Assembly (NCBI RefSeq): GCF_003610235.1
Contig: NZ_RAPR01000001.1
Span: 8,246,001-8,310,000 of the forward strand
Direction of reading: 5' to 3'
Source of the DNA: Catellatospora citrea
GTDB lineage: Bacteria > Actinomycetota > Actinomycetes > Mycobacteriales > Micromonosporaceae
DNA length: 64,000 bases
The notes below the pieces were generated by a model. The model saw only the letters and a list, made by a program, of their open reading frames with translations. It was not told the origin of the DNA and made no database searches. A program made the translations under genes and the position numbers. Positions 1 through 64,000 of this stretch are shown here, piece after piece (the stretch's first letter is position 1; the number at the start of each line of letters is the position of its first letter).

Positions 1-3000
1 ACCCCGAGCACCCCGCGTACGTCATCTACACCTCCGGCTCCACCGGCCGGCCCAAGGGCGTGCTGGTCACCCACCGGGCGATCGGCAACCAGCTGGCCTG
101 GTCGCAGCGCACCTTCGGGCTGCACGCCGCCGACCGGATGCTGCAGCTCGCCCCGGCCACCTTCGACACCTCGGTGTGGGAGCTGTTCTGGCCGCTGACC
201 GCCGGTGCGGCGGTGGTGCTGCCGGAGCCCGGCGCACAGCACGATCCCGCCGAGCTGGCGGCGCTCATGCGCGTCCACCGGGTCAGCGCCGCGACGTTCG
301 TGCCGTCCATGGTGGAGGCGTTCCTGCTCGCCGACGACGTGCTCGCCGACACCTCGTGGGCCCGCGACCTGCGCTGGGTCTCCTGCGGCGGTGAGGCGTT
401 GACCGGTGACCTGGCCCGGCGCTGGGCGCAGGCGACCGGCACCCGCCTGGACAACTTCTACGGGCCCACCGAGACCGCGGTGCAGGTCACCTGGTGGCCC
501 AACGACGGGGAGCACGGCGCGGCCGTGCCGATCGGCGGCCCGGTCGACGACACCGGGCTGCACGTGCTCGACGACTGCCTGCGCCCGGTGCCCGTCGGCG
601 TGCCCGGCGAGCTGTACGTCTCCGGCGCGCAGCTGGCCCGCGGCTACCTCGGCCGCGCCGCGCTCACCGCGTCCCGGTTCGTCGCGGACCCGGCCGGCGC
701 GCCCGGCGAACGCATGTACCGCACCGGCGACCTGGTCGTCCGCGACGCCGACGGCACACTCACCTACCTGGCCCGGACCGACCACGAGATCAAGATCCGG
801 GGTGTACGCATCGACCCGGCCGACGTCGAGTCATGGCTGACCAGCCGTCCCGACGTCGGCCAGGCCGCCGTGATCGCCCGCGCCGACGGCCCCGGTGTCC
901 GGCTCGTCGCCTACGCGGTCCCGGCCGCCGGACGCGTGCTCGACCCGGCCGCCCTGCGCGACGCGGCTACGTCCGCGCTGCCCCCGGCCCTGGTCCCGGC
1001 TGTGTTCGTCGTGCTCGACGCCCTCCCGCGTACCGCCAGCGGCAAACTCGACCGCGCCGCCCTGCCCGCCCCCCACTCGGCGTCCCCGCGCCCGACGTTC
1101 CTCGATCACCCGACCTCGCCGACGCCGGTGTCCCTCGATCACCCGACTTGCCAGGCATGTGGGCGAAAGCACGCCCAAGATACGCACGAGTGCCAGGCAA
1201 CTCCGACGATCACCGGCGAAGTCGTGACCGGACCGGTCGCGACGCTGTGCGAGATCGTCGGCGCGGTCCTCGGGGCCGCGGCGGTCGGGCCGGACGACGA
1301 CTTCTTCGCCCTCGGCGGCGACAGCATCCTGTCCATCGGCGTGTCCAGCCGGGCCCGCCGAGTCGGGCTGCCGGTCAGCCCGCGCGACGTCCTCGCCGCC
1401 CGCACCCCGCGCCGCCTGGCCGAAGTCGCAGCAGCGGCGGGCATCCAGCCGCCGCTCCACAGCACCGATGAGGTGGCCAGGACATCGGGGAGGTCGTCGC
1501 ACACCGACTCGTCCGCCACGGCAACGGTCACCGGACCGGTCGCGGCAGGTCCGCTCATCCCCGGTTCGGCGGGCCCGGCCTCGGCGAGCGGCGCGGCCAC
1601 GGCGGGTCCGCTCGGCGCCGGTCGAGCGAGTCTGGCGTCGGCGAGCGACGGAGCGGCAACCGTGCCCGCGGGTGACGGCGTCGGCGACGTGCCGTTGCTG
1701 CCGATCGTGCATTGGCTGCGTGACAGCGGTGCGGCGATCGGCCGGTTCGCGATGCCGATGCTGCTGGTCACCCCTGCCGGGGCGGACCAGCGGTCCATCG
1801 CCGCGACGCTGCAGACCGTGTTCGACCACCATGACGGCCTGCGACTGCGACTGCAGCGCATCGCGTCCGTGCTCTGGACCCTGCGCACCGAGCCCGCCGA
1901 CACCCTGACCGCGACGGACCTGCTGGTCCGCGTCGATCTGTCCGGTGTGGACGACGGCGCGCTGCCCGGCCTGCTGGCCGAGCACGCCGCGACGGCCACC
2001 GCGCTGCTCGACCCCGACGCGGGCACGATGCTGCGTGCGGTCTGGTTCGACGCGGGCGATCGTCCGGGCCGCTTGCTGTTGGCCGTGCACCACCTCGCCG
2101 TCGACGGCGTGTCCTGGCGCATCCTGTTCGAGGATCTGGCCACCGCCTGGCATGCGACCACCTCGCGCACTGCTGTGGCACTGCCGCCGGTGGACACCTC
2201 ACTGCGCAGGTTCGGGCAGGCCATCGCGGCCCAGGCCCAGCAGCCCCGGCGTCTTGCCGAACTGGAGCACTGGGCGCGGACCCTCGCCCCAGGAGCGGAC
2301 CTGCTATCAGGCGCGGTCGTTCCCACCGGATCGCCGACCGGGCCTGCCACGCTGACTGGAACTGTCGCGCCGGTCGGAACCACGACGCCCACCGCAGTAT
2401 CAGCCGCTACGGGCGCTACCGGCGAGCCGGTCAGCCGGATCACTGTGCTGCCCGCCGAGGTGACGGTGTCGCTGCTGGCAGCGGTGCCCGCGCTGGGCGG
2501 CGAGATCACTGACGGTCTGCTCGCCGCGCTGGCCACCGCGGTGCGCGCCTGGCAGGAGCGGCACGGCCGGGCGACCGGCGAGCTGCTGGTCGACGTGGAG
2601 CGGCACGGGCGTGAGCAGGTGGAACCTGACCTGGACCTGTCCCGGACCGTCGGCTGGTTCACCAGCGTGCAGCCGGTCCGGCTGCCGGTCGCCGACGCCG
2701 ACCCGGTCGCGCTGATCGCGGCCGTCGGCGAGCAGGTGCGGGCGGTGCCCGACGGCGGCATCGGCCACGGCATGCTGCGCCACCTCAACGCGCAGACCGC
2801 GCCGCTGCTGGGCCGCCTGGCCACGCCGCAGGTGCTGTTCAACTACTTCGGCCGCTTCCCGGCGGCGACCGGCGCGCCGTGGTCACCGGCCCCGGAGTCC
2901 GCCGCGATCACCCCGGTCAACGGCGGTCTGCCCGCGACCCACCTGCTCCAACTCGACGTCGTCGCCGCCGAGGGCCCACACGGCACCACCCTCACCACCA

Positions 3001-6000
3001 CCTGGACCTGGCCCTCGGGCACCCTCACCGACACCGACCTCACCGACCTCGCCACCCACTGGCACGACGCCCTGACCGCGCTGGCGACCGCCGCAGGCGA
3101 CGTGCAGTTGCAGGGAAACAGCACGAATGACAGACCGCTTTCCCGCAGTTTCCCCGAAACTGCAGCGCTGGTCGTGTTGACGGATGAGGAGGTGGCGCGG
3201 CTGGCGGTGGTCAGTCCGGGGCCGGTGTCGGAGGTGTGGCCGTTGTCGCCGCTGCAGGAGGGGTTGTTCTTCCACGCCAGTTATGACACGGCGACGCTGG
3301 ACGTCTACACCGGACAGGACGCCTTCGACCTGGGCTATCGGGTCGACGTGGAGCGGCTGCGGCGTGCCGGGCGGGTGCTGCTGGACCGGAACACGGCCAT
3401 GCGTGCCGGGTTCACCAGTGAGGGGCTGTCGCGGCCGGTGCAGTTCGTGGCCGACGGCCTCGATCTGCCACTGACCGAGGCCGACCTGTCGAACCTGACC
3501 GAGGAGCAGGCGGCGGCACGTACCGCGGAGCTGATGGCCGCGGACCGGGTCGCCCGGTTCGACCTGGCCCGGCCGCCGCTGTGCCGGATGCTGCTGATCC
3601 GGATGCCGAGCGGCCGCGACCGCCTCGTCATCACGCACCACCTGATCCTGTGGGACGGCTGGTCCGAGGAGCTGTTCGTCGAGCAGCTGTTCACCCTGTA
3701 CGAGCGGGACGGGGACGCGACCGGGCTGCCGGTGCCGGGTTCCTACCGCGATCACCTGGCGTGGCTGGCCGCCCAGGACGAGCAGGTGGCCGCCCTGGCG
3801 TGGCGCGAGGCGCTGGCGGGGCTGGCCGAGCCGACGCTGATCGGCCCGGCGGACCGCACCCCGGCACCGGCCGTGCCGCAGCGGGTAGAGGCGGTGCTGC
3901 CCGAGCATTTCAGCGACCGGGTCCGCCAGGTGGCGCGGGCGCACGGGCTGACCCTGAACACGGTGCTGACCACCGCGTGGGGCCTGACCCTGGGCGCGCT
4001 GACCGGCCGTCCTGACGCGGTGTTCGGCATGACCGTCGCCGGGCGGCACAGCGAGGTCGAAGGGGTCGAGGACGTCATCGGCCTGTTCCTGAACACCGTC
4101 GCCATGCGGATCGCACCGGTGCCCGGCGAGCGGGTCGGCGACCTGCTGGCCCGGGTGCAGGACCAGCGCCTGGCGCTGATGCCGTACGACCACGTCGGCC
4201 TGGGCCAGGTGCAGCGCGACAGCGGGCACGCGACCCTGTTCGACACCCTCTACGTGCTGCAGAACTTCGTGGACGAGGACGGCAGCGCCGACCTGCGCGC
4301 CCGGCACGGCATCGAGGCCGTCGACGGCGTCGACGCCACGCACTACCCGCTGACGCTGGTGGTGACGCCGCAGCGGGCCATCCGGGTGGCGCTGGACCAC
4401 CGGCCCGACATCGTGGACGGCCCGGCCGCGCAGGCGGTGCTGGACCGGCTGCTGGCGGTGCTCGACCGGCTCGTGTCCGACGTGGACGCGCCGGTGCGGG
4501 AGCTGGATCTCCTCCTGCCGGGCGAGCGTGCGGCGCAGACCGCCGAGTGGGCGCGCACCGAGCACGACATCGGCGAGCTGACCGTCGCGGACCTGCTCGC
4601 CGAGCAGGCCGCCCGGACGCCGGACGTGACCGCGCTGGTCGATGGGGCGCTGACGCTGAACTACGCCGAGTTCGACGCGCGGATCAACCGGATGGCGCGG
4701 CTGCTGCTGTCCCGTGGCGCGGGCCCGGAGACCGTGGTGGGCCTGGCCCTGCCGCGCACCGTGGACATGGTGGTCGCGCTGTTCGCGGTGCTGCGCACCG
4801 GTGCGGCGTACCTGCCGCTGGAGCTGGACCTGCCCGCCGAACGCCTCGGCTTCATGATCGGGGACACCGCGCCGATGTGCGTGCTGAGCACGTCCACGGT
4901 CGCCGACCGCCTGCCGGGCGGCCTGGCGAACCTGGTGCTGCTGGACGACGCGGACACCCGCGCCGAGCTGGCGGCCCACGCCGGTGGGGACCTGGCCGAC
5001 GCGGAGCGGCCGCTGTTCGCGCCGGGGGTGGCGGGGCGGCTGGACCACCCCGCGTACCTGATCTTCACGTCGGGGTCGACGGGCCGTCCGAAGGGCGTCG
5101 TGACGGCGTACCGCGGCCTGACGAACATGCAGCTCAACCACCGGGAGGCGATCTTCAACCCGGTGATCGAGGCCGCGGGCGGACGCCGCCTGAAGGTCGC
5201 GCACACCGTGTCGTTCGCCTTCGACATGTCGTGGGAGGAGCTGCTCTGGCTCGTCGAGGGCCACGAGGTGCACGTCTGCGACGAGCAGCTGCGCCGGGAC
5301 GCGCCCGCGCTGGTGGCGTACTGCGACCGGCACGGCATCGACGTCGTCAACGTGACCCCGACCTACGCCCAGCACCTGATCGAGGAGGGGCTGCTGGCCG
5401 ACGGGCCGGGCCGGCACCGGCCGCCGCTGGTGCTGCTAGGCGGTGAGGCCGTCTCCGACGCGGTCTGGGCCGCGCTGCGCGACACCCCCGGCACCCTGGG
5501 CTACAACCTGTACGGGCCGACCGAGTACACCATCAACACCCTCGGCGGCGGCACCCTGGACAGCGACACCCCGACCGTCGGCGCGCCGATCTGGAACACC
5601 CGCGCGTACGTGCTCGACGCGATGCTGCGCGAGGTGCCGCCCGGCTCACCCGGTGAGCTGTACATCGCCGGCATCGGCCTGGCCCGCGGCTACCACCTGC
5701 GCCCGGACCTGACCGCCGAGCGCTTCGTCGCCGACCCGTTCGGCGCGCCGGGCGAGCGCATGTACCGCACCGGTGACCTGGTGCGCCGCCGCGCGGACGG
5801 GAACATCGACTTCCTCGGCCGCACCGACGACCAGGTCAAGATCCGGGGTTACCGGGTCGAGCTGGGCGAGATCGAGTCGGCGCTGGGCACCCACCCGGCC
5901 GTCGCGCACGCCGCGGTGATCGTGGACAGCTCCGGCGACGGCGCGAAACGGCTGGCCGGATACGTCGTACGCGGCCCCGGCTGGGACGGAACCGACGAGG

Positions 6001-9000
6001 TCGTGCTGCCCGCGCTGCGGGAACACCTCAAGCGCACGCTGCCCGACTACATGGTGCCCGCAGCGCTGATGGCCGTGGAGCGCCTGCCGCTGACCGTCAA
6101 CGGCAAGCTCGACGTACGCGCCCTGCCCAAGGCGACCGTGGTCACCGGCGCGGCGAGCCGCCCGCCGGCCACGCCCGCCGAGCAGACCCTGTGCGAGCTG
6201 TTCGCGCAGCTGCTGGGCCTGCCCGCGGTCGGCGTCGAGGACAGCTTCTTCGACCTGGGCGGCCACTCGCTGCTCGCGATCCGCCTGGTCAGCCGGGCCC
6301 GCACCGCGCTCGGCGCGCAACTGTCCATCCGGGACCTGTTCGAGGCCCCGACCGTGGCACAGCTCGCCGCCCGGATCGACCCGGCCGCCGCCACCGCGCG
6401 GGCCGAGCTGGTCGCCCGTCCCCGCGAGGGCGCGCTGCCGCTGTCGGCGGCACAGCAGCGACTGTGGCTGCTGGACCAGCTCGCGGGACCGTCGGCGGCG
6501 TACAACTTCCCGCTGGTCGTCCGGCTGCGCGGCCCGCTGGACCGGGCCGCGCTGCACGACGCCCTGCACGACGTGGTGGCCCGGCACGAGTCCCTGCGCA
6601 CCGTGTTCACCACGGTCGAGGGCGAACCGCACCAGCACATCCTGCCCGCCGACCAGGCCCGCCCGGTGTTGGACCTCGTCACGGCTGCCGATCGTGCCCC
6701 CGCGTCGGGCGTGGCGCAGCTGATCGACGAGGTGCTGGCACGGCCGTTCGACCTGGGCAGTGAGTTGCCGCTGCGCGGCACGCTGATCGAGGCCGGCCCG
6801 GACGAGCATGTGCTGGCGCTGCTGCTGCACCACATCGCGACCGACGAGTGGTCCGACGGCCCGTTCCTGCGCGACCTGGCCACCGCCTACGAGGCCCGCC
6901 TCGCCGGGCACGCCCCGGACTGGACGCCGCTGCCGGTGCAGTACGCCGACTACACACTCTGGCAGCGCGACCTGCTCGGTGACCCCGGCGACCCGGCCGG
7001 CCTCGCCGCCAAGCAGCTCGCGTACTGGACGAAGACCCTGGCCGGGGCGCCCGAGGAGCTGACCCTGCCCACCGACCGGGCCCGTCCGGCGGTGCCGGAC
7101 GCCCGCGGCGGCTCGATCTCCCTCGGCCTGCCCGCAGCCGTGGCCGCAGGCCTGCGGGAGCTGGCCGCCCGGTCCGGCGCGAGCATGTTCATGGCCGCGC
7201 ACGCGCTGACCGCGGCGCTGCTGCACCGCCTCGGCGCGGGCGACGACCTGCCGCTCGGCGCGCCCATCGCCGGACGTGGCGAGGAGGGCCTGGACGACCT
7301 CGTCGGGTTCTTCGTCAACACGCTGGTGCTGCGCACCGACCTGACCGGGGCGCCGTCGTTCACCGACCTGCTGGCCCGGGTCCGCGAAACCGACCTGGCC
7401 GCGTTCGCCAACGCCGACGTGCCGTTCGACGCGGTCGTGGAGGCGGTCAACCCGGCCCGCTCACCGGGCCGCAACCCGCTGTTCCAGGTGATGGTCGTGC
7501 ACCGCAACCACACCGGCGACTGGTCCGGCCTGGCCGGGCTGGAGGTCTCCGACGAGCCCCTGGACACCACGACCGCCCGGTTCGACCTGGTCGTGGAGCT
7601 GCTCGACGGTGCGGACGGCGAGCTGGAGTGCCTGCTCACGTACCGCAGCGCGCTGTTCGACCGGGACACCGTGCAGCTGCTCGGGAGGCGGCTGGCGCGC
7701 CTGGCCGAGGCGGTCTGCGCCGCGCCGGACCAGCCGCTGGCGGACCTGGATCTGTTCGTCGACGGCGAGTTCGACCAGGTGCTGCGCGGGTTCAACGCGA
7801 CCGCGCGGCCGGTGGCCGAGCTGACCCTGCCCGAGGCGTTCGCGCTGCGGGTGGCGCGGGCACCGGAGGCCGTCGCGGTCGTCGACGGCGAGCGCGAGGT
7901 GTCCTACGTGGAGCTGGCCGCCCGCGCCGGGCGGCTCGCGCGGGTCCTGGCCCACCAGGGCGTACGCCCCGAGAGCGTGGTCGGCGTCGCCGTGCCCCGC
8001 TCGCTGGAGACCATCGTGACCGTGCTCGCCGTCAACCGGCTGGGCGCCGCGTTCCTGCCGCTGGACCTCAACCACCCGGCCGACCGCCTCGCGTACATGA
8101 TCGAGGATTCCGGCGCGGCGCTGGTGGTGACCACCGGCAAGGCCAAGGGCCTGCTGCCGGAGACGGCCACGCCGGTGCTGGTGCTCGACGACATCACCGA
8201 CGTGACACCGGTGCGCCCGGTGCTGCCCGCGCCGCATGGCCTGGACCACGCCGCGTACGTCATCTACACCTCCGGCTCCACCGGCCGCCCCAAGGGCGTG
8301 ACGGTGTCGCACGAGGGCATCGGCAGCCTGGTCGAGACCGCCGTCGACCCGATGGGCGTCACCGCGGACAGCCGGGTGCTGCAGTTCGCCTCGATCGGCT
8401 TCGACGTGTTCGCGTTCGAGGTGTCGATGGCGCTGTGCACCGGGGCCGCGCTGGTCGTCACGCCCGACGAGGCACGCACGCCGGGCGCGGCACTGTCCGA
8501 GCTGCTGTACGCCCACGGGGTCACCCACGCGATCCTGCCGCCGTCGCTGGTCTCCATCCTGCCGCCCGACGCCGACCTGCCTGAGGGGCTGTGCGTGCTG
8601 GTCGGCACGGAGACGGTGCCCGCCGGCCTGATCAACCGCTGGGCCGGGCACCTGAAACTGTTCGCCGCGTACGGCCTCACCGAGGCCACGGTCAACTCGA
8701 CCCTGTGGCGGGCCGTGCCCGAGTGGGACGCGCCGGTGCCGATCGGCCGCCCCGACCCGAACACCCTGGCCTACATCCTCGACGAGCGGCTGCGGCCGGT
8801 TCCGGTCGGCGTCGTCGGTGAGCTGTACGTCGGCGGTCGCGGCCTGGCCCGCGGTTACCTCGGCAAGCCGGGCCTGTCCGCGCAGCGCTTCGTCGCCGAC
8901 CCGTTCGCCTGCCCGGGGGCGCGCATGTACCGCACCGGCGATCGGGCCCGCTGGAAGGCCGACGGCAACATCGACTTCCTGGGCCGGTCCGACAACCAGG

Positions 9001-11030
9001 TGAAGATCCGCGGCTTCCGGATCGAGCCGGGCGAGATCGAGGCCGTGCTCGCCGGGCACGACACCGTGCGCCAAGCCGCCGTGGTGGCCGACCGCACCGG
9101 CGACACCACCAGGCTCGTCGCGTACGTGTCGCCCGACGGCCCCGCCGACCCGGCCGTGCTGCGCGCCCACGTCGGCGCGGTGCTGCCCGAGTACATGGTG
9201 CCGTCGCTGGTCGTGGTGCTCGACGGGCCGCTGCCGGTCAACCCCAACGGCAAGGTCGACCGGCGGGCGCTGCCCGCACCGGACTGGGGCTCGCTGGCCG
9301 GTGACGCCAAGCCGCTCACGGCCCGACAGCACCAGCTGGCGGAGCTGTTCGCGGAGGTCCTCGGCCTGCCCGAGGTCGGCATCCACGACAACTTCTTCCA
9401 CCTCGGCGGCCACTCCATGGCCTCGATGCGCCTGATCGGCCGCGTGCGCACCGCCCTCGGCGCGGACCTCGCGATCCGCGACGTCTTCGACGCCCCGACC
9501 GTCGCAGAACTGGCCGAACGCCTCGACCGCGCCGTCGCGGGCGACCGCCCGCAACTGGTCCGCGCCGTGTCGACCACCGTCGACCCACTCGGCACAGCCA
9601 GGGCCACCGGCCACGACGGCACCCTTCAGGACGCCACCGTTCAGGACGGCACCGGATGGAACGGCACTGGCCAGGGCGGCACCGGCGGGCTTGCCGATCG
9701 GCTCGCGCCGGTGCAGCTGCACCCGTGGGGGCTGCATCGGGTCGTGGACCGGCCGGGCTGGGACATCGCGTTCGCGGTGCCCGCCTCCGAACTGGACGTG
9801 GTGGCGCTGGAGGCGGCCCTGCGGGACGTGATCACCCGGCATCAGCCGCTGCACACCGTGACCGGCTCCGACGGCGCGCCGCGCTGCGTGCTCGGCGAAC
9901 GCGTGCTCGAACCGGTCGCCGACGACGGCACCCCCCTCGCTCGGCGCCTCGACGCGCTGGCCAGGGAGACCGTCGACCTGACCGAGCGTCCGCCGCTGCG
10001 GGCGCGCCTGGTCATCGGTGCCGACGAGCACGGCACGCCACAGCGGGCGCTCCTGCTCACCACCCACCACCTGGGCGTTGACGAGTGGTCGGTCGTCCCG
10101 CTGCTGCGCGACCTGGCCACCGCCTACCAGGCACGGCAGCGGGGAGCGGCTCCGGACTGGCAGCCACTGCCGGTCGACTACGCCGACTACACGCGGTGGG
10201 CGTACGCCCTGCTGGGAGACCCGCAGGACCCGGCGAGCCGGCACGCGCGGCAGCTCGCGCACTGGCGCGACACCCTGGCGGGGATGCCTGACCTGGACCT
10301 GCCCGCGGATCGAGCCCGCGACGGGGTCGTGTCGCGGCGCGGCGAGACGGTCGAGTTCCTGCTCGACACCGACCTGCACCGCGGCATCGACGAGCTGGCC
10401 CGCCGCACCGGCACCAGCATGTTCATGGTGGTGCAGGCCGCGTTCGCGACCCTGCTCACCGGGTACGGCTGCGGCACGGACCTGCCCGTCGGCAGCCTGG
10501 TCGCGGGCCGGACCGAGGAGGCGCTGACCGACCTGGCCGGGTGCTTCTACAACACCGTCGTCATACGCACCGACACCTCCGGCGACCCGTCGTTCAGCGC
10601 GCTGCTCGACCGGGTCCGGGCCACCGACCTGGCCGCGCTGGACCACCAGGACGTGCCGTTCGCTGCCGTGCTCGACGCCGTCGCGCCGGGTGTGGACGGG
10701 CCGCGGGTGATGGTGGTGCACCACGAGGAGGCCCGTCTCGGCGACGGCGCGCTGCGCTTCGACCAGATCCCGACCGGCACTGTGCGCGCCGAGCTGACCG
10801 TCAGCTTCTACGAGCCCGCCGGAGACAGCCCGGTGCACGTGGAGCTGGAGTACGCGACGGCCCGTTTCGACCGGTCAACCGCGCAACGGATCGCCGCCGA
10901 CCTGGTGGGCGTGCTCACCGCGGCGGTGGCACGGCCCCAATCGACCCTGTCGGGGCTCGCCCCGGCGACCCCGTTCGCAGAGTTCCCGCCGGCCCCGGCC
11001 GGCACCGATGTTCAGGAGATGAAGCAATGA
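1..11030 (+). CDS. Non-ribosomal peptide synthetase, 3' part (A-T-E-C-A-T-C-A-T-C), 5' end outside window
   Basis: Cytoplasmic NRPS assembling a peptide, probably a hydroxamate siderophore. The frame is open from base 3 and its start lies left of the window. Visible order: A1 from core A3 ([11 protein letters not shown]) to about 1075; T1 (GGDSI, carrier Ser codon 1323); epimerisation domain about 1690-3110 (HHLAVDG at 2088); C1 about 3220-4550; A2 about 4560-6110; T2 (Ser 6267); C2 about 6430-7780; A3 about 7800-9275; T3 (Ser 9414); a last C domain about 9690-10970. No thioesterase. The hand-read A2 pocket is DMENLGLINK, the known N5-hydroxyornithine signature. A1 (about DTWTSGFVQK) and A3 (about DVFILGAVNK) I cannot assign. 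E after T1 implies a D residue there. Oddities: C1 has Leu where the second motif His should be; C2 and C3 read HHxxxDE; a palindromic repeat is translated in the A1-T1 linker; low-complexity linkers flank the E domain and the last C domain. The stop overlaps mbtH (ATGA). Confidence 0.97.
1137..1213 (+). repeat. Imperfect palindromic repeat inside the NRPS frame
   Basis: Two imperfect inverted arms (gatcacccgacttgccaggca on the left, its near complement on the right) enclose a spacer. The reverse complement of the whole element matches the repeat at 11278-11358 along most of its length, including tgcgtatcttg and ttcgc in the spacer. A direct repeat, ctcgatcacccgac, occurs at 1101-1114 and again at 1135-1148 at the left edge. 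It lies in the linker between A1 and T1 and is read through in frame, adding a short Cys/His-rich stretch ([15 protein letters not shown]). Confidence 0.75.
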
Positions 11031-11245
11031 CCAACCCGTTCGAAGACGCCGACGGCCGCTACCTGGTGCTCGTCAACGACGAGGACCAGCACTCGCTGTG
11101 GCCCGCGTTCGCGGCCGTCCCGGCGGGCTGGCGCACCGTGTTCGGCGAGGACACCCGCGAGGCCTGCCTCGCCTACGTCGAGACCCACTGGACCGACCTG
11201 CGCCCGCGCACCCTGCGCGAACGCATGGAGGCCGCCACGGCCTGA
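11027..11245 (+). CDS. mbtH: MbtH-like protein
   Basis: A 72-residue MbtH-family chaperone that binds NRPS adenylation domains and supports their folding or activity. It has the family hallmarks in order: [20 protein letters not shown] at the N terminus, QHSLWP, PAGW, CL.YVE and WTDLRP.TL near the end, at normal family length. The ATG overlaps the NRPS stop by four bases (ATGA), so it is translationally coupled to that gene. This coupling makes it the dedicated partner of the NRPS. A long palindromic repeat follows 32 bases after the stop. Confidence 0.97.
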
Positions 11246-11277
11246 CCGGCCCACCGCCCGACCAAGGTCGCGACCAT

Positions 11278-11358
11278 GGTCATCCGACTTGCCGGGCACC
11301 TGTGCGTATCTTGCACGTTGATTCGCACAGGTGCCCGGCAAGTCCGGCGATCATGACC
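11278..11358. repeat. Long inverted repeat after mbtH (21-bp perfect stem)
   Basis: Arms 11286-11306 and 11324-11344 are perfectly complementary (gacttgccgggcacctgtgc as core), with a 17-base spacer and further partial pairing out to ggtcat/atgacc. The spacer carries tatcttgcac. The element is homologous to the one at 1137-1213 in reverse orientation. It could end the NRPS-mbtH transcript, but it has no T run and its second copy is inside a gene, so a dispersed repeat family is equally likely. Confidence 0.8.
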
Positions 11359-11370
11359 AGGTCACCGGCC

Positions 11371-11436
11371 ATGATCTGCTTTCGTGGACGCTAGGCGTTG
11401 CTGTAGCGACATCCAGCGTCCACAGAAACAGATCAT
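11371..11436. repeat. Second long inverted repeat, mbtH-araC gap
   Basis: Arms 11371-11392 and 11415-11436 pair at 19 of 22 positions (atgatctg...tggacgct) around a 22-base spacer. It sits 12 bases after the repeat at 11278-11358 and about 40 bases before the AraC-type gene. Its sequence is different from the first repeat. It may be an operator for the downstream regulator or another dispersed repeat. Confidence 0.7.
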
Positions 11437-11477
11437 GGAGGCACCGGCACGCCGGCGGTGCGTGCTTCAATCAGTTC

Positions 11478-12383
11478 ATGGGTCTTGCTGAGCTGCGTGC
11501 GTTGCTGGATCGGCACGCCCGGCCCGACATGAGCACCGCCATCGACGGTGTGCTGGTCTCGAAGGTCGACCGGCAGAGCCAGCCCGCACCGTCGATGACC
11601 GGCAGCGTCATGGCCCTCATCGCCCAGGGTGCGAAGCGCATCGCGCTCGGCGACCGGGTGTACGAGTACCGCGCCGGCCAGTACCTCGTCGCCTCGGTCG
11701 ACCTGCCGGTCACCGGCCACTTCACCAAGGCCAGCCCCGACCGGCCCGCGCTGGGCTTCGGCCTGGTCCTGCACCCGGCCACGGTGGCCGAGCTGCTGCT
11801 CCAGGCCGCCCCCGGTGACATGCCGCCCGCGGCTGCGGGCACACCGTCGGCCCTGGCCGTCAGCGACGCGCCCGCCGAGCTGCTGGACGCGGTGATCCGG
11901 CTGCTGCGTCTGCTCGACCGGCCCCGCGACGCCGCGGTGCTCGCGCCGCTGATCAAACGGGAGATCCTGTGGCGGCTCGTCACAGGGGAGCAGGGTGCCG
12001 TCGTACGCCAGCTCGGCTTGGCCGACAGCAGCCTCACCCATGTGGCGCGGGCGGTCCGGTGGATCCGCGAGCACTACGCGCAGGCGTTCCGGGTGGAGGA
12101 GGTGGCGCAGCTGGCCGGGATGAGCGTGTCCGCGTTCTATCGCAACTTCCAGGCGGTGACCGCGATGAGCCCGATCCAGTTCCAGAAGCAGATCCGGCTG
12201 CAGGAGGCGCGGCTGCTGCTGGCCACGAACCCCAGCGACGTGACCGGCGTCGGCGCCCGGGTCGGCTACGACAGCGCATCGCAGTTCAGTCGGGAGTACC
12301 GCCGCCAGTTCGGTGCTCCGCCCAGCCAGGACGCCGTACGCCTGCGTGACTCGGCGTTCGGCACGGTGCCCGCTCTGATCTGA
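11478..12383 (+). CDS. AraC-family transcriptional regulator (AraC_N type)
   Basis: A 301-residue DNA-binding regulator. The first ~180 residues form an AraC_N-type ligand domain (e.g. KVDRQSQPAPSM, ITLGDRVYEY-like strand, FTKASPDRPALGFGLVL). The last ~100 residues carry two HTH motifs (VEEVAQLAGMSVSAFYRNFQ and VGARVGYDSASQFSREYRR). I start at ATG 11478 because the domain begins there; the frame is open further upstream through the inverted repeats. It is convergent with the short-chain dehydrogenase at 12439-13191. Regulators of this subgroup often control neighbouring dehydrogenases, so that is the likely target. Confidence 0.93.
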   Translation: MGLAELRALLDRHARPDMSTAIDGVLVSKVDRQSQPAPSMTGSVMALIAQGAKRIALGDRVYEYRAGQYLVASVDLPVTGHFTKASPDRPALGFGLVLHPATVAELLLQAAPGDMPPAAAGTPSALAVSDAPAELLDAVIRLLRLLDRPRDAAVLAPLIKREILWRLVTGEQGAVVRQLGLADSSLTHVARAVRWIREHYAQAFRVEEVAQLAGMSVSAFYRNFQAVTAMSPIQFQKQIRLQEARLLLATNPSDVTGVGARVGYDSASQFSREYRRQFGAPPSQDAVRLRDSAFGTVPALI

Positions 12384-12390
12384 AACGGGG

Positions 12391-12431
12391 CGTGCCGGGA
12401 GCTCCGGCGCGGCGCGCAGGCTCCCGACACG
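12391..12431. terminator. Bidirectional hairpin between convergent genes
   Basis: Arms 12391-12402 (cgtgccgggagc) and 12420-12431 (gctcccgacacg) pair at 11 of 12 positions. The hairpin stands between the AraC gene and the convergent dehydrogenase, where a shared terminator is expected. There is no T run on either side. Confidence 0.5.
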
Positions 12432-12438
12432 TTGGCCG

Positions 12439-13191
12439 TCAGAGGTTGTAGCCGCCCGCGACCTCGATGTTCTGCGCGGTGACCCAGCGGCCCTCGTCGC
12501 CGAGCAGGGCCGCGATCAGCACGCCGATGTCGTCGGGCTCGCCCATCCGGCCGAGCGCGGTCCGGGCGGTGATCGCGGTGATCGCCTCGGCGTGCTGGTC
12601 CCAGTCGGCGATGCCGGTGCGGGTCGGGCCGGGGGAGACGGCGTTGACCCGGATGCCGCGAGGGCTGAGTTCCTTGGCCAGGTATCGCGTCAGCACCAGC
12701 AGCCCGCCCTTCATCGAGGCGTACGCGGAGTAGCCGGGCTCCATGCCGGACAGCAGCGCCGAGTTGCTGGCCACGTTGACGATCGCGCCGCCGTCGGCCA
12801 GCAGCGGCAGCAGGGCCTGGGTCAGGAAGTACGGCCCCTTGAGCAGGACCCGCAGGAACGTGTCGAACAGCTCCTCGGTCGTGTCCTCGAACATCGCCAT
12901 CTGCCCGAACCCGGCGTTGTTGACCAGGTAGTCGAACGTGTCCCGGCCCCAGGTGTCGCGCAGCGCCGCGATGACCGAGGCGCGGAAGGCCGGGAAGGCC
13001 GCGCTGTCCCCGACGTCCAGCGGGAGCGCGACGGCCGTGCCGCCCTCCTTCTCGATGGCCGCCACCGTGTCCAGCGCCCCGGTCGGGTTGCCGCGGTAGG
13101 TCAGGATCACGCCCGTGCCGCGCTTGGCGAGCTGGACGGCCGCACTCTGCCCGATGCCGGAACTGGCCCCGGTGATGATCGCGATCTGCAT
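12439..13191 (-). CDS. Short-chain dehydrogenase/reductase
   Basis: A 250-residue classical SDR, NAD(P)-dependent, cytosolic. It shows TGASSGIG near residue 10 (cofactor binding), NNAG near 90, a catalytic Ser in NVASNSA and the YxxxK pair in YSAYASMKGG, then RVNAVSPGPTRT. Length is normal. ATG 13191 (MQIAIITGAS) is preferred because the Rossmann strand begins at once; a GTG 18 bases upstream is possible. It is convergent with the AraC regulator. The substrate cannot be read from sequence. Confidence 0.93.
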   Translation of the reverse strand: MQIAIITGASSGIGQSAAVQLAKRGTGVILTYRGNPTGALDTVAAIEKEGGTAVALPLDVGDSAAFPAFRASVIAALRDTWGRDTFDYLVNNAGFGQMAMFEDTTEELFDTFLRVLLKGPYFLTQALLPLLADGGAIVNVASNSALLSGMEPGYSAYASMKGGLLVLTRYLAKELSPRGIRVNAVSPGPTRTGIADWDQHAEAITAITARTALGRMGEPDDIGVLIAALLGDEGRWVTAQNIEVAGGYNL

Positions 13192-13308
13192 GGTTTCCGC
13201 CTGATTCACTCGCGGGGCACTCTCGCACCCCTGCTGTATCGACGTAACCAGCTAATCAACTTGACCAGGGGGAACGTTAGAATCATGCTCCCCACCTCTT
13301 GCCTGATC

Positions 13309-14274
13309 CTACCGATCGTGCGAATCGGCGGCGCGGAGCAGGCCGTCGAGCAGCGCGCGGGTGTGCGGCTCGTCCAGGACCTCGCTGATCCACGCGGCGG
13401 AGTCCTCGCGGCGACGGTTCCTGGCGTTCGGGTGGAGCCAGTCGGTGGCGGCGATCTCGGTGATGTGCCCGAGCTGCGCGATCAGCATGGCGAAATGTCC
13501 GCGCCGGGACACGTCGCCCGGCCCGCCCGCCTGCCGGTAGGCGGAGGTCAGCGCGCGGACCCGGCCGGGGTCGGTGCGCGCGAAGTCGAACAGCACGCAG
13601 GCCAGTTCCTGGCTCGGGTCGGCGGGGCCGCTGTTCTCCCAGTCGATGACGCACACGCCGCCGTCGGCGGTGGGCAGCACGTTGTCGGCCCACAGGTCGC
13701 GGTGGCAGGTCCGCAGCGCGGTGGGCGGCTCCAGCCACGACTCCAGTGCCACCAGCTCGTCACGCAGCGCGGCCAGCCGCCCGGCGAACGGGGCCCCGGC
13801 GGCGGACAGCTGCCCGACCAGCTCGTCCCAGCGGTCGGGGCCGACGGGTTCGCGATACCACGGGTGCACCGGCCCGTGCTCGGTCCACGGCACCTGGTGG
13901 ACGGCGGCCACCACCTCGCCGACCAGCGCCGGGTCGAGGCCGGGGTCGCACTCTCCCAGATCTTTCCATTCGTACACCCTGACCTGCGCGTCCCCGACCC
14001 GGGCGAACACGGTCCCGGTCACGGTCCGGCGCACCTGCGGCGTCGGGACCCCGGCGGCGTGGGCGGCCTCGTGGAACAGGGTCGCCGGGCGCACCTCGTC
14101 CTCGCCGACCGGCTGGAAGAGCACCTTCACGGCCCAGCGGCCGTCGGACGTCTCCAGCCGCCACACGGCACCCTGGCGGCCCTGGGCGACCGGCCCTGCC
14201 GACAGCCTCGCGCCCGCGCCGAGATCGAAATGCGCGGCGATGTCCCTGGCGTCCACCGGTCCACTCCAGCACAT
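13309..14274 (-). CDS. APH-type phosphotransferase family protein
   Basis: A 321-residue protein with an aminoglycoside/choline-kinase fold. The N lobe has WAVKVLFQP (ATP Lys). The catalytic loop is CHRDLWADN (HxDxxxxN), followed by VIDWENSG as the metal-binding segment. Such proteins phosphorylate small hydroxylated compounds or homoserine-like substrates; the substrate here is unknown. ATG 14274 leaves 52 bases to the divergent dehydrogenase; an earlier ATG at 14328 would overlap that gene. No resistance role should be assumed from the fold alone. Confidence 0.85.
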   Translation of the reverse strand: MCWSGPVDARDIAAHFDLGAGARLSAGPVAQGRQGAVWRLETSDGRWAVKVLFQPVGEDEVRPATLFHEAAHAAGVPTPQVRRTVTGTVFARVGDAQVRVYEWKDLGECDPGLDPALVGEVVAAVHQVPWTEHGPVHPWYREPVGPDRWDELVGQLSAAGAPFAGRLAALRDELVALESWLEPPTALRTCHRDLWADNVLPTADGGVCVIDWENSGPADPSQELACVLFDFARTDPGRVRALTSAYRQAGGPGDVSRRGHFAMLIAQLGHITEIAATDWLHPNARNRRREDSAAWISEVLDEPHTRALLDGLLRAADSHDR

Positions 14275-14326
14275 CACCGCCCGGCCCGGTGGGGCGGCCG
14301 CTGTGCGCCCTGGCAGGATGATCGAC

Positions 14327-15076
14327 ATGACTGGGCGCGCGGTGCTGGTGACAGGGGCCTCCCGAGGTATCGGAAAGGCCGTGGCGAAAGCGTTCGCGGA
14401 CAGCGGCGACCGGGTCGCGATCCACTGTCGACAGTCGGTCGAGTCGGCCGAGCAGTTGCGGGACTCGCTGCCCGGCGACGGTCACGTCGTGGTGCAGGCC
14501 GACCTGGCCGACCCGGACGCGGTCCGCGCCATGGTCGACGGTGCCGCGGCGGCGCTCGGCGGGCTGGACGTGCTGGTCAACAACGCCGGGGTGTTCACCC
14601 CGCACCCGATCTTCGACACCTCGTACGAGGACTGGCAGCAGCAGTGGCGGGCCACCCTCGACACCAACCTGGTCGGCGCGGCCAACGCGATCTGGTGCGC
14701 GGCCCGGCACATGCGCGAGCGCGGCGGCCGGATCGTCAACGTGTCCTCGCGCGGCGCGTTCCGCGGCGAACCGGGTCAGGTGGCGTACGGCGCGAGCAAG
14801 GCCGGTCTCAACTCGCTGACCCAGTCGCTGGCGGTGGCGCTGGCCCCGTACGGCATCGCCGTCGCCGCGGTCGCGCCGGGGTTCGTCGAGACGGACATGG
14901 TCAGCGAGCACCTCAGGTCCGACCGCGCCGACGAGATCCGGGCGCAGAGCCCGTTCCGCCGGGTCGCCCAGCCGGAGGAGGTCGCCGCCGCCGTGCACTG
15001 GCTCGCCTCGCCCCAGGCGGAGTGGGCGGCGGGCACGATCATCGACCTCAACGGCGCGTCGTACCTGCGTACCTGA
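14327..15076 (+). CDS. Short-chain dehydrogenase/reductase (FabG-like)
   Basis: A 249-residue classical SDR with TGASRGIG near residue 10, NNAG, catalytic Ser in NVSSRGA, YGASK, and PGFVETDM. It resembles 3-oxoacyl-ACP reductases, which reduce beta-keto groups with NADPH. ATG 14327 is chosen over ATG 14318 because AGGA at 14315-14318 then sits 8 bases upstream. It is divergent from the APH-type gene and convergent with the serine hydrolase, leaving only 8 bases between their stops. A role in lipid or secondary metabolism is possible; none can be proved here. Confidence 0.92.
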   Translation: MTGRAVLVTGASRGIGKAVAKAFADSGDRVAIHCRQSVESAEQLRDSLPGDGHVVVQADLADPDAVRAMVDGAAAALGGLDVLVNNAGVFTPHPIFDTSYEDWQQQWRATLDTNLVGAANAIWCAARHMRERGGRIVNVSSRGAFRGEPGQVAYGASKAGLNSLTQSLAVALAPYGIAVAAVAPGFVETDMVSEHLRSDRADEIRAQSPFRRVAQPEEVAAAVHWLASPQAEWAAGTIIDLNGASYLRT

Positions 15077-15084
15077 GTCGCAGG

Positions 15085-16434
15085 TCAGCCGACGGCCTTG
15101 GCGAGGACGTCGGCCACGGCGACGCGGGCCGGGTCCGGGTCGGCCCAGCTCCAGTTGGGGTGGGCGCGGTTGGTGAGCAGGGCCAGCACCAGCCTGCGGG
15201 TGGGGTCCACGACGAGCGACGGCCCGGCGAAACCGGTGTGGCCGAAGGTCCGCGCGCCGCTGAGACGGCCCATGAACCAGCGCTGGTCGAGCACCACGCC
15301 GAGGCCGTGCGCGGAGGTCCGGTTCGGGCGTTCCGGGTCGATCGCGGGTTTGCCGCCGTTGGCGTCGGTGAGCATCTTCCGGACGGTGGCTTCGGCGAGG
15401 ATCCGCCTGCCCCGGTGGACGCCGCCGTCGAGCAGGAGCTGCCCGATCGCGGCGACGTCGGCGGCGCTGGCGAAGATGCCGGCGTGCCCGGCGATGCCGC
15501 CGAGGTGGTTGGCGACGTCGTCGTGGACGGTGCCGCGCAGCAGACCCCGGGAGGAGCGGGCGTCGGTGGCCACGAGCCGGGTGCTCCGCGTGGCGGCCGA
15601 CAACCGGCTGTTCGGGGTGAAGCAGGTGTCGCGCAGCCCGAGCGGGCCGGTGAGGTTGGTGCTGAGCACCTGGTCGAGGCGCTGGCCGGTGACCTTCTCG
15701 ACGATCTTCCCGGCGACCATGAGGCCGACGCTGGAGTAGCGGAACGTGCTGCCGGGGGTCGCGCCGGAGACCAGCGGAGTGGCCAGCACCGCCTGCCATC
15801 GCGCGGCGGCGTCCGGCAGACCGGCGACCTTGGCGCCGACGGGCAGGCCGCTGGTATGGGTGAGCAGCATGGCGACGGTGATCGCGCTCTTGCCGTCACC
15901 GGTGAACCCGGGCAGGTACTCCACGACCGGCGCGTCGAGCGCGACCTTGCCCCGGTCGACCTGCTGCAGGAGCAGGATCGCGGTGTAGACCTTGGTGACC
16001 GAGGCCAGGTCGAAGATCGAGTCCGGGCGCATGGGCACCCGCCGGTCGGCGGGCAGCAGCTTCGGGCCGGCGTCGTAGCGCAGCGCCTCGCCGACGGCGG
16101 TGTGCACGGTGGCCCTGCCGTCGACCAGGACGAGCGCGACCGCGCCGGGGAAGCCGTGGTGCTGCACGGTCTGCGAGGTCGCCGGCAGGTGGCGGCGGAG
16201 CGCCCTGGTGACGTCGGCGGCGTACGCGGCCTGGATCGACGGGGTCGCCGAGACCGAGGCACCGGGCGAGGGCGTCGGGCTCGAACTCGGGCGGACCAGA
16301 TCGGCGCCGGTCGGCACGGCGTCGGGCTCGACCCAGGCAGGCGCCGTGCTCGGGGCAGACTCGCCGCATCCGGTGACGGCGGCGCCCACCGCGGCCAGAC
16401 CTGCTCCCAGCAGCGTGCGGCGACCGACAAGCAT
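15085..16434 (-). CDS. Exported beta-lactamase-type serine hydrolase lipoprotein
   Basis: A 449-residue serine hydrolase of the class C beta-lactamase/D,D-peptidase fold. The N terminus GRRTLLGAGLAAVGAAVTGC has a twin-arginine pair and a lipobox Cys at residue 23, so it is probably Tat-exported and lipid-anchored. A Ser/Pro-rich spacer follows. The catalytic motifs are SVTK (SxxK, residues ~145), YSS (YxN position) and a C-terminal HTG (FGHTGFAG). The family includes esterases and peptidoglycan peptidases, so antibiotic hydrolysis is only one option. Confidence 0.9.
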   Translation of the reverse strand: MLVGRRTLLGAGLAAVGAAVTGCGESAPSTAPAWVEPDAVPTGADLVRPSSSPTPSPGASVSATPSIQAAYAADVTRALRRHLPATSQTVQHHGFPGAVALVLVDGRATVHTAVGEALRYDAGPKLLPADRRVPMRPDSIFDLASVTKVYTAILLLQQVDRGKVALDAPVVEYLPGFTGDGKSAITVAMLLTHTSGLPVGAKVAGLPDAAARWQAVLATPLVSGATPGSTFRYSSVGLMVAGKIVEKVTGQRLDQVLSTNLTGPLGLRDTCFTPNSRLSAATRSTRLVATDARSSRGLLRGTVHDDVANHLGGIAGHAGIFASAADVAAIGQLLLDGGVHRGRRILAEATVRKMLTDANGGKPAIDPERPNRTSAHGLGVVLDQRWFMGRLSGARTFGHTGFAGPSLVVDPTRRLVLALLTNRAHPNWSWADPDPARVAVADVLAKAVG

Positions 16435-16534
16435 GAGGCGATGATGGCACTTCGCCGGGAATCACGCCATTTCTGGGCGGCGGGTGCGGGACCTGGTCAG
16501 CGTCCATGATGGACGGTGACAGAGGAGGGCTGCC

Positions 16535-17815
16535 ATGGAGGCACACCGCTCGGACGCCGAACCCGACCTGACGACCCGGCCGACCATCGAACTTGACCAT
16601 CACGGCGCGGACTACCGCGACCGCTGGCAGGAGATCTCCGACGGCAACGTGGCCTCGTGCCCGGTCGCGCACACCGCCGCGTACGGCGGGACCTGGGTCG
16701 TCTCCGGCTACGAACCGCTGGTGCAGGCGCTGCGCGACCACAGCGTGTTCTCCTCCTTCCAGGACCACACCGACCCGACCGGCCCGATGCGGGGCACCAG
16801 CAACCCGCCGATCCCGTACCTGAACGTGCCGCAGGAGCTGGACCCGCCGCTGCACACCGTCTACCGGCGGTTGCTCAACGGACCCCTGTCGCCGGAGCAG
16901 TCGCGCCGCCGCGAGCCGTTCATCCGCCAGGTCACGGCCGCCTGCCTGGACCGGTTCACCGACAGGGGGCAGGCCGACCTGGTCACCGAGCTGACCAACC
17001 CCGTCCCGGCGATCGTCACCCTCGGCATCCTCGGCATGCCGCTGGCGGACTGGGAGCGTTATGCCGGGCCCATCCACCTGCTGACCTACTCGCCGCCGGG
17101 CAGCCCGACCTGGACGGAGGCGATGACCGCGGTCGGCGAGATGATGGCGGTGCTCGGCGCGCTGGTCGTGGCCCGCCGTGCCGAGCCCGCCGACGACCTG
17201 GTCAGCGTGCTGGCCACGGCCACCGGCGACGACGGCGAGCTGCTGCCGCTGGATCACGTCATCTCGACCGCCGGGCTGGTCGTCGCCGGGGGAGTGGACA
17301 CCACCACCGCCCTGGTGTCGCACGCCCTGTACTGGCTCCACCGCAACCCGGCCGAGCGGGACCGGCTGATCGCCGACCCGGCACTGCTGCCCGGCGCCGT
17401 CGACGAGTTCCTGCGCGTGCTGGCCCCGGTGCAGTTCATGTCGCGTACGGCCACCCGCGACGTGGAACTCGGCGGTCAGCGGATCGCGGCGTGCGAACGG
17501 GTGATGCTGGCCTTCGCCGCGGCGAACCGGGACCCGGCCGCGTTCGACTGCCCCGCCGAGATGCGGCTGGACCGCAGCCCGAACCGGCACGTCGCGTTCG
17601 GTTCCGGGGTGCACCGGTGTGTCGGCGCGCACCTGGCGAAGGTGGAGGCGGTGGTGATGCTGGAGGAGATCCTGCGCCGTATCCCCGACTACGTCGTCGA
17701 CGAACAGGCCGCGCGGCGTTATCCGTCGATCGGCGCGATCAACGGCTACATCGGCATGCCGGCGACCTTCACCCGGTCGCCCGCGATCGGTGCGACCTTC
17801 CCGGTGTCGGCTTGA
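16535..17815 (+). CDS. Cytochrome P450
   Basis: A 426-residue soluble bacterial P450 monooxygenase. Visible are the I-helix oxygen-binding segment AGGVDTT, the ExxR motif in DEFLRVL and the heme loop FGSGVHRCVGAHLA with its Cys ligand. ATG 16535 follows an AGGAGG about 8 bases upstream. It is divergent from the serine hydrolase. No ferredoxin or reductase gene lies beside it. It might tailor the NRPS product about 5 kb upstream, but nothing in the sequence ties it to that pathway. Confidence 0.96.
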   Translation: MEAHRSDAEPDLTTRPTIELDHHGADYRDRWQEISDGNVASCPVAHTAAYGGTWVVSGYEPLVQALRDHSVFSSFQDHTDPTGPMRGTSNPPIPYLNVPQELDPPLHTVYRRLLNGPLSPEQSRRREPFIRQVTAACLDRFTDRGQADLVTELTNPVPAIVTLGILGMPLADWERYAGPIHLLTYSPPGSPTWTEAMTAVGEMMAVLGALVVARRAEPADDLVSVLATATGDDGELLPLDHVISTAGLVVAGGVDTTTALVSHALYWLHRNPAERDRLIADPALLPGAVDEFLRVLAPVQFMSRTATRDVELGGQRIAACERVMLAFAAANRDPAAFDCPAEMRLDRSPNRHVAFGSGVHRCVGAHLAKVEAVVMLEEILRRIPDYVVDEQAARRYPSIGAINGYIGMPATFTRSPAIGATFPVSA

Positions 17816-17863
17816 GGCGCGAGGTGTCCGAATCGGCGCCGGACGGCGGGCGGTGCGTACCCG

Positions 17864-17869
17864 TATAGT
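17864..17869 (+). promoter_or_regulatory. Putative -10 box TATAGT before the lipoprotein gene
   Basis: TATAGT stands in the 95-base gap after the P450. A transcript starting about 7 bases downstream would leave too little room for a leader at ATG 17881, which favours GTG 17911 as the start. I see no good -35. Confidence 0.45.
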
Positions 17870-17910
17870 CCCCGCTCGCGATGATCGTTTTGAGTGAGGA
17901 GCTGTCCACG

Positions 17911-18651
17911 GTGAGAAGACGTGCTGCCGGTGTCGTGACCGTCCTGGCGACGGTGCTGATCGGGCTCGCGGCCTGCGGCGGGTCGGGCGAGCCGGCCGCC
18001 CCGGCGACGTCGGCGTCCACGGTCGCGGCCGAGGAGGTCTTCGAGGCGGCTGCCAAGGCGCTGACGACCCAGCCCCTGCAGTTCAAGATGGAGATGCGGG
18101 GCTTGTTCTCGATCAACGGCTGGATGGACGTGACCGCCCGTAAGGCCGAGATCATGGGGTCCATGCCGATCGACGGCAAGAGCACCGCGGTCCACATGCT
18201 CGGCACGGCCGACGACGTGTGGGTGAAGTTCGATGCCGATGCGCCGTCGGAGAAGTGGATGCATGCCACTGCCGCGCAGCTCGCGGGCACCACCTTCGAC
18301 CTCACCGCGCCGGACAACCCGGGTGGGGTGCTGGGGCTGGTCAACGCCGTGAACAAGGTGGAGAGCGCCGGCACGCGCCGGTACCAGGGGACGGTGGACA
18401 TGACCACGTCGCCGACGTACGACCCGGCCACGGCCGGGGCGCTGGCCGACAAGTTGAGCGCGGTGCCCTTCCAGGCGACCGTCGACGAGCAGGGCAGGCT
18501 GTCCACGTTCCGGGTCGACCTGACCGGACTGACGCCGAACCTGGTGATGACGGCGTCGTACACCTATGGTGTGCCGGTCGTGGTGAAAGCGCCGCCGGCC
18601 GCTGACGTGATCGAGATGCCGGCCGCGATCGTGGCGAACATCCGGTCGTGA
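17911..18651 (+). CDS. LppX/LprG-like lipoprotein
   Basis: A 246-residue secreted lipoprotein. The signal VRRRAAGVVTVLATVLIG is followed by the lipobox LAAC. The mature part (AAKALTTQPLQFKMEMRG... YQGTVDMTTSPTYD... VDEQGRLSTFRVDL) resembles the LppX/LprG fold, which carries lipids across the actinobacterial envelope or acts as a sensor. GTG 17911 is preferred because GTGAGGAG lies 9-10 bases upstream; ATG 17881 is possible. A strong hairpin follows the stop. The ligand is unknown. Confidence 0.85.
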   Translation: MRRRAAGVVTVLATVLIGLAACGGSGEPAAPATSASTVAAEEVFEAAAKALTTQPLQFKMEMRGLFSINGWMDVTARKAEIMGSMPIDGKSTAVHMLGTADDVWVKFDADAPSEKWMHATAAQLAGTTFDLTAPDNPGGVLGLVNAVNKVESAGTRRYQGTVDMTTSPTYDPATAGALADKLSAVPFQATVDEQGRLSTFRVDLTGLTPNLVMTASYTYGVPVVVKAPPAADVIEMPAAIVANIRS

Positions 18652-18652
18652 C

Positions 18653-18696
18653 GTGCGGCGGGCCGCTCACCCACAGGGGCGGGCGGCCCGCCGCAC
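18653..18696. terminator. Bidirectional GC-rich hairpin
   Basis: Arms 18653-18666 and 18683-18696 (gtgcggcgggccgc and its exact complement, 14 bp) with a 16-base loop fill the gap between the convergent lipoprotein and PBP genes. Confidence 0.75.
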
Positions 18697-18697
18697 C

Positions 18698-21175
18698 TCA
18701 TCCGTCGAACGCCGCCGCGATGTTCGGCGAGGGCGGGGGATTCGGCCCGGTGCTGGGACTGGGCGGTGGGGGGTTGGGCGGGGCGCTGGGCTTGGCCTTG
18801 CTGCCGTTACTGATCTCGATCACCACGACGCCGTTCTTGATGGTCCGGCCCGACGGGCTGGTCCCGGCCGCGGTGCCCTTCGGGCAGTCGGAGTCGACCT
18901 GCTTGGGCGCGACCTCGGGTTGGAAGCCCTTGCCGTTGAGGATCGACCGGGCCTGCGGCAGCGTCTTGCACTTCACCGCGGGGATGGTGACCTGCGAACC
19001 GGTGATCAGGCGGGTGTTGCTGGGCCGGGAGAACTGGATCGACTGCTTGCCCTTCATGGCGTCACGCAGCGCGTACTGCACCGCGGGATTGATGACCCGG
19101 TGCGACATCTGATGGTTGACCTGCGCCCAGTCGGGGTCGGTCTGGAAACCGGAGATGGCCAACTGCTTGGTCGTGATGGTGAGGGTCACCGACTTGGAAT
19201 TGTCGGTGGTGCCGGTCTTGCCGGCGATGTGCTTGCCGATGATCTCGCGGGAGTCGCGCGCGGTCGCACCCTGGCACTTGCCGTACAGCGACTGGTCGCC
19301 GACGGGGCAGCGGGCCGCGTCGATCGCCGCGCGGGCGACGTCGACGGCGATGTTCTGCTTGCAGCGCGGGTCGCCGACGTTCAGCTGCTCACCCTTGTTG
19401 GTCGTGATCGACTCGACGGGGATCGGTTCGCAGTAGAGCCCGTCGGCGGCCAGCGTGGCGAAGGCGTTGGCGATCTGCAGCGGGGTGTGGTCGGAGGCGC
19501 CGAGGGTGAACGGTCCCCAGCCGTCGGCGGCCTGGGTGGAGTAGTAGAAGTCGTCGAGGGTCGCCCGCGGGTTGTCGTAGAAGGTCAGGCCCATCCGCTT
19601 GGCGGTGTCGATGACCCGGGACCCGCCGGTCATCTCGAACAGCGGCACGAAGAACGTGTTGATGGAGCTGCCGAAGCCGTTCCACATGTTCTGCGCGCCG
19701 AAGTTGCGCCCGCCGGAGTTGGTCGGGCACCAGTAGCCGCCGCAGTTCGGCGAGCCGGTGATCCTGGTACGGGAGACGTAGGGCGCGCGGGTGTTGATGA
19801 TCGTCGACAGCGGGTAGCCCTTCTCCAGGGCGGCCACCAGCGTGAAGATCTTCATGACGGAGCCGGGCTGGTAACCGCCGATGTCGGGACCGCCGGTCAG
19901 CAGCGGGTTGGTGGTGTTCGGGTAGCTGCCCCGCACGCCGCGGCGGGCCAGCGCCGGGTTGGACGCCTTGCCGTTCTGCGGCTTCTGCTTGCTGTCGATC
20001 CGGAAGTTGCGGTTGGCCGCCAGCCCGCGCACCTTGCCGCTGCCCGGTTCCACGGCGGCCAGCAGCACCGCGTCGGACGGGTACTTCCACTTGCCGCCGG
20101 GCAGGTCGGGGTTCTTGTTGACCGCGCGGTCGATGCCGCGGTCCATCGCGGTCTGCGCGGTGACGTCCAGCGAGGTGACGATCCGGAACCCGCCCGACTT
20201 CAGCGAGCGCTCACGGTCGTACGGGGTGACCCCGAACACCGGCTGCTGGTTCCACCAGCGCTGGAAGAAGTCGCAGAAGAAGCCCCATTTGATGTTGGTG
20301 GACTGGACGCAGCCGTTCGGCGTGAACTTGCCGGTGACCTTCAGCGGCTCGTGCTGGGCCACGGCCCCCTGCTGCGCGGTGAGCGCGCCGGTCTCCACCA
20401 TCTCGCCGAGCACGTAGTTGCGCCGGTCCACGGCCAGCGCCTGGCCCTTGAGGCTGATCACGTCGAAGCCGCCCGGGAACTTGACCAGCGCGGCCAGGAA
20501 CGCGGCCTCCGCCGCGGTCAGCGTCTTGGGCTCCTTGCCGAAGTAGACCTGCGCCGCGGCGAAGATGCCGTATGCCCGGTTGCCGAAGTATGCCGTGTTC
20601 AGGTAGCCCTCGAGGATGTCGTCCTTGCTCATGCGCTGCTCGATGGCCATCGCGTAGCGCATCTCGCGGACCTTGCGCTTGGCCGTGTCCTCGGTCGCGT
20701 CGACGACCTCCTGCGCGGTGTCGGCCGAGTACGAGATGGACAGTCGGACGAACTGCATGGTCAGCGTGGAGGCGCCCTGCTCGACGTCGCCGGCCTTCTT
20801 GTTGGCGATGTAGGCGCGGGCGATGCCCTTGATGTCGACGCCGTTGTGCTCGTAGAACTTCTGGTCCTCGGCGGCGAGCACCGCCTGGCGGACGATCATG
20901 GGGACGTCGGCCAGCGGCAGGTCGCGCCGGTTTTCGTCGTACATGGTGGCCAGCAGGGTCTTGCCGTCGGCCGCGTAGAGGTAGCTCAGCTGCGGCGAGC
21001 GTTTGACGATCAGTTCGTCGGGCAGCTTGCCGAAGGCGTCGCCGCCGACGATCGCGGCCATGCCGGACAGGGCCACCGCGGGGAAGACCGCCGCGGCGAC
21101 CACCACACCGGCCAGCAGCCCGCAGATCAGCATGGACGCGAGGTTGACCAGTGGGTTGCGGTAGCGCGAGCTCAT
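18698..21175 (-). CDS. Class A penicillin-binding protein with PASTA domain
   Basis: An 825-residue bifunctional peptidoglycan synthase. One TM helix near residues 15-38 anchors it. The glycosyltransferase (GT51) domain has EDQKFYEHNGVD with the catalytic Glu and QGASTLTMQ. The transpeptidase domain has PGSVMK (SxxK, acylation Ser), SSIN (SxN) and KTGTT (KTG). A single PASTA repeat (VTIPAVKCKTLPQARSILNG) and a Pro-rich tail end it. ATG 21175 (MSSRYRNP) lies just before the membrane helix with AAGGCGG upstream; earlier in-frame starts exist. The Cys-rich insert near CVQSTNIKWGFFCDFF suggests disulfides outside the cell. Confidence 0.95.
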   Translation of the reverse strand: MSSRYRNPLVNLASMLICGLLAGVVVAAAVFPAVALSGMAAIVGGDAFGKLPDELIVKRSPQLSYLYAADGKTLLATMYDENRRDLPLADVPMIVRQAVLAAEDQKFYEHNGVDIKGIARAYIANKKAGDVEQGASTLTMQFVRLSISYSADTAQEVVDATEDTAKRKVREMRYAMAIEQRMSKDDILEGYLNTAYFGNRAYGIFAAAQVYFGKEPKTLTAAEAAFLAALVKFPGGFDVISLKGQALAVDRRNYVLGEMVETGALTAQQGAVAQHEPLKVTGKFTPNGCVQSTNIKWGFFCDFFQRWWNQQPVFGVTPYDRERSLKSGGFRIVTSLDVTAQTAMDRGIDRAVNKNPDLPGGKWKYPSDAVLLAAVEPGSGKVRGLAANRNFRIDSKQKPQNGKASNPALARRGVRGSYPNTTNPLLTGGPDIGGYQPGSVMKIFTLVAALEKGYPLSTIINTRAPYVSRTRITGSPNCGGYWCPTNSGGRNFGAQNMWNGFGSSINTFFVPLFEMTGGSRVIDTAKRMGLTFYDNPRATLDDFYYSTQAADGWGPFTLGASDHTPLQIANAFATLAADGLYCEPIPVESITTNKGEQLNVGDPRCKQNIAVDVARAAIDAARCPVGDQSLYGKCQGATARDSREIIGKHIAGKTGTTDNSKSVTLTITTKQLAISGFQTDPDWAQVNHQMSHRVINPAVQYALRDAMKGKQSIQFSRPSNTRLITGSQVTIPAVKCKTLPQARSILNGKGFQPEVAPKQVDSDCPKGTAAGTSPSGRTIKNGVVVIEISNGSKAKPSAPPNPPPPSPSTGPNPPPSPNIAAAFDG

Positions 21176-21508
21176 GGGGTCACCGCCTTGGTCAGGTGCG
21201 TTGGCTCGAGCCCCCGCAAAGCGCATCAGATCAGGCGATCAGCGGGCATTGCGCCCGTGCGGTGTCGGGACTCACACCACCCGCGATCACTTTGAGGATG
21301 CGTCGCGCATGCAAGCCGCACAAGGGCTTTCGGCGGGTCGTCGCCGAACGGCCGCCGGCAGGCCGATCGGCCACTTGGCACGGCATAACGCTTCGGCATG
21401 GGCCCGCTCCCGTGAGTTGTGCGGAGCAGCCCGGCGCAGGCATGATCTGCACTGCGGTGGGGAAACCGTGTTCATTGCCGACCGGCGGCACGAGACGTTG
21501 GGGAATTC
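21176..21508. other. Intergenic region, divergent promoters
   Basis: This 333-base gap separates the PBP (minus) from the REC-PP2C operon (plus). No convincing ORF, tRNA or strong hairpin was seen. It must hold the promoters of both directions; I could not pick out confident -35/-10 pairs. Confidence 0.5.
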
Positions 21509-22705
21509 ATGTTCACCGCTGCATCCGTGCCGATCCAGCCGCGGGGACCGGCCCGGCTGACCCGGTTGCGCGTGCTGCTCATCGAGGACGACGAGGGCGA
21601 CGCGTTCCTGGTCGAGGAGCTGCTGCGCGAGCAGGACGCGGCGATCCAGCTCACCGTCGCGCGCAGCCTGCGCGACGCGCGGGCGCTGCTGGGCGAGGTC
21701 GACTGCATCCTGCTGGACCTCGGGCTGCCCGATGCGCAGGGTATCGACGGCCTGCGCCGCGTGCTCGCCGACGCGCCCGGCACCGCGGTGTGCGTGCTCA
21801 CCGGCCAGCAGGACACCCACATCGGCATCACCGCGGTCGCCGAAGGCGCACAGGACTACCTGGTCAAGGGCCAGGTCGACGGCGCGCTGCTGGAGCGCGC
21901 GGTGCAGTACGCCGTCGAGCGCAAGTACGCCGAGGAGAACGCGCGCCGGCTGCGCGAGGTCGAGCTGCGCCAGGCCGAGTCCGCCCGGCTGGAGCGCGGC
22001 CTGCTGCCCCAACCGCTGATGACCACGGACCAGCTCGCCGTGCACACCTTCTACCGGCCGGGCCGTTACGAGGGGGTGCTCGGCGGGGACTTCTTCGACG
22101 TGGTGCAGACCAGCCCGGAGACCGTGCACGTGATGATCGGCGACGTGAGCGGCCACGACGTCGACGGCGCCGCGCTGGGCGTCGAACTGCGGGTGGCCTG
22201 GCGGGCGCTGACCCTGGCCGGGGTCGCCCCCGAGCAGACGCTGACCGCGATGGAGCAGGTGCTCAGCAGCGAGCGCAGCCACCCGAGCACGTTCGCGACG
22301 ATGGCGGTGGTGCGCATCGACCTGGCCGCCGGGCGGGCGTCGTGCTGGCTGGCCGGGCACCCGCCGCCGCTGCTGCTGTCCGGCACCCGGGCCGCGCCGC
22401 TCGACGTGCCGTACGGGCTGCTGCTCGGCGTGGGCGACGCGCCCCGCGAGCGGGCCGACGCCGACCTGCCCGCCGACTGGTCACTGCTGCTCTACACCGA
22501 CGGCCTGGTCGAGGGCCGGCTGGGCGACAGCCCGGACCGGTTGGGCGACGAGGGACTGGTCGGCCTGTGCGGCACCCGGCTGGCCCGCGGTGACACCATG
22601 GAACGTCTGCCTGCGAGCCTGGTCGAGTCGGCGGAGACGCTCAACGGTGGCCCGATGGCCGACGACATCGCGATCGTCCTGCTGAGTAAGGAACCAACTC
22701 CGTGA
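21509..22705 (+). CDS. Response regulator with PP2C (SpoIIE/RsbU-type) phosphatase domain
   Basis: A 398-residue cytosolic signalling protein. The receiver domain spans residues ~15-135 (LIEDDEGD acidic pair; phospho-acceptor Asp in CILLDLGLPD; Lys in YLVKG). A helical linker precedes a PP2C-type Ser/Thr phosphatase (~residues 170-395; GGDFFDV, GDVSGHDVDGAAL, DDIAIV metal-binding Asps). Such fusions dephosphorylate anti-sigma antagonists. No anti-sigma or antagonist gene is adjacent. The stop overlaps the kinase start (GTGA), so the three signalling genes form an operon. Confidence 0.93.
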   Translation: MFTAASVPIQPRGPARLTRLRVLLIEDDEGDAFLVEELLREQDAAIQLTVARSLRDARALLGEVDCILLDLGLPDAQGIDGLRRVLADAPGTAVCVLTGQQDTHIGITAVAEGAQDYLVKGQVDGALLERAVQYAVERKYAEENARRLREVELRQAESARLERGLLPQPLMTTDQLAVHTFYRPGRYEGVLGGDFFDVVQTSPETVHVMIGDVSGHDVDGAALGVELRVAWRALTLAGVAPEQTLTAMEQVLSSERSHPSTFATMAVVRIDLAAGRASCWLAGHPPPLLLSGTRAAPLDVPYGLLLGVGDAPRERADADLPADWSLLLYTDGLVEGRLGDSPDRLGDEGLVGLCGTRLARGDTMERLPASLVESAETLNGGPMADDIAIVLLSKEPTP

Positions 22706-24321
22706 TCAAGCGCGTGCAGTTCACCCACCCGCGGACCTGGTCCCTGCGCGCCCGGGTGACGGCGCTGGCCAGCGCCACCGCCGCGCTGCTGGCCGTGCTC
22801 GCCGTCAGCGCCGCGCTGCTGGCCACCGCCAACCTGGACCAGCTCGACGTGGTGCTCAACAAGACCGGCGTGCTGCGCCTGTCGGGCGAACAGCTCGGCA
22901 TGGCCCTGGTCGACCAGGAGACCGGCGTACGCGGATACGCGCTCAGCGGCGACGCCGCCGACCTCGGCCCCTACCGCACCGGGCGCGAGGCCGAGGAGCG
23001 GCTCTACGAGACGATGATCCCGCTGCTGGCGGACGAGCCGGAGATCCGGGCGCAGCTGGAGCGGGCCCGCGCCGCGGCCACCACGTGGCGCACCACGGTC
23101 GCGGAGCCCGCCGTCACGGCGACCCGCGACCAGGGCCCTGACGCCGGCCAGCAGCTGCTCAACGAGGTCGGCGGGCGGGAGCGGTTCGACCAGGCACGGG
23201 CGCAGGTCGCGACGCTGCAGCAGGAGATCGTGACGCTGCGCAACGTCGCGGTCGCCAACGTCCAGTCGGGCAGCGAGAACCTGGTCGTGCTGCTCGTCGT
23301 GGCGGGCCTGGTAGTGCTGATCATGGGTACGAGCCTCGTCGTGCTGATCAACCGGATGGTGAGCCGACCCGTGACGGACCTCGCCGAGCAGGTGCGACAC
23401 GTCGCCGACGGCGCGTACGACACGGAGATCGTCGCCACGGGTTCGCCGGAGCTCGAACGGCTGGGCCGTGACGTGGACGCGATGCGCCGCCAGATCGCCG
23501 CCGACCTGAGTGAGGTCCGCGAGGCCAGGCAGGCCGTCGAGGCGATCAACCAGCAGCTGCAGCTGCAGGCGTCCGAGCTGACCCGGTCGAACCGGGACCT
23601 GGAGCAGTTCGCCTACGTCGCCTCGCACGACCTGCAGGAACCGCTGCGCAAGGTGGCCAGCTTCTGCCAGCTGCTGCAGCGCCGCTACGCCGGGCAGCTC
23701 GACGAGCGCGCCGACCAGTACATCCTGTTCGCGGTCGACGGCGCGCAGCGGATGCAGCGGCTCATCAACGACCTGCTGGCCTTCTCCCGGATCGGCCGCA
23801 ACACCAGCGGCTTCCAGCAGGTGTCGCTCGACGCCGTGATGCGCGACGTCGCCGAGCAGCTCAACATCGAGGACAAGTACGGCGCCGACGCCGTCACCTG
23901 GCACGACCTGCCGACGGTGGCGGGCGAGCAGGCACTGCTGGAGACGCTGCTGGCGAACCTGGTCGGCAACTCCCTCAAGTTCCGCCGGACCGACGTGCCG
24001 GTGCGCATCCGGGTCGACGCGGTGCGCACGGACGACGCCTGGGACATCACGGTCAGTGACAACGGCATCGGGATCGAGGCCGAGTTCGCCGAGAAGATCT
24101 TCATCATCTTCCAGCGCCTGCACGCCAAGGACGCCTACCCGGGCACCGGCATGGGACTGGCCATCGCCAAGAAGATCGTGGAGTATCACGACGGCCGCAT
24201 CTGGGTGGACTCCTCCCGGACCGACGGTGCGGCCATCACCTTCTCGCTGCCGATCAGCGAGAACTCCGGCGCGGCGACCCTGCCCGCCGTGCCGACGCAG
24301 CACAGGGAGCTGACCGCATGA
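22702..24321 (+). CDS. CHASE3-HAMP sensor histidine kinase
   Basis: A 539-residue membrane sensor kinase. TM1 is at residues ~20-45. An extracytoplasmic CHASE3 domain follows ([17 protein letters not shown]). TM2 lies near 195-218, then HAMP ([16 protein letters not shown]), a coiled coil, HisKA with the phospho-His in [13 protein letters not shown], and the ATPase domain ([23 protein letters not shown]). Kinases of this Cph1-like subgroup usually pair with Rcp1-type regulators, as here. Both ends overlap the neighbouring genes by four bases. Confidence 0.95.
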
Positions 24322-24770
24322 CCATCGACGACAAGGGTGGGCGTCCCATCGAGGTGCTGCTGGTCGAGGACGACCCGGGCGACGTGCTCATGACGCGCGA
24401 GGCGTTCGAGGAGTACAAGATGCGCAACACCCTGCGCGTCGTCAGCGACGGCGTGGAGGCGCTGGCCTACCTGCGCAAGGAGGGCGAGTTCGCCGAGGCC
24501 AACACCCCCGACCTGATCCTGCTGGACCTCAACCTGCCGCGCCGCGACGGCCGCGAGGTGCTCCGCGAGATCAAGAACGATCCCGACCTGTGCCGCATCC
24601 CGGTCGTGGTGCTGACCACCTCGCAGGCCGAGGAGGACGTGCTGCGCAGCTACCAGCTGCACGCCAACGCGTACGTCGCGAAGCCCGTCGACTTCGAGCG
24701 GTTCATCTCCGTGGTCAAGCAGATCGACGACTTCTTCGTCAGCGTGGTGCGCCTGCCCACCCGCCGCTGA
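24318..24770 (+). CDS. Rcp1-like single-domain response regulator
   Basis: A 150-residue stand-alone receiver. Visible are the acidic pair in LVEDDPGD, the phospho-acceptor Asp in [13 protein letters not shown], the Thr/Ser switch in VVLTTS and the Lys in AKPVD. It has no output domain, so it probably relays phosphate from the CHASE3 kinase or acts by protein contact. ATG overlaps the kinase stop (ATGA). It closes the 21.5-24.8 kb operon. Confidence 0.95.
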
Positions 24771-24832
24771 CCGGATGCGCAGCCGTGCTCCGTTATGGAC
24801 AGACGGCTGTCGGCGGGCTCGTGCTCATGGGT

Positions 24833-24838
24833 TAGGGT
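24833..24838 (+). promoter_or_regulatory. Putative -10 box TAGGGT, leaderless start
   Basis: TAGGGT ends 7 bases before GTG 24846. Actinobacterial leaderless genes commonly have TAnnnT at this distance, with the transcript starting at the first base of the start codon. No Shine-Dalgarno is present. Confidence 0.55.
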
Positions 24839-24845
24839 CGCGCCC

Positions 24846-26225
24846 GTGGCGAACTGCGTGCAGTGCTCGAACGAGGCCGTCGTCGACGAGCGGTGCCTGG
24901 CGCACCACATCGAGAACTGCCCGACCGACGAGAACGACCGGCCCGTGCTCGCCGAGCTGGACCTCAGCGGCCTGCGACTCGACGAGGTCCAGCTCACCAA
25001 CTTGGTGATCACCGGTGATCTGAAGTGTGCCGGCACGGTCTTTCGCGGCACGCTGCGGATCCGGGAGGTCACGGTCGGCGGGCTCGCCGACTTCAACAAC
25101 GCGCAGATGCAGGCATACGTCTCGATCTCGGGCCTGGCCGTCGGCGGCGCGCTGCGCATGCGCGACGCCCTGCTGGAGCGCGACGTCTACCTCTCCAGGG
25201 TGGCCAGCGAAGGCGTGACGACGCTGGCCCGCGCCACCTTCGCCGGGTCCGTCGAGATCGACGGCCTGCAGGCGCACAGCCTGGACCTGCGCCGAGCCAC
25301 CTTCCAGCATCGCGCCCTGCTGCAACTCGGCGCCGTGCCCCGGGTCTACCTGCAGCGGTCGGGCTTCCAGCGCGGCGTCCGCCTCACCTGCGCCGGACCG
25401 ACCCGGCTCGACCTGGTCGAAGTCGACCTCGGCGGGCCGTCCGCGATCGCCGCCGCCGCCTCGACCGTCGAAGCCTGGCGGATGCAGGACCGGCCCGTCC
25501 TCGGGCGCACCCTCGGCACCGACCTCAGCCAGGTCCGGCTGTCCTACGTGGACCTGTCCGAGTGCTCCTTCACCGGCGCCCACCACCTGGACAAGCTGAC
25601 CGTCGACGACTGGCACAGCTGGCGCACCTCACCGCGCGGCCTGTGGGTCACCCACCGCGTCACCCTCGCCGACGAGCACCGCGTACGCGGCCACGCCCGG
25701 TGGGCGCTGCCCGGCGCCGACGGCCGCGAAGCGCCCTCGGTCGACAGCGTGCAGACCGACTACCACTCGCTGCGCAGCATGATGCAGGACCGCAAGGACC
25801 AGCGAGCCGCCTCCGACTTCTACTACGGCGAGATGGAGATGCGCCGCATCGGCCTGCGCCGCAGCGTGCGCGCCGACCTGCGCGCCCGGGACTGGCGGGC
25901 GGCGTTCAGCACCCTCGGCGAGTGGCTGCTGCTGTGCCTGTACTGGCTGCTGTCCGGCTACGGCCAGCGGGCCTGGCGGGCCTTCGTGACCCTCGGGCTG
26001 GTCGTCGCCGCCGCGAGCGCGGCGCTGGCCCGCTGGGGCTTCCAGACCCCCACCGGGTACGGCGACTCGCTGCGCTACACCCTGCGCGCCGCCTCCACCC
26101 TGCTGCGCGGCTCGGACGTGGCGCTGACGCCGACGGGCGACTGGATCGAACTCGTGCTGCGCCTGATCGCACCACTGCTGCTGGCGCTGGGCCTGCTCGC
26201 CATCCGCGAACGGGTGCGGCGCTGA
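24846..26225 (+). CDS. Pentapeptide-repeat-like membrane protein with C-terminal channel-like region
   Basis: A 459-residue protein. The N terminus has a Cys/His cluster (CVQCSN ... CLAHH ... C), which may bind metal. Residues ~30-270 form degenerate pentapeptide-like coils (LDLSGLRLDEVQL, repeated A/L-x-F blocks). A basic linker leads to TM segments near residues 360-400 and 430-452, with TGYGDSLRYTLRAAS between them that resembles a small ion-channel pore loop. GTG 24846 is chosen because of the leaderless -10 and the Cys cluster. Function is unknown; the layout suggests a solid beta-helical sensor on a membrane channel. Confidence 0.75.
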   Translation: MANCVQCSNEAVVDERCLAHHIENCPTDENDRPVLAELDLSGLRLDEVQLTNLVITGDLKCAGTVFRGTLRIREVTVGGLADFNNAQMQAYVSISGLAVGGALRMRDALLERDVYLSRVASEGVTTLARATFAGSVEIDGLQAHSLDLRRATFQHRALLQLGAVPRVYLQRSGFQRGVRLTCAGPTRLDLVEVDLGGPSAIAAAASTVEAWRMQDRPVLGRTLGTDLSQVRLSYVDLSECSFTGAHHLDKLTVDDWHSWRTSPRGLWVTHRVTLADEHRVRGHARWALPGADGREAPSVDSVQTDYHSLRSMMQDRKDQRAASDFYYGEMEMRRIGLRRSVRADLRARDWRAAFSTLGEWLLLCLYWLLSGYGQRAWRAFVTLGLVVAAASAALARWGFQTPTGYGDSLRYTLRAASTLLRGSDVALTPTGDWIELVLRLIAPLLLALGLLAIRERVRR

Positions 26226-26259
26226 CGGCGGCCCGCACCATCGATTGCCTTACATCTAT

Positions 26260-26285
26260 CTATCCTCATCGGATAGCCTCGGATA
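26260..26285 (+). promoter_or_regulatory. Inverted and direct repeat before the M4 protease
   Basis: CTATCC (26260-26265) and GGATAG (26271-26276) form an inverted repeat. TCGGATA occurs at 26269-26275 and again at 26279-26285, one helical turn apart. This is a likely operator in the 114-base gap before the protease gene. Confidence 0.5.
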
Positions 26286-26339
26286 TACAAGGTTGTCAGT
26301 GCCTCGCCGGCACTGCCATGCCTTCCGGGGAGGAATTCC

Positions 26340-27923
26340 ATGAGACGTACCCTCACCACGGCCCTGGTCGCCACGGCGGCGGTCGCCGCGGCGTGCACGA
26401 GTCCGGCCGTCGCGGCCGGTGACCCGGTCCGCGCCGTCGACTCCGCCACGGCCGCGCTGGCCGCTCTCGGCGCACGGCCGGACGGCTCCTCCACCACCGG
26501 CGAGTCGTACACCGTCTCGCGCACCGTCACTGAGCTGGACGGGCGCACCCACCTCCGCCTGCGGCGCACCGTGCACGGGCTGCCGGTGCGCGGCGGCGAC
26601 GTCGTCGTGCACCTCGACCGGGCCCACCGCGCCACGGGCATCGACGGCCCCGCCGCCGTCGCACCGGCTGTGATCACGCCGCAGGTGAGCGTCGTCGCCG
26701 CGGCGTCATCGGCCAGGTCCGCGTTCCGCGGCACCGTCGCCACCGTGGACGCCCCGGCGCTGGTCGTCGACGCGACCGAAGGCGGCCGCCTGGCCTGGGA
26801 GACCGTGGTGCGCGGCTGGGCACCCGACGGGCAGACGCCGTCGCGGCTGCACGTGCTGGCCGACGCCGCGACCGGTGCCGTCTACGCCACCGAGGACGAG
26901 GTCAGGACAGTGCTGGGCACCGGTCGGACGATCTACGCCGGGCCGGTGCGCATCGACACCACGCCGTCGGTCACGGCGTACCAGATGATCGACCCGTCCC
27001 ACGGCGGCAACCGCACCTGCGACATGCGCAACGCCACCTCCGGGCCGTGTCTGCTGTTCGTCGACGCCGACAACCTGTGGGGCAACTACAGCACCACCGA
27101 CCGGGCGAGCGCGGCCGCCGACGCCCATTTCGCCTCGGCCAAGACCTACGACTACTTCAAGTTCATCCACAACCGCTCCGGGCGCACCGGCGCCGGAACG
27201 GGCATCACGTCACGGGTGCACTACGGCAACAACTACGTCAACGCCTTCTACGACGGCGCGCAGCTCACCTTCGGCGACGGCATCGGCAACATCAGGCCGC
27301 TGACCTCGATCGACATCCTCGCCCACGAGCTCGGCCACGGGTACACCGACGCCCTGGTCAGCCTCGTCTACAGCGGCGAGTCCGGCGGCATCGACGAGGC
27401 GAGCAGCGACATCTGGGGCGCCATGGTCGAGTTCTACGCGGCCGCGCCCGGCGACCCCGGCGACTACCTGATCGGCGAAGAAGCCGACGTCCTCGGCGCC
27501 GGGGAGCCGTTCGGCAACCTGTTCGACCCGTCGCTGGACGGCTCGTCGCACAGCTGCTGGTCGCTGTCGACGCCCGGGGCCGAACCGCACGTGTCGGCCG
27601 GTGTCGGCAAGCACTTCTTCTTCAACCTCGCCGAGGGCACCGGCGCGACGGCGTACGGCTACAGCCCGCTCTGCGGCGACGTCGCCGGCGTCGTCGGGAT
27701 CGGCCGGGCCAAGGCCGAGAAGATCTGGTACCGGGCGCTGAACGTGTACGCCCTGCCCAGCACGAAGTACGTGAACACGGCCAGCCCGGGCACCACCATG
27801 CGCGCGTACACCCTGGCGGCCGCGGCCGACCTCTACGGCAGCTGCTCGATCGAGCACAAGACGGTCCAGGCGGCCTGGACCGCGGTCAACGTCGCCGGGA
27901 TCACCGTCTGCGGCGGTCCCTGA
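26340..27923 (+). CDS. Secreted M4 (thermolysin-like) metalloprotease
   Basis: A 527-residue secreted zinc protease. A Sec signal peptide (residues 1-25, ending AVAA) is followed by an FTP/PepSY-type propeptide to about 190. The catalytic part has HELGH (two Zn His and the Glu), EASSDIWG (third Zn ligand Glu) and PHVSAGVGKHFFFNLAEG with the transition-state His. GGGGAGG stands 7 bases before ATG 26340. The stop abuts that of the convergent gene. It probably degrades extracellular protein. Confidence 0.95.
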   Translation: MRRTLTTALVATAAVAAACTSPAVAAGDPVRAVDSATAALAALGARPDGSSTTGESYTVSRTVTELDGRTHLRLRRTVHGLPVRGGDVVVHLDRAHRATGIDGPAAVAPAVITPQVSVVAAASSARSAFRGTVATVDAPALVVDATEGGRLAWETVVRGWAPDGQTPSRLHVLADAATGAVYATEDEVRTVLGTGRTIYAGPVRIDTTPSVTAYQMIDPSHGGNRTCDMRNATSGPCLLFVDADNLWGNYSTTDRASAAADAHFASAKTYDYFKFIHNRSGRTGAGTGITSRVHYGNNYVNAFYDGAQLTFGDGIGNIRPLTSIDILAHELGHGYTDALVSLVYSGESGGIDEASSDIWGAMVEFYAAAPGDPGDYLIGEEADVLGAGEPFGNLFDPSLDGSSHSCWSLSTPGAEPHVSAGVGKHFFFNLAEGTGATAYGYSPLCGDVAGVVGIGRAKAEKIWYRALNVYALPSTKYVNTASPGTTMRAYTLAAAADLYGSCSIEHKTVQAAWTAVNVAGITVCGGP

Positions 27924-28784
27924 TCAGCCGGGCAGCTCGGGGAAGCCTTCGCCGAGCGGGTCGTCACCGGTGCGCATGCGGTCGGCGTCGGCACCGCCGG
28001 TGTTCACCGCGCAGCCCTGCACCAGCAGCACGTACCGCAGCTCCTTGTGGATCTCACCGTTCTTGGTGCGGACCACCGTGTCGAACGGCACCCCGAAGGG
28101 GCACTGCAGGTGGCCGTCGAGCATGTTCATCGGCACGATGAGATTGATCGCCTTCACCAGCGCCTCGCGCTCGGCGGTGTCGAAGCGCGCCTGCTTGCCG
28201 TCGAACCAGAACTCGAACTCCTGCTCGTACTCGATGATGAGCCGCTGGCCCGGCTGCAGGATCAGCGGCAGCTGCTGGGCACGGCGGAACCGGGCGTCGC
28301 CGCGGGCCTTGTCGTCGGCGATGTCGTTGACCTCCAGCCAGTCCCCGCGGCCGGTGAACACGGTCATGCTGTTCGCCCGCTCGACCCGGCGCAGCTGGTA
28401 GCCCCGCACCAGCGGGAAGACCGTCTCGACGTCGTCGACGACCATGGGCGTGGCGCTGGTGTTGGCGATCGACAGCATCGCGCTCCAGCCGATGCGCTCG
28501 GCTTCGGTCTCCCCGTAGGCGGGGCGCAGCGCCATCGCGGTCTGGAACGGCCACTCCTGGGCGAGCAGCAGCGACGACCGTTCGATGTCGAGCGCGGACG
28601 GCGCGGCGGGCGGTTCGGGCTCGCCGCCGAACAGGCCGTACATGTCGTTGGTGAACCCGACGATCAGCGCGGCCGCGGTGAACACGGCAACGAGCAGCCG
28701 CACCGGACCCGAGTCGACGAGACGTTTGACCCGGCCACGCCGGGAGGGCACGGAGGGGTCGTTCCCGGCGTCTGGCGTCGTCAT
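27924..28784 (-). CDS. Membrane-anchored protein of unknown function
   Basis: A 286-residue protein I do not recognise. After a basic N terminus one TM helix (LLVAVFTAAALIVGFT, residues ~30-46) anchors a long extracytoplasmic region rich in beta strands (SMLSIANTSATPMVVDDVETVFPL; LPLILQPGQRLIIEYEQEFEFWF). Two Cys residues near the end may pair. ATG 28784 is chosen since the upstream frame adds unrelated sequence. It is convergent with the M4 protease without a gap. Confidence 0.7.
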   Translation of the reverse strand: MTTPDAGNDPSVPSRRGRVKRLVDSGPVRLLVAVFTAAALIVGFTNDMYGLFGGEPEPPAAPSALDIERSSLLLAQEWPFQTAMALRPAYGETEAERIGWSAMLSIANTSATPMVVDDVETVFPLVRGYQLRRVERANSMTVFTGRGDWLEVNDIADDKARGDARFRRAQQLPLILQPGQRLIIEYEQEFEFWFDGKQARFDTAEREALVKAINLIVPMNMLDGHLQCPFGVPFDTVVRTKNGEIHKELRYVLLVQGCAVNTGGADADRMRTGDDPLGEGFPELPG

Positions 28785-28940
28785 GATGTACCGAGCGTAG
28801 TGCCGTCCACGCCGGAGCGCGACACACACCGGGTGCGACGGGGTGACCTCCCCGCGAACTGGCGCAACGGACCACGGCTGCCCGTCGTCCTCGACCTGTC
28901 GACACACCTCACCAAGCGTGTCGAATCTCCAGGAACGGCG

Positions 28941-29687
28941 TCAGTAGTCGCGGCCCCAGCCGGGGACGGGTGGCTGCGGCCAGGTCGGAGGGACCGGCAG
29001 GGCCCTCAGCGGATGGTCTGACGTGAGCCCGTCGGCGAGGGTCCTGCCACTGAACCAGCCGAGCAGGACGTGTCCCGAGGAGGCGACCGTGGGGCCGTCA
29101 TCGGCCAGGTCCCAGGTCCGGCCGAGATCGGTCGCCTCGACGCGAGCAAGCGGAAAGCCCTGCGCCTTCAGCGCGGCGAGCGTTTCCGCGAGTGCCCACG
29201 TGACGTATCCGGGGGGCCAGTCCGCTGTTCGGTAGCCGACGGCGAGATCCAGGTGATGGGTTTCGAGTTCGCGCACGCACCGGCGGAGGGTGTACCAGGC
29301 CGGGTGACGCCAGCCCGCCAGCGCCGTGACCGTGCCGGCCCACGCCTCCGTGGACATGGTCCGGGCCTCGTGCGCGAATCGCTCCAGGCTGTCGTTCAGC
29401 TGCCCGACGAGTTCGGCGGCACGCAGGCTGGCGCCTTCCTCGACCGCTTGGGCCGGCACGGCGGCGTCGGCAGGGCGGCGGGGCGCACGGCCGTCCGTGC
29501 TGGCCGAGCGCAGCAGGCGCACGTAGGCGTCGGCACTGGTTGCGACGTGGGCCAGCACATGCGCCCGCGTCCAACGCGCCAGGCCCGAAGGGGCTCGCAG
29601 GCCGGTGTCGGACAGCGCCGCAGCGGCCGCGGTGAACCGGGCCGCCGACCGGACGACGTCGTCGACCATGCCGTCGACAGACTGCAT
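28941..29687 (-). CDS. DinB/MDMPI-type maleylpyruvate isomerase family protein
   Basis: A 248-residue four-helix-bundle protein of the mycothiol-dependent maleylpyruvate isomerase/DinB group. The metal-binding His pattern is visible: RAHVLAHVA near residue 42 and ELETHHLDL near 145. A C-terminal sterol-carrier-like region (GHVLLGWFSGR) follows. Members use mycothiol as thiol donor or cofactor. The true substrate is unknown. ATG 29687 gives the usual length. Confidence 0.88.
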   Translation of the reverse strand: MQSVDGMVDDVVRSAARFTAAAAALSDTGLRAPSGLARWTRAHVLAHVATSADAYVRLLRSASTDGRAPRRPADAAVPAQAVEEGASLRAAELVGQLNDSLERFAHEARTMSTEAWAGTVTALAGWRHPAWYTLRRCVRELETHHLDLAVGYRTADWPPGYVTWALAETLAALKAQGFPLARVEATDLGRTWDLADDGPTVASSGHVLLGWFSGRTLADGLTSDHPLRALPVPPTWPQPPVPGWGRDY

Positions 29688-29731
29688 ACCTCGATTCTCC
29701 CATGGTCGGCACGGCGCGTCGGCGGTCCGGA

Positions 29732-30157
29732 TCAGACCGCCGGCTCGACGATGACCACCGGGATCTGCCGCTTGGTCGTCTCCTGATACCCCCGGTAGCT
29801 CGGCATGGTCTCGACCATGAGCAGCCAGAGGCGCGGCCGCTCCGCCGCCGTGGCGGTGCGGGCTGTCGCCGCGAAAGTCTGCGAGCCGACCTGGACAGTG
29901 ACGGCCGGATCGGCGACCAGGTTGAGATACCAGGCCGGATGCCGGTCCGCTCCGGCATTGGAGGCGGCGACGAGGTAGCGCTCGCCGTCGCGGGCGTACA
30001 CCAGTGCGGTGCGGCGCAGGGTGCCCGTCCTGCGTCCACGAGTGGTCAGCAGCAGGTCGTTCATGCCGGGCCGGGCCTGGCCGCCCGTCTCGACGAAGCG
30101 CCGGATGTGCCCGGCCACCCAGGGAACCGGGCTGTCGGTGAGCTCCTCGGCGCTCAT
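29732..30157 (-). CDS. F420-type deazaflavin nitroreductase family protein
   Basis: A 141-residue split-barrel protein of the DDN/F420-dependent quinone reductase group. Hallmarks are LLLTTRGRRTGTLRRTALVY and YLVAASNAGADRHPAWYLNLVADP, both cofactor-side segments. Members reduce quinones or other electrophiles with F420H2. Its ATG overlaps the stop of the upstream NAD(P)H-binding gene (ATGA), so the two are co-translated and likely share the HxlR control region. Confidence 0.93.
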   Translation of the reverse strand: MSAEELTDSPVPWVAGHIRRFVETGGQARPGMNDLLLTTRGRRTGTLRRTALVYARDGERYLVAASNAGADRHPAWYLNLVADPAVTVQVGSQTFAATARTATAAERPRLWLLMVETMPSYRGYQETTKRQIPVVIVEPAV

Positions 30158-30783
30158 CCGGCTTCGACGCCCAGGTGGACGCGGTGGCGGGCCGGGTTCT
30201 CGATCTCTTCGAGCACGGCGACGGCGAAGTCGGGGTAGCTGATGCGGCTGGCGGCGTCGGCCGTGGCGACGCGGTACAGGCCGGTGCGTCCGGCGGCGTG
30301 GTCGAAGTCCCCGGCCGGGCTCAGGACCAGCCAGTCCAGGTCGGTCGTCGCCGCGTGCAGCGCGGCTGTGCCCGCCGCGTGGCCGAGGTAGAAGGAGCGG
30401 TACTCCTGCGGGTAGCCGGGCGTGTCCATCAGCGGGGTGCCGGATGCCGTGTCCAGCACCGAGGCCAGTCCGACGGTGACGAGCCGGCTGACCCGGGCCC
30501 GGGTCAGCCCGTCGAGCAGGGCATGTGCCGCCGCCGGGAAGAAGGTCGCGGGGTCCGCGGCGAGGTCGGCGGAGGCGTTGACCGCCGCGTCGTGCCCGGC
30601 CGCGACCCGGGCGACGTCGGCGGGGTCGGTCACGTCACCGGCCAGCACCTCGTCGGCGGCGAGGTCGACGTGGCGTGCGGGATCGCGTACCACCGCGGTC
30701 ACCTGATGTCCCCGCTGCCGTGCCTCGGCCGCGACGGCCCGGCCCGCCCGGCCGCCGGCTCCGAAGATGACGATCCTGCTCAT
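30154..30783 (-). CDS. NAD(P)H-binding reductase, NmrA/epimerase-like
   Basis: A 209-residue Rossmann protein beginning MSRIVIFGAGGRAGRAVA, the dinucleotide motif, with VLAGDVTDP as the second strand. It resembles the SDR-atypical NAD(P)H-binding family found next to HxlR regulators. ATG 30783 has AGAGGCGG upstream. It is divergent from the HxlR gene across a 101-base gap with a palindromic operator, so control by that regulator is likely. Confidence 0.9.
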   Translation of the reverse strand: MSRIVIFGAGGRAGRAVAAEARQRGHQVTAVVRDPARHVDLAADEVLAGDVTDPADVARVAAGHDAAVNASADLAADPATFFPAAAHALLDGLTRARVSRLVTVGLASVLDTASGTPLMDTPGYPQEYRSFYLGHAAGTAALHAATTDLDWLVLSPAGDFDHAAGRTGLYRVATADAASRISYPDFAVAVLEEIENPARHRVHLGVEAG

Positions 30784-30850
30784 GGTGCCGCCTCTCGGTG
30801 GTGTGGGCCGGGCGTGTTCCGGCCACACCGCGGACGTTATCCAGACGCGT

Positions 30851-30868
30851 GGTATCCGTTCGGATACC
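30851..30868. promoter_or_regulatory. Palindromic operator candidate for HxlR regulator
   Basis: GGTATCCG at 30851-30858 and CGGATACC at 30861-30868 form a perfect 8-bp inverted repeat with a 2-base spacer, between the divergent reductase and HxlR genes. It ends 3 bases before a -10-like box at 30872-30877. Confidence 0.75.
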
Positions 30869-30871
30869 GGC

Positions 30872-30877
30872 TACCAT
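30872..30877 (+). promoter_or_regulatory. Putative -10 box TACCAT of HxlR gene
   Basis: TACCAT ends 7 bases before GTG 30885, a leaderless layout. It settles the start codon and puts the palindrome at 30851-30868 over the polymerase-binding region. Confidence 0.55.
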
Positions 30878-30884
30878 CGCCCGC

Positions 30885-31244
30885 GTGATCGTGCCCCTGG
30901 CCCCGGACATGTTCGACGAGATCTGCCCGTCCGACCTGTCGCCGATCCGGTTCGGTGACAAGTGGACCGGCATGGTGATGCGCTGCCTGGAGGGCGGTCC
31001 GCGGCGCTTCTCGGAGTTGCGGGTGCCGCTGCGCGGCGTCACCGCGAAGGTGCTGACCAAGTCGCTGCGCACGATGGAACGCGACGGTCTGGTGCGCCGC
31101 CGCATCGCGGACCGGCAGGTGTCGTACGAGCTGACCGGGCTGGGCCTCAGCATGCTCGCCCCGATGGACGCGGCGTGCGCGTGGGCGCGCGAGCACTGGG
31201 ACGAACTGCTCGACGCCCGCGAAGGCGTCCCCGCCGAACGCTGA
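30885..31244 (+). CDS. HxlR-family transcriptional regulator
   Basis: A 119-residue winged-helix repressor. It has CPS near residue 15 (a redox-capable Cys in some members), GDKWTGMVMRCL, RFSELRVPLRGVTAKVLTKSLRTMERDGLV (recognition region) and YELTGLG (wing). Many HxlR proteins sense electrophiles or aldehydes and repress a divergent reductase. That fits the quinone-reductase-like neighbours. GTG 30885 is favoured by the -10 box; two paralogous genes follow within 10 and 39 bases. Confidence 0.93.
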   Translation: MIVPLAPDMFDEICPSDLSPIRFGDKWTGMVMRCLEGGPRRFSELRVPLRGVTAKVLTKSLRTMERDGLVRRRIADRQVSYELTGLGLSMLAPMDAACAWAREHWDELLDAREGVPAER

Positions 31245-31254
31245 AGGGATCATC

Positions 31255-31650
31255 GTGCGCCAGCTCTGGCAGACCCTGCCGCTGCACATCGAGCGCCCGT
31301 TCCACCAGTGGCGTTACATGACGTCTCACCGCACCCTCATCATGCGCAGCCACAACCGGCGCGATCCCGTCCACGGCGACGCCAGGTTCGAGGAGTCGAT
31401 CGACGTCGTGTTCAGCGGCGTGTACGCGATGAACACCCGGACCCACTACCGGGAGTTGTTCATCGCCAGCCTTGGCGACCTCACCGAAGTCGACGGCTAT
31501 CCCGAGATCCCGGAGCACCTCCGGCACCTCTTCGTGCACCTCACCGTGTCGGACGGGACAAACGAGGGCTTCGTGGTCTGCAGCAACGTCCTGGTCGACC
31601 CGGTCGGTGAGTTCGGGCTGCGGTACCCGGGCCGCTTTCGGCCGCAGTGA
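31255..31650 (+). CDS. Conserved protein of unknown family, copy 1
   Basis: A 131-residue protein I do not recognise. It is clearly paralogous to the next gene: both share LPLH.ERPF, SHRTL..RSH, SVDVVF-like strand, AMNTR.HYRELFIA.LGDLTEVDG, PE.PE and LTVSDGT..GFVVC. It has no signal peptide or TM segment. GTG 31255 has AAGGGA 6-7 bases upstream and lies 10 bases after the HxlR stop, so it belongs to that operon. The mixed beta pattern and conserved His, Arg and Asp residues suggest a small compact domain. Confidence 0.85.
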   Translation: MRQLWQTLPLHIERPFHQWRYMTSHRTLIMRSHNRRDPVHGDARFEESIDVVFSGVYAMNTRTHYRELFIASLGDLTEVDGYPEIPEHLRHLFVHLTVSDGTNEGFVVCSNVLVDPVGEFGLRYPGRFRPQ

Positions 31651-31689
31651 GGCGAACCGATCATCCGCGGCGATGGAGGGAGTCCCACC

Positions 31690-32100
31690 GTGCGCCCACT
31701 CGCGCTGAGCCTGCCGCTGCATGTCGAGCGGCCGTTCCGGCCGTGGGTGTACACGGTGTCGCACCGCACCCTCGTGCTGCGCAGCCACGGCCGCACCGAC
31801 CCGGGTCACAGCACGAGCAGGTTCGAGACCTCGGTCGACGTCGTGTTCGTGGACGTGCTCGCCATGAACACCAGGGCGCACTACCGCGAGCTGTTCATCG
31901 CCGACCTGGGCGACCTCACCGAGGTCGACGGCTTTCCCGAGGTTCCGGAGCGGTTCCGGCACCGGTACGCGTACCTCACGGTGTCGGACGGGACACACGA
32001 CGGCTTCGTCGTCTGCGGCAACCTCAATATCGATGAGAGCGGGGAGCTCGGCCTCCGGTGGGCGGCCCACGCCAGGCCGAGGCGGAGGTTCGTGGCGTGA
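31690..32100 (+). CDS. Conserved protein of unknown family, copy 2
   Basis: A 136-residue paralogue of the preceding gene, similar over its full length (for example SHRTLVLRSHGR, AMNTRAHYRELFIADLGDL, YLTVSDGTHDGFVVCGN). The C terminus differs and is basic (RPRRRFVA). GTG 31690 has GGAGGGAG upstream. The stop overlaps the methyltransferase GTG (GTGA). The tandem pair looks like a local duplication followed by divergence. Confidence 0.85.
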   Translation: MRPLALSLPLHVERPFRPWVYTVSHRTLVLRSHGRTDPGHSTSRFETSVDVVFVDVLAMNTRAHYRELFIADLGDLTEVDGFPEVPERFRHRYAYLTVSDGTHDGFVVCGNLNIDESGELGLRWAAHARPRRRFVA

Positions 32101-32822
32101 CACAGTGGACCAACGATGCGGCTATCCGGCGGTGGGGCGCCATGCCCCGGGTCGTGCTGGAGACGATGGAGCAGGATGGCGACTTCGCGAAGCGGCACCT
32201 GGTCAATCCGGTCCTGCTGCGGATGCTCGGCGACGTGCGCGGTCGGCGGGTGCTGGACGCCGGGTCCGGCAACGGCTATCTCAGCCGGATGCTGGCCGAG
32301 CGTGGCGCGCAGGTCGTCGGCGTGGAGCCCGGCCAGGCACTGTTCGACTTCGCCGTGGAGAAGGAGACGGAGCAGCCTCGCGGCATCCGATACGTGCAAG
32401 CGGACCTGTGCGATCTGCCGGATCTCGGGAGCTTCGACGCCGTGGTGGCCAGTATGGTGCTGCCTGCCATCCCCGACTGGGCGCCGGCCATGCGCGCGTG
32501 CGTGTCGGCGCTCGCGCCCGGCGGGCTGTTCGTGTTCACCGTCAACCACCCGTGCTTCGAGCAGTTGTGGCCGTCCTGGCGTGAGCACGGCGAATACCGC
32601 ACCAGGCGGTACCTCGCCGAATATGAGATCGAGGGACCGCACGGGGTCGACTTCCACCGGCCCCTGTCCACCTACCTCAACGAGCTGGCGGGACTGGGCT
32701 GCCGGCTGCGGGAGATCGCCGAACCGGGCCTGGATCCGGCGGTCGCCGAGGTCGGTCCGGAAGGCATCGACGCATACGTACACCTGCCGAACTTCCTGCT
32801 GGTGGCCGCCGAGCGCGGGTAG
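32097..32822 (+). CDS. SAM-dependent methyltransferase (class I)
   Basis: A 241-residue Rossmann methyltransferase. VLDAGSGNGYLSRMLAERGA is motif I, VVGVEPG motif II, YVQADLCDLP motif III and FDAVVASMVLPAIPDW motif IV. The Methyltransf_11-like fold is followed by a C-terminal part (NHPCFEQLW, PLSTYLNELAGLGC). GTG 32097 overlaps the stop of the preceding gene, placing it last in the HxlR operon. The substrate is not known. Confidence 0.92.
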   Translation: MTQWTNDAAIRRWGAMPRVVLETMEQDGDFAKRHLVNPVLLRMLGDVRGRRVLDAGSGNGYLSRMLAERGAQVVGVEPGQALFDFAVEKETEQPRGIRYVQADLCDLPDLGSFDAVVASMVLPAIPDWAPAMRACVSALAPGGLFVFTVNHPCFEQLWPSWREHGEYRTRRYLAEYEIEGPHGVDFHRPLSTYLNELAGLGCRLREIAEPGLDPAVAEVGPEGIDAYVHLPNFLLVAAERG

Positions 32823-32844
32823 CGCCCGGCGGCACGCCTGTTAA

Positions 32845-32888
32845 GAAGGGCACCTTCTACTACGGAATCCGATGGGAAGGTGCCCTTC
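32845..32888. terminator. Hairpin terminator with AAGGGCACCTT repeat
   Basis: Arms 32845-32857 (GAAGGGCACCTTC) and 32876-32888 (GAAGGTGCCCTTC) pair perfectly, and each arm is itself nearly palindromic. It sits between the convergent methyltransferase and S15 peptidase genes. I associate this motif with dispersed intergenic repeats in Micromonosporaceae (memory, not checked). Confidence 0.7.
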
Positions 32889-32894
32889 CTTCTG

Positions 32895-34808
32895 TTACTG
32901 GAAGCGGGTGCCGGTGGTGGGGTTCCAGGTGTTGTCTACGAGGACGGGGGGAGCGGTCTGCGGGGAGAGGGTTTGGGCGGTGAGGCCGGAGGTGGGGGCG
33001 ATCGGCAGCTTCAGGACGCTGGCGGTCAGGTCGATGGTGGCGGTCGCGCCGGTGGAGTGGGCGGTGGCGAACTCGGGGTCGGTCAGGGTGAGGACCAGGC
33101 CGAGGCGCTGGCCGGCGGGGATGATCTGGTCGATGGGGCGCAGCTTCCAGGTGATCGTGTAGTAGGTGCTGGTGTTCATGGCGGTGGTGGTGGTCAGCGA
33201 GTCGCGGTGCTGGCCGTCCATCCAGCCGCGGGACAGCACCTGGTATGCCGCGCTGGAGACGACCTTCGCGGTGTTCTTGTAGCAGGCGTCGTCGGTGCTC
33301 GACGAGGAACCCCAGCAGGACTCGGTGGTCAGCGTGCTGATGCCCTCGCCCGAGGCGCGGTAGTTGACCCGGGTGGCGGTGCCGTACGTGACGAGCTTCG
33401 CGGTCAGGGTGGTGGTCGCCTTGCTGGAGCGGACCCGGAGCGTGATCGTCGGCGTGCCTGAGATGCGCAGGTCAGAGGTCAGCACCGGGGTCTGGTAGAC
33501 CTTGCGGCCGGTGCGGGCGGTCGTCGGCGAGCTGACCGCGTTGGCCTCGCTGAGCGACGGCGCGTCGGTCAGCGACAGGCTGCCCGAGCCCGCGCCCGAC
33601 GACGCCAGCACGCCCGGGTTGCCGGTGCCCTGGAGCACGTAGTTGGTCGTGGTGGTGCCCGACGGCGGCCACAGCGCGCTGGTCTGCCAGACGTCGGCGG
33701 CCCGTTCGACGTCGGCCATCGGCTCGCTCATGATGCCGTTGTCGATGCCCTTGAGCCAGAAGTCGAACCAGCGGTGCAGCGTGTCCACCCAGGCGGCGCG
33801 GCGGAAGTCGAACGGGTCGACGTGGCCCTCCTGGGAGAGCCAGATCTTGCGGGGCACGTTGTTGGCAGCGAGCGCGTCCCACCACTGTCCGAAGTGCACG
33901 CCCTGCACGTTCAGGTCGTTCATGCCGTGTACGACGAAGACGCTCGCGTGCACCGACGCCGCGGCGGGGACGTAGTTACGGGCGCCCCAGAACGAGTTGT
34001 AGTTGCCGTTGCTCACGGCTCCGCTGCTCAGGGCGCTGGACACGGCGGTGCAGGTGCCGGACGGACGGCCGTTCACGGTGGTGTGCAGGCTCGGCACGGA
34101 GCTGACCTTCGGGTTCACCATGCCGTTGACGCGGTTGTAGTCGTACCAGCTGGAGATCGCCCCGATCGGCACGATGGTCTCCAGGCCCTGCACGCCGGTG
34201 GCGGCGACCGCGTTGGCGACGGTGCCGTCCCACGACTTGCCGATCATGCCGACCTTGCCGGTGGTCCAGGTCGTCGCGTTGACCACGGTGCCGCTGGCGG
34301 TGCGCCCGACGGCGCGGCCGTTGAGCCAGTCGATCACCGCCTTGGCACCTTGCACCTCCTCGGTGCCGCCGACGTCCTCGCAGCCGGTGGAGCGGCTGGT
34401 GCCGGCCAGGTCGGCGGCGATGAACGCGAAGCCGCGCGGCACGAAGAAGTTGTCGTAGTACAGCGGGAACTTGGTCACCGTGCCGTCGGCGGCGTAGGCC
34501 TTCTTCTCGGACTCGTTGCCGCGCCCGCAGCACTGGTAGTAGGGCGAGGCGTCCATGATGACCGGCACCTTCACCCCGGCCGTGGCGGCCTCGCGGGGCC
34601 GGATGATGTCCGCGACGACCTTGTCGGGGGTGCCGTTGCCGTCGTTGTCGAGGGTCGTCTCGACGTACACCGTCTCGCGGATGGCGGTGGCGTAGTCGTA
34701 GACCGGGTCGCTGAGCAGCGCGACGGGTGCAGCGGATGCGGGTGCGGCCAGCACGGTGGTGCCGAGCATGGCGAGCACGCACAGGAGGGGTATGCGACGC
34801 ATCGACAC
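32895..34808 (-). CDS. Secreted Xaa-Pro dipeptidyl-peptidase (S15 family)
   Basis: A 637-residue secreted alpha/beta hydrolase. A Sec signal peptide (residues 1-27, ending APASA-A) is followed by the catalytic domain with GKSWDG (nucleophile Ser), HGMNDLNV (Asp) and EGHVDPF (His). A C-terminal beta-rich domain (TPTITLRVRSSKATTTLTAKL; TDPEFATAHSTG) matches the galactose-binding-like domain of S15/CocE hydrolases. The family removes Xaa-Pro dipeptides or hydrolyses esters. ATG 34808 is used; ATG 34802 is equivalent. Confidence 0.93.
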   Translation of the reverse strand: MSMRRIPLLCVLAMLGTTVLAAPASAAPVALLSDPVYDYATAIRETVYVETTLDNDGNGTPDKVVADIIRPREAATAGVKVPVIMDASPYYQCCGRGNESEKKAYAADGTVTKFPLYYDNFFVPRGFAFIAADLAGTSRSTGCEDVGGTEEVQGAKAVIDWLNGRAVGRTASGTVVNATTWTTGKVGMIGKSWDGTVANAVAATGVQGLETIVPIGAISSWYDYNRVNGMVNPKVSSVPSLHTTVNGRPSGTCTAVSSALSSGAVSNGNYNSFWGARNYVPAAASVHASVFVVHGMNDLNVQGVHFGQWWDALAANNVPRKIWLSQEGHVDPFDFRRAAWVDTLHRWFDFWLKGIDNGIMSEPMADVERAADVWQTSALWPPSGTTTTNYVLQGTGNPGVLASSGAGSGSLSLTDAPSLSEANAVSSPTTARTGRKVYQTPVLTSDLRISGTPTITLRVRSSKATTTLTAKLVTYGTATRVNYRASGEGISTLTTESCWGSSSSTDDACYKNTAKVVSSAAYQVLSRGWMDGQHRDSLTTTTAMNTSTYYTITWKLRPIDQIIPAGQRLGLVLTLTDPEFATAHSTGATATIDLTASVLKLPIAPTSGLTAQTLSPQTAPPVLVDNTWNPTTGTRFQ

Positions 34809-34941
34809 ATGGTGTCATCGCCATGTATCACTGTCCATGAGCCCGAGTCGGTCGCGTGAAGCCGTTTCACGCCAGGCTTTCCGGCCCGCCGCACGGGCCC
34901 GTCGGCCGGGCGAGGTCGGTCGTCCGTGCCAGGCTGGGAAG

Positions 34942-35520
34942 GTGACGAAGACGCAGTACTACACGGCGACCAGCGCCGACGGCTTCATCGCCGACCAGGA
35001 CAACTCGCTCGACTGGCTGTTCGTCGTCGACCGCAGCGGCCCCGACCGGTTCAAGGAGTTCTTCGCCGGGGTCGGCGCGATGTGCATGGGCGCGACGACG
35101 TACGAGTGGGTGCTCGCCCACGACCAGTTGCTCGACCACCCCGAGAAGTGGCAGGCGTACTACGGCGATACCCCCTGTTGGGTGTTCAGCCACCGGGACC
35201 TGCCCGCGATCCCGGGCGCGAATCTGCACTTCGTGGCCGGTGACGTCGCCCCGGTGCACGACGCGATGCTCTCAGCCGCCGGTGCGGCCAACGTGTGGCT
35301 GGTCGGCGGTGGTGAGCTGGTCGGCCGGTTCGCCGACCTGGGGCGGCTCGACGAGATCATCATGGGGGTCACGCCGGTGTTCCTCGGCGGGGGAGCGCCG
35401 CTGCTGCCGCGTCGGCTGCTGTCGTCGCAGGTGCGGCTGACCCGCATCGTGCAGGACGGCCAGATCGCCGAGCTGACCTACGAGCTGGTCCACGAACCGC
35501 ATGGCTCAGCCGCTGACTGA
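34942..35520 (+). CDS. Dihydrofolate-reductase-like (RibD C-terminal) protein
   Basis: A 192-residue RibD_C/DHFR-fold reductase. Hallmarks are TSADGFIAD at the N terminus, LDWL, GATTYEW and VWLVGGGELVGRFADLGRLDEI in the NADP-binding half, and GVTPVFLGGGAPLL. It lacks the deaminase half of RibD. GTG 34942 is chosen since the first strand (TKTQYYTATSADG) starts there and a -10-like CAGGCT ends 6 bases upstream. A riboflavin role is unlikely because no rib genes are nearby. Confidence 0.92.
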   Translation: MTKTQYYTATSADGFIADQDNSLDWLFVVDRSGPDRFKEFFAGVGAMCMGATTYEWVLAHDQLLDHPEKWQAYYGDTPCWVFSHRDLPAIPGANLHFVAGDVAPVHDAMLSAAGAANVWLVGGGELVGRFADLGRLDEIIMGVTPVFLGGGAPLLPRRLLSSQVRLTRIVQDGQIAELTYELVHEPHGSAAD

Positions 35521-35584
35521 CCGGCCGGCGACGAGGCGGGCGGCCGGACGCCGGGGAGGCCCCCAGGCCGGCGCGACGTGTTGC

Positions 35585-35615
35585 GGGCGGTGCCCCCAAG
35601 TGGGGAGCACCGCCC
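35585..35615. terminator. Hairpin between convergent genes
   Basis: gggcggtgcccc (35585-35596) pairs with ggggagcaccgccc (35602-35615) with a one-base bulge, between the DHFR-like gene and the convergent lipoprotein gene. Confidence 0.7.
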
Positions 35616-35625
35616 ATGGAAACCC

Positions 35626-36021
35626 TCAGGCCATGCACTTCGCGCCGGAGATGCCGATGGCCAGTTCCGCGCCGGAGGCGGCCAGCACGGTGACGGCGTT
35701 GACGTCGCCGGTGTAGGCGACCTCGGCCGCGGATTCGCAGAGTCGCAGTGCCGTGGCGTCATCCTCGTCGCCGAGGGAGGTGCCGACCACGACCGAGGTG
35801 CACTGCCCGTTCACGGCGACCGACCGGACCTCGGCGCTCTTGAGGTGGTCCTTCACCAGGTCGCCGACGCCGCCACAGGAGTCCGGCGGCTGTGCCGCGG
35901 CCGATGCGCCGGTCGCCGCCGGAGGCGGAGTGTCGGCCTCGCCGCCACAGCCGGTCAGGGCGACGGATGCGCCGAGCGCCACCGCCGCCAGCAGGGAAGT
36001 GGTTCGGCTGTGGGATCTCAT
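35626..36021 (-). CDS. Small lipoprotein of unknown function
   Basis: A 131-residue exported lipoprotein. The signal MRSHSRTTSLLAAVALGASV leads to the lipobox LTGC, then an Ala/Pro-rich spacer and a ~90-residue domain with four Cys (SCGG, QCTS, LCES, KCMA) that could form two disulfides. I do not recognise the domain. It lies downstream of the methyltransferase and ABM genes on the same strand, 52 bases after the methyltransferase start side, but it has its own initiation region. Confidence 0.75.
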   Translation of the reverse strand: MRSHSRTTSLLAAVALGASVALTGCGGEADTPPPAATGASAAAQPPDSCGGVGDLVKDHLKSAEVRSVAVNGQCTSVVVGTSLGDEDDATALRLCESAAEVAYTGDVNAVTVLAASGAELAIGISGAKCMA

Positions 36022-36073
36022 GTGGTCACCGTTCTGCAGGGGTGGACGAGGTGGGAGGGGAGACGCGACGCCG

Positions 36074-36934
36074 TCACGGCGCCGTCGCCGTGATGAGCCA
36101 GAGTCCGGACGGCAGTCGATAGCCGGTCCGCGGTTGACGGAACCGCTCGAGCAGCCCGGCCGCTGCGGCACGGGCGGCGGCCTGCTGCGATGGCGGGGCT
36201 GCCCGGTATGCGGCCCCGGCGGGTCCGATCTCGATCAGCCATGCGGCCACGCCGTCGGGGTCGTCGGGCGCCTCCATGACCACGTCGTGCGGTTCGACGG
36301 TGATCGCGTCGAAGCCCGCCGCGGTGAGGATCCGGCGCACCCGGGCGGGGTCGGCGAACGCGAACGGGCCGGGCTCGTCGCCGACCGGCAGCGGCGGCAG
36401 TGCCGCCACCTGGGGCGCGGCGCCGAGGACCGCGAGCGGCAGCCACGGGTTCGCCGGGCCGTCCCGGAATACGGTCGCGGCCAGCCGTCCACCGGGGCGC
36501 AGCGCGCGCCGGAGGTTGACGCAGCCGGCGACCGGGTCGGCGAGCAGCATCAACGCCATCCGGGAGTACACCGCGTCGAACGGCGCTCCCGGAAGGTCCG
36601 CCGCGGTCTCGACGTCGGCGGCGGCGAACCGCAGACCTGGATGGCGCTCGGGAGGGAACCTGGTCGCCGCCGCGGCCACCATGGACTCCGCCAGGTCGAC
36701 GCCGAGCGCCGCCCCGGTCGGCCCCACCGCCGCCGCGAGTTCCGCGGTGGTGCCCCCGCAGCCGCAGCCCACGTCCAGCACGCGCTCGCCGGGCCGCGGG
36801 CTCAGCCGGGCCATCGCGACCGCGCCCAGCGGCCTGCCGAGCTCGTCCTGGCGGTCGGCGTGCCGGATCCAGCCGGGTGCGGCCTGTGCCCAGAACGCGC
36901 TGTTGCGGGCGCGCAGCCCGGCGGTGTCGGTCAT
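36074..36934 (-). CDS. SAM-dependent methyltransferase
   Basis: A 286-residue class I methyltransferase. VLDVGCGCGGTTAELA is motif I, GVDLAESMV motif II, FAAADVETA motif III and FDAVYSRMALMLL motif IV, with RALRPGGRLAATVF after it. It belongs to the UbiE/Methyltransf_25-like group. Its ATG shares one base with the stop of the ABM gene (TGATG), so the two are co-translated. It is controlled together with that gene from the TetR divergon. Confidence 0.93.
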   Translation of the reverse strand: MTDTAGLRARNSAFWAQAAPGWIRHADRQDELGRPLGAVAMARLSPRPGERVLDVGCGCGGTTAELAAAVGPTGAALGVDLAESMVAAAATRFPPERHPGLRFAAADVETAADLPGAPFDAVYSRMALMLLADPVAGCVNLRRALRPGGRLAATVFRDGPANPWLPLAVLGAAPQVAALPPLPVGDEPGPFAFADPARVRRILTAAGFDAITVEPHDVVMEAPDDPDGVAAWLIEIGPAGAAYRAAPPSQQAAARAAAAGLLERFRQPRTGYRLPSGLWLITATAP

Positions 36935-37227
36935 CAGAACGGCAGCTCTGCGCCGTCGACGGTCATCGCCCGGAATCCGGCGCTCTTGGCCGCGTCGAAG
37001 CCTTCGGACTGGGCGGCCAGGCCCGCGGCGCGCACCAACCGCTCGGACTGGAAACGCCGGAACGCCGCCTCGTCCTGCCAGACGTTGATGATCCGCCAGC
37101 CGTCCTCGGTCGGCCCGGCGACGTGAGCAAGCAGGCCCGGCGGACGGTCCGGGCCGAGATGCTGCTCGACCAGCCGGTATTCGGCTTCGCTCACGCCGGG
37201 CATCTCCTGGAGCACACCGAACGGCAT
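36934..37227 (-). CDS. ABM-domain protein
   Basis: A 97-residue small alpha/beta-barrel protein resembling the antibiotic biosynthesis monooxygenase fold (PGVSEAEYRLVEQHL; GWRIINVWQDEAAFRRFQSERL). Members act as cofactor-free oxygenases or are simply stress-related. It starts 59 bases from the divergent TetR gene, with a palindrome between them, so it is the likely repression target. The reaction is unknown. Confidence 0.8.
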   Translation of the reverse strand: MPFGVLQEMPGVSEAEYRLVEQHLGPDRPPGLLAHVAGPTEDGWRIINVWQDEAAFRRFQSERLVRAAGLAAQSEGFDAAKSAGFRAMTVDGAELPF

Positions 37228-37243
37228 ACGACCACATCCTTTG

Positions 37244-37262
37244 GTTAGAGTTACGCTCTAAC
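37244..37262. promoter_or_regulatory. TetR operator candidate
   Basis: GTTAGAG (37244-37250) and CTCTAAC (37256-37262) form a perfect inverted repeat around TTACG, in the 58-base gap between the divergent ABM and TetR genes. A second TAGAG follows at 37266-37270. Confidence 0.8.
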
Positions 37263-37273
37263 GAATAGAGCAC

Positions 37274-37279
37274 TACAGT
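37274..37279 (+). promoter_or_regulatory. Putative -10 box TACAGT of TetR gene
   Basis: TACAGT ends 6 bases before GTG 37286, the leaderless layout seen at other genes here. The operator palindrome lies just upstream, where it would block polymerase. Confidence 0.5.
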
Positions 37280-37285
37280 GAGGCG

Positions 37286-37921
37286 GTGGCTGTCAAGAGG
37301 CGGTACGAGTCGGAGCGGCGACAGGAGCAGGCCCGCCAGACCCGGCGCGCGATCCTGGACGCGGCCGGCCGGCTGTTCGCCGAGGCGGGATATGCCGCGA
37401 CCCCGCTGACCGCCGTCGCCGCCGAAGCGGGCGTGGCGGTCCAGACCGTCTACGCGGTGTTCGGCAGTAAGCGCCAGCTGCTGTCCGATCTGGTCGACGT
37501 GACGACCGCCGGCGACGACGAGCCGGTGGCGTTGCCCGACCGCGCCTTCGTCGCCGAGATCCAGGCCCTGGCCGATCCGCGGGCCAAGCTGGTGCGCTAT
37601 GCCAGACAGATCGCCGAGGTCCACCAGCGCAACGCCGCGGTGATGGTCGCGCTGGCGGGGGCGGCGACCGCCGACGCCGACGCCGCGGCGATCTGGCGCA
37701 AGAGCGTGGAGGAGCGGCGGCGCGGCATGACGATGTTCGCCGCGGAACTCGTCGCGACCGGCGGCGTGCGTCCCGAACACGACGTGGACAGCGTCGCCGA
37801 CGTGCTGTGGCTGGCGATGGACGCGCGCAACTACGACTGGCTGGTACGCACGCGCGGCTGGTCCGTCGAACGGTTCCAACGCTGGTACGCCGACACCGTC
37901 GGCGCCGCCGTGCTGGCCTGA
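37286..37921 (+). CDS. TetR-family transcriptional regulator
   Basis: A 211-residue regulator. The N-terminal HTH is typical: RAILDAAGRLFAEAGYAATPLTAVAAEAGVAVQTVYAVFGSKRQLL. The C-terminal ligand domain is all-helical with no recognisable inducer site. It is divergent from the ABM-methyltransferase pair across a short gap with a perfect palindrome, so it most likely represses that pair and itself. It is convergent with the FAD monooxygenase. Confidence 0.95.
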   Translation: MAVKRRYESERRQEQARQTRRAILDAAGRLFAEAGYAATPLTAVAAEAGVAVQTVYAVFGSKRQLLSDLVDVTTAGDDEPVALPDRAFVAEIQALADPRAKLVRYARQIAEVHQRNAAVMVALAGAATADADAAAIWRKSVEERRRGMTMFAAELVATGGVRPEHDVDSVADVLWLAMDARNYDWLVRTRGWSVERFQRWYADTVGAAVLA

Positions 37922-37928
37922 GCCGGGC

Positions 37929-39131
37929 TCACCGTCTGCGCAGGCCGGTGTAGTCGGGCAGGTCGATCCGGTCGGCGGGCGGCGACAGGAAGCGGGCGGC
38001 GACGCGCTGCACCACCGGGTTGGCGGCGGTGGCCAGCAGCGTGTTGAGCACACCGATCCCGACCCGGCTGCGCGGGTGCGCGATGCGCGGCGTGAACGGC
38101 GGCAGGTGCTGGGCCTGCGCGACGTACGGCCGCATGATGCGCTCGTATGCGGCGAACGCGTCGCGGTGCGAGCTGTGCGAGGCCAGTTCACCGGCCAGCA
38201 CGTACGCCCCGACCAGGGCCAGGCTGGTGCCCATGCCGCTGATCGGTGAGGCGCAGTAGCCCGCGTCGCCGACCAGGGCGACCCGGCCCCTGCTCCAGCG
38301 CGGCGCGCGCACCTGGCCGACCAGTTCGCAGTAGAACTCGTCGGCGTCGCCGAGGGCGCGCAGCACGCGGGGCGCCTCCCAGCCGACACCGGCGAAGACA
38401 CGGCGGAGCAGTTCCTTCTGCTCGCCGACCGGGAGCCGTTCGTAGCCGCGAGGCGGGCACAGGAACGACATCAGCGCCCTGGTCGTGCCGAGGTTGTCCG
38501 GGCGCAGCGCGACGACCCGGCCGCCGGGCGCGTTGTGCCAGCGCGCCCACGAGCCGTCCGAGGCGGCGCGGGGGACGGTGAGATAGGACGTGTAGAGCCC
38601 GAGCGGCACCACCCGCGCCTCGCCGCCGAACACCAGCCCCCGCGTCGTGGAGCCGATGCCGTCAGCCGCGACGACCAGGTCGAAGGACCGGTCGGCGCCG
38701 TGCGCGAACGACACCCGGACCCCGTCGTCGCGGTCGTCGACCGCGGTGATGCGATCGCCGAAGACGTACTCAGTGTGCCCGCGGGTGCGTTCGTGGAGCA
38801 GCCCGGCCAACTCGCCCCGCAGGATCTCCAACTCGGCGACGAAACCCTCCCCGCCGAACGCCTGCGCGGGGAACGCGGCCTTGACCCGGTTTCGCGCGTC
38901 GACGAAGGCGACCCCGTCCTCGCTGGTGGAGCGGGCCCGGACGGCATCCTCGATGCCCATCCGACGGGCCACGGTGCGGCCCGCACCGCGCAGGTCGACC
39001 GTCTGCCCGCCGGGACGGATGCCGTCATGCCGCTCGACGACCACCGCGGTCATCCCGTACTCGTGCAGCCAGTGGGCCAGCGCGGGACCGGCGATGCTCG
39101 CGCCGGAGACCAGGACCCGGCGGCCGGTCAT
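37929..39131 (-). CDS. FAD-dependent monooxygenase
   Basis: A 400-residue flavoprotein of the para-hydroxybenzoate hydroxylase/TetX-like group. VLVSGASIAGPALAHWL is the FAD-binding motif (G-x-S-x-x-G variant), DLVVAADGIGSTTR the DG motif and VALVGDAGYCASPISGMGTSLAL the second FAD contact. AGGAGG stands 7 bases before ATG 39131. Such enzymes hydroxylate aromatic or polyketide-like substrates. The substrate and any role in drug modification cannot be read from the sequence. Confidence 0.93.
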   Translation of the reverse strand: MTGRRVLVSGASIAGPALAHWLHEYGMTAVVVERHDGIRPGGQTVDLRGAGRTVARRMGIEDAVRARSTSEDGVAFVDARNRVKAAFPAQAFGGEGFVAELEILRGELAGLLHERTRGHTEYVFGDRITAVDDRDDGVRVSFAHGADRSFDLVVAADGIGSTTRGLVFGGEARVVPLGLYTSYLTVPRAASDGSWARWHNAPGGRVVALRPDNLGTTRALMSFLCPPRGYERLPVGEQKELLRRVFAGVGWEAPRVLRALGDADEFYCELVGQVRAPRWSRGRVALVGDAGYCASPISGMGTSLALVGAYVLAGELASHSSHRDAFAAYERIMRPYVAQAQHLPPFTPRIAHPRSRVGIGVLNTLLATAANPVVQRVAARFLSPPADRIDLPDYTGLRRR

Positions 39132-39330
39132 CGGTGTTCCTCCTGTGCCTGTGCGCCGGTCACCGCCCTGCGAGCCGCAACCGACCGGCACCAGTCTTCC
39201 CGACGCGGAGCGGGTGATCCAGTGACGTGGCCGTGGCGCCGGGCAGCGGTGCGCATCCGCTCGCCCGATCCCGACGAACTCGTCGCCGGCCGCGGGCGGC
39301 ACCGACTGCACCGCCGGGAGCAGCGGGGAC

Positions 39331-39336
39331 TACCGT
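39331..39336 (+). promoter_or_regulatory. Putative -10 box TACCGT
   Basis: TACCGT ends 6 bases before GTG 39343 with no Shine-Dalgarno, another leaderless-type start. Confidence 0.45.
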
Positions 39337-39342
39337 TGCCGG

Positions 39343-40185
39343 GTGGACCCTGATCAGCGCGCACTCAAGGACGGCGACCTCGACACGCGCGAGGAGCACC
39401 TGTACCGCCTCCTCGACCGCGCGAAGGCCGACGGCGACGCATCCGCACTGGCCGCACTGCGCGCCCTCGTGCGCGACTACCCGAACTACCACCGCTCGCT
39501 GTACAGCCGGGCGATGAACCAGGCCGAGGTCTTCGTCGACGCGTCGCTGGCCGAGCCGCTGCTCGCCGCGCTGGCCGACACCCGCTACAACTGCCAGGCC
39601 TGGGCGGCGATGGGATGCGCCGCGCTGCGGCTGCCCGAGGCGGTGCCCGGCCTGATGGCGCTGCTGGAACGCGGCGACTGGATGGCCCAGGAGCAGGCCG
39701 TACGCGCGCTGGGCGGCATCGGCGACGAGTCCGCGGTGCCCGCGCTGGTCCCGGCGCTGTGGTCCGAGCCCGAGTGGCTGCGTGAGCGCGCCGCCGACGC
39801 GCTGGCCTCGATCGGCGGCGAGGAGGCGCTGACGGCGCTGTGGGAGGCGTTCGAGCACCGCGGCTTCACCCGGATCGGCTATGTCGCCAGCGCGCTGTCG
39901 AAGTTCACGCCCGACGTCATCCCGAGACTGCTCGCGGCAGCCGACGACGATGACCCGGACCTGCGCTACTGGGCCGCCGTCGCGCTCGGCTCGACCGGTG
40001 ACCCGAGCGTGGTGCCGACGCTGGAGCGCCTCATGGACCAGGACAAGGGCCAGACGGTGTTCGACGGCTGGGTCAGCGTCGCGGCGAAGAAGGCCCTGCG
40101 CACCCAGCGCCGCATCCAGGCCGCGATCGCGGCCCGGTCCGGCGAGGACGGCGGACAGGCCGACGGCGAGGACCCGGCCCGGTAG
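39343..40185 (+). CDS. HEAT-repeat protein
   Basis: A 280-residue helical-repeat protein. Successive ~31-residue HEAT units are visible (VPGLMALLERGDWMAQEQAVRALGGIGDE; VPALVPALWSEPEWLRERAADALASIGGE; IPRLLAAADDDDPDLRYWAAVALGSTGD). It has no signal peptide. Such proteins are scaffolds or lyases; no catalytic motif is apparent. GTG 39343 is supported by the leaderless -10. It is convergent with the ABC transporter operon. Confidence 0.9.
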   Translation: MDPDQRALKDGDLDTREEHLYRLLDRAKADGDASALAALRALVRDYPNYHRSLYSRAMNQAEVFVDASLAEPLLAALADTRYNCQAWAAMGCAALRLPEAVPGLMALLERGDWMAQEQAVRALGGIGDESAVPALVPALWSEPEWLRERAADALASIGGEEALTALWEAFEHRGFTRIGYVASALSKFTPDVIPRLLAAADDDDPDLRYWAAVALGSTGDPSVVPTLERLMDQDKGQTVFDGWVSVAAKKALRTQRRIQAAIAARSGEDGGQADGEDPAR

Positions 40186-40227
40186 GCGGCGCTTGCCCGC
40201 AGCAGGCAAGCTGCGGGCTCGGCGTGG

Positions 40228-42012
40228 TCATGAGTCGCGGCGGCCGGACCAGGCGCGCCAGAGTTCGGCGTAGCGGCCGTCGGGGACCTCGCGCAGCTCG
40301 TCGTGGGAGCCGCTCTCCACGATGCGGCCCTCGTCGAGCACCACCACCCGGTCGGCGAGCGCCGCCTGGGTGAGCCGGTGCGCGACCAGCAGGCCGGTGC
40401 GGCCGTGCAGTGCGGCGGCGACGGACGCCTCCAGGACCCGTGCCCCGGCGCTGCCCGCCTCGGCGGTCGCCTCGTCGAGCACGGCGACGGCGGGATCGGC
40501 CAGCACGAGGCGGGCGAGGGCGAGCTGCTGCGCCTGCGCGGCGGTGAGCCGGTGCCCGCCCTCACCGACCACGGTGGACAGGCCGTCGGGCAGCGCGGTC
40601 ACCCACTCCGCCGCGCCGACCCGCTCCAGCGCGGCGGTCAGGTCCGCGTCGGACGCGTCGGGGCGGGCCAGGCGCAGGTCCTCGGCGAGCGTGCCCGCGA
40701 AGACGTACACCTCCTGGGTGATCAGCGCGACGGCCCGGCGGCCGGCCGGGTCGAGGTCGCCGATGCCGACCCCGCCGACCCGGATGCTGCCCGACGTCGG
40801 CTCGTGCACGCCCGCGAAAAGCCCGGCCAGGGTACTCTTGCCGGCGCCGCTCGCGCCGACCAGCGCCACCCGCTGCCCGGCGGGCACCGCGATGGTGACG
40901 GCATGCAGCACCGGACGGTCCGCGGTGTACGCGTGGCTCACCGCGTCGGCGTGCAGGGACGCGTCGGCCGGCGTACGCGGCGCGGGCGGCGCCACGGGCT
41001 CGGGCAGGTCGGCGACGCCGACGATGCGGACCAGCGCGGCGGTCGCCGCCTGCACGTCGTCGATCAGCCCGAGCGCGATGTTGACCGGCGTGAACAGGTT
41101 GTGGAAGTACAGCGCCGCGGCCGTGGCCGCGCCGATGGTGACCTCGCCCGAGCGCACCAGCAGGAAACCGGTGGCCAGCACCGCGGACAGGCCGATGAAC
41201 TCGGCCAGGTTGAGCCGGGCGTAGAAGCGGGTGACCAGGTTGACCCCGCGCATGGTCAGGTCGACGGCGTCCTGCGAGCGCCCGGTGACCCGGCCCAGGT
41301 GCTGCTCGCGGCGGCGCAGCGCGCGGACCGTCGGCGCGCCGCCGATGGTCTCCAGGAGCTGCTGCTGCTGGGCGCCGACGGCGATGCGCTGGCGGGCGTA
41401 CAGCGGCAGGGCCCGGCCGCCGTACCACCAGACGGTGTAGAGCTGCACGGGTGCGGCGAGCAGTGCGGCGAGCATGAAGCGCCAGTCGAGCACGGCGAGC
41501 CCGGCCAGGGTGAGGCCGATCGCCAGCAGCGACCGGGCCAGCTCGGGCAGGCCGGAGCGGACCACGGAGGCGACGGCGTTGAGGTCGTTGCCGGCGCGGG
41601 AGGTCAGGTCACCGGAGCCGGCCCGCTCGACCTGCCCGAGGGGCAGCCGCAGCGCCCGGTCGAGGAAACGTTCCCGCAGCTCGGCCAGGGCGCCTTCGCC
41701 GAGCCGGGCGATCAGGGTGAGGCCGTACGCGGTGGCGGCTCCGGACAGGACGGCGATCACGGCGAGGGCGACGACCGGGGTGGTGATCGCGGACGCGGGC
41801 GCGCCGGTGGTGACGAGGTCGACCACGTGGCCGAGCAGCGGCGCGACGGCCAGCCCGACGGCGGTGGCGGCGGTCAGCACGAACAGCCCGGCCGCGGCCA
41901 GCCGGCGGCGCGGCCGCAGCAGCGCGCGTACCGCCGCGACAGCCTGCTTGCCGGTGGCGGTGGGCAGCAGTTCCCGCTGCTCGGTCATGGGGGTTGCCTC
42001 CTGGCCGGTCAT
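40228..42012 (-). CDS. ABC exporter, half-transporter with functional ATP site
   Basis: A 594-residue fused TM-NBD exporter subunit. Six TM helices occupy residues ~40-310. The NBD has a good Walker A (GASGAGKST), Q-loop (LITQEVYVF), Walker B (VAVLDEAT, Glu present) and switch His (VAHRL), but its signature motif is degenerate (RLTAAQ instead of LSGGQ). It pairs with the upstream half, which shows the opposite pattern. ATG 42012 overlaps the partner's stop (ATGA). In this siderophore locus it most likely exports the peptide or moves the ferri-siderophore. Confidence 0.93.
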
Positions 42013-43808
42013 GCCAGCACCGTCGCGCGGTAGCCGGTGTGCTCGCGTACGAGCTGTTCGTGGGTGCCGGTCGCGGTGAGCGCGCCGTCGGCGACGAAGT
42101 GGACGGTGTCGGCGGCGGCCAGCAGCGCCGGGCTGGTGGTGATGACGACGGTGGTGCGCCCGGCGCGCAGGCGACGTAGGCCGTGCACGATGCGCAGCTC
42201 GGTGACGGCGTCGACGGCGGTGGTGGGCTCGTGCAGCACCAGCACCGGGGCGTCGGCGGCCAGGGCACGGGCCAGGGCGACGCGCTGCCGCTGCCCGCCC
42301 GACAGCGACCGGCCGCGCTCGGCGAGTGCCCCGTCGACGCCGCCGGCCATGGTCGCGGCGACCTCGTCCGCGCCGGACGCGGCCAGCGCCGCGGTGAGCA
42401 GCTCGTCGGACCCGGCCGAAGCCGCGGCGAGCGAGCTGCTGCCGGTGGAGGCGGCCGGGGTGCGCGGCGCTGCCGGACCGGTGCGCTGCTGGGGCAGGCC
42501 GCTCCGGTCGGCGGACGCGGTGCTCGGGACCGCCGGAGTCAGGACGTTGTCGCGCAGGGTGCCCTCGAACAGTTCGGCGTCGTGGGCGGCGACCAGCAGC
42601 GCGGCGCGTACCGCGTCGGGGTCCAGGGTGGACAGGTCGTGGCCGTCCAGGGTGATGGTGCCCGACTCGGGTTCGCGTTCGCGGCCCAGCAGGTCGACCA
42701 GCGCCTCGGCGTGGGCGGGGTCGGCGGTGACGACGCCGACGAGCTGGCCGGCGGCGACGTCGAGGTCGAGGTCGCGCAGCCCGGCGTGGGTGAGGCCGCG
42801 TACGGTGAGACGACCGGTGACCGGGCCGGGCAGCGGGGCGTCGCCGCCGACGGCGGCGGGCGAGGCCAGCACCTCGGCGATGCGGACGGCGCTGCCGCGC
42901 CCCTGGGCGAGTTCCCCGTTGACCCAGACCAGCATGGACAGCGGCCCGATCAGGTACTGCGCCATGCCGACCGCGGCGATCAGCGCGCCGACGCTGATGG
43001 TGCCGTCGGCGGCCAGCCGCCCGCCGACCAGCGCCACGACGGCCAGGAACAGCCCGTTGACGGCGAGCAGGGTGCCGTCGTGCCAGCTCTTGGCGCGGGC
43101 GGCGTGCACGGTCGCGGTGAGCGCGGCGCGGCTGCTGAGCCGGTAGCGCTCGGCCGCCGCGCGTTCGGCGCCGATGCCCTTGAGCACCCGCAGGCCGCCG
43201 ACCATGTCGGCGGCGAGCCCGGCGGTGTGCGCGATCCTGTCCTGCTCCACCTCGCTGCGCCGCTGCAGGGGACGGCCCAGCAGGTGGGCCAGCCCCATCA
43301 TGAGCGGGGTGCCGAGCAGCACCAGCAGGCCGAGTGGCAGCGACACCCGCAGCAGTGCGACCGCGCCGACGGCCAGGCCCAGGACGCCGGCCACGCCGAG
43401 GGGCAGGGCCAGCGCGACCATGCCGACGCGCCCGGCGTCGCTGGTGGCGACGCTGGCCAGCGCGCCCGGCAGCCGGCCGGCGTCCGCCCCGCCGCGCCGG
43501 TCCAGGACCCGGTCGGTCAGGCGCACCCGCAGCACGTGTCCTGCCTGCTCGGCGGCGCGTTCGCCCAGCCGCGCGCCGAAGCGGAAGCTGAACGACAGGG
43601 TGACGAACACCGCCCCGAGCACGGCGAGCCATACCAGCAGCTCGCTGGAGCCGGTGCCGACGGCGCGGTCGACCACCACGCCGATCACCACCGGCACCAT
43701 GGCCTCGCCTGCCTGGTGGCCGGTGCTGAGCAGCGCGCTGCCGGTGATGCGGCCCGCCTGGCCGCGCAGGGCTTCGCGCAGCACGCGGCCGCCGGTCAGC
43801 TGTGGCAT
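42009..43808 (-). CDS. ABC exporter, half-transporter with degenerate ATP site
   Basis: A 599-residue TM-NBD subunit. TM helices span residues ~20-310. In the NBD the Walker A position reads [15 protein letters not shown] with no Gly-Lys-Ser/Thr; Walker B is VLVLHEPTT with His for Asp; the switch His is missing (VITTSPALL). The signature [15 protein letters not shown] is intact. A Ser/Ala/Pro-rich insert (~40 residues) precedes the signature helix. It therefore supplies only the signature half of the composite site formed with the downstream subunit. AGGAGG lies 5-6 bases before ATG 43808. Confidence 0.93.
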
Positions 43809-43876
43809 GTCCCCTCCTGGGGGTCGGTGTGTCGGGGCGGCGGGTCGAACCGCGTGCGGGCGATGATCGGTGCCGG

Positions 43877-43902
43877 ACCGGCGGCGTGCGCCGGCCGCCG
43901 GT
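43877..43902. terminator. Hairpin between peptidase and ABC genes
   Basis: accggcggc (43877-43885) pairs with gccgccggt (43894-43902) in the 138-base gap upstream of the ABC genes. It may reduce read-through from the peptidase or be chance in GC-rich DNA. Confidence 0.4.
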
Positions 43903-43946
43903 GGGAGGCAGGTTACGTGCGCCGCCGCAGGCCGGGCGCGCTTCGG

Positions 43947-45140
43947 TCAGGCGCAGTGCGCCGCGGCGAGCCGGGCAAGGGTGGCGCCGGCCGCGACCAC
44001 CTCCGAGATCGGCACGTACTCGTCGGGGGCGTGGGCCAGCTCGATCGAGCCGGGTCCGTACTGGACCGTCGGGATGCCCGCCCCGGCGAGCAGCCGCAGG
44101 TCGCTGCCGTATGGCGCGCCCCACTGCTCGGGCGTGACCCCGGTGGCCCCGACGACGGCCGCGGTGAACGCCGGGTCGGGATTGCGGCCGGGCAGGAACT
44201 GCCCACCCCACCACTCGACGATGACCGGGTGCTCGGCCAGCCACGGGTCCGCGGCGCACGCCTTGCCGACGGCCGCTTCCAGCGCCGCCTTGGCCTGCGG
44301 CGCGGACTCGCCGAGGGCGACCCCGAAGCGGCCCTCGGCGACCAGCAGGTCGGGCACCGACGACGACCAGTCGCCCGCGTGCACGGTGCCGATCTCCAGC
44401 GCGTACGGCACGTCCCAGCGCCTCATCAGCGGGTCGACGTCGCGGATGCGGGCCGCTTCCAGCTCGCGGAGCGCGGCGAAGACGGGCAGGAACTTCTCCA
44501 CCGCGCTGACGCCCGCGGTGCGCCGGGACGCGTGCGCCGACACACCTGGCACACGCAGCCGGAACGTCAGCGCACCCGCGTTGGCGGGCACCACGGCCAG
44601 GCCGGTCGGCTCCGGGATGACGCACGCGTCGGCCCGCCACCCCCGGTCCAGCAGGCCGTACGTGCCCAGCCCGCCGTCCTCCTCACCGGCCACGCACGCG
44701 ATCAGCACGTCGCCGCGGGGGCGGTCGCGCTTCAGCTCGCGCATCGCGAACAGCGCCGCGACCAGGCCGCCCTTCATGTCGCAGGCGCCCCGGCCGTAGA
44801 GTCGGTCGCCGTCGACCCGGCCGCTGAACGGGTCGTCCGTCCAGGCGGCCAGGTCACCGGGCGGCACCACGTCGACGTGCCCGTTGAACATCAGCGACCG
44901 GCCGCCGCCGGTGCCGGGCAACCGCCCGACCAGCCCGTACGCCCGCTCCCGCGGGACCTCCATGCCGGGGAAGGCCGGCTGGGCGGCCAGCTCCGGCAGC
45001 GGCAGTTCCCACAGGTCGACGTCGAGGCCCTCGGCGCGCATCCAGTCGGCCAGCACCGCCTGGATGCCGGCCTCGTGCGGCGAGCCGCCGACGCTGGGGA
45101 TGCGGACCAGGTCGGACAGCAGCTGGGTCAGTTCCGTCAT
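43947..45140 (-). CDS. M20-family metallopeptidase (ArgE/DapE-like)
   Basis: A 397-residue zinc hydrolase. Metal ligands and catalytic residues are visible: NGHVDVVPPGD (His, Asp), GRGACDMKGG (Asp), GEEDGG (catalytic and ligand Glu), EPTG and SIELAHAPDE (last His). The dimerisation insert includes SAHASRRTAG. Family members remove N-acyl groups from amino acids (acetylornithine, succinyl-diaminopimelate) or hydrolyse dipeptides. ATG overlaps the formyltransferase stop (ATGA), a tight tie to the siderophore pathway. It could make or recycle ornithine derivatives or cut the siderophore; this is inference. Confidence 0.93.
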   Translation of the reverse strand: MTELTQLLSDLVRIPSVGGSPHEAGIQAVLADWMRAEGLDVDLWELPLPELAAQPAFPGMEVPRERAYGLVGRLPGTGGGRSLMFNGHVDVVPPGDLAAWTDDPFSGRVDGDRLYGRGACDMKGGLVAALFAMRELKRDRPRGDVLIACVAGEEDGGLGTYGLLDRGWRADACVIPEPTGLAVVPANAGALTFRLRVPGVSAHASRRTAGVSAVEKFLPVFAALRELEAARIRDVDPLMRRWDVPYALEIGTVHAGDWSSSVPDLLVAEGRFGVALGESAPQAKAALEAAVGKACAADPWLAEHPVIVEWWGGQFLPGRNPDPAFTAAVVGATGVTPEQWGAPYGSDLRLLAGAGIPTVQYGPGSIELAHAPDEYVPISEVVAAGATLARLAAAHCA

Positions 45141-46090
45141 GCCGGGAAGTGTCCCAGGTAGCCGCCCATCGTCTGGAACAACTCGGTCGCCGCCAGTTCG
45201 GTGCCGTCGTCGAGGCGTACCCGCTCGATGACCAGGCCCTTGCTCCTGCCGCGCCGGGCGTCGGCACCCGCGACGATGGCGACGCCGTCGCCCTCGCGGT
45301 AGAAGATCCGGCCGGGGGTGCCGCCGTAGACGGCCTCCGACACGGAGGCCTTGAGCACCCGGATGCGCTGACCGCGGTAGTAGGTGTAGGCGTTCGGGTA
45401 CGGGTCGCACTGGGCGCGGACCAGGCGGTCCAGCTCCTGCGCGGTCCACGTCCAGTCGATGCGCAGGTCCTCGTCGGCGCGCTTGTGGAAGAAGCTGGCC
45501 TGCGAGCGGTCCTGCGGCGTCCAGTCGGTGCGGCCCGACGCGATCAGGCGCAGCCCGTCGACCGTCAGCGGCCCGAACAGGGCGAGGGTCTTGTGGAACA
45601 GGTCGGCGGTGGTGTCGCGCGGACCGACCGGCACCGAGCGCTGCAGCACGATGTCGCCCGCGTCGAGGGTGTCGTCCATCATGTGCGCGGTCACGCCGAC
45701 CTCGGGCTCGTCGTTGAGCAGCGCCCAGATCAGCGGGGAGAAGCCGGCGTACTTCGGCAGCAGCGAGTCGTGGATGTTGAGGGTGCCGTGCCGGGGCAGG
45801 TTGAAGACCTGCGGCGGGATCCAGGTGCGCCAGTTGGTGGCCACGATGACGTCGAGGTCGGCTTCCTTGAGCGCCGCCATCAGCTCCTCGTCGTCGGGGC
45901 GCTCGCGGATCAGCACCGGCACGCCGTGCTCGGTGGCGAGGTCGGCGACGGAGTCGCTCCAGATCCGCTCGTACGCGTGGTCGCTCCTAGGATGCGTGAC
46001 GACGAGGACGACCTCGAGGTCTGGCGCCTCCAGCAGCGCCTGGAGCGTGCGGTGCCCCCAGGTCTGGTAACCGAACATCGCGACCCGCAT
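45137..46090 (-). CDS. N5-hydroxyornithine formyltransferase (methionyl-tRNA formyltransferase-like)
   Basis: A 317-residue enzyme of the formyl-THF transferase fold. The catalytic triad lies in LNIHDSLLPKYAGFSPL (Asn, His) and DAGDI (Asp), and the C-terminal OB-like domain (FYRGQRIRVL-type strand) follows. In known hydroxamate pathways (e.g. CchA of coelichelin) this protein formylates N5-hydroxyornithine using N10-formyl-THF. The start ATG 46090 (MRVAMFGYQTWGHRTL) has AGGAGG 7 bases upstream. It is divergent from ornithine monooxygenase across an iron-box region, which fits that role rather than tRNA formylation. Confidence 0.9.
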   Translation of the reverse strand: MRVAMFGYQTWGHRTLQALLEAPDLEVVLVVTHPRSDHAYERIWSDSVADLATEHGVPVLIRERPDDEELMAALKEADLDVIVATNWRTWIPPQVFNLPRHGTLNIHDSLLPKYAGFSPLIWALLNDEPEVGVTAHMMDDTLDAGDIVLQRSVPVGPRDTTADLFHKTLALFGPLTVDGLRLIASGRTDWTPQDRSQASFFHKRADEDLRIDWTWTAQELDRLVRAQCDPYPNAYTYYRGQRIRVLKASVSEAVYGGTPGRIFYREGDGVAIVAGADARRGRSKGLVIERVRLDDGTELAATELFQTMGGYLGHFPA

Positions 46091-46145
46091 GGGTGCCCTC
46101 CTCTGGACCGGAACGTGAACCGTCTCGGCCCGCTGGCGCGAACCG

Positions 46146-46179
46146 AAAGGCAAGGCTTACCTTGCTAAGGTAACCCTAA
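46146..46179. promoter_or_regulatory. Tandem iron boxes (DmdR/IdeR-like)
   Basis: Two overlapping sites. 46146-46164 (aaaggcaaggcttaccttg) matches the consensus TTAGGTTAGGCTAACCTAA at 12 of 19 positions. The reverse of 46161-46179 matches at 11. They stand in the 124-base gap between the divergent formyltransferase and monooxygenase genes, with a possible -10 TAATCT at 46182. Confidence 0.7.
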
Positions 46180-46214
46180 TGTAATCTTCGGGGGCCGCAC
46201 ACGGAAGGGGTCAT

Positions 46215-47489
46215 ATGTCCACGTCGGACGCACATCTCCACGATCTCGCAGGGATCGGCTTCGGCCCATCCAACCTGGCCCTGGCCATCGCGTTACGCGA
46301 GCTGGACCGTCCGGTGGACGCGGTTTTCCTGGAGAAGCAGCAGCGGTTCGGCTGGCATCGCGGCATGCTCATCGAGGGCACCACGATGCAGGTCTCGTTC
46401 CTCAAGGACCTGGCGACGATGCGCGACCCGGCCAGCGCGTACAGCTTCCTGAGCTATCTCAAGGCCAAGGACCGGCTGATCGACTTCATCAACCACAAGA
46501 CGATGTACCCGTCGCGCGTGGAGTTCCACGACTACCTCGAATGGGCCGCCGCAGGCTTCACCGACCAGGTCGAGTACGGCTCCGAGGTGGTCGCGGTGCG
46601 CCCGGTGCGCGACGGCTCCGCCGTCACCGGCTGCGAGATCGTCGCGCGCCAGGGCGGCGACCTGGTCACCCGGCGCGCCCGCAACCTGGTCGTCGCGACA
46701 GGGCTGGAGGCCCGCATGCCCGACGGCATCCGGCCCGGCCCGCGCGTCTGGCACAGCAGCGACCTGCTGCGCCGCCTGCCCGGCCTGCGCGACCCGCGCC
46801 GCGTGCTGGTCATCGGCGCCGGCCAGTCCGGCGCGGAGGTCGCCGACCACCTGCACCGGACGTTCCCGCAGACCGAGGTGTGCGCGGTGTTCGCCAAGTA
46901 CGGCTACACCCCCGCCGACGACAGCCCGTTCGCCAACCGCATCTTCGACCCCGCGGCCGTCGACCACTTCTACGACGCGCCCGAGCACGTCAAGCGGATG
47001 CTGACGGGCTACCACGGGTCCACCAACTACTCGGTCGTCGACCTGGACGTCATCCAGGGCCTCTACCGCCGGATGTACCAGGAGAAGGTGCTCGGCCAGG
47101 AGCGCCTGCGCATCATGTACGCGTCGCGGGTGACGGAGCTGGTCGAGGAGGCCGACCGGGTGCGGGTCGTGGTGGAGTTCCTGCCCACCGGCGAGCGCAC
47201 CGTGCTGGAGGCCGACGCGGTGGTGTGCGCGACCGGCTACCGCAGCAGCGACCCGCTGCAGTTGCTCGGCGAGCTGGGCGAGCACTGCGCCCGCCGCGAC
47301 GACGGTCAGCTCCAGGTCGAGCGCGACTACCAGGTCACCACCACCAGCGACGTCCGCTGTGGCATCTACGTGCAGGGGCCCACCGAGCACACCCACGGCA
47401 TCAGCTCGACCCTGCTCTCCAACACCGCCGTCCGCGCCGGCGAGATCGCCCGCTCCCTGACCCGGCTCACCTCGCCCGCCCTGACCTGA
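46215..47489 (+). CDS. L-ornithine N5-monooxygenase, copy 1
   Basis: A 424-residue flavin-dependent N-hydroxylating enzyme that converts ornithine to N5-hydroxyornithine with NADPH and O2. GIGFGPSNLALAIAL is the FAD motif, VIGAGQSGAEVADHLH the NADPH motif, DDSPFANRIFDP and HGSTNYSVVDLD are substrate-side signatures, and ATGYRSSDP is the C-terminal FAD contact. GGAAGGGG precedes ATG 46215. It is divergent from the formyltransferase under iron boxes. A 28-bp perfect hairpin follows the stop. Confidence 0.96.
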   Translation: MSTSDAHLHDLAGIGFGPSNLALAIALRELDRPVDAVFLEKQQRFGWHRGMLIEGTTMQVSFLKDLATMRDPASAYSFLSYLKAKDRLIDFINHKTMYPSRVEFHDYLEWAAAGFTDQVEYGSEVVAVRPVRDGSAVTGCEIVARQGGDLVTRRARNLVVATGLEARMPDGIRPGPRVWHSSDLLRRLPGLRDPRRVLVIGAGQSGAEVADHLHRTFPQTEVCAVFAKYGYTPADDSPFANRIFDPAAVDHFYDAPEHVKRMLTGYHGSTNYSVVDLDVIQGLYRRMYQEKVLGQERLRIMYASRVTELVEEADRVRVVVEFLPTGERTVLEADAVVCATGYRSSDPLQLLGELGEHCARRDDGQLQVERDYQVTTTSDVRCGIYVQGPTEHTHGISSTLLSNTAVRAGEIARSLTRLTSPALT

Positions 47490-47497
47490 CCTGAGCG

Positions 47498-47558
47498 GCA
47501 ACTCTTTAAGACTTGCGGCCTCCGAAGCGCTCGGAGGCCGCAAGTCTTAAAGAGTTGC
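47498..47558. terminator. Perfect 28-bp hairpin between convergent genes
   Basis: Arms 47498-47525 and 47531-47558 are exactly complementary over 28 bases around the 5-base loop agcgc. It sits 8 bases after the monooxygenase stop and 8 bases before the end of the convergent ABC ATPase gene. It can end transcripts from both sides. Confidence 0.9.
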
Positions 47559-47566
47559 GACGGGGG

Positions 47567-48412
47567 CTAGGCGGACGCGATCGGCTGCGGGGGGCGGGTG
47601 GTGCGGCGGCGGTGGCGGTCGGCGGGTACGACCATGGGGGTGCCCGTCTGGGGGTCGGTGATTACCTGGCTGGCTACGCCGAAGACGTGCTCGACCAGGT
47701 CGGCTGTCATGACCGCCTCGGGCGTGCCCTGGGCGACGATCTCGCCGGCGCGCATGACGACCAGGTCGGTGGCGTAGCGGCAGGCCTGGTTCAGGTCGTG
47801 CAGCACGGCGACCACGGTGCGGCCCTGCTCGTGCAGGTCCGCGCACAGGTCCAGGACCTCGAACTGGTGCGCCAGGTCCAGGAACGTGGTCGGCTCGTCG
47901 AGCAGCAGGATCGGCGTCTGCTGGGCCAGCGCGACGGCCAGCCACACCCGCTGGCGCTGCCCGCCGGACAGCTCGTCGACGAACCGGTCGGCCAGCTCGG
48001 ACACCTCGGTCACGGCCATCGCCTCGCGGACGGCGGCCTCGTCGTCGACCGACCACTGGCGCAGCAGGCGCTGGTGGGCGAAGCGACCCCGGGCGACCAG
48101 GTCCTCGACCACGATCCCGGCCGGGACCACCGGCGACTGGGGCAGCATGCCCAGCTGCTTGGCGACCTGCTTGGAGGGCAGCGAGGCGATCGCCGCGCCG
48201 TCCAGGTAGACCGTGCCCGCCTGCGGCTTCAGCACCCGTGCGAGTGCCTTGAGCAGGGTGGACTTGCCGCAGGCGTTGGGGCCGACGATGACCGTGAACG
48301 ACCCGTCGACGATCTCGACGCCGAGGTCCCGGGCCACCACCCGGCGGTCGTACGCCAGGGTCAGGTCCTGTGCCCGCAGCCGTGCCTGCATCGCGTGCTC
48401 CTTCGTGCTCAT
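47567..48412 (-). CDS. Ferri-siderophore ABC transporter ATPase (FepC-like)
   Basis: A 281-residue ATPase of the iron-siderophore import class. Walker A GPNACGKST, Q-loop MLPQSP, signature [15 protein letters not shown], Walker B ILLLDEPTTFLD and switch His VLHDLNQA are intact. ATG 48412 overlaps the permease stop (ATGA). It energises the two permeases upstream to import ferri-siderophore bound by the lipoprotein at 50.7 kb. Confidence 0.96.
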   Translation of the reverse strand: MSTKEHAMQARLRAQDLTLAYDRRVVARDLGVEIVDGSFTVIVGPNACGKSTLLKALARVLKPQAGTVYLDGAAIASLPSKQVAKQLGMLPQSPVVPAGIVVEDLVARGRFAHQRLLRQWSVDDEAAVREAMAVTEVSELADRFVDELSGGQRQRVWLAVALAQQTPILLLDEPTTFLDLAHQFEVLDLCADLHEQGRTVVAVLHDLNQACRYATDLVVMRAGEIVAQGTPEAVMTADLVEHVFGVASQVITDPQTGTPMVVPADRHRRRTTRPPQPIASA

Positions 48413-49563
48413 CGGCCGCGCCGCCATTCGCGGGCCAGCAGCCAGGTCAGGTAGAGCCCGCCGATCGCGGCGGTGACCACGCCGACGGGGATGTCGTTGT
48501 CGGGCAGCACCCGCTGCGCGGCCCAGTCGCTGCCGGCCAGCAGCGCCGCGCCCATCGCCGCCGCGGGCAGGATGCCCGGCCCGGGGGAGCGGGTCAGCCG
48601 CGCGGCGAGCTGCGGCGCGGCCAGCGCCACGAACGCGATCGGACCGGCGGCGGCCGTCGCGCCCGCGGCCAGCCCCACACTGGCCAGGGCGAGCACGGCC
48701 CGGCTGCGCTCGACGCGTACGCCGTGCAGGGTCGCGGTGTCGTCGCCCAGCGCCAGCATGTTCAGGTGGCGGCCGTAGTGGACGACCGCGGGCAGCAGCG
48801 CGGCCAGGGTGATCGCGACGATGGTCACCTCGGTCCAGCCCCGGCCGCCGAGGCTGCCGATGAGCCAGACCTGCGCGGCGAGTGCCTCGTCGAGACGGCC
48901 CTTCACGATCAGGTACGAGTTCAGCGCCTCCAGCAGGGCGGACACGCCGACGCCCATCAGGATCAGGCGGAACGCCTGGGTGCCGCGCTGGAACGCGAGC
49001 AGGTAGATGGCGATCGAGGTGAGTACACAGCCGACGATCGCGCCGACGGCGACCTGCAGGCCGCTGCCGTCCAGCAGCAGGATCACCACGAGCGCGCCGG
49101 TGGCCGCGCCGACCGTCATGCCGACGAAGTCGGGGCTGCCCAGCGGGTTGCGGGTCAGGCCCTGGAACACCGCGCCGCTCGCGCCCAGCGCCGCGCCGAC
49201 CAGCAGCGCCACCAGGGCGCGGGGCAGCCGCAGTTCGTGCACGATGAAGTCGGTGCCCGGGTCGCCCTGCCCGATCAGGCTGCGCAGCACGTCGCCGACG
49301 GGAATCGGGAAGTCGCCGCTGGACAGGTTGACCACGGCGATCGCCGCCGCAGCCAGCAGCAGTGCGGTGCCGACGAGCAGGGCGCGGGCCCGGACCCGCA
49401 GCGACAGCGCGCCGCCCGGGGTGCGCAGCACGAACTGCCGCGCGCGGCGGCCCGAGCGCCCGATCGGGGATACCGTCGTGGCCGGACACCGGTCGGTGGC
49501 CGGGTGGTCGCCAGTGCCCGCGCTCGACGTGGTGTCCGGCGCAGGTTCGGTGATCATGTTCAC
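48409..49563 (-). CDS. FecCD-type permease, ferri-siderophore importer
   Basis: A 384-residue polytopic permease, about ten TM helices, of the BtuC/FecCD family. Typical segments are ALLVGAALGASGAVFQGLTRNPLGSPDFVGMTVGAATGAL and IAFVALAAPQLAARLTRSPG. A ~45-residue cytosolic N-terminal extension precedes TM1. GTG 49563 overlaps the upstream permease stop (GTGA); ATG 49557 is an equally good start. It forms a heterodimer with the upstream permease. Confidence 0.95.
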   Translation of the reverse strand: MNMITEPAPDTTSSAGTGDHPATDRCPATTVSPIGRSGRRARQFVLRTPGGALSLRVRARALLVGTALLLAAAAIAVVNLSSGDFPIPVGDVLRSLIGQGDPGTDFIVHELRLPRALVALLVGAALGASGAVFQGLTRNPLGSPDFVGMTVGAATGALVVILLLDGSGLQVAVGAIVGCVLTSIAIYLLAFQRGTQAFRLILMGVGVSALLEALNSYLIVKGRLDEALAAQVWLIGSLGGRGWTEVTIVAITLAALLPAVVHYGRHLNMLALGDDTATLHGVRVERSRAVLALASVGLAAGATAAAGPIAFVALAAPQLAARLTRSPGPGILPAAAMGAALLAGSDWAAQRVLPDNDIPVGVVTAAIGGLYLTWLLAREWRRGR

Positions 49564-50618
49564 AGGGCACCCAGCTTCCGGCGGCGGCACAGGGCGATGA
49601 AGACCGGCGCGCCCAGGAACGCGGTGACGATGCCGACCTGCAGCTCCGACGGTGCGGTGAGCACCCGCCCGAGCACGTCCGCGCCGAGCAGCAGGACCGG
49701 GCCGAGCACCACTGCGTAGGCGAGGATCCAGCGGTGGTCGGGTCCGGTGACCAGCCGCGCGATGTACGGCACCGCCAGCCCGAGGAACCAGATCGGGCCG
49801 CAGGCGGCCGTGGCCGCGCCGCACAGCAGCGTGATCGCGGCGACGCCGAGCACGCGGATGCGGCCCGGGTGCGCGCCGAGCGCGGTGGCGGCCTCGTCGC
49901 CCATGCTCAACGCGTTGAGCCGGCCGCCCAGGGTCAGCGTGAGCAGGATCCCGGCGATCAGGAACGGCGCGACGCGCAGCAGGGTGTCACTGTCGCGATC
50001 GGCCAGCGAGCCGACGTCCCAGTGCCGGTAGCGGTCGAACGTGCCGCGGTTGGTGACCAGCACCGCCCAGACCAGCGCGCCGAGCACGGCGGTGATGGAC
50101 ACGCCGGCCAGCACCTGGCGTTCCGGGGTGGGGAAGCGGCCGGACCCGCCGAGCGCGAACACGGCCGTCGCGGTCAGCGCCGCGCCGCCGAAGGCGAACC
50201 ACACGTACGCGCTGGGTGAGGTCAGGCCGAGGAAGGCGATCGCGACGACGACGCCCGAGGACGCGCCCAGGTTCACCCCGAGCAGGCCGGGCTCGGCCAG
50301 CGGGTTGCGGGTGAGCGCCTGCATCAGCGCGCCGGCCAGCCCGAGCGCCGCGCCGACGCCGAGGCCGAGCAGCGTGCGGGGGATGCGCAGCTGGTGGACG
50401 ATGTCCGCCTGCGCGGAGCCGTCGTCGTGCCAGAGCACGTGCCACACCGTGTCGAGCGGGATGGTGCGGCTGCCGACCGCGATGCTCAGCGCGAGCACGC
50501 AGGCCAGCGTGAGTACGCCGAGCACCAGCCCGCCGCGGCGCCAGGCGTGGCCCGCGCGCGGCGCACGGACCGGCTCGGCCGTGTGCGGCGCGGTCAGCAC
50601 GCCGGTCGTCTGGGTCAT
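49560..50618 (-). CDS. FecCD-type permease, ferri-siderophore importer
   Basis: A 352-residue permease, about ten TM helices, with GVGAALGLAGALMQALTRNPLAEPGLLGVNLGASSGVV and IWFLGLAVPYIARLVTGPDHR. ATG 50618 is chosen because AAGGAG lies 5 bases upstream; a TTG further up is unlikely. It opens the import operon, divergent from the binding-protein gene, with an iron box between them. Confidence 0.95.
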   Translation of the reverse strand: MTQTTGVLTAPHTAEPVRAPRAGHAWRRGGLVLGVLTLACVLALSIAVGSRTIPLDTVWHVLWHDDGSAQADIVHQLRIPRTLLGLGVGAALGLAGALMQALTRNPLAEPGLLGVNLGASSGVVVAIAFLGLTSPSAYVWFAFGGAALTATAVFALGGSGRFPTPERQVLAGVSITAVLGALVWAVLVTNRGTFDRYRHWDVGSLADRDSDTLLRVAPFLIAGILLTLTLGGRLNALSMGDEAATALGAHPGRIRVLGVAAITLLCGAATAACGPIWFLGLAVPYIARLVTGPDHRWILAYAVVLGPVLLLGADVLGRVLTAPSELQVGIVTAFLGAPVFIALCRRRKLGAL

Positions 50619-50650
50619 CACCGCTCCTTGCCTCAACCCTGAATTTGAGA

Positions 50651-50669
50651 TTAGGCGAGGCTAACCTAT
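50651..50669. promoter_or_regulatory. Iron box (DmdR/IdeR-like)
   Basis: TTAGGCGAGGCTAACCTAT matches the 19-base consensus TTAGGTTAGGCTAACCTAA at 16 positions. It lies between the divergent permease operon and the binding protein and probably shuts both off when iron is plentiful. Confidence 0.9.
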
Positions 50670-50725
50670 GCTCCTCGGCGGGACCTGCCAGGGGGCGGCT
50701 CCCACCAGCACAGAAAGGACCAACC

Positions 50726-51781
50726 GTGCGGCTTCTCTCTCCCGTCCGTACGCTGACGGCCACCGCCACCGCGGTGATCCTCGGCCTCGGCCTCGCCGCG
50801 TGCGGCACCGACCAGGAGCCGTCCGGCACCTCCGGCAGCCAGGGCGCGACCTCGGCGGCCTTCCCCGTTGCGATCGAGCACAAGTACGGCACCACCGAGA
50901 TCAAGGCCGAGCCCAAGCGGGTCGTCGTGGTCGGCCTCGTCGAGCAGGACGCCCTGCTGGCACTGGGTGTCGTCCCGGTCGCCACCACCGAGTGGTTCGG
51001 CGGGCACCCCGGCGCGGTCTGGCCCTGGGCGAGCGACGAGCTCGGCTCCGCAGCCAAGCCCGAGGTGCTGACCAACACGGACGGCATCAAGTTCGAGAAG
51101 GTCGCCGCGCTGCGCCCCGATCTGATCGTGGGCCTGTACTCGAACCTCACCGCCGAGGACTACGCCACCCTGTCGAAGATCGCGCCGACGCTCGCCCAGC
51201 CCAAGGACACCATCGACTACGGCGTCTCCTGGCAGCAGGCCACCCGCACCGTCGGCACCGCCGTCGGGCGCAAGGAGCAGGCCGAGAAGGTCGTCGCCGA
51301 CGTCGAGGCCAAGTTCGCCGCCGCCAAGGCCGCCAACCCGAAGTTCGCCGGCGCCACCGCGCTCGTCGCGACGCAGTGGGAGGGCTACTACGTGTACGGC
51401 GCGCAGGACCCGCGCGGCCGCCTGCTGCAGGATCTGGGCTTCAAGATGCCCGACGGCCTCGACGCGATCACCGGCAAGGAGTTCGGCAAGAGCATCAGCC
51501 GGGAGCGCACCGACCTGCTCGACACCGACGTGATGATCTGGCTGGTCGACAAGCACGACGCCGACCAGGCCAAGATCCACGCCGACCCGCTGTACGCCAA
51601 GCTCGACGTCAAGACCCAGGCCCGCGAGGTGTTCCTGGAGAACGGCGAGCTGCTCGGCGGCGCCACCTCGTTCATCACCCCGCTGAGCCTGCCGTACCTG
51701 CTCGACGGCCTGGTGCCGCAGCTGGCCGCGGCGGTCGACGGCGACCCGGCGACCGAGGTCGAGCGCGCCCCCGCGAAGTGA
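50726..51781 (+). CDS. Iron-siderophore substrate-binding lipoprotein
   Basis: A 351-residue class III binding protein (FhuD/FecB-like). A signal peptide leads to the lipobox LAAC near residue 22. The two lobes are joined by a long helix; typical segments are PKRVVVVGLVEQDALLALGVVPVATTEWFG and EKVAALRPDLIVGLYSNLTAEDYATLSKIAPT. GTG 50726 is chosen because AAAGGA lies 6 bases upstream and it starts the signal peptide. It captures ferri-siderophore for the divergent permease operon. A terminator follows. Confidence 0.95.
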   Translation: MRLLSPVRTLTATATAVILGLGLAACGTDQEPSGTSGSQGATSAAFPVAIEHKYGTTEIKAEPKRVVVVGLVEQDALLALGVVPVATTEWFGGHPGAVWPWASDELGSAAKPEVLTNTDGIKFEKVAALRPDLIVGLYSNLTAEDYATLSKIAPTLAQPKDTIDYGVSWQQATRTVGTAVGRKEQAEKVVADVEAKFAAAKAANPKFAGATALVATQWEGYYVYGAQDPRGRLLQDLGFKMPDGLDAITGKEFGKSISRERTDLLDTDVMIWLVDKHDADQAKIHADPLYAKLDVKTQAREVFLENGELLGGATSFITPLSLPYLLDGLVPQLAAAVDGDPATEVERAPAK

Positions 51782-51794
51782 CCCACTGACGGCG

Positions 51795-51822
51795 AACGGG
51801 GTGGACATCCGTCCACCCCGTT
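51795..51822 (+). terminator. Rho-independent terminator
   Basis: aacggggtggac (51795-51806) pairs perfectly with gtccaccccgtt (51811-51822) around a 4-base loop and is followed by TTTT overlapping its end, 13 bases after the binding-protein stop. Confidence 0.9.
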
Positions 51823-51870
51823 TTCCGTACTCGCGTTGACGCGGGGCCACCGTCGGGTAATGGTGATCAC

Positions 51871-52842
51871 ATGCCGAAAGACGGTGAGACCCGCGACGGG
51901 GTGGCGCTGACCAACCTCGACCAGCCCCTGTTCGACGAGTCCGGGGCGACCAAACGCGACCTGGTGGACTACCTGGACGCGGTGCACGAGCGGATCATCC
52001 CCGCGCTGCGGGACCGCGCCCTGTCCGTGATCCGGATCCGCCCCGGTCAGCCGGCGTTCATGCAGAAGAACCTGCCCAAGTACACACCCGACTGGGTGCC
52101 GCGGGCCGCGGTCTGGGCCGAGGCGTCGCACCGCGAGGTGACGTACGCCCTGGGCAACGACCGGCGCACGCTGATCTGGTTCGCCAACCAGCGGGCCGTG
52201 GAGTATCACGCGGCGCTGTCCCTGGTGGAGTCCCCGTTGTCACCGACCCACCTGATCCTCGACCTCGACCCGCCGGAGGGCGACGACACCTTCGGCAAGG
52301 CGGTGCAGGGCGCGCTGCTGGTGCGCCAGGCACTGGCCGACTGCGGGCTCGACGGCGCGGTCAAGACCAGCGGCAGCAAGGGCGTGCACGTGTTCGTGCC
52401 GCTCGACGGCAAGGCCGACCCGGAGGAGGTCGCCGCGGCGACCCGGGCCGTGGCCGCGCGTGCCGAACGGCTCGACCCGAAGCTCGCCACCACCGCGTTC
52501 ATCCGCGAGGACCGGCACGGCAAGGTGTTCCTCGACGCGACCCGCTCCGGCGGCGCGACCGTCGTCGCCGTCTACAGCCCGCGCATCCGTCCCGGCCTGC
52601 CGGTGTCCTTCCCGGTGCCCTGGGCGGACCTGGAGAATGTCACGCCCGCCGACTTCACCGTGCGCACCGTGCCCGACCTGGTCGCCAAGACCGACCCGTG
52701 GGCCGACCTCATGCCCGCCCCGCAGGCCCTGCCCGCCGACCTGATCGCCGAGGGCCACACCATCCCCATCGCCCGCGTCCAGGCCATGCACGAGGGAAAA
52801 CGCCGCGCCAAAGCCCGCCGCGAAGCCGACGAACAGGGTTGA
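51871..52842 (+). CDS. LigD polymerase-domain protein (stand-alone)
   Basis: A 323-residue primase-polymerase of the archaeo-eukaryotic primase fold, like the polymerase domain of LigD. Visible are FMQKNLPKYTPDWV, the catalytic LILDLDPPEG (DxD), KTSGSKGVHVFVPL, and VFLDATRSGGATVVAVYSPR with the third Asp. In non-homologous end joining this domain adds (ribo)nucleotides at breaks. The ligase and nuclease domains of LigD and Ku are not in the window. It follows the siderophore import genes but is separated by a terminator. Confidence 0.93.
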   Translation: MPKDGETRDGVALTNLDQPLFDESGATKRDLVDYLDAVHERIIPALRDRALSVIRIRPGQPAFMQKNLPKYTPDWVPRAAVWAEASHREVTYALGNDRRTLIWFANQRAVEYHAALSLVESPLSPTHLILDLDPPEGDDTFGKAVQGALLVRQALADCGLDGAVKTSGSKGVHVFVPLDGKADPEEVAAATRAVAARAERLDPKLATTAFIREDRHGKVFLDATRSGGATVVAVYSPRIRPGLPVSFPVPWADLENVTPADFTVRTVPDLVAKTDPWADLMPAPQALPADLIAEGHTIPIARVQAMHEGKRRAKARREADEQG

Positions 52843-52845
52843 GGG

Positions 52846-54021
52846 TCAGGCGGTGCGGAGGGTGAGTTCGGTGATCTCGCTGGGGGCGAAGACGCGCAGG
52901 GGCGGGCCCCAGAAGCCGGTGCCGCGGCTGGTGTAGAGCTGCGTGCGCGCGCCGTGGCGGGACAGTCCCTGCACCGCGGGCTGGTCCAGGCGTACCAGGT
53001 AGTGGAAGGGCCAGATCTGGCCGCCGTGGGTGTGGCCGGAGATCTGCAGGTCGACGCCGTGCTCGACGGCTGCGGTGATCTGCTTCGGCTGGTGGGCGAG
53101 CAGCAGCACGGGCAGGTCCGGGTCGGCTCCGGCGAGGGCGGCGGCGTGGTCCATGGAGTGCCCGGTGCGCGAGTGCGACGCGGTGATGTCGTCGACCCCG
53201 GCCACGACCAGGCGGTCGCCGCCGCGCTCGACCACCAGGTGGCGGTTGTGCAGGCACTCCCAGCCCAGGTGCTGCATGTGCGCCAGCCAGCCCTCGGCCT
53301 CGCCGTAGTACTCGTGGTTGCCGGTCACGTAGGTGCGGGCCAGCTTGGCGCGGATGTCGCCGAGCGGCGCGGCCTGCGCGGTCCGCTGCGCCACGGTGCC
53401 GTCGGCGATGTCGCCCGTGTGGCAGACGATGTCGGGGTCCAGCGCGTTGACCGCTTTGGTCACCCCGGCTGACCAGCGGGACCGTTCGATCGGGCCGTAG
53501 TGCGTGTCGGTCAGCAGCACCACCTTGAGGCCGTCGAGCCCCTTGCCCAGCCGGGGAAGGACCACCTCGACGCGGCGCACGCGAGGCACGCGCATGGCTT
53601 CGGCGTACCCCCACAGGACCAGGACCAGGGCGACCACCGCGACCGCGGCGGCGGTGATCCGGGAGCGCCACGGGTCGGCGACGCCGCCGAACGCCAGCGC
53701 CGCCCGCAGCACGTTGCCGAGCAGCGCCCACACGAACAGCACCCAGATCACGCCGAGCGTGGTGTCGGCGATCCGGGACGCCCAGTCCCTACCGCGGGCG
53801 TGGCCCTGGAACATCAGCACGGGGAACGCCAGTGCCGCCACGGCGAACACGGCGGTGCCGGCGGCGACCACGGGGGTGGGCCAGTGCGTTCCGGCCAGCA
53901 GCAGCGTCCACCAGGGCACGCCGAACAGCAGCCCCAGCACGGTGGTCACGGTCAGGCCGAACAGCAGCGGTCGCAGGGACCGCCGTGCCGGGGCGGCCTG
54001 CACGGCCTCGCCAGTCGACAC
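52846..54021 (-). CDS. Membrane metallophosphoesterase
   Basis: A 391-residue protein. Four TM helices occupy residues ~20-150. The C-terminal calcineurin-like domain has TDTHYGP (metal ligands), GDIADG, GNHEYY and GHTHGGQ. It resembles YkuE/YaeI phosphodiesterases, some acting on lipid pyrophosphates. GTG 54021 is set by AAGGAG 5 bases upstream. It is convergent with the polymerase gene, 3 bases between stops. Confidence 0.93.
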   Translation of the reverse strand: MSTGEAVQAAPARRSLRPLLFGLTVTTVLGLLFGVPWWTLLLAGTHWPTPVVAAGTAVFAVAALAFPVLMFQGHARGRDWASRIADTTLGVIWVLFVWALLGNVLRAALAFGGVADPWRSRITAAAVAVVALVLVLWGYAEAMRVPRVRRVEVVLPRLGKGLDGLKVVLLTDTHYGPIERSRWSAGVTKAVNALDPDIVCHTGDIADGTVAQRTAQAAPLGDIRAKLARTYVTGNHEYYGEAEGWLAHMQHLGWECLHNRHLVVERGGDRLVVAGVDDITASHSRTGHSMDHAAALAGADPDLPVLLLAHQPKQITAAVEHGVDLQISGHTHGGQIWPFHYLVRLDQPAVQGLSRHGARTQLYTSRGTGFWGPPLRVFAPSEITELTLRTA

Positions 54022-54149
54022 GTGTACTCCTTGTTCGATGGTCGGACTGCCAAGCATGCCACGCCTGGACCAATGCCCGCCCGCGTCGGCCACTGGGCGT
54101 TTTGTCCCGTTTAGCGCGGTGCGTGCCAGCCGGTGTCCGTCCTCGCATC

Positions 54150-54201
54150 TGGATCTAGGAGAGTTGTGGTCGCCGGCACGACCACAACTCTCCTAGATCC
54201 A
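54150..54201. repeat. Perfect 23-bp inverted repeat between divergent genes
   Basis: Arms 54150-54172 and 54179-54201 (core ggatctaggagagttgtggt) are exactly complementary around ccggca. Unlike the other long hairpins it lies between divergent genes, so it does not stand at the end of any transcript I can define. It could be a regulatory site or a mobile repeat. Confidence 0.85.
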
Positions 54202-54279
54202 TTTCTTGGTGGCCGAGTGCGAGGTGCGGGAGGGTGCGGGGTAGAACGGTGTCGTGACTATTCGCAGTGGGGTCGGACG

Positions 54280-55128
54280 GTGGCGTCGGTGAATCGCGTG
54301 TTGGTGACCGGGGCGGCAGGACGCCTCGGGCGGGCCACGCTCGAACTGCTCGCCCGGGAGGGGGTCACGGCCACGGCGCTCGACCTGCACGATCCCGGTG
54401 ACCTGCCCGCCGCGCGGGTCGTCGTCGGCGACACGGGCGACGTGAAGGCGGTCCGCGAGGCGCTGGCCGGGGTGGACGCGGTGGTGCACTGCGCCGCGAT
54501 CCCGTCCCCGACGCTGGGTACGCCGGAGGACGTGTTCTGTGGCAACACCCGAAGCACCTTCGTGGTGCTGGAGGAGGCGGCCCAGGCCGGGGTGACCCGG
54601 GCGGTACTGGCCGGCAGCCAGTCCGCGCTCGGGTTCGCCTGGGCGCCGCAGCCGATCGCCCCGCTCTACCTGCCCGTCGACGAGGCGCACCCGCTGCTGG
54701 CCGCCGACCCGTACGCGCTGAGCAAGCAGGTCGACGAGCAGACCGGTCAGATGATCGCACGCCGCTACGGCATGACCGTGGTGACGCTGCGGTTCCCGCT
54801 GCTGGGCGGCACGACCGAGCGGCTTCCCACGTTCGCCTCGCACTACCGTGCCGACCCGGTGCAGGGCGCCCGGTCCCTGTGGGCATACCTGGAGGACCGG
54901 GACGCGGCCACGGCGAACTGGCTGGCGCTGACCCGGCCGCTGTCCGGCGCGCAGGAGATCTACGTGGCGGCCCCGATCACGCTGGCCGCGCTGCCGACCG
55001 AGGAGCTGCTCGACCGCTTCCACCCCGGGGTGCCGCGCCGCGCGCCGATGCCGGGCCGCACCGTCCCGTTCGACCTGTCCCTGGCCGACCGCCTGCTCGG
55101 CCTGGTCCCGGAGCACCTGTACGCGTGA
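54280..55128 (+). CDS. NAD-dependent epimerase/dehydratase family protein
   Basis: A 282-residue extended SDR. RVLVTGAAGRLGRATLELL is the dinucleotide motif, VVHCAAIPSP the second contact, SQSALGFAW and the YALSK pair the catalytic residues. It resembles sugar-nucleotide epimerases or uronate dehydrogenases. Start is uncertain: GTG 54280 or GTG 54289. No sugar-nucleotide genes lie nearby. Confidence 0.88.
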   Translation: MASVNRVLVTGAAGRLGRATLELLAREGVTATALDLHDPGDLPAARVVVGDTGDVKAVREALAGVDAVVHCAAIPSPTLGTPEDVFCGNTRSTFVVLEEAAQAGVTRAVLAGSQSALGFAWAPQPIAPLYLPVDEAHPLLAADPYALSKQVDEQTGQMIARRYGMTVVTLRFPLLGGTTERLPTFASHYRADPVQGARSLWAYLEDRDAATANWLALTRPLSGAQEIYVAAPITLAALPTEELLDRFHPGVPRRAPMPGRTVPFDLSLADRLLGLVPEHLYA

Positions 55129-55199
55129 ACCGGGAGCATTTCGTGAAGGTCCGGTGACGAGGGCGACCCACCTACGTGCCGTTGATCAAACTGGGCTGC

Positions 55200-55667
55200 A
55201 TGACACCGGACGAGATCAGGATCGCCGCCACCGCCGACCGGGCGCTGGCCTTCGCCGCACGTGGCCTGCTGATCGGCCTGGCCATGACCGTGCTGCTGGT
55301 GGTGGCGGTGGAGGCCGCCGACGCGATGTCGTCCGGCGACGACGGGGACACGCCGCTGGCCGCCGCGGCCGCTCTGCTGCTGACCGCGCTGGTGGGTGTC
55401 CTGGCCGGCCCGCTGGTCGGCGCGCTGCTGGCCTGGGCGCTGCGGTTGCCGCGGCCGTGGCTCGTCTCGCTGGCGGGCACGGCCGCGGGCGTTCTGCTGC
55501 TGTGCGCGGGCGCAGGGTTCGGCATGACCGCCGCAGAGCCGTACTGGCTGCTGCCGGGCTTCCTGCTCGCGGTCGCCTACGCCGGGGCCGCGGCGCTGTC
55601 GGCGCTCGGTGGCCGGTCCGGCGACGCGACATCCGGGACGGTGGAGGCGACGACCACGCATCTCTGA
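55200..55667 (+). CDS. Small polytopic membrane protein, unknown
   Basis: A 155-residue hydrophobic protein with four likely TM helices (AARGLLIGLAMTVLLVVAV; AAAALLLTALVGVLAG; WLVSLAGTAAGVLLLCAGAG; LLPGFLLAVAYAGAAAL). I do not recognise the family. GTG 55176 would add eight residues. It lies just before the iron-regulated second monooxygenase but is upstream of its iron box, so it is not part of that unit. Confidence 0.65.
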   Translation: MTPDEIRIAATADRALAFAARGLLIGLAMTVLLVVAVEAADAMSSGDDGDTPLAAAAALLLTALVGVLAGPLVGALLAWALRLPRPWLVSLAGTAAGVLLLCAGAGFGMTAAEPYWLLPGFLLAVAYAGAAALSALGGRSGDATSGTVEATTTHL

Positions 55668-55755
55668 GGTTTGCCTTGCCTGTTTCATCGATGTGGATGA
55701 GAATTCCATTCACGACCTGCGTTGAAAGCGGCCCCGTATTGGCAAGTCGAATGGC

Positions 55756-55774
55756 GTAGGTTAGCCTAACCTAA
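55756..55774. promoter_or_regulatory. Near-perfect iron box before second monooxygenase
   Basis: gTAGGTTAGCCTAACCTAA matches the reversed consensus TTAGGTTAGCCTAACCTAA at 18 of 19 positions and is almost fully palindromic. It ends 25 bases before ATG 55800. Confidence 0.93.
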
Positions 55775-55799
55775 GTGCTGGCGAGGAGGCGCGCCGGCG

Positions 55800-57185
55800 A
55801 TGCTTAGGAACGGGACCGCAATGACAGAACAATCGTTTGGCGGGGACGTCGTCCATGACATCGTGGGCGTGGGATTCGGTCCGTCCAACCTGGCCCTGGC
55901 GATCGCCGCCGCGGAGAGCCCGGCACCGGTGAGCGCGGTCTTCCTGGAACGCCAGGCCGCGTTCGGCTGGCACCGGGGCATGCTGCTCGACGACGCGACG
56001 ATGCAGGTCTCGTTCATGAAGGACCTGGTCACCCTGCGCAACCCGGCGAGCCGGTTCAGCTTCCTGTGCTACCTGCACAGCCGCGGCCGCCTGATCGACT
56101 TCATCAACCACAAGAGCCTGTACCCGCTGCGGGTCGAGTTCCACGACTACCTCGAATGGGCGGCGGCGCAGGTCAGCGGCATGGTCCGGTACGGGCACGA
56201 GGTCGTCGACGTGCACCCGGTGTACGAGCGAGGCAAGGCCGACCACCTGATGGTGGTCGCGCAGGGCCCGCGTACCGCGACGGCGCTGCGGGCCCGCAAC
56301 GTGGTGTTCGCGACCGGCCTGTCCGCGCAGTTGCCGGACGGCGTCGCGCCGTCGTCGCGGGTCTGGCACAGCCAGGACCTGCTGCACCAGGTCGGGCAGT
56401 GGTCCGGTGCGCGGCGCCTCGTGGTGGTCGGCGCGGGCCAGAGCGCGGCCGAGGCGACGGCGTTCCTGCACGAGCGCTTCCCGGCGGCCGAGATCTGCGC
56501 GGTGTTCTCGCGCTACGGCTACAGCCCGGCCGACGACAGCCCGTTCGCCAACCGCATCTTCGACCCGGGCGCGGTCGACGACTTCTTCACCGCGCCGCCG
56601 CAGACCAAGCAGATGCTGCTGGACTACCACCGCAGCACGAACTACTCGGTCGTCGACCTCGATCTGATCAACGACCTCTACCGGCGGGTGTACCAGGAGA
56701 AGGTGCTCGGCCAGGAGCGGCTGCGCATCCTCAACGCGAGCCGGATGACCGCGGTGCGCGACGGCGGCGACCGGGTCCAGGTCGAGGTGTCCTCGCTGCT
56801 CACCGGCGAGCAGACCACGCTGGACGCGGACATCCTGGTGTGCGCCACCGGCTACCGCCAGGCCGATCCGTCGGGGCTGCTCGGGGATCTGGCCGGGCAT
56901 CTGCGCCGCGACGGCGACGGTCGCCTGGCCGCCGGGCGGGACTACCGCCTGGCCGCCGGTGCCGAGCTGGCTTGCGGCGTGTACCTGCAGGGCGGCACCG
57001 AGCACTCGCACGGCATCACGTCCTCGCTGCTGTCGGCGACCGCGGTGCGGGCGGGGGAGATCCTGCAGTCCGTTCTCGACCACCGGGACGGGCCCGCGGC
57101 CACGCTCACCGCGGAGGTGCCGGCTCTGATCACTCGTCCGCGGGCCGCCGTGGCGCAACCGGCCGTCCTGGGTGGAGCACTCTGA
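55800..57185 (+). CDS. L-ornithine N5-monooxygenase, copy 2
   Basis: A 461-residue paralogue of the enzyme at 46.2 kb, with GVGFGPSNLALAIAAAE (FAD), VVGAGQSAAEATAFLHERF (NADPH), DDSPFANRIFDPGAVDDFF and ATGYRQADP. The two share long identical blocks such as VYQEKVLGQERLRI-type. It has an extra ~20-residue C-terminal tail. ATG 55800 has GAGGAGG 10 bases upstream; ATG 55821 is possible. It stands alone under the best iron box of the window. Confidence 0.95.
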   Translation: MLRNGTAMTEQSFGGDVVHDIVGVGFGPSNLALAIAAAESPAPVSAVFLERQAAFGWHRGMLLDDATMQVSFMKDLVTLRNPASRFSFLCYLHSRGRLIDFINHKSLYPLRVEFHDYLEWAAAQVSGMVRYGHEVVDVHPVYERGKADHLMVVAQGPRTATALRARNVVFATGLSAQLPDGVAPSSRVWHSQDLLHQVGQWSGARRLVVVGAGQSAAEATAFLHERFPAAEICAVFSRYGYSPADDSPFANRIFDPGAVDDFFTAPPQTKQMLLDYHRSTNYSVVDLDLINDLYRRVYQEKVLGQERLRILNASRMTAVRDGGDRVQVEVSSLLTGEQTTLDADILVCATGYRQADPSGLLGDLAGHLRRDGDGRLAAGRDYRLAAGAELACGVYLQGGTEHSHGITSSLLSATAVRAGEILQSVLDHRDGPAATLTAEVPALITRPRAAVAQPAVLGGAL

Positions 57186-57285
57186 TGATCTGTGCGTAGC
57201 ACTTCCGTGGCTGTGGGTGTGGCCTGACGCGACCGCTCGGGTCTATGCTTCCGCTGCATCACCACGACGGTCAATGGAGGCGTCA

Positions 57286-58116
57286 GTGTCGCAGGGCGGC
57301 GGTCCGGGTGCGGGTGGCGAGGAGGTCGCGCCTCCGGGCGTCGACACGAGCACGCCGCACTCGGCGCGGATGTACGACTGGTGGCTGGGTGGCAAGGACA
57401 ACTTCGCCGCGGATCGGGCCATGGGTGACGCGTTCATCCAGGCGATCCCCACCATCAAGACGATGGCCAAGGAGAACCGGAAGTTCCTCGGTCGCGCGGT
57501 GAGATACCTGGTCGCCGACGCGGGCGTCCGGCAGTTCCTCGACATCGGCACCGGCATCCCGACGCGGCCCAACCTGCACGAGGACGCGCAGGCCATCGCG
57601 CCGGACACCCGGGTGGTCTACGTGGACAACGACCCGATCGTGCTCGCCCACGCGCGGGCGCTGCTGGTCAGCTCGGAGCAGGGCCGCAGCGAGTACATCC
57701 ACGCCGACCTGCGCAAGCCGCAGGAGATCCTGTCCGACCCGGCGCTGCTGCAGACGCTGGACCTGGGCAAGCCCGTCGCACTGATGATGGTCGCCGTGCT
57801 GATGCTGCTCAAGGACGCCGAGGATCCGTGGGGCCACACCCGCGAGCTGATGGATGCGCTGCCCTCGGGCAGCTACCTGACCATCACCCATCCCGGCCGC
57901 GAGTTCGACGAGGAGGCGATGGAGGTCATCCGCTCCTCGGCCGAGCGCGGCGGGATGACGGTGATCCCGCGCACCAAGGTGGACGTGGCGCGTTTCTTCG
58001 AGGGCTGGGACCTGGTCGAGCCGGGTGTCGTGCCGGTCATGGCCTGGCACCCCGACAGCGAGCTCGAGGACCCGAACGGCGCCTTCTACTGGGCGGGCAT
58101 GGCCCGCAAGCGCTGA
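57286..58116 (+). CDS. SAM-dependent methyltransferase, DUF574 type
   Basis: A 276-residue protein of the actinobacterial DUF574 (Methyltransf_19) group. Hallmarks are PHSARMYDWWLGGKDNFAADR, RQFLDIGTGIPTRPNLHE (motif I), VVYVDNDPIVLAHARALL and YLTITHPG. GTG 57286 is set by GGAGG 5 bases upstream. It starts 100 bases after the second monooxygenase, but this family is widespread and its substrate unknown, so a siderophore role is not implied. Confidence 0.92.
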   Translation: MSQGGGPGAGGEEVAPPGVDTSTPHSARMYDWWLGGKDNFAADRAMGDAFIQAIPTIKTMAKENRKFLGRAVRYLVADAGVRQFLDIGTGIPTRPNLHEDAQAIAPDTRVVYVDNDPIVLAHARALLVSSEQGRSEYIHADLRKPQEILSDPALLQTLDLGKPVALMMVAVLMLLKDAEDPWGHTRELMDALPSGSYLTITHPGREFDEEAMEVIRSSAERGGMTVIPRTKVDVARFFEGWDLVEPGVVPVMAWHPDSELEDPNGAFYWAGMARKR

Positions 58117-58153
58117 CCTGCAGACCGGGTCGCTGGTCGTCGTGGACGACCCG

Positions 58154-58204
58154 CCGCCGGGCGGGGAAGGGCAACTCGCACCGTTGTCCATCCCCGCCCG
58201 GCGG
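58154..58204. terminator. Bidirectional hairpin
   Basis: ccgccgggcgggga (58154-58167) pairs exactly with 58191-58204 around a 23-base loop, between the convergent methyltransferase and small-protein genes. Confidence 0.75.
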
Positions 58205-58218
58205 TGACCTGAGGAGGG

Positions 58219-58482
58219 TCAGACGTAGCTCAACGCGTCGATCGACAGGTCGATGCGATCGCGCCGGGCGACGTAGCGCGCGGTTCTGATCTCGACTTCC
58301 GTGCCGCGCGCCGTGGGCGAGCGGCAGATGACGGTCGCGGCGTGGCTGCTGGCCTCATAGACGATGCCGGCGCGCCACTGGCCGTCGCGGTACACCCAGA
58401 CCCGGTCGTGGGGCGCGTACGCGTCGGTGGGTACGACGTCGGCCACGGATCGCGCGTCGGGGTGTGTCTTCGGTGGTGCCAT
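58219..58482 (-). CDS. Small SH3/Tudor-like protein
   Basis: An 87-residue protein I cannot name. The centre (APHDRVWVYRDGQWRAGIVY, ATVICRSPT) has the strand pattern of a small SH3- or Tudor-like barrel. ATG 58482 has AGGAGG 10 bases upstream, which supports it being real. It stands alone between a hairpin and the XRE promoter region. Confidence 0.7.
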   Translation of the reverse strand: MAPPKTHPDARSVADVVPTDAYAPHDRVWVYRDGQWRAGIVYEASSHAATVICRSPTARGTEVEIRTARYVARRDRIDLSIDALSYV

Positions 58483-58852
58483 GGATCGGGTGTCCTCCTG
58501 GTGGGGCGGAACAATCCGAACGTGGCTCGTGCCGCGTGTGCCGGCGACTCCCCACGCCCGTGGACAGGGCCGCCTTCGGTCACACCGCGTAGCGCGACGC
58601 GCCCGGGAGGTAGCCGCATCCCGAGAAGGCTGAGCCTGCCGGTCCGGGAGGGGGTCCGTGCCGTCTGCCCAGGTGGAGGGGGTAGCGCCGCCGTTGGGGT
58701 GGCCGCCGGTAGCGCTTCCATTGACTGTGTTCGCTTAGCCGACCCCATGATGCACAGCTATCCTGTGCAAAAGCAAGCGCTGATGCACGTGCAGATGATC
58801 GTGTCATCTGCACGGGGCGGTGACGTTTTCTCTCTGGGGGCGGAGGATCGCG
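58483..58852. other. Intergenic region with palindromes
   Basis: This 370-base gap divides the small minus-strand gene from the DUF397 gene. The right half holds two inverted repeats (58751-58769 and 58789-58813, listed separately). No convincing ORF or RNA gene was seen in the rest. Confidence 0.5.
58751..58813. promoter_or_regulatory. Two operator-like palindromes before DUF397/XRE genes
   Basis: TGCACAG (58751-58757) and CTGTGCA (58763-58769) flank CTATC. GTGCAGATGA (58789-58798) and TCATCTGCAC (58804-58813) flank TCGTG, a perfect 10-bp inverted repeat. Between them TGCACGTGCA is self-complementary. The clustered TGCA half-sites suggest autoregulation by the XRE protein. Confidence 0.7.
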
Positions 58853-59086
58853 ATGACGCACATCCACGGCGGGGCACCGGAGCTCGCCGCGATCGCGTGG
58901 CGCAAGAGCGTACGCAGTGGAGCTGACGGGAACTGTGTGGAGATCGGCCGGCTGCCCGGGGGGTCGGGTTTCGCCGTACGCCATTCGCGGGACCCGTTGG
59001 GCCCGGTGCTGCTCTACACGAGGGCGGAAATGAACGCGTTTCTGCTGGGTGTGTACGACGGCGACTTCGACGATCTACTTTCTTGA
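58853..59086 (+). CDS. DUF397 protein
   Basis: A 77-residue protein of the DUF397 family: AIAWRKSVRSGADGNCVEIGRLPGG, FAVRHSRDPLGPVL and a C-terminal helix. These small proteins are paired with XRE regulators in actinomycetes and are thought to act as partner or antagonist, in a toxin-antitoxin-like way in some cases. GGAGG precedes ATG 58853. The XRE gene follows 82 bases later, the reverse of the commoner order. Confidence 0.93.
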   Translation: MTHIHGGAPELAAIAWRKSVRSGADGNCVEIGRLPGGSGFAVRHSRDPLGPVLLYTRAEMNAFLLGVYDGDFDDLLS

Positions 59087-59168
59087 CCGTTGATCCTCGA
59101 CAGTCCGTCCTCCCTTTGCGACAGTATGCGCAGGAGTGCACACGGGCGGGCAGGCGGAGGGCGCACGT

Positions 59169-60047
59169 ATGGCGGCAGACCCGGAGAGTGGGTCGGGCGG
59201 CGGTCCTACCGTGCTGCGCATGCTGCTCGGGGCACAGCTGCGCAGGTTGCGGGAGTCCCGTGGGATCAGCCGGGAGGACGCGGGCTGGCAGATCCGGGCC
59301 TCGGAATCGAAGATCAGCCGGATGGAGCTGGGCCGGGTCGGCTTCAAGGAACGTGACGTGGCCGACCTGCTCACCTACTACGGCGTGACCGACGAGGCCG
59401 AGCGGGAGGCGATGGCCGCCCTGGCCCGGCAGGCCAACGAGCCGGGCTGGTGGCACCAGTACGGCGACGTCTACCCGGCCTGGTTCCAGTCCTATCTCGG
59501 CCTGGAGTCCGCCGCGCAGATCATCCGGACCTACGAGGTGCAGTTCGTGCCCGGTCTGCTGCAGACCGCCGAATACGCCCGTGCCGTCATCATGCTGGGT
59601 CACGGCGGCAAGCCGGAGCCCGAGGTGAGCCGCCGCGTCGAGCTGCGGATGACCCGGCAGCAGATCCTGCACCGGCAGCAGCCGCCGCACCTGTGGGCCG
59701 TGGTCGACGAGGCGGCGCTGCGCCGGCCCGTCGGCGGGCGCGCGGTGATGCGCGGTCAGCTCGAGGCGCTGCTGAAGGCGACCAAGCAGCCGAAGGTCAC
59801 GCTGCAGGTGATGACGTTCGACAAGGGCGGGCACGCGGCGCACAGCGGCGCGTTCTCGCTGCTGCGCTTCCCCGACCACGACCTGCCCGACGTGGTCTAC
59901 CTGCAGCAGCTGACCAGCGCGCTCTACCTCGACAAGCGCGAGGACGTCGAGCAGTACGTCGCCGTCATGGAGCAGCTGTGCGTCGACGCGGCACCGCCCC
60001 AGGACACCGCGGGCATCCTGGAGGGCATCCTGCGCGACCTCGACTAG
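59169..60047 (+). CDS. XRE-family regulator with DUF5753-type domain
   Basis: A 292-residue regulator. The N-terminal HTH is LGAQLRRLRESRGISREDAGWQIRASESKISRMELGR (residues ~20-60). The remainder is the DUF5753 domain (QFVPGLLQTAEYARAV; VVDEAALRRPVGG; VTLQVMTFDKGGHAAHSGAFSLLRFPD). GGAGGG stands 7-8 bases before ATG 59169. It forms the usual pair with DUF397 and probably binds the palindromes upstream. Such pairs influence development and antibiotic production in Streptomyces. Confidence 0.94.
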   Translation: MAADPESGSGGGPTVLRMLLGAQLRRLRESRGISREDAGWQIRASESKISRMELGRVGFKERDVADLLTYYGVTDEAEREAMAALARQANEPGWWHQYGDVYPAWFQSYLGLESAAQIIRTYEVQFVPGLLQTAEYARAVIMLGHGGKPEPEVSRRVELRMTRQQILHRQQPPHLWAVVDEAALRRPVGGRAVMRGQLEALLKATKQPKVTLQVMTFDKGGHAAHSGAFSLLRFPDHDLPDVVYLQQLTSALYLDKREDVEQYVAVMEQLCVDAAPPQDTAGILEGILRDLD

Positions 60048-60062
60048 CGCTGCGGCCTGCGG

Positions 60063-61481
60063 CTACTCGGCGGGTGCCTCGATCGGCAGCACCACCCGGA
60101 AGCGCGTGTCGCCGGGCTCCGAGGTGACCCGGATGTCACCGTGGTGCTTGTTGACCACGATGCGGTACGAGATGTCCAGGCCCAGCCCGGTGCCCTCGCC
60201 GACCGGCTTGGTGGTGAAGAACGGCTCGAAGATGCGCGGCCGGATCGCCGGGTCGATGCCGGGGCCGGTGTCGCCGATCTCGACGAACACGCAGTTGTTG
60301 TCCCGGCCGGTGCGGATGGTCAGCGTGCCGGACCCCTGCATCGCGCCCAGCGCGTTGTCGATGAGGTTGGTCCAGACCTGGTTCAGCTCCGCGGCGTACG
60401 CCGGGATCTTCGGCAGCGTGCGATCCAGCTCCTTCACCACGGTGAGATCCTTGGTGACCTTGCCGGCGAACATCGCCAGGGTCGCCTTGACCAGGTCGTT
60501 GACGTCGACCTCCTGGTACGGCGCGCGGTCCAGCTGCGAGTACTGCTTGGCCGCGGCGACCAGGCCCGAGATGCGCGTGACCGAGTCGTCGATCTCGCCC
60601 ATCAGCAGCTCGGTCTCCAGGGTGTAGGTCAGCCAGCGCACCGCGGACTCGAAGTTCTCCGCGCCGACCGTGTCGGACACCTGCTCCAGCCACTCCTCGT
60701 CGACGCCGCCCGCGACCAGCGTCGGAGCGATGTCCCACGCGCCGGTGATGTCGCGCTCCTCCAGCCAGTCGGCCAGCGCGTCCTCGGCGTCGGACGTCTG
60801 CACCGGCGTCAGCTGGGCCGCCCCGTCGATCCGCTTGACCGCCTCCTCCTGCAGGTCGACGAGCTGGCGCAGCCGGGTGCCGTCGAGCCGGCCGTCGGCG
60901 ATCAGCGACAGCTTGTGCCGCATCCCGGCGACCCGCTGGCGCAGCACGGACGTGGCCCGCACCGCCGCGGCGGCGGGATTGTTCAGCTCGTGGGTGAGCC
61001 CGGCCGACAGCGAGCCCAGGGCCAGCAGCCGTTCGCGCTCGCCGACCAGGGTCTGCATGCTGCGCATGCCGAAGAACAGGCCTTCGAGCAGGTGCATCGC
61101 CATCGGGAACCATTCGCGCATCACGGTGCCGAAGTCGGCGGCCGGCAGCACGAAGAACTCCGTGTCGCTGACCGCGAGCAGGGAGTGCACGTACTTCTGC
61201 GGCACCCGGTCGCCGAGGTAGGCCTGGGTGGCGCCGGCGTACACGCCGCGCTGGTCGGTGCGGCTGACCTCGATGCTGTCGCCGTGCACCTGGCGGCTGA
61301 GCGCGACGGTGCCCGACAGCAGCACGTAGAAACAGCTGGCCTCGTCGCCCTCGGCGAAGACGGGGCCGGCGGGGATGCATTCGATGCGGCCGTGCTCGGC
61401 CAGCCAGGCGAGCTGGTCGTCGCTGAGCGATTCGAACAGGAACAGCTCGCGAAGCAGCTCGGGGGTGAGTTCGATGGTCAC
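60063..61481 (-). CDS. cNMP-binding-domain histidine kinase
   Basis: A 472-residue cytosolic kinase. Residues ~10-130 form a cyclic-nucleotide-binding-like barrel (GPVFAEGDEASCFYVLLSGTVALSR). The HisKA region has LTHELNNPAAAA with the phospho-His near 180, and the ATPase domain has NLIDNALGAM, DTGPGID and GEGTGLGLDI. No TM segment. GTG 61481 overlaps the stop of the reductase fusion (GTGA). It presumably phosphorylates that protein's receiver domain. Confidence 0.94.
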   Translation of the reverse strand: MTIELTPELLRELFLFESLSDDQLAWLAEHGRIECIPAGPVFAEGDEASCFYVLLSGTVALSRQVHGDSIEVSRTDQRGVYAGATQAYLGDRVPQKYVHSLLAVSDTEFFVLPAADFGTVMREWFPMAMHLLEGLFFGMRSMQTLVGERERLLALGSLSAGLTHELNNPAAAAVRATSVLRQRVAGMRHKLSLIADGRLDGTRLRQLVDLQEEAVKRIDGAAQLTPVQTSDAEDALADWLEERDITGAWDIAPTLVAGGVDEEWLEQVSDTVGAENFESAVRWLTYTLETELLMGEIDDSVTRISGLVAAAKQYSQLDRAPYQEVDVNDLVKATLAMFAGKVTKDLTVVKELDRTLPKIPAYAAELNQVWTNLIDNALGAMQGSGTLTIRTGRDNNCVFVEIGDTGPGIDPAIRPRIFEPFFTTKPVGEGTGLGLDISYRIVVNKHHGDIRVTSEPGDTRFRVVLPIEAPAE

Positions 61482-63136
61482 TGCCCCTCCAGGTATCGGT
61501 GTACGAGTGAGATGGCCATGGCGCCCTCGCCGACGGCGGAGGCGACGCGCTTGACCGAGTCGGACCGCACGTCGCCGGCGGCGAACACGCCCGGCACGCT
61601 GGCTTCCAGGTGGTAGGGGTCGCGGTCCGGGCGCCACCCGGCGGGGCGCTTGCCGCCGCTGAGCAGGTCGGGCCCGGTCAGCACGAAGCCGTGCTCGTCG
61701 CGGGCGACCACCCCGTCCAGCCAGTCGGTGCCCGGCTCCGCGCCGATGAAGATGAACAGCCAGGACGCGTCGACCCGGGTCTGTTCGTTCGTGCGGGTGT
61801 CGACCAGCGTGAGGTGCTCCAGGTGGTCGTCGCCGCCGCCCTCGCAGACCTGGGTGAACGGGTGCACGGTGATGTTCTCGATCGCGTCGATCTGGTCGAT
61901 CAGGTAGCGGGACATGGACCGGCGCAGGTCCTCGCCACGGATCAGCATGTGCACCCGGCTGGCGTACCGGGAGAAGTAGACGGCGGCCTGGCCGGCCGAG
62001 TTGGCCCCGCCGACGATGTAGACGTCCTGGTCCTTGCAGCCGGGCGCCTCGGTGGCCGCCGAGCCGTAGTAGACGCCTCGGCCGGTCAGGTCGGCGCAGC
62101 CCGGCACGTCGAGCATCCGGTAGGACACACCGGTGGCCAGCACGACGCTGTGCGCGGCGATGCGGCTGCCGTCGGCGAAGTGCACGACCCGGGCCGAGCC
62201 GCAGGTCTCCAGCGCGGTGACCTCGCGAGCCGACAGCAGCTCCGCGCCGAACTTCAGCGCCTGGCGGCGGGCCCGCTCGGTGAGCTGCGCGCCGGAGACG
62301 CCGTCGGGGAAGCCGAGGTAGTTCTCGATGCGGCTGCTCTGGCCGGCCTGCCCGCCGGTCGCGCGGCGCTCGACGAGCACGGTGCGCAGGCCCTCGGAGG
62401 CGGCGTACACGGCCGAGCCGAGCCCGGCGGGGCCGGCCCCGACGACGATCACGTCGTAGAAGTCCGAGGCCGGGTTGGTGGTCAGGCCGATGTTGCCGGC
62501 CAGCTCGGCCTCGTTGGGCTGGACCAGCGTCTTGCCCTCGGCGGTCACCACCAGCGGCACGTCGTCGGCGGTGAGTCCGGCCGCGGCCAGCAGGCGGGCG
62601 CCCTCCGGGTCGTCGGCGACGTACCAGCGGAACGGGACCAGGTTGCGGGCCAGGAAGTCGCGGATCTTGTACGAGTGCGCGGACCAGCGGTGGCCCACCA
62701 CGCGCAGCTCGGCGGTGGCCGCGTCCGGGGTCGCCAGCCAGGACTGCAGCAGGTCGTCCACGACGGGGTAGAGGTGCTCCTCCGGCGGGTTCCACGGCTT
62801 GAGCAGGTAGTGGTCCAGGTCGACTAGGTTGATCGCGTTGATCGCCGCGTCGGTGTCGGCGTACGCGGTCAGCAAGACCCGCCGGGCGCGCGGGTAGAGG
62901 TCCATCGCCGATTCCAGGAACTCGATGCCGTTCATCTGCGGCATCCGGTAGTCCGCCAGCAGCACGGCGACCTGCTGCCCGCGCAGTTTCAGTTCGCGCA
63001 GCGCGTCGAGGGCCTCGGTGCCCGAACTCGCCCGCACCACCCGGTAGTTCTCGCCGTAATGCCGGCGCAGGTCACGTGCCACCGCGCGGGAGACGTTCGG
63101 ATCGTCGTCCACGGTCAGGATCGCCGGAGTGCTCAT
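61478..63136 (-). CDS. Response regulator-thioredoxin reductase fusion
   Basis: A 552-residue fusion. Residues ~5-130 are a receiver domain (ILTVDDDPNVS; phospho-acceptor Asp in LLADYRMPQMNG; Lys in LLKPW). Residues ~150-225 look like a glutaredoxin-type insert without a CxxC. The rest is a thioredoxin-reductase-like flavoprotein (VVGAGPAGLGSAVYAA; VYIVGGANSAGQAA; GVFAAGDVRSDSVKRVASAVGEG). The redox CxxC of true reductases is replaced by GSAATEA. ATG 63136 has TAGGTG upstream. It forms an operon with the cNMP-type kinase, a known actinobacterial pairing of unclear role. Confidence 0.93.
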   Translation of the reverse strand: MSTPAILTVDDDPNVSRAVARDLRRHYGENYRVVRASSGTEALDALRELKLRGQQVAVLLADYRMPQMNGIEFLESAMDLYPRARRVLLTAYADTDAAINAINLVDLDHYLLKPWNPPEEHLYPVVDDLLQSWLATPDAATAELRVVGHRWSAHSYKIRDFLARNLVPFRWYVADDPEGARLLAAAGLTADDVPLVVTAEGKTLVQPNEAELAGNIGLTTNPASDFYDVIVVGAGPAGLGSAVYAASEGLRTVLVERRATGGQAGQSSRIENYLGFPDGVSGAQLTERARRQALKFGAELLSAREVTALETCGSARVVHFADGSRIAAHSVVLATGVSYRMLDVPGCADLTGRGVYYGSAATEAPGCKDQDVYIVGGANSAGQAAVYFSRYASRVHMLIRGEDLRRSMSRYLIDQIDAIENITVHPFTQVCEGGGDDHLEHLTLVDTRTNEQTRVDASWLFIFIGAEPGTDWLDGVVARDEHGFVLTGPDLLSGGKRPAGWRPDRDPYHLEASVPGVFAAGDVRSDSVKRVASAVGEGAMAISLVHRYLEGQ

Positions 63137-63215
63137 GTCACCTATCAAAACACCTTCGGCGGCCGTTTCCATGGCGGGTTGATCACAATGACACCGCCGG
63201 TCACATCGGTAACTT

Positions 63216-64000
63216 TCATACCGCGGCGAGGCGGTCGAGATCGGCGGCGAGCTGTCCGCCGGCCATGGCCAGCAACTCGCCGTTCTCCTTCTCCGGATAG
63301 CCGCGCACCGCCGTCTCCGCGACCAGGATCAGCCACAGGTAGATCCGGTACAGGGTGAGGCGGGTCTGCTCGTCGGCGGTCAGCGCCCGGCCGAGGAAGC
63401 CGTCGATCGCCGCCGCGGCCTGCTCCTCGGGAATCCACGTCGCCAGCGAGACCAGCTCGGCGATCGGGTCGCCGTAGAAGGCGCGCTCGCCGTCGATGAC
63501 GGCCTCGACCCGCCAGCCGTCACCGTCGGCCAGCACGAACACGTTGCCGTCCCACAGGTCGAAGTGCACCAGCGCGGGCGCGGTCACCGCGTCGAGCAGC
63601 GGCGCGTGGCGGGCGACCAGCTCGCGGATCTCGGCGGCGGGCCGGGCCAGCGGTCGGTCGGTGGCCGTCGCGTCGGCCAGGATGTCGTCGACGAAGCACA
63701 GGAACGACTCCCGCCAGGACGCCGAGCGGGTGCGCCCGTCGCGGCGCGGGTAGCCGAATCGCTCGCCGGTGACGGCGGTGCCGGCGGCGGCGATACGGCC
63801 CAGCTCATGGCGCACCGCGAGCACGTGCTCGGCGGCCATGGTCTGCTTGGCCTGCTCGAAGGACACCCCGCGCAGCCGCTCCATGACCATGACCCCGCCC
63901 TCGGCGTCGGCGTGCCACATCGTCGGCAGCGGCACGCCCGCCGCCGCGGCCCGCTCGAAGAACTCGATCTCGGTGTGCATCAGGTCGACCTCGTAGGTCA
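63216..64000 (-). CDS. Fructosamine-kinase/APH-like phosphotransferase, 5' end outside window
   Basis: At least 261 residues of a kinase-fold protein; the frame stays open to the right edge. Visible are VMVMERLRGVSFEQAK (hinge), the catalytic loop LVHFDLWDGNVFV (HxDxxxxN) and AVIDGERAFYGDPIAEL (metal segment). These match APH/fructosamine-kinase-like proteins that phosphorylate small molecules. The N-terminal ATP-binding lobe is missing from the window. The substrate is unknown. Confidence 0.9.
   Translation of the reverse strand, partial: TYEVDLMHTEIEFFERAAAAGVPLPTMWHADAEGGVMVMERLRGVSFEQAKQTMAAEHVLAVRHELGRIAAAGTAVTGERFGYPRRDGRTRSASWRESFLCFVDDILADATATDRPLARPAAEIRELVARHAPLLDAVTAPALVHFDLWDGNVFVLADGDGWRVEAVIDGERAFYGDPIAELVSLATWIPEEQAAAAIDGFLGRALTADEQTRLTLYRIYLWLILVAETAVRGYPEKENGELLAMAGGQLAADLDRLAAV

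Follow-up and report, generated by a model that had tools for sequence, protein, structure and literature searches.

How does a palindromic repeat that lies between genes come to be read, in frame, as part of a protein? This question is raised by a 64,000-nucleotide stretch of the Catellatospora citrea genome (the window), in which an initial annotation had placed a dispersed palindromic repeat both within an NRPS frame and after mbtH. Here, we confirmed this observation, which is stronger than first stated; both copies belong to one family of about 83 bp. The reading that we favour, at a probability of roughly 70%, is that a genus-specific MITE/REP-like palindrome was inserted in frame long ago and has since evolved, inside a protein gene, largely as DNA.

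Two copies of one palindromic element at an NRPS locus

The NRPS gene occupies positions 3..11030 of the plus strand, and the window holds the C-terminal 3675 aa of an open frame which comprises 5452 aa in the genome. The coding copy of the element (1133..1215, plus strand, 83 nt; arm core 1145-1203) lies between AMP-binding_C (PF13193; 825..1046, plus strand, residues 275-348), the A-domain end, and the carrier (T) domain (PF00550; 1242..1424, plus strand, residues 414-474), and it translates to 27 residues with the Cx2C-x3-H-x4-H-x-C spacing that had been noticed at the outset. The original placement in an A1-T1 linker had to be revised: the window cuts the NRPS, and counted on the orthologue in genome G010, which has four A-T linkers, this one comes second. 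The left end of the element is partially duplicated in direct orientation (1101..1147, plus strand), with CTCGATCACCCGAC at both 1101-1114 and 1134-1147, and this duplication, at a 33-bp spacing, was not seen among the other orthologues aligned. The intergenic copy (11274..11356, minus strand; arm core 11286-11344) follows mbtH (11027..11245, plus strand, PF03621), carries the CAAGATACG motif on the minus strand and begins about 40 nt past the stop of the MbtH protein gene. Positions 1137-1212 and 11277-11352 form an ungapped inverted match of 76 nt that is 76% complementary and ranked first among the inverted pairs of the window, and no Rfam family matched within the window at gathering score.

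When each window copy was used as a BLAST query against its own genome (G000), dozens of further places were obtained, with the best non-self match at an E value of about 1e-23 among the 40 candidates scored for each. The family pattern, GACTTGCCNGGCA-N33-TGCCNGGCAAGTC with at most three mismatches, found 78 copies in the C. citrea genome, while its reversed version, used as the control, found 0; an asymmetric pattern of one arm plus a TATCTTG motif found 90 places, again with 0 for the control. The BLAST searches of both copies and the pattern counts ruled out an ordinary protein repeat or a chance match, and the proposal of a dispersed REP-like palindrome with other genomic copies was upheld. 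On contig G000:C1, which covers 8.9 Mb of this genome, no match to the asymmetric pattern occurred before position 888,575, and the element is seemingly absent from the first tenth.

The unit measures about 81-83 bp, with GATC-containing ends and the arms GACTTGCCNGGCA and TGCCNGGCAAGTC, and one side of its centre bears a conserved CAAGATACG; the family is multicopy, and its small inverted-repeat unit contains no gene. No covariation was detected in arm columns 8-11, a point against our favoured reading. The frame that is used in the NRPS is open in 71 of 76 C. citrea copies and in 58 of 66 copies of genome G002, and for the matching reverse frame the counts are 75 of 76 in C. citrea and 56 of 66 in G002.

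We found that the repeat is confined to Catellatospora among the genomes searched. All 11 genomes of the genus carry it, with 24-142 copies each and the most (142) in G002. In the rest of the taxonomic family, surveyed as 354 genomes (the 11 of Catellatospora and 343 others), three of the 343 showed one weak match each with two to three mismatches, and the control pattern matched five others; in other families of the order, none of 50 genomes outside the genus gave a match at two mismatches. The exact element pattern occurred in 18 stretches of the named collection, all from Catellatospora, including C. paridis, C. vulcania, C. methionotrophica, C. sichuanensis and C. coxensis. Many of the listed matches in G004, G008 and G009 belong to a subtype with GAGTTGCC arms. 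At the level of titles and abstracts, in a search whose coverage excluded most subscription papers, we found nothing on this repeat of Catellatospora.

Placement, turnover and the search for a mobiliser

We placed the 78 C. citrea copies with a purpose-written codon-usage gene caller. All are intergenic except the NRPS copy, the only one inside a coding sequence, and the 77 intergenic copies lie between 25 convergent, 40 tandem and 12 divergent gene pairs. In the tandem pairs, 36 of the 40 copies are closer to the upstream stop than to the downstream start (median 46 vs 126.5 nt), and the intergenic copies may serve as hairpins at the 3′-ends of genes. With the known NRPS copy left out, 66 of the 67 G002 loci examined carry the element, always in intergenic positions, and the one without it lies at a contig end.

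The site after mbtH differs between species. The element is present there in C. citrea and G010, is truncated in G001 (28 copies), and was not found in G002, G003, G005, G006 or G007, all five of which have other hairpin-like sequences at this place as judged by eye; that of G002 and G007 is another GATC-ended palindrome, with a GATCGNNGTNTCGTGTCG arm. At a site near 8.43 Mb, a copy is common to C. citrea, G010 and G003, and G001 has neither the copy nor some of the flank. We saw no cleanly empty site that showed a target duplication; at the one G001 site aligned, extra flank is missing as well. G001 combines a truncated mbtH copy and the absence of one copy shared by its relatives with a retained NRPS copy, and it is perhaps a species that is losing the repeat.

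Further palindromes were noticed during this analysis. A second dispersed family, GATC-ended with a ATGATCTGYTTYYGTGGACGCT arm, lies directly after the mbtH copy at 11369..11438 (strand not assigned) and at L098, L172 and L293, giving four clear copies in the sequence examined. A third GATC-ended family, with the GATCGNNGTNTCGTGTCG arm, occurs at L066, L096, L157 and L158. All three families end in WGATC...GATCW, and judging from these shared ends, they may use one mechanism.

A search for a REP-associated transposase had been proposed at the outset, and we looked for Y1_Tnp (PF01797) in the genus. It was present in 6 of 11 genomes and was not found in G002, the genome richest in copies, and the sole match in C. 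citrea (L147, on G000:C3) contains an internal stop, TAA. This distribution ruled out a RAYT-driven REP. Clustering of the genes that neighbour 78 C. citrea and 66 G002 copies revealed no recurrent transposase-like gene, the largest cluster being five SDR-like proteins (named by eye). A gene between closely spaced copies was also rejected as the mobiliser: the pair about 1.1 kb apart represents one orthologous locus, and the remaining closely spaced pairs examined enclose different genes. The element would seem to be mobile, and we count the missing mobilising gene in the Y1_Tnp and neighbour-gene searches, along with the lack of a cleanly empty site, against our favoured reading. At the locus of the 1.1-kb pair, a REase_MTES_1575-like gene (PF18741, 21.4 bits, below the cut-off of 38.2) is flanked by two elements in G000, G005, G002 and G007 (L026, L309, L310 and L311), with the orientations of the pair kept across the four genomes.

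Clade-wide change and the codon make-up of the coding copy

Orthologues of the NRPS, with open frames of 5316-5452 aa, were identified in 8 of the 11 genus genomes, C. citrea included; the other three showed NRPS matches at the level of paralogues only. In each of the eight, the element occupies the same A-T linker and points the same way, with the frame open throughout. A single base of the element distinguishes two clades of the genus. Counted as half-elements with an intact arm, so that one element may score twice, the ratio of GATACGCAC to GATACGCCC was 54:5 in C. citrea, 70:12 in G005, 66:13 in G003, 42:6 in G010, 41:6 in G006 and 7:1 in G001, against 8:89 in G002 and 5:94 in G007, with 0:1, 0:2 and 0:0 in G008, G004 and G009. 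The NRPS copy carries the majority type of its genome in all eight cases, an agreement that a single change on the tree would account for. C. citrea and G002 have 11 intergenic sites in common at which both flanks match; ten of them are A-type in the former and C-type in the latter, and the elements at these sites are about 64/83 identical on average, compared with 63.6 for random between-genome pairs. Two further shared sites, A in C. citrea and C in G002, are uninverted and have kept a clear sequence likeness.

Six of the 11 shared sites scored as inverted; orientation was judged by similarity to a reference of 20 nt, and weak cases may be misassigned. In the clearest of them, L093 compared with L210, the flanks and arms align while the 11 central bases are reversed, with 9 of 11 matching once inverted, and a 9-mer from this centre is absent from all remaining copies in both sets. 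No inverted centre appeared in 13 intergenic pairs between close species. Paired changes in the arms numbered 8 against 2.7 expected, four of them from pair to pair. As described in PMC8604942, template switching between inverted-repeat arms homogenises the arms and inverts the spacers, also in coding sequence; the cases described there are single short yeast repeats with inverted spacers of a few bases, while here a multicopy bacterial family and 11 central bases are concerned. By analogy, template switching would fit the arm changes and the inverted centres. It does not explain the clade-wide variant, for which copies would have to exchange sequence, be replaced by new insertions or follow a co-evolving partner.

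The coding copy has an unusual codon make-up. Over the eight sequences, 37% of its codons end in A or T, compared with 4.3% elsewhere in the NRPS, and none of 4665 other windows of the gene was as high (highest 15.7%). Where the C. citrea copy has an A/T-ending codon, this ending is shared on average by 7.6 of 8 species for the five element codons, as against 2.66 of 8 for 166 codons elsewhere, and it is kept in all eight species at 3 of 5 versus 2 of 166 positions. The amino acid varies in 13 of 25 complete element columns and in 1232 of 4902 columns in the rest, while columns with an invariant amino acid show silent variation in 3 of 12 and 1653 of 3563 cases, respectively. Low silent variation alone is modest evidence, as 242 of 4665 windows show no more of it; only 1 of 4688 other windows matches the element both in the number of amino-acid changes and in the scarcity of silent ones. 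As single-stranded DNA, the mbtH copy folds strongly (z -10.0) and the C. citrea coding copy weakly (z -1.5, with 14 of 200 shuffles as good). Mismatches of the NRPS copies to the arm pattern number 0 in three orthologues, 1 in four and 2 in one, so that, together with the weak folding, the hairpin is not strictly kept within the gene. On the basis of these codon patterns, the coding copy is best read as evolving more as DNA than as protein.

Could every copy, that in the gene included, instead be held by selection as a functional DNA or RNA site, such as a bidirectional terminator or a protein-binding site? The strong conservation of the arms and of CAAGATACG, the location just past stop codons and, by eye, the hairpin-like sequences present after mbtH in relatives that lack the element there agree with such a role, and the clade-wide base change could track a co-evolving binder. 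However, the tandem copies are oriented at random with respect to the genes (22 to 18), G-T and A-C mismatches in the arms are about equal (162 and 178), copy number ranges from 24 to 142 between species, one of which seems to lose copies, and the coding copy of C. citrea folds weakly. We regard a functional site as doubtful, and its form as a one-strand RNA hairpin is ruled out by the random orientation and the nearly equal mismatches.

The Cys/His pattern raises a further alternative, namely that the coding copy was domesticated as a small metal-binding, zinc-knuckle-like module of the A-T linker and is kept for the protein. Six orthologues have C-x2-C-x3-H-x4-H-x-C, while G002 and G007 have C-x2-H-x3-C-x6-C, so that four columns remain Cys or His in all eight NRPS copies, with two C/H swaps between the clades. 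The combined pattern C-x2-[CH]-x3-[HC]-x6-C is present in 8 of 8 NRPS copies compared with 3 of 129 open family copies, all four columns being Cys/His in 1 of 71 open C. citrea copies and 2 of 58 open G002 copies. Moreover, the coding copy is more alike between close species (mean 78.4/83, 5 pairs) than are orthologous intergenic copies (73.5/83, 13 pairs). The retention of these residues suggests selection on the protein, though the tree holds just two Cys/His states, and in nearly all open copies two of the four columns derive from the conserved arms (71 and 69 of 71 in C. citrea; 58 and 58 of 58 in G002). The variable amino acids in more than half of the columns and the A/T-ending codons retained despite available synonyms also speak against domestication, which, as far as the sequences tell, is unlikely to be the main explanation.

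Origin of the linker insertion and relation to known systems

By one rule of measurement, the A-T linker that contains the element is 77 residues long in C. citrea and 64 in G010, whose other A-T linkers have 38. In the 120 outside homologues listed of 916 scored, none of 712 A-T linkers was longer than 44 residues and the median was 38; the peptide motifs of the element were absent from all 120. Because the outside linkers are shorter and free of the motif, we take the insert to have been gained, as about 27 extra codons, by the common ancestor of these species, and the proposed in-frame insertion relative to homologous NRPSs holds good. A recent insertion is ruled out, since all eight orthologues found carry the element in the same linker. 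Of the two features named beforehand as speaking against a mobile element, the linker is indeed conserved among the orthologues of the genus, but a lack of other genomic copies was not found.

The insert might also be a former intergenic repeat trapped by the fusion of two genes, as family copies usually lie just past stop codons, where a fusion would catch one. Yet in the 120 outside homologues the A-T linkers run on without a break and never exceed 44 residues, so that the continuous module is the common state and a fusion origin is very unlikely. Chance similarity of two GC-rich stretches has a negligible probability, being excluded by 78 copies against none for the control pattern.

Taken together, these results are most consistent with an old in-frame copy of a non-autonomous MITE/REP-like palindrome, of which the window holds two members. 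One copy would have entered the second A-T linker of the NRPS before the eight orthologue-bearing species diverged, adding about 27 codons without a stop, which the open frame predicts to be still translated. Survival of the insertion would have been easy, because the unit is short, its frame is mostly open whichever way it is inserted, and the length of A-T linkers is variable. Later, template switching between the arms and family-wide homogenisation may have reshaped it at the DNA level, seemingly with the coding copy included. More tentatively, the palindromes of the genus could evolve as a unit, with flips of the centre and a clade variant at fixed sites, and rewrite the NRPS linker by DNA-level rules, after which the Cys/His pattern was perhaps kept as a metal site; we consider this extended reading possible and less probable than not.

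In either form, a piece of probably mobile DNA is now part of a protein and is kept in several species. The host protein is a modular synthetase, and its linkers are of interest for engineering. The eight orthologues and the non-coding family act as internal controls, in which the evolution of a coding copy can be followed beside its non-coding sisters, and the flipped centres and the clade-wide variant at shared sites make concerted evolution of short bacterial repeats directly testable.

Several known systems resemble this family in part, as far as the available portions of the cited sources describe them. The inverted repeats inside protein genes of Nematomorpha mitochondria (PMC6649704) are like the coding copy; apparently they have no dispersed family shared with intergenic sites, as the Catellatospora element has. 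MITEs (PMC10969869) are likewise small, non-coding, inverted-repeat and multicopy, whereas here neither a parent transposon (by neighbour-gene clustering) nor a target duplication (at the one site aligned) was found. REPs and REPINs with RAYT (PMC3733652; see also PMC2817692 and PMC3116915) are also numerous dispersed palindromes downstream of genes, some within genes, but REPs measure 20-40 bp and have a GTAG or CGTC tag and a RAYT, while the present element has about 83 nt, consensus ends that contain GATC (read by eye) and no fitting Y1 transposase.

The Rickettsia palindromic elements (RPEs; PMC10969869) are group-restricted palindromes as well, with in-frame members translated in protein genes, and like them the Catellatospora element has an open frame that lends itself to insertion (71 of 76 C. 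citrea copies). RPEs have about 150 bp and lie in ORFs in nearly half of the cases; here, the unit has about 83 bp, belongs to a different phylum and, unlike the RPE type, lies in an ORF in 1 of 78 C. citrea copies and 0 of 66 G002 copies (known NRPS copy left out), the likeness being one of description. Translated palindromic repeats of Rickettsia are a reported way for selfish DNA to make new protein, of which this locus would offer a case in a high-GC actinomycete. By analogy, the element appears RPE-like in kind and REP-like in placement.
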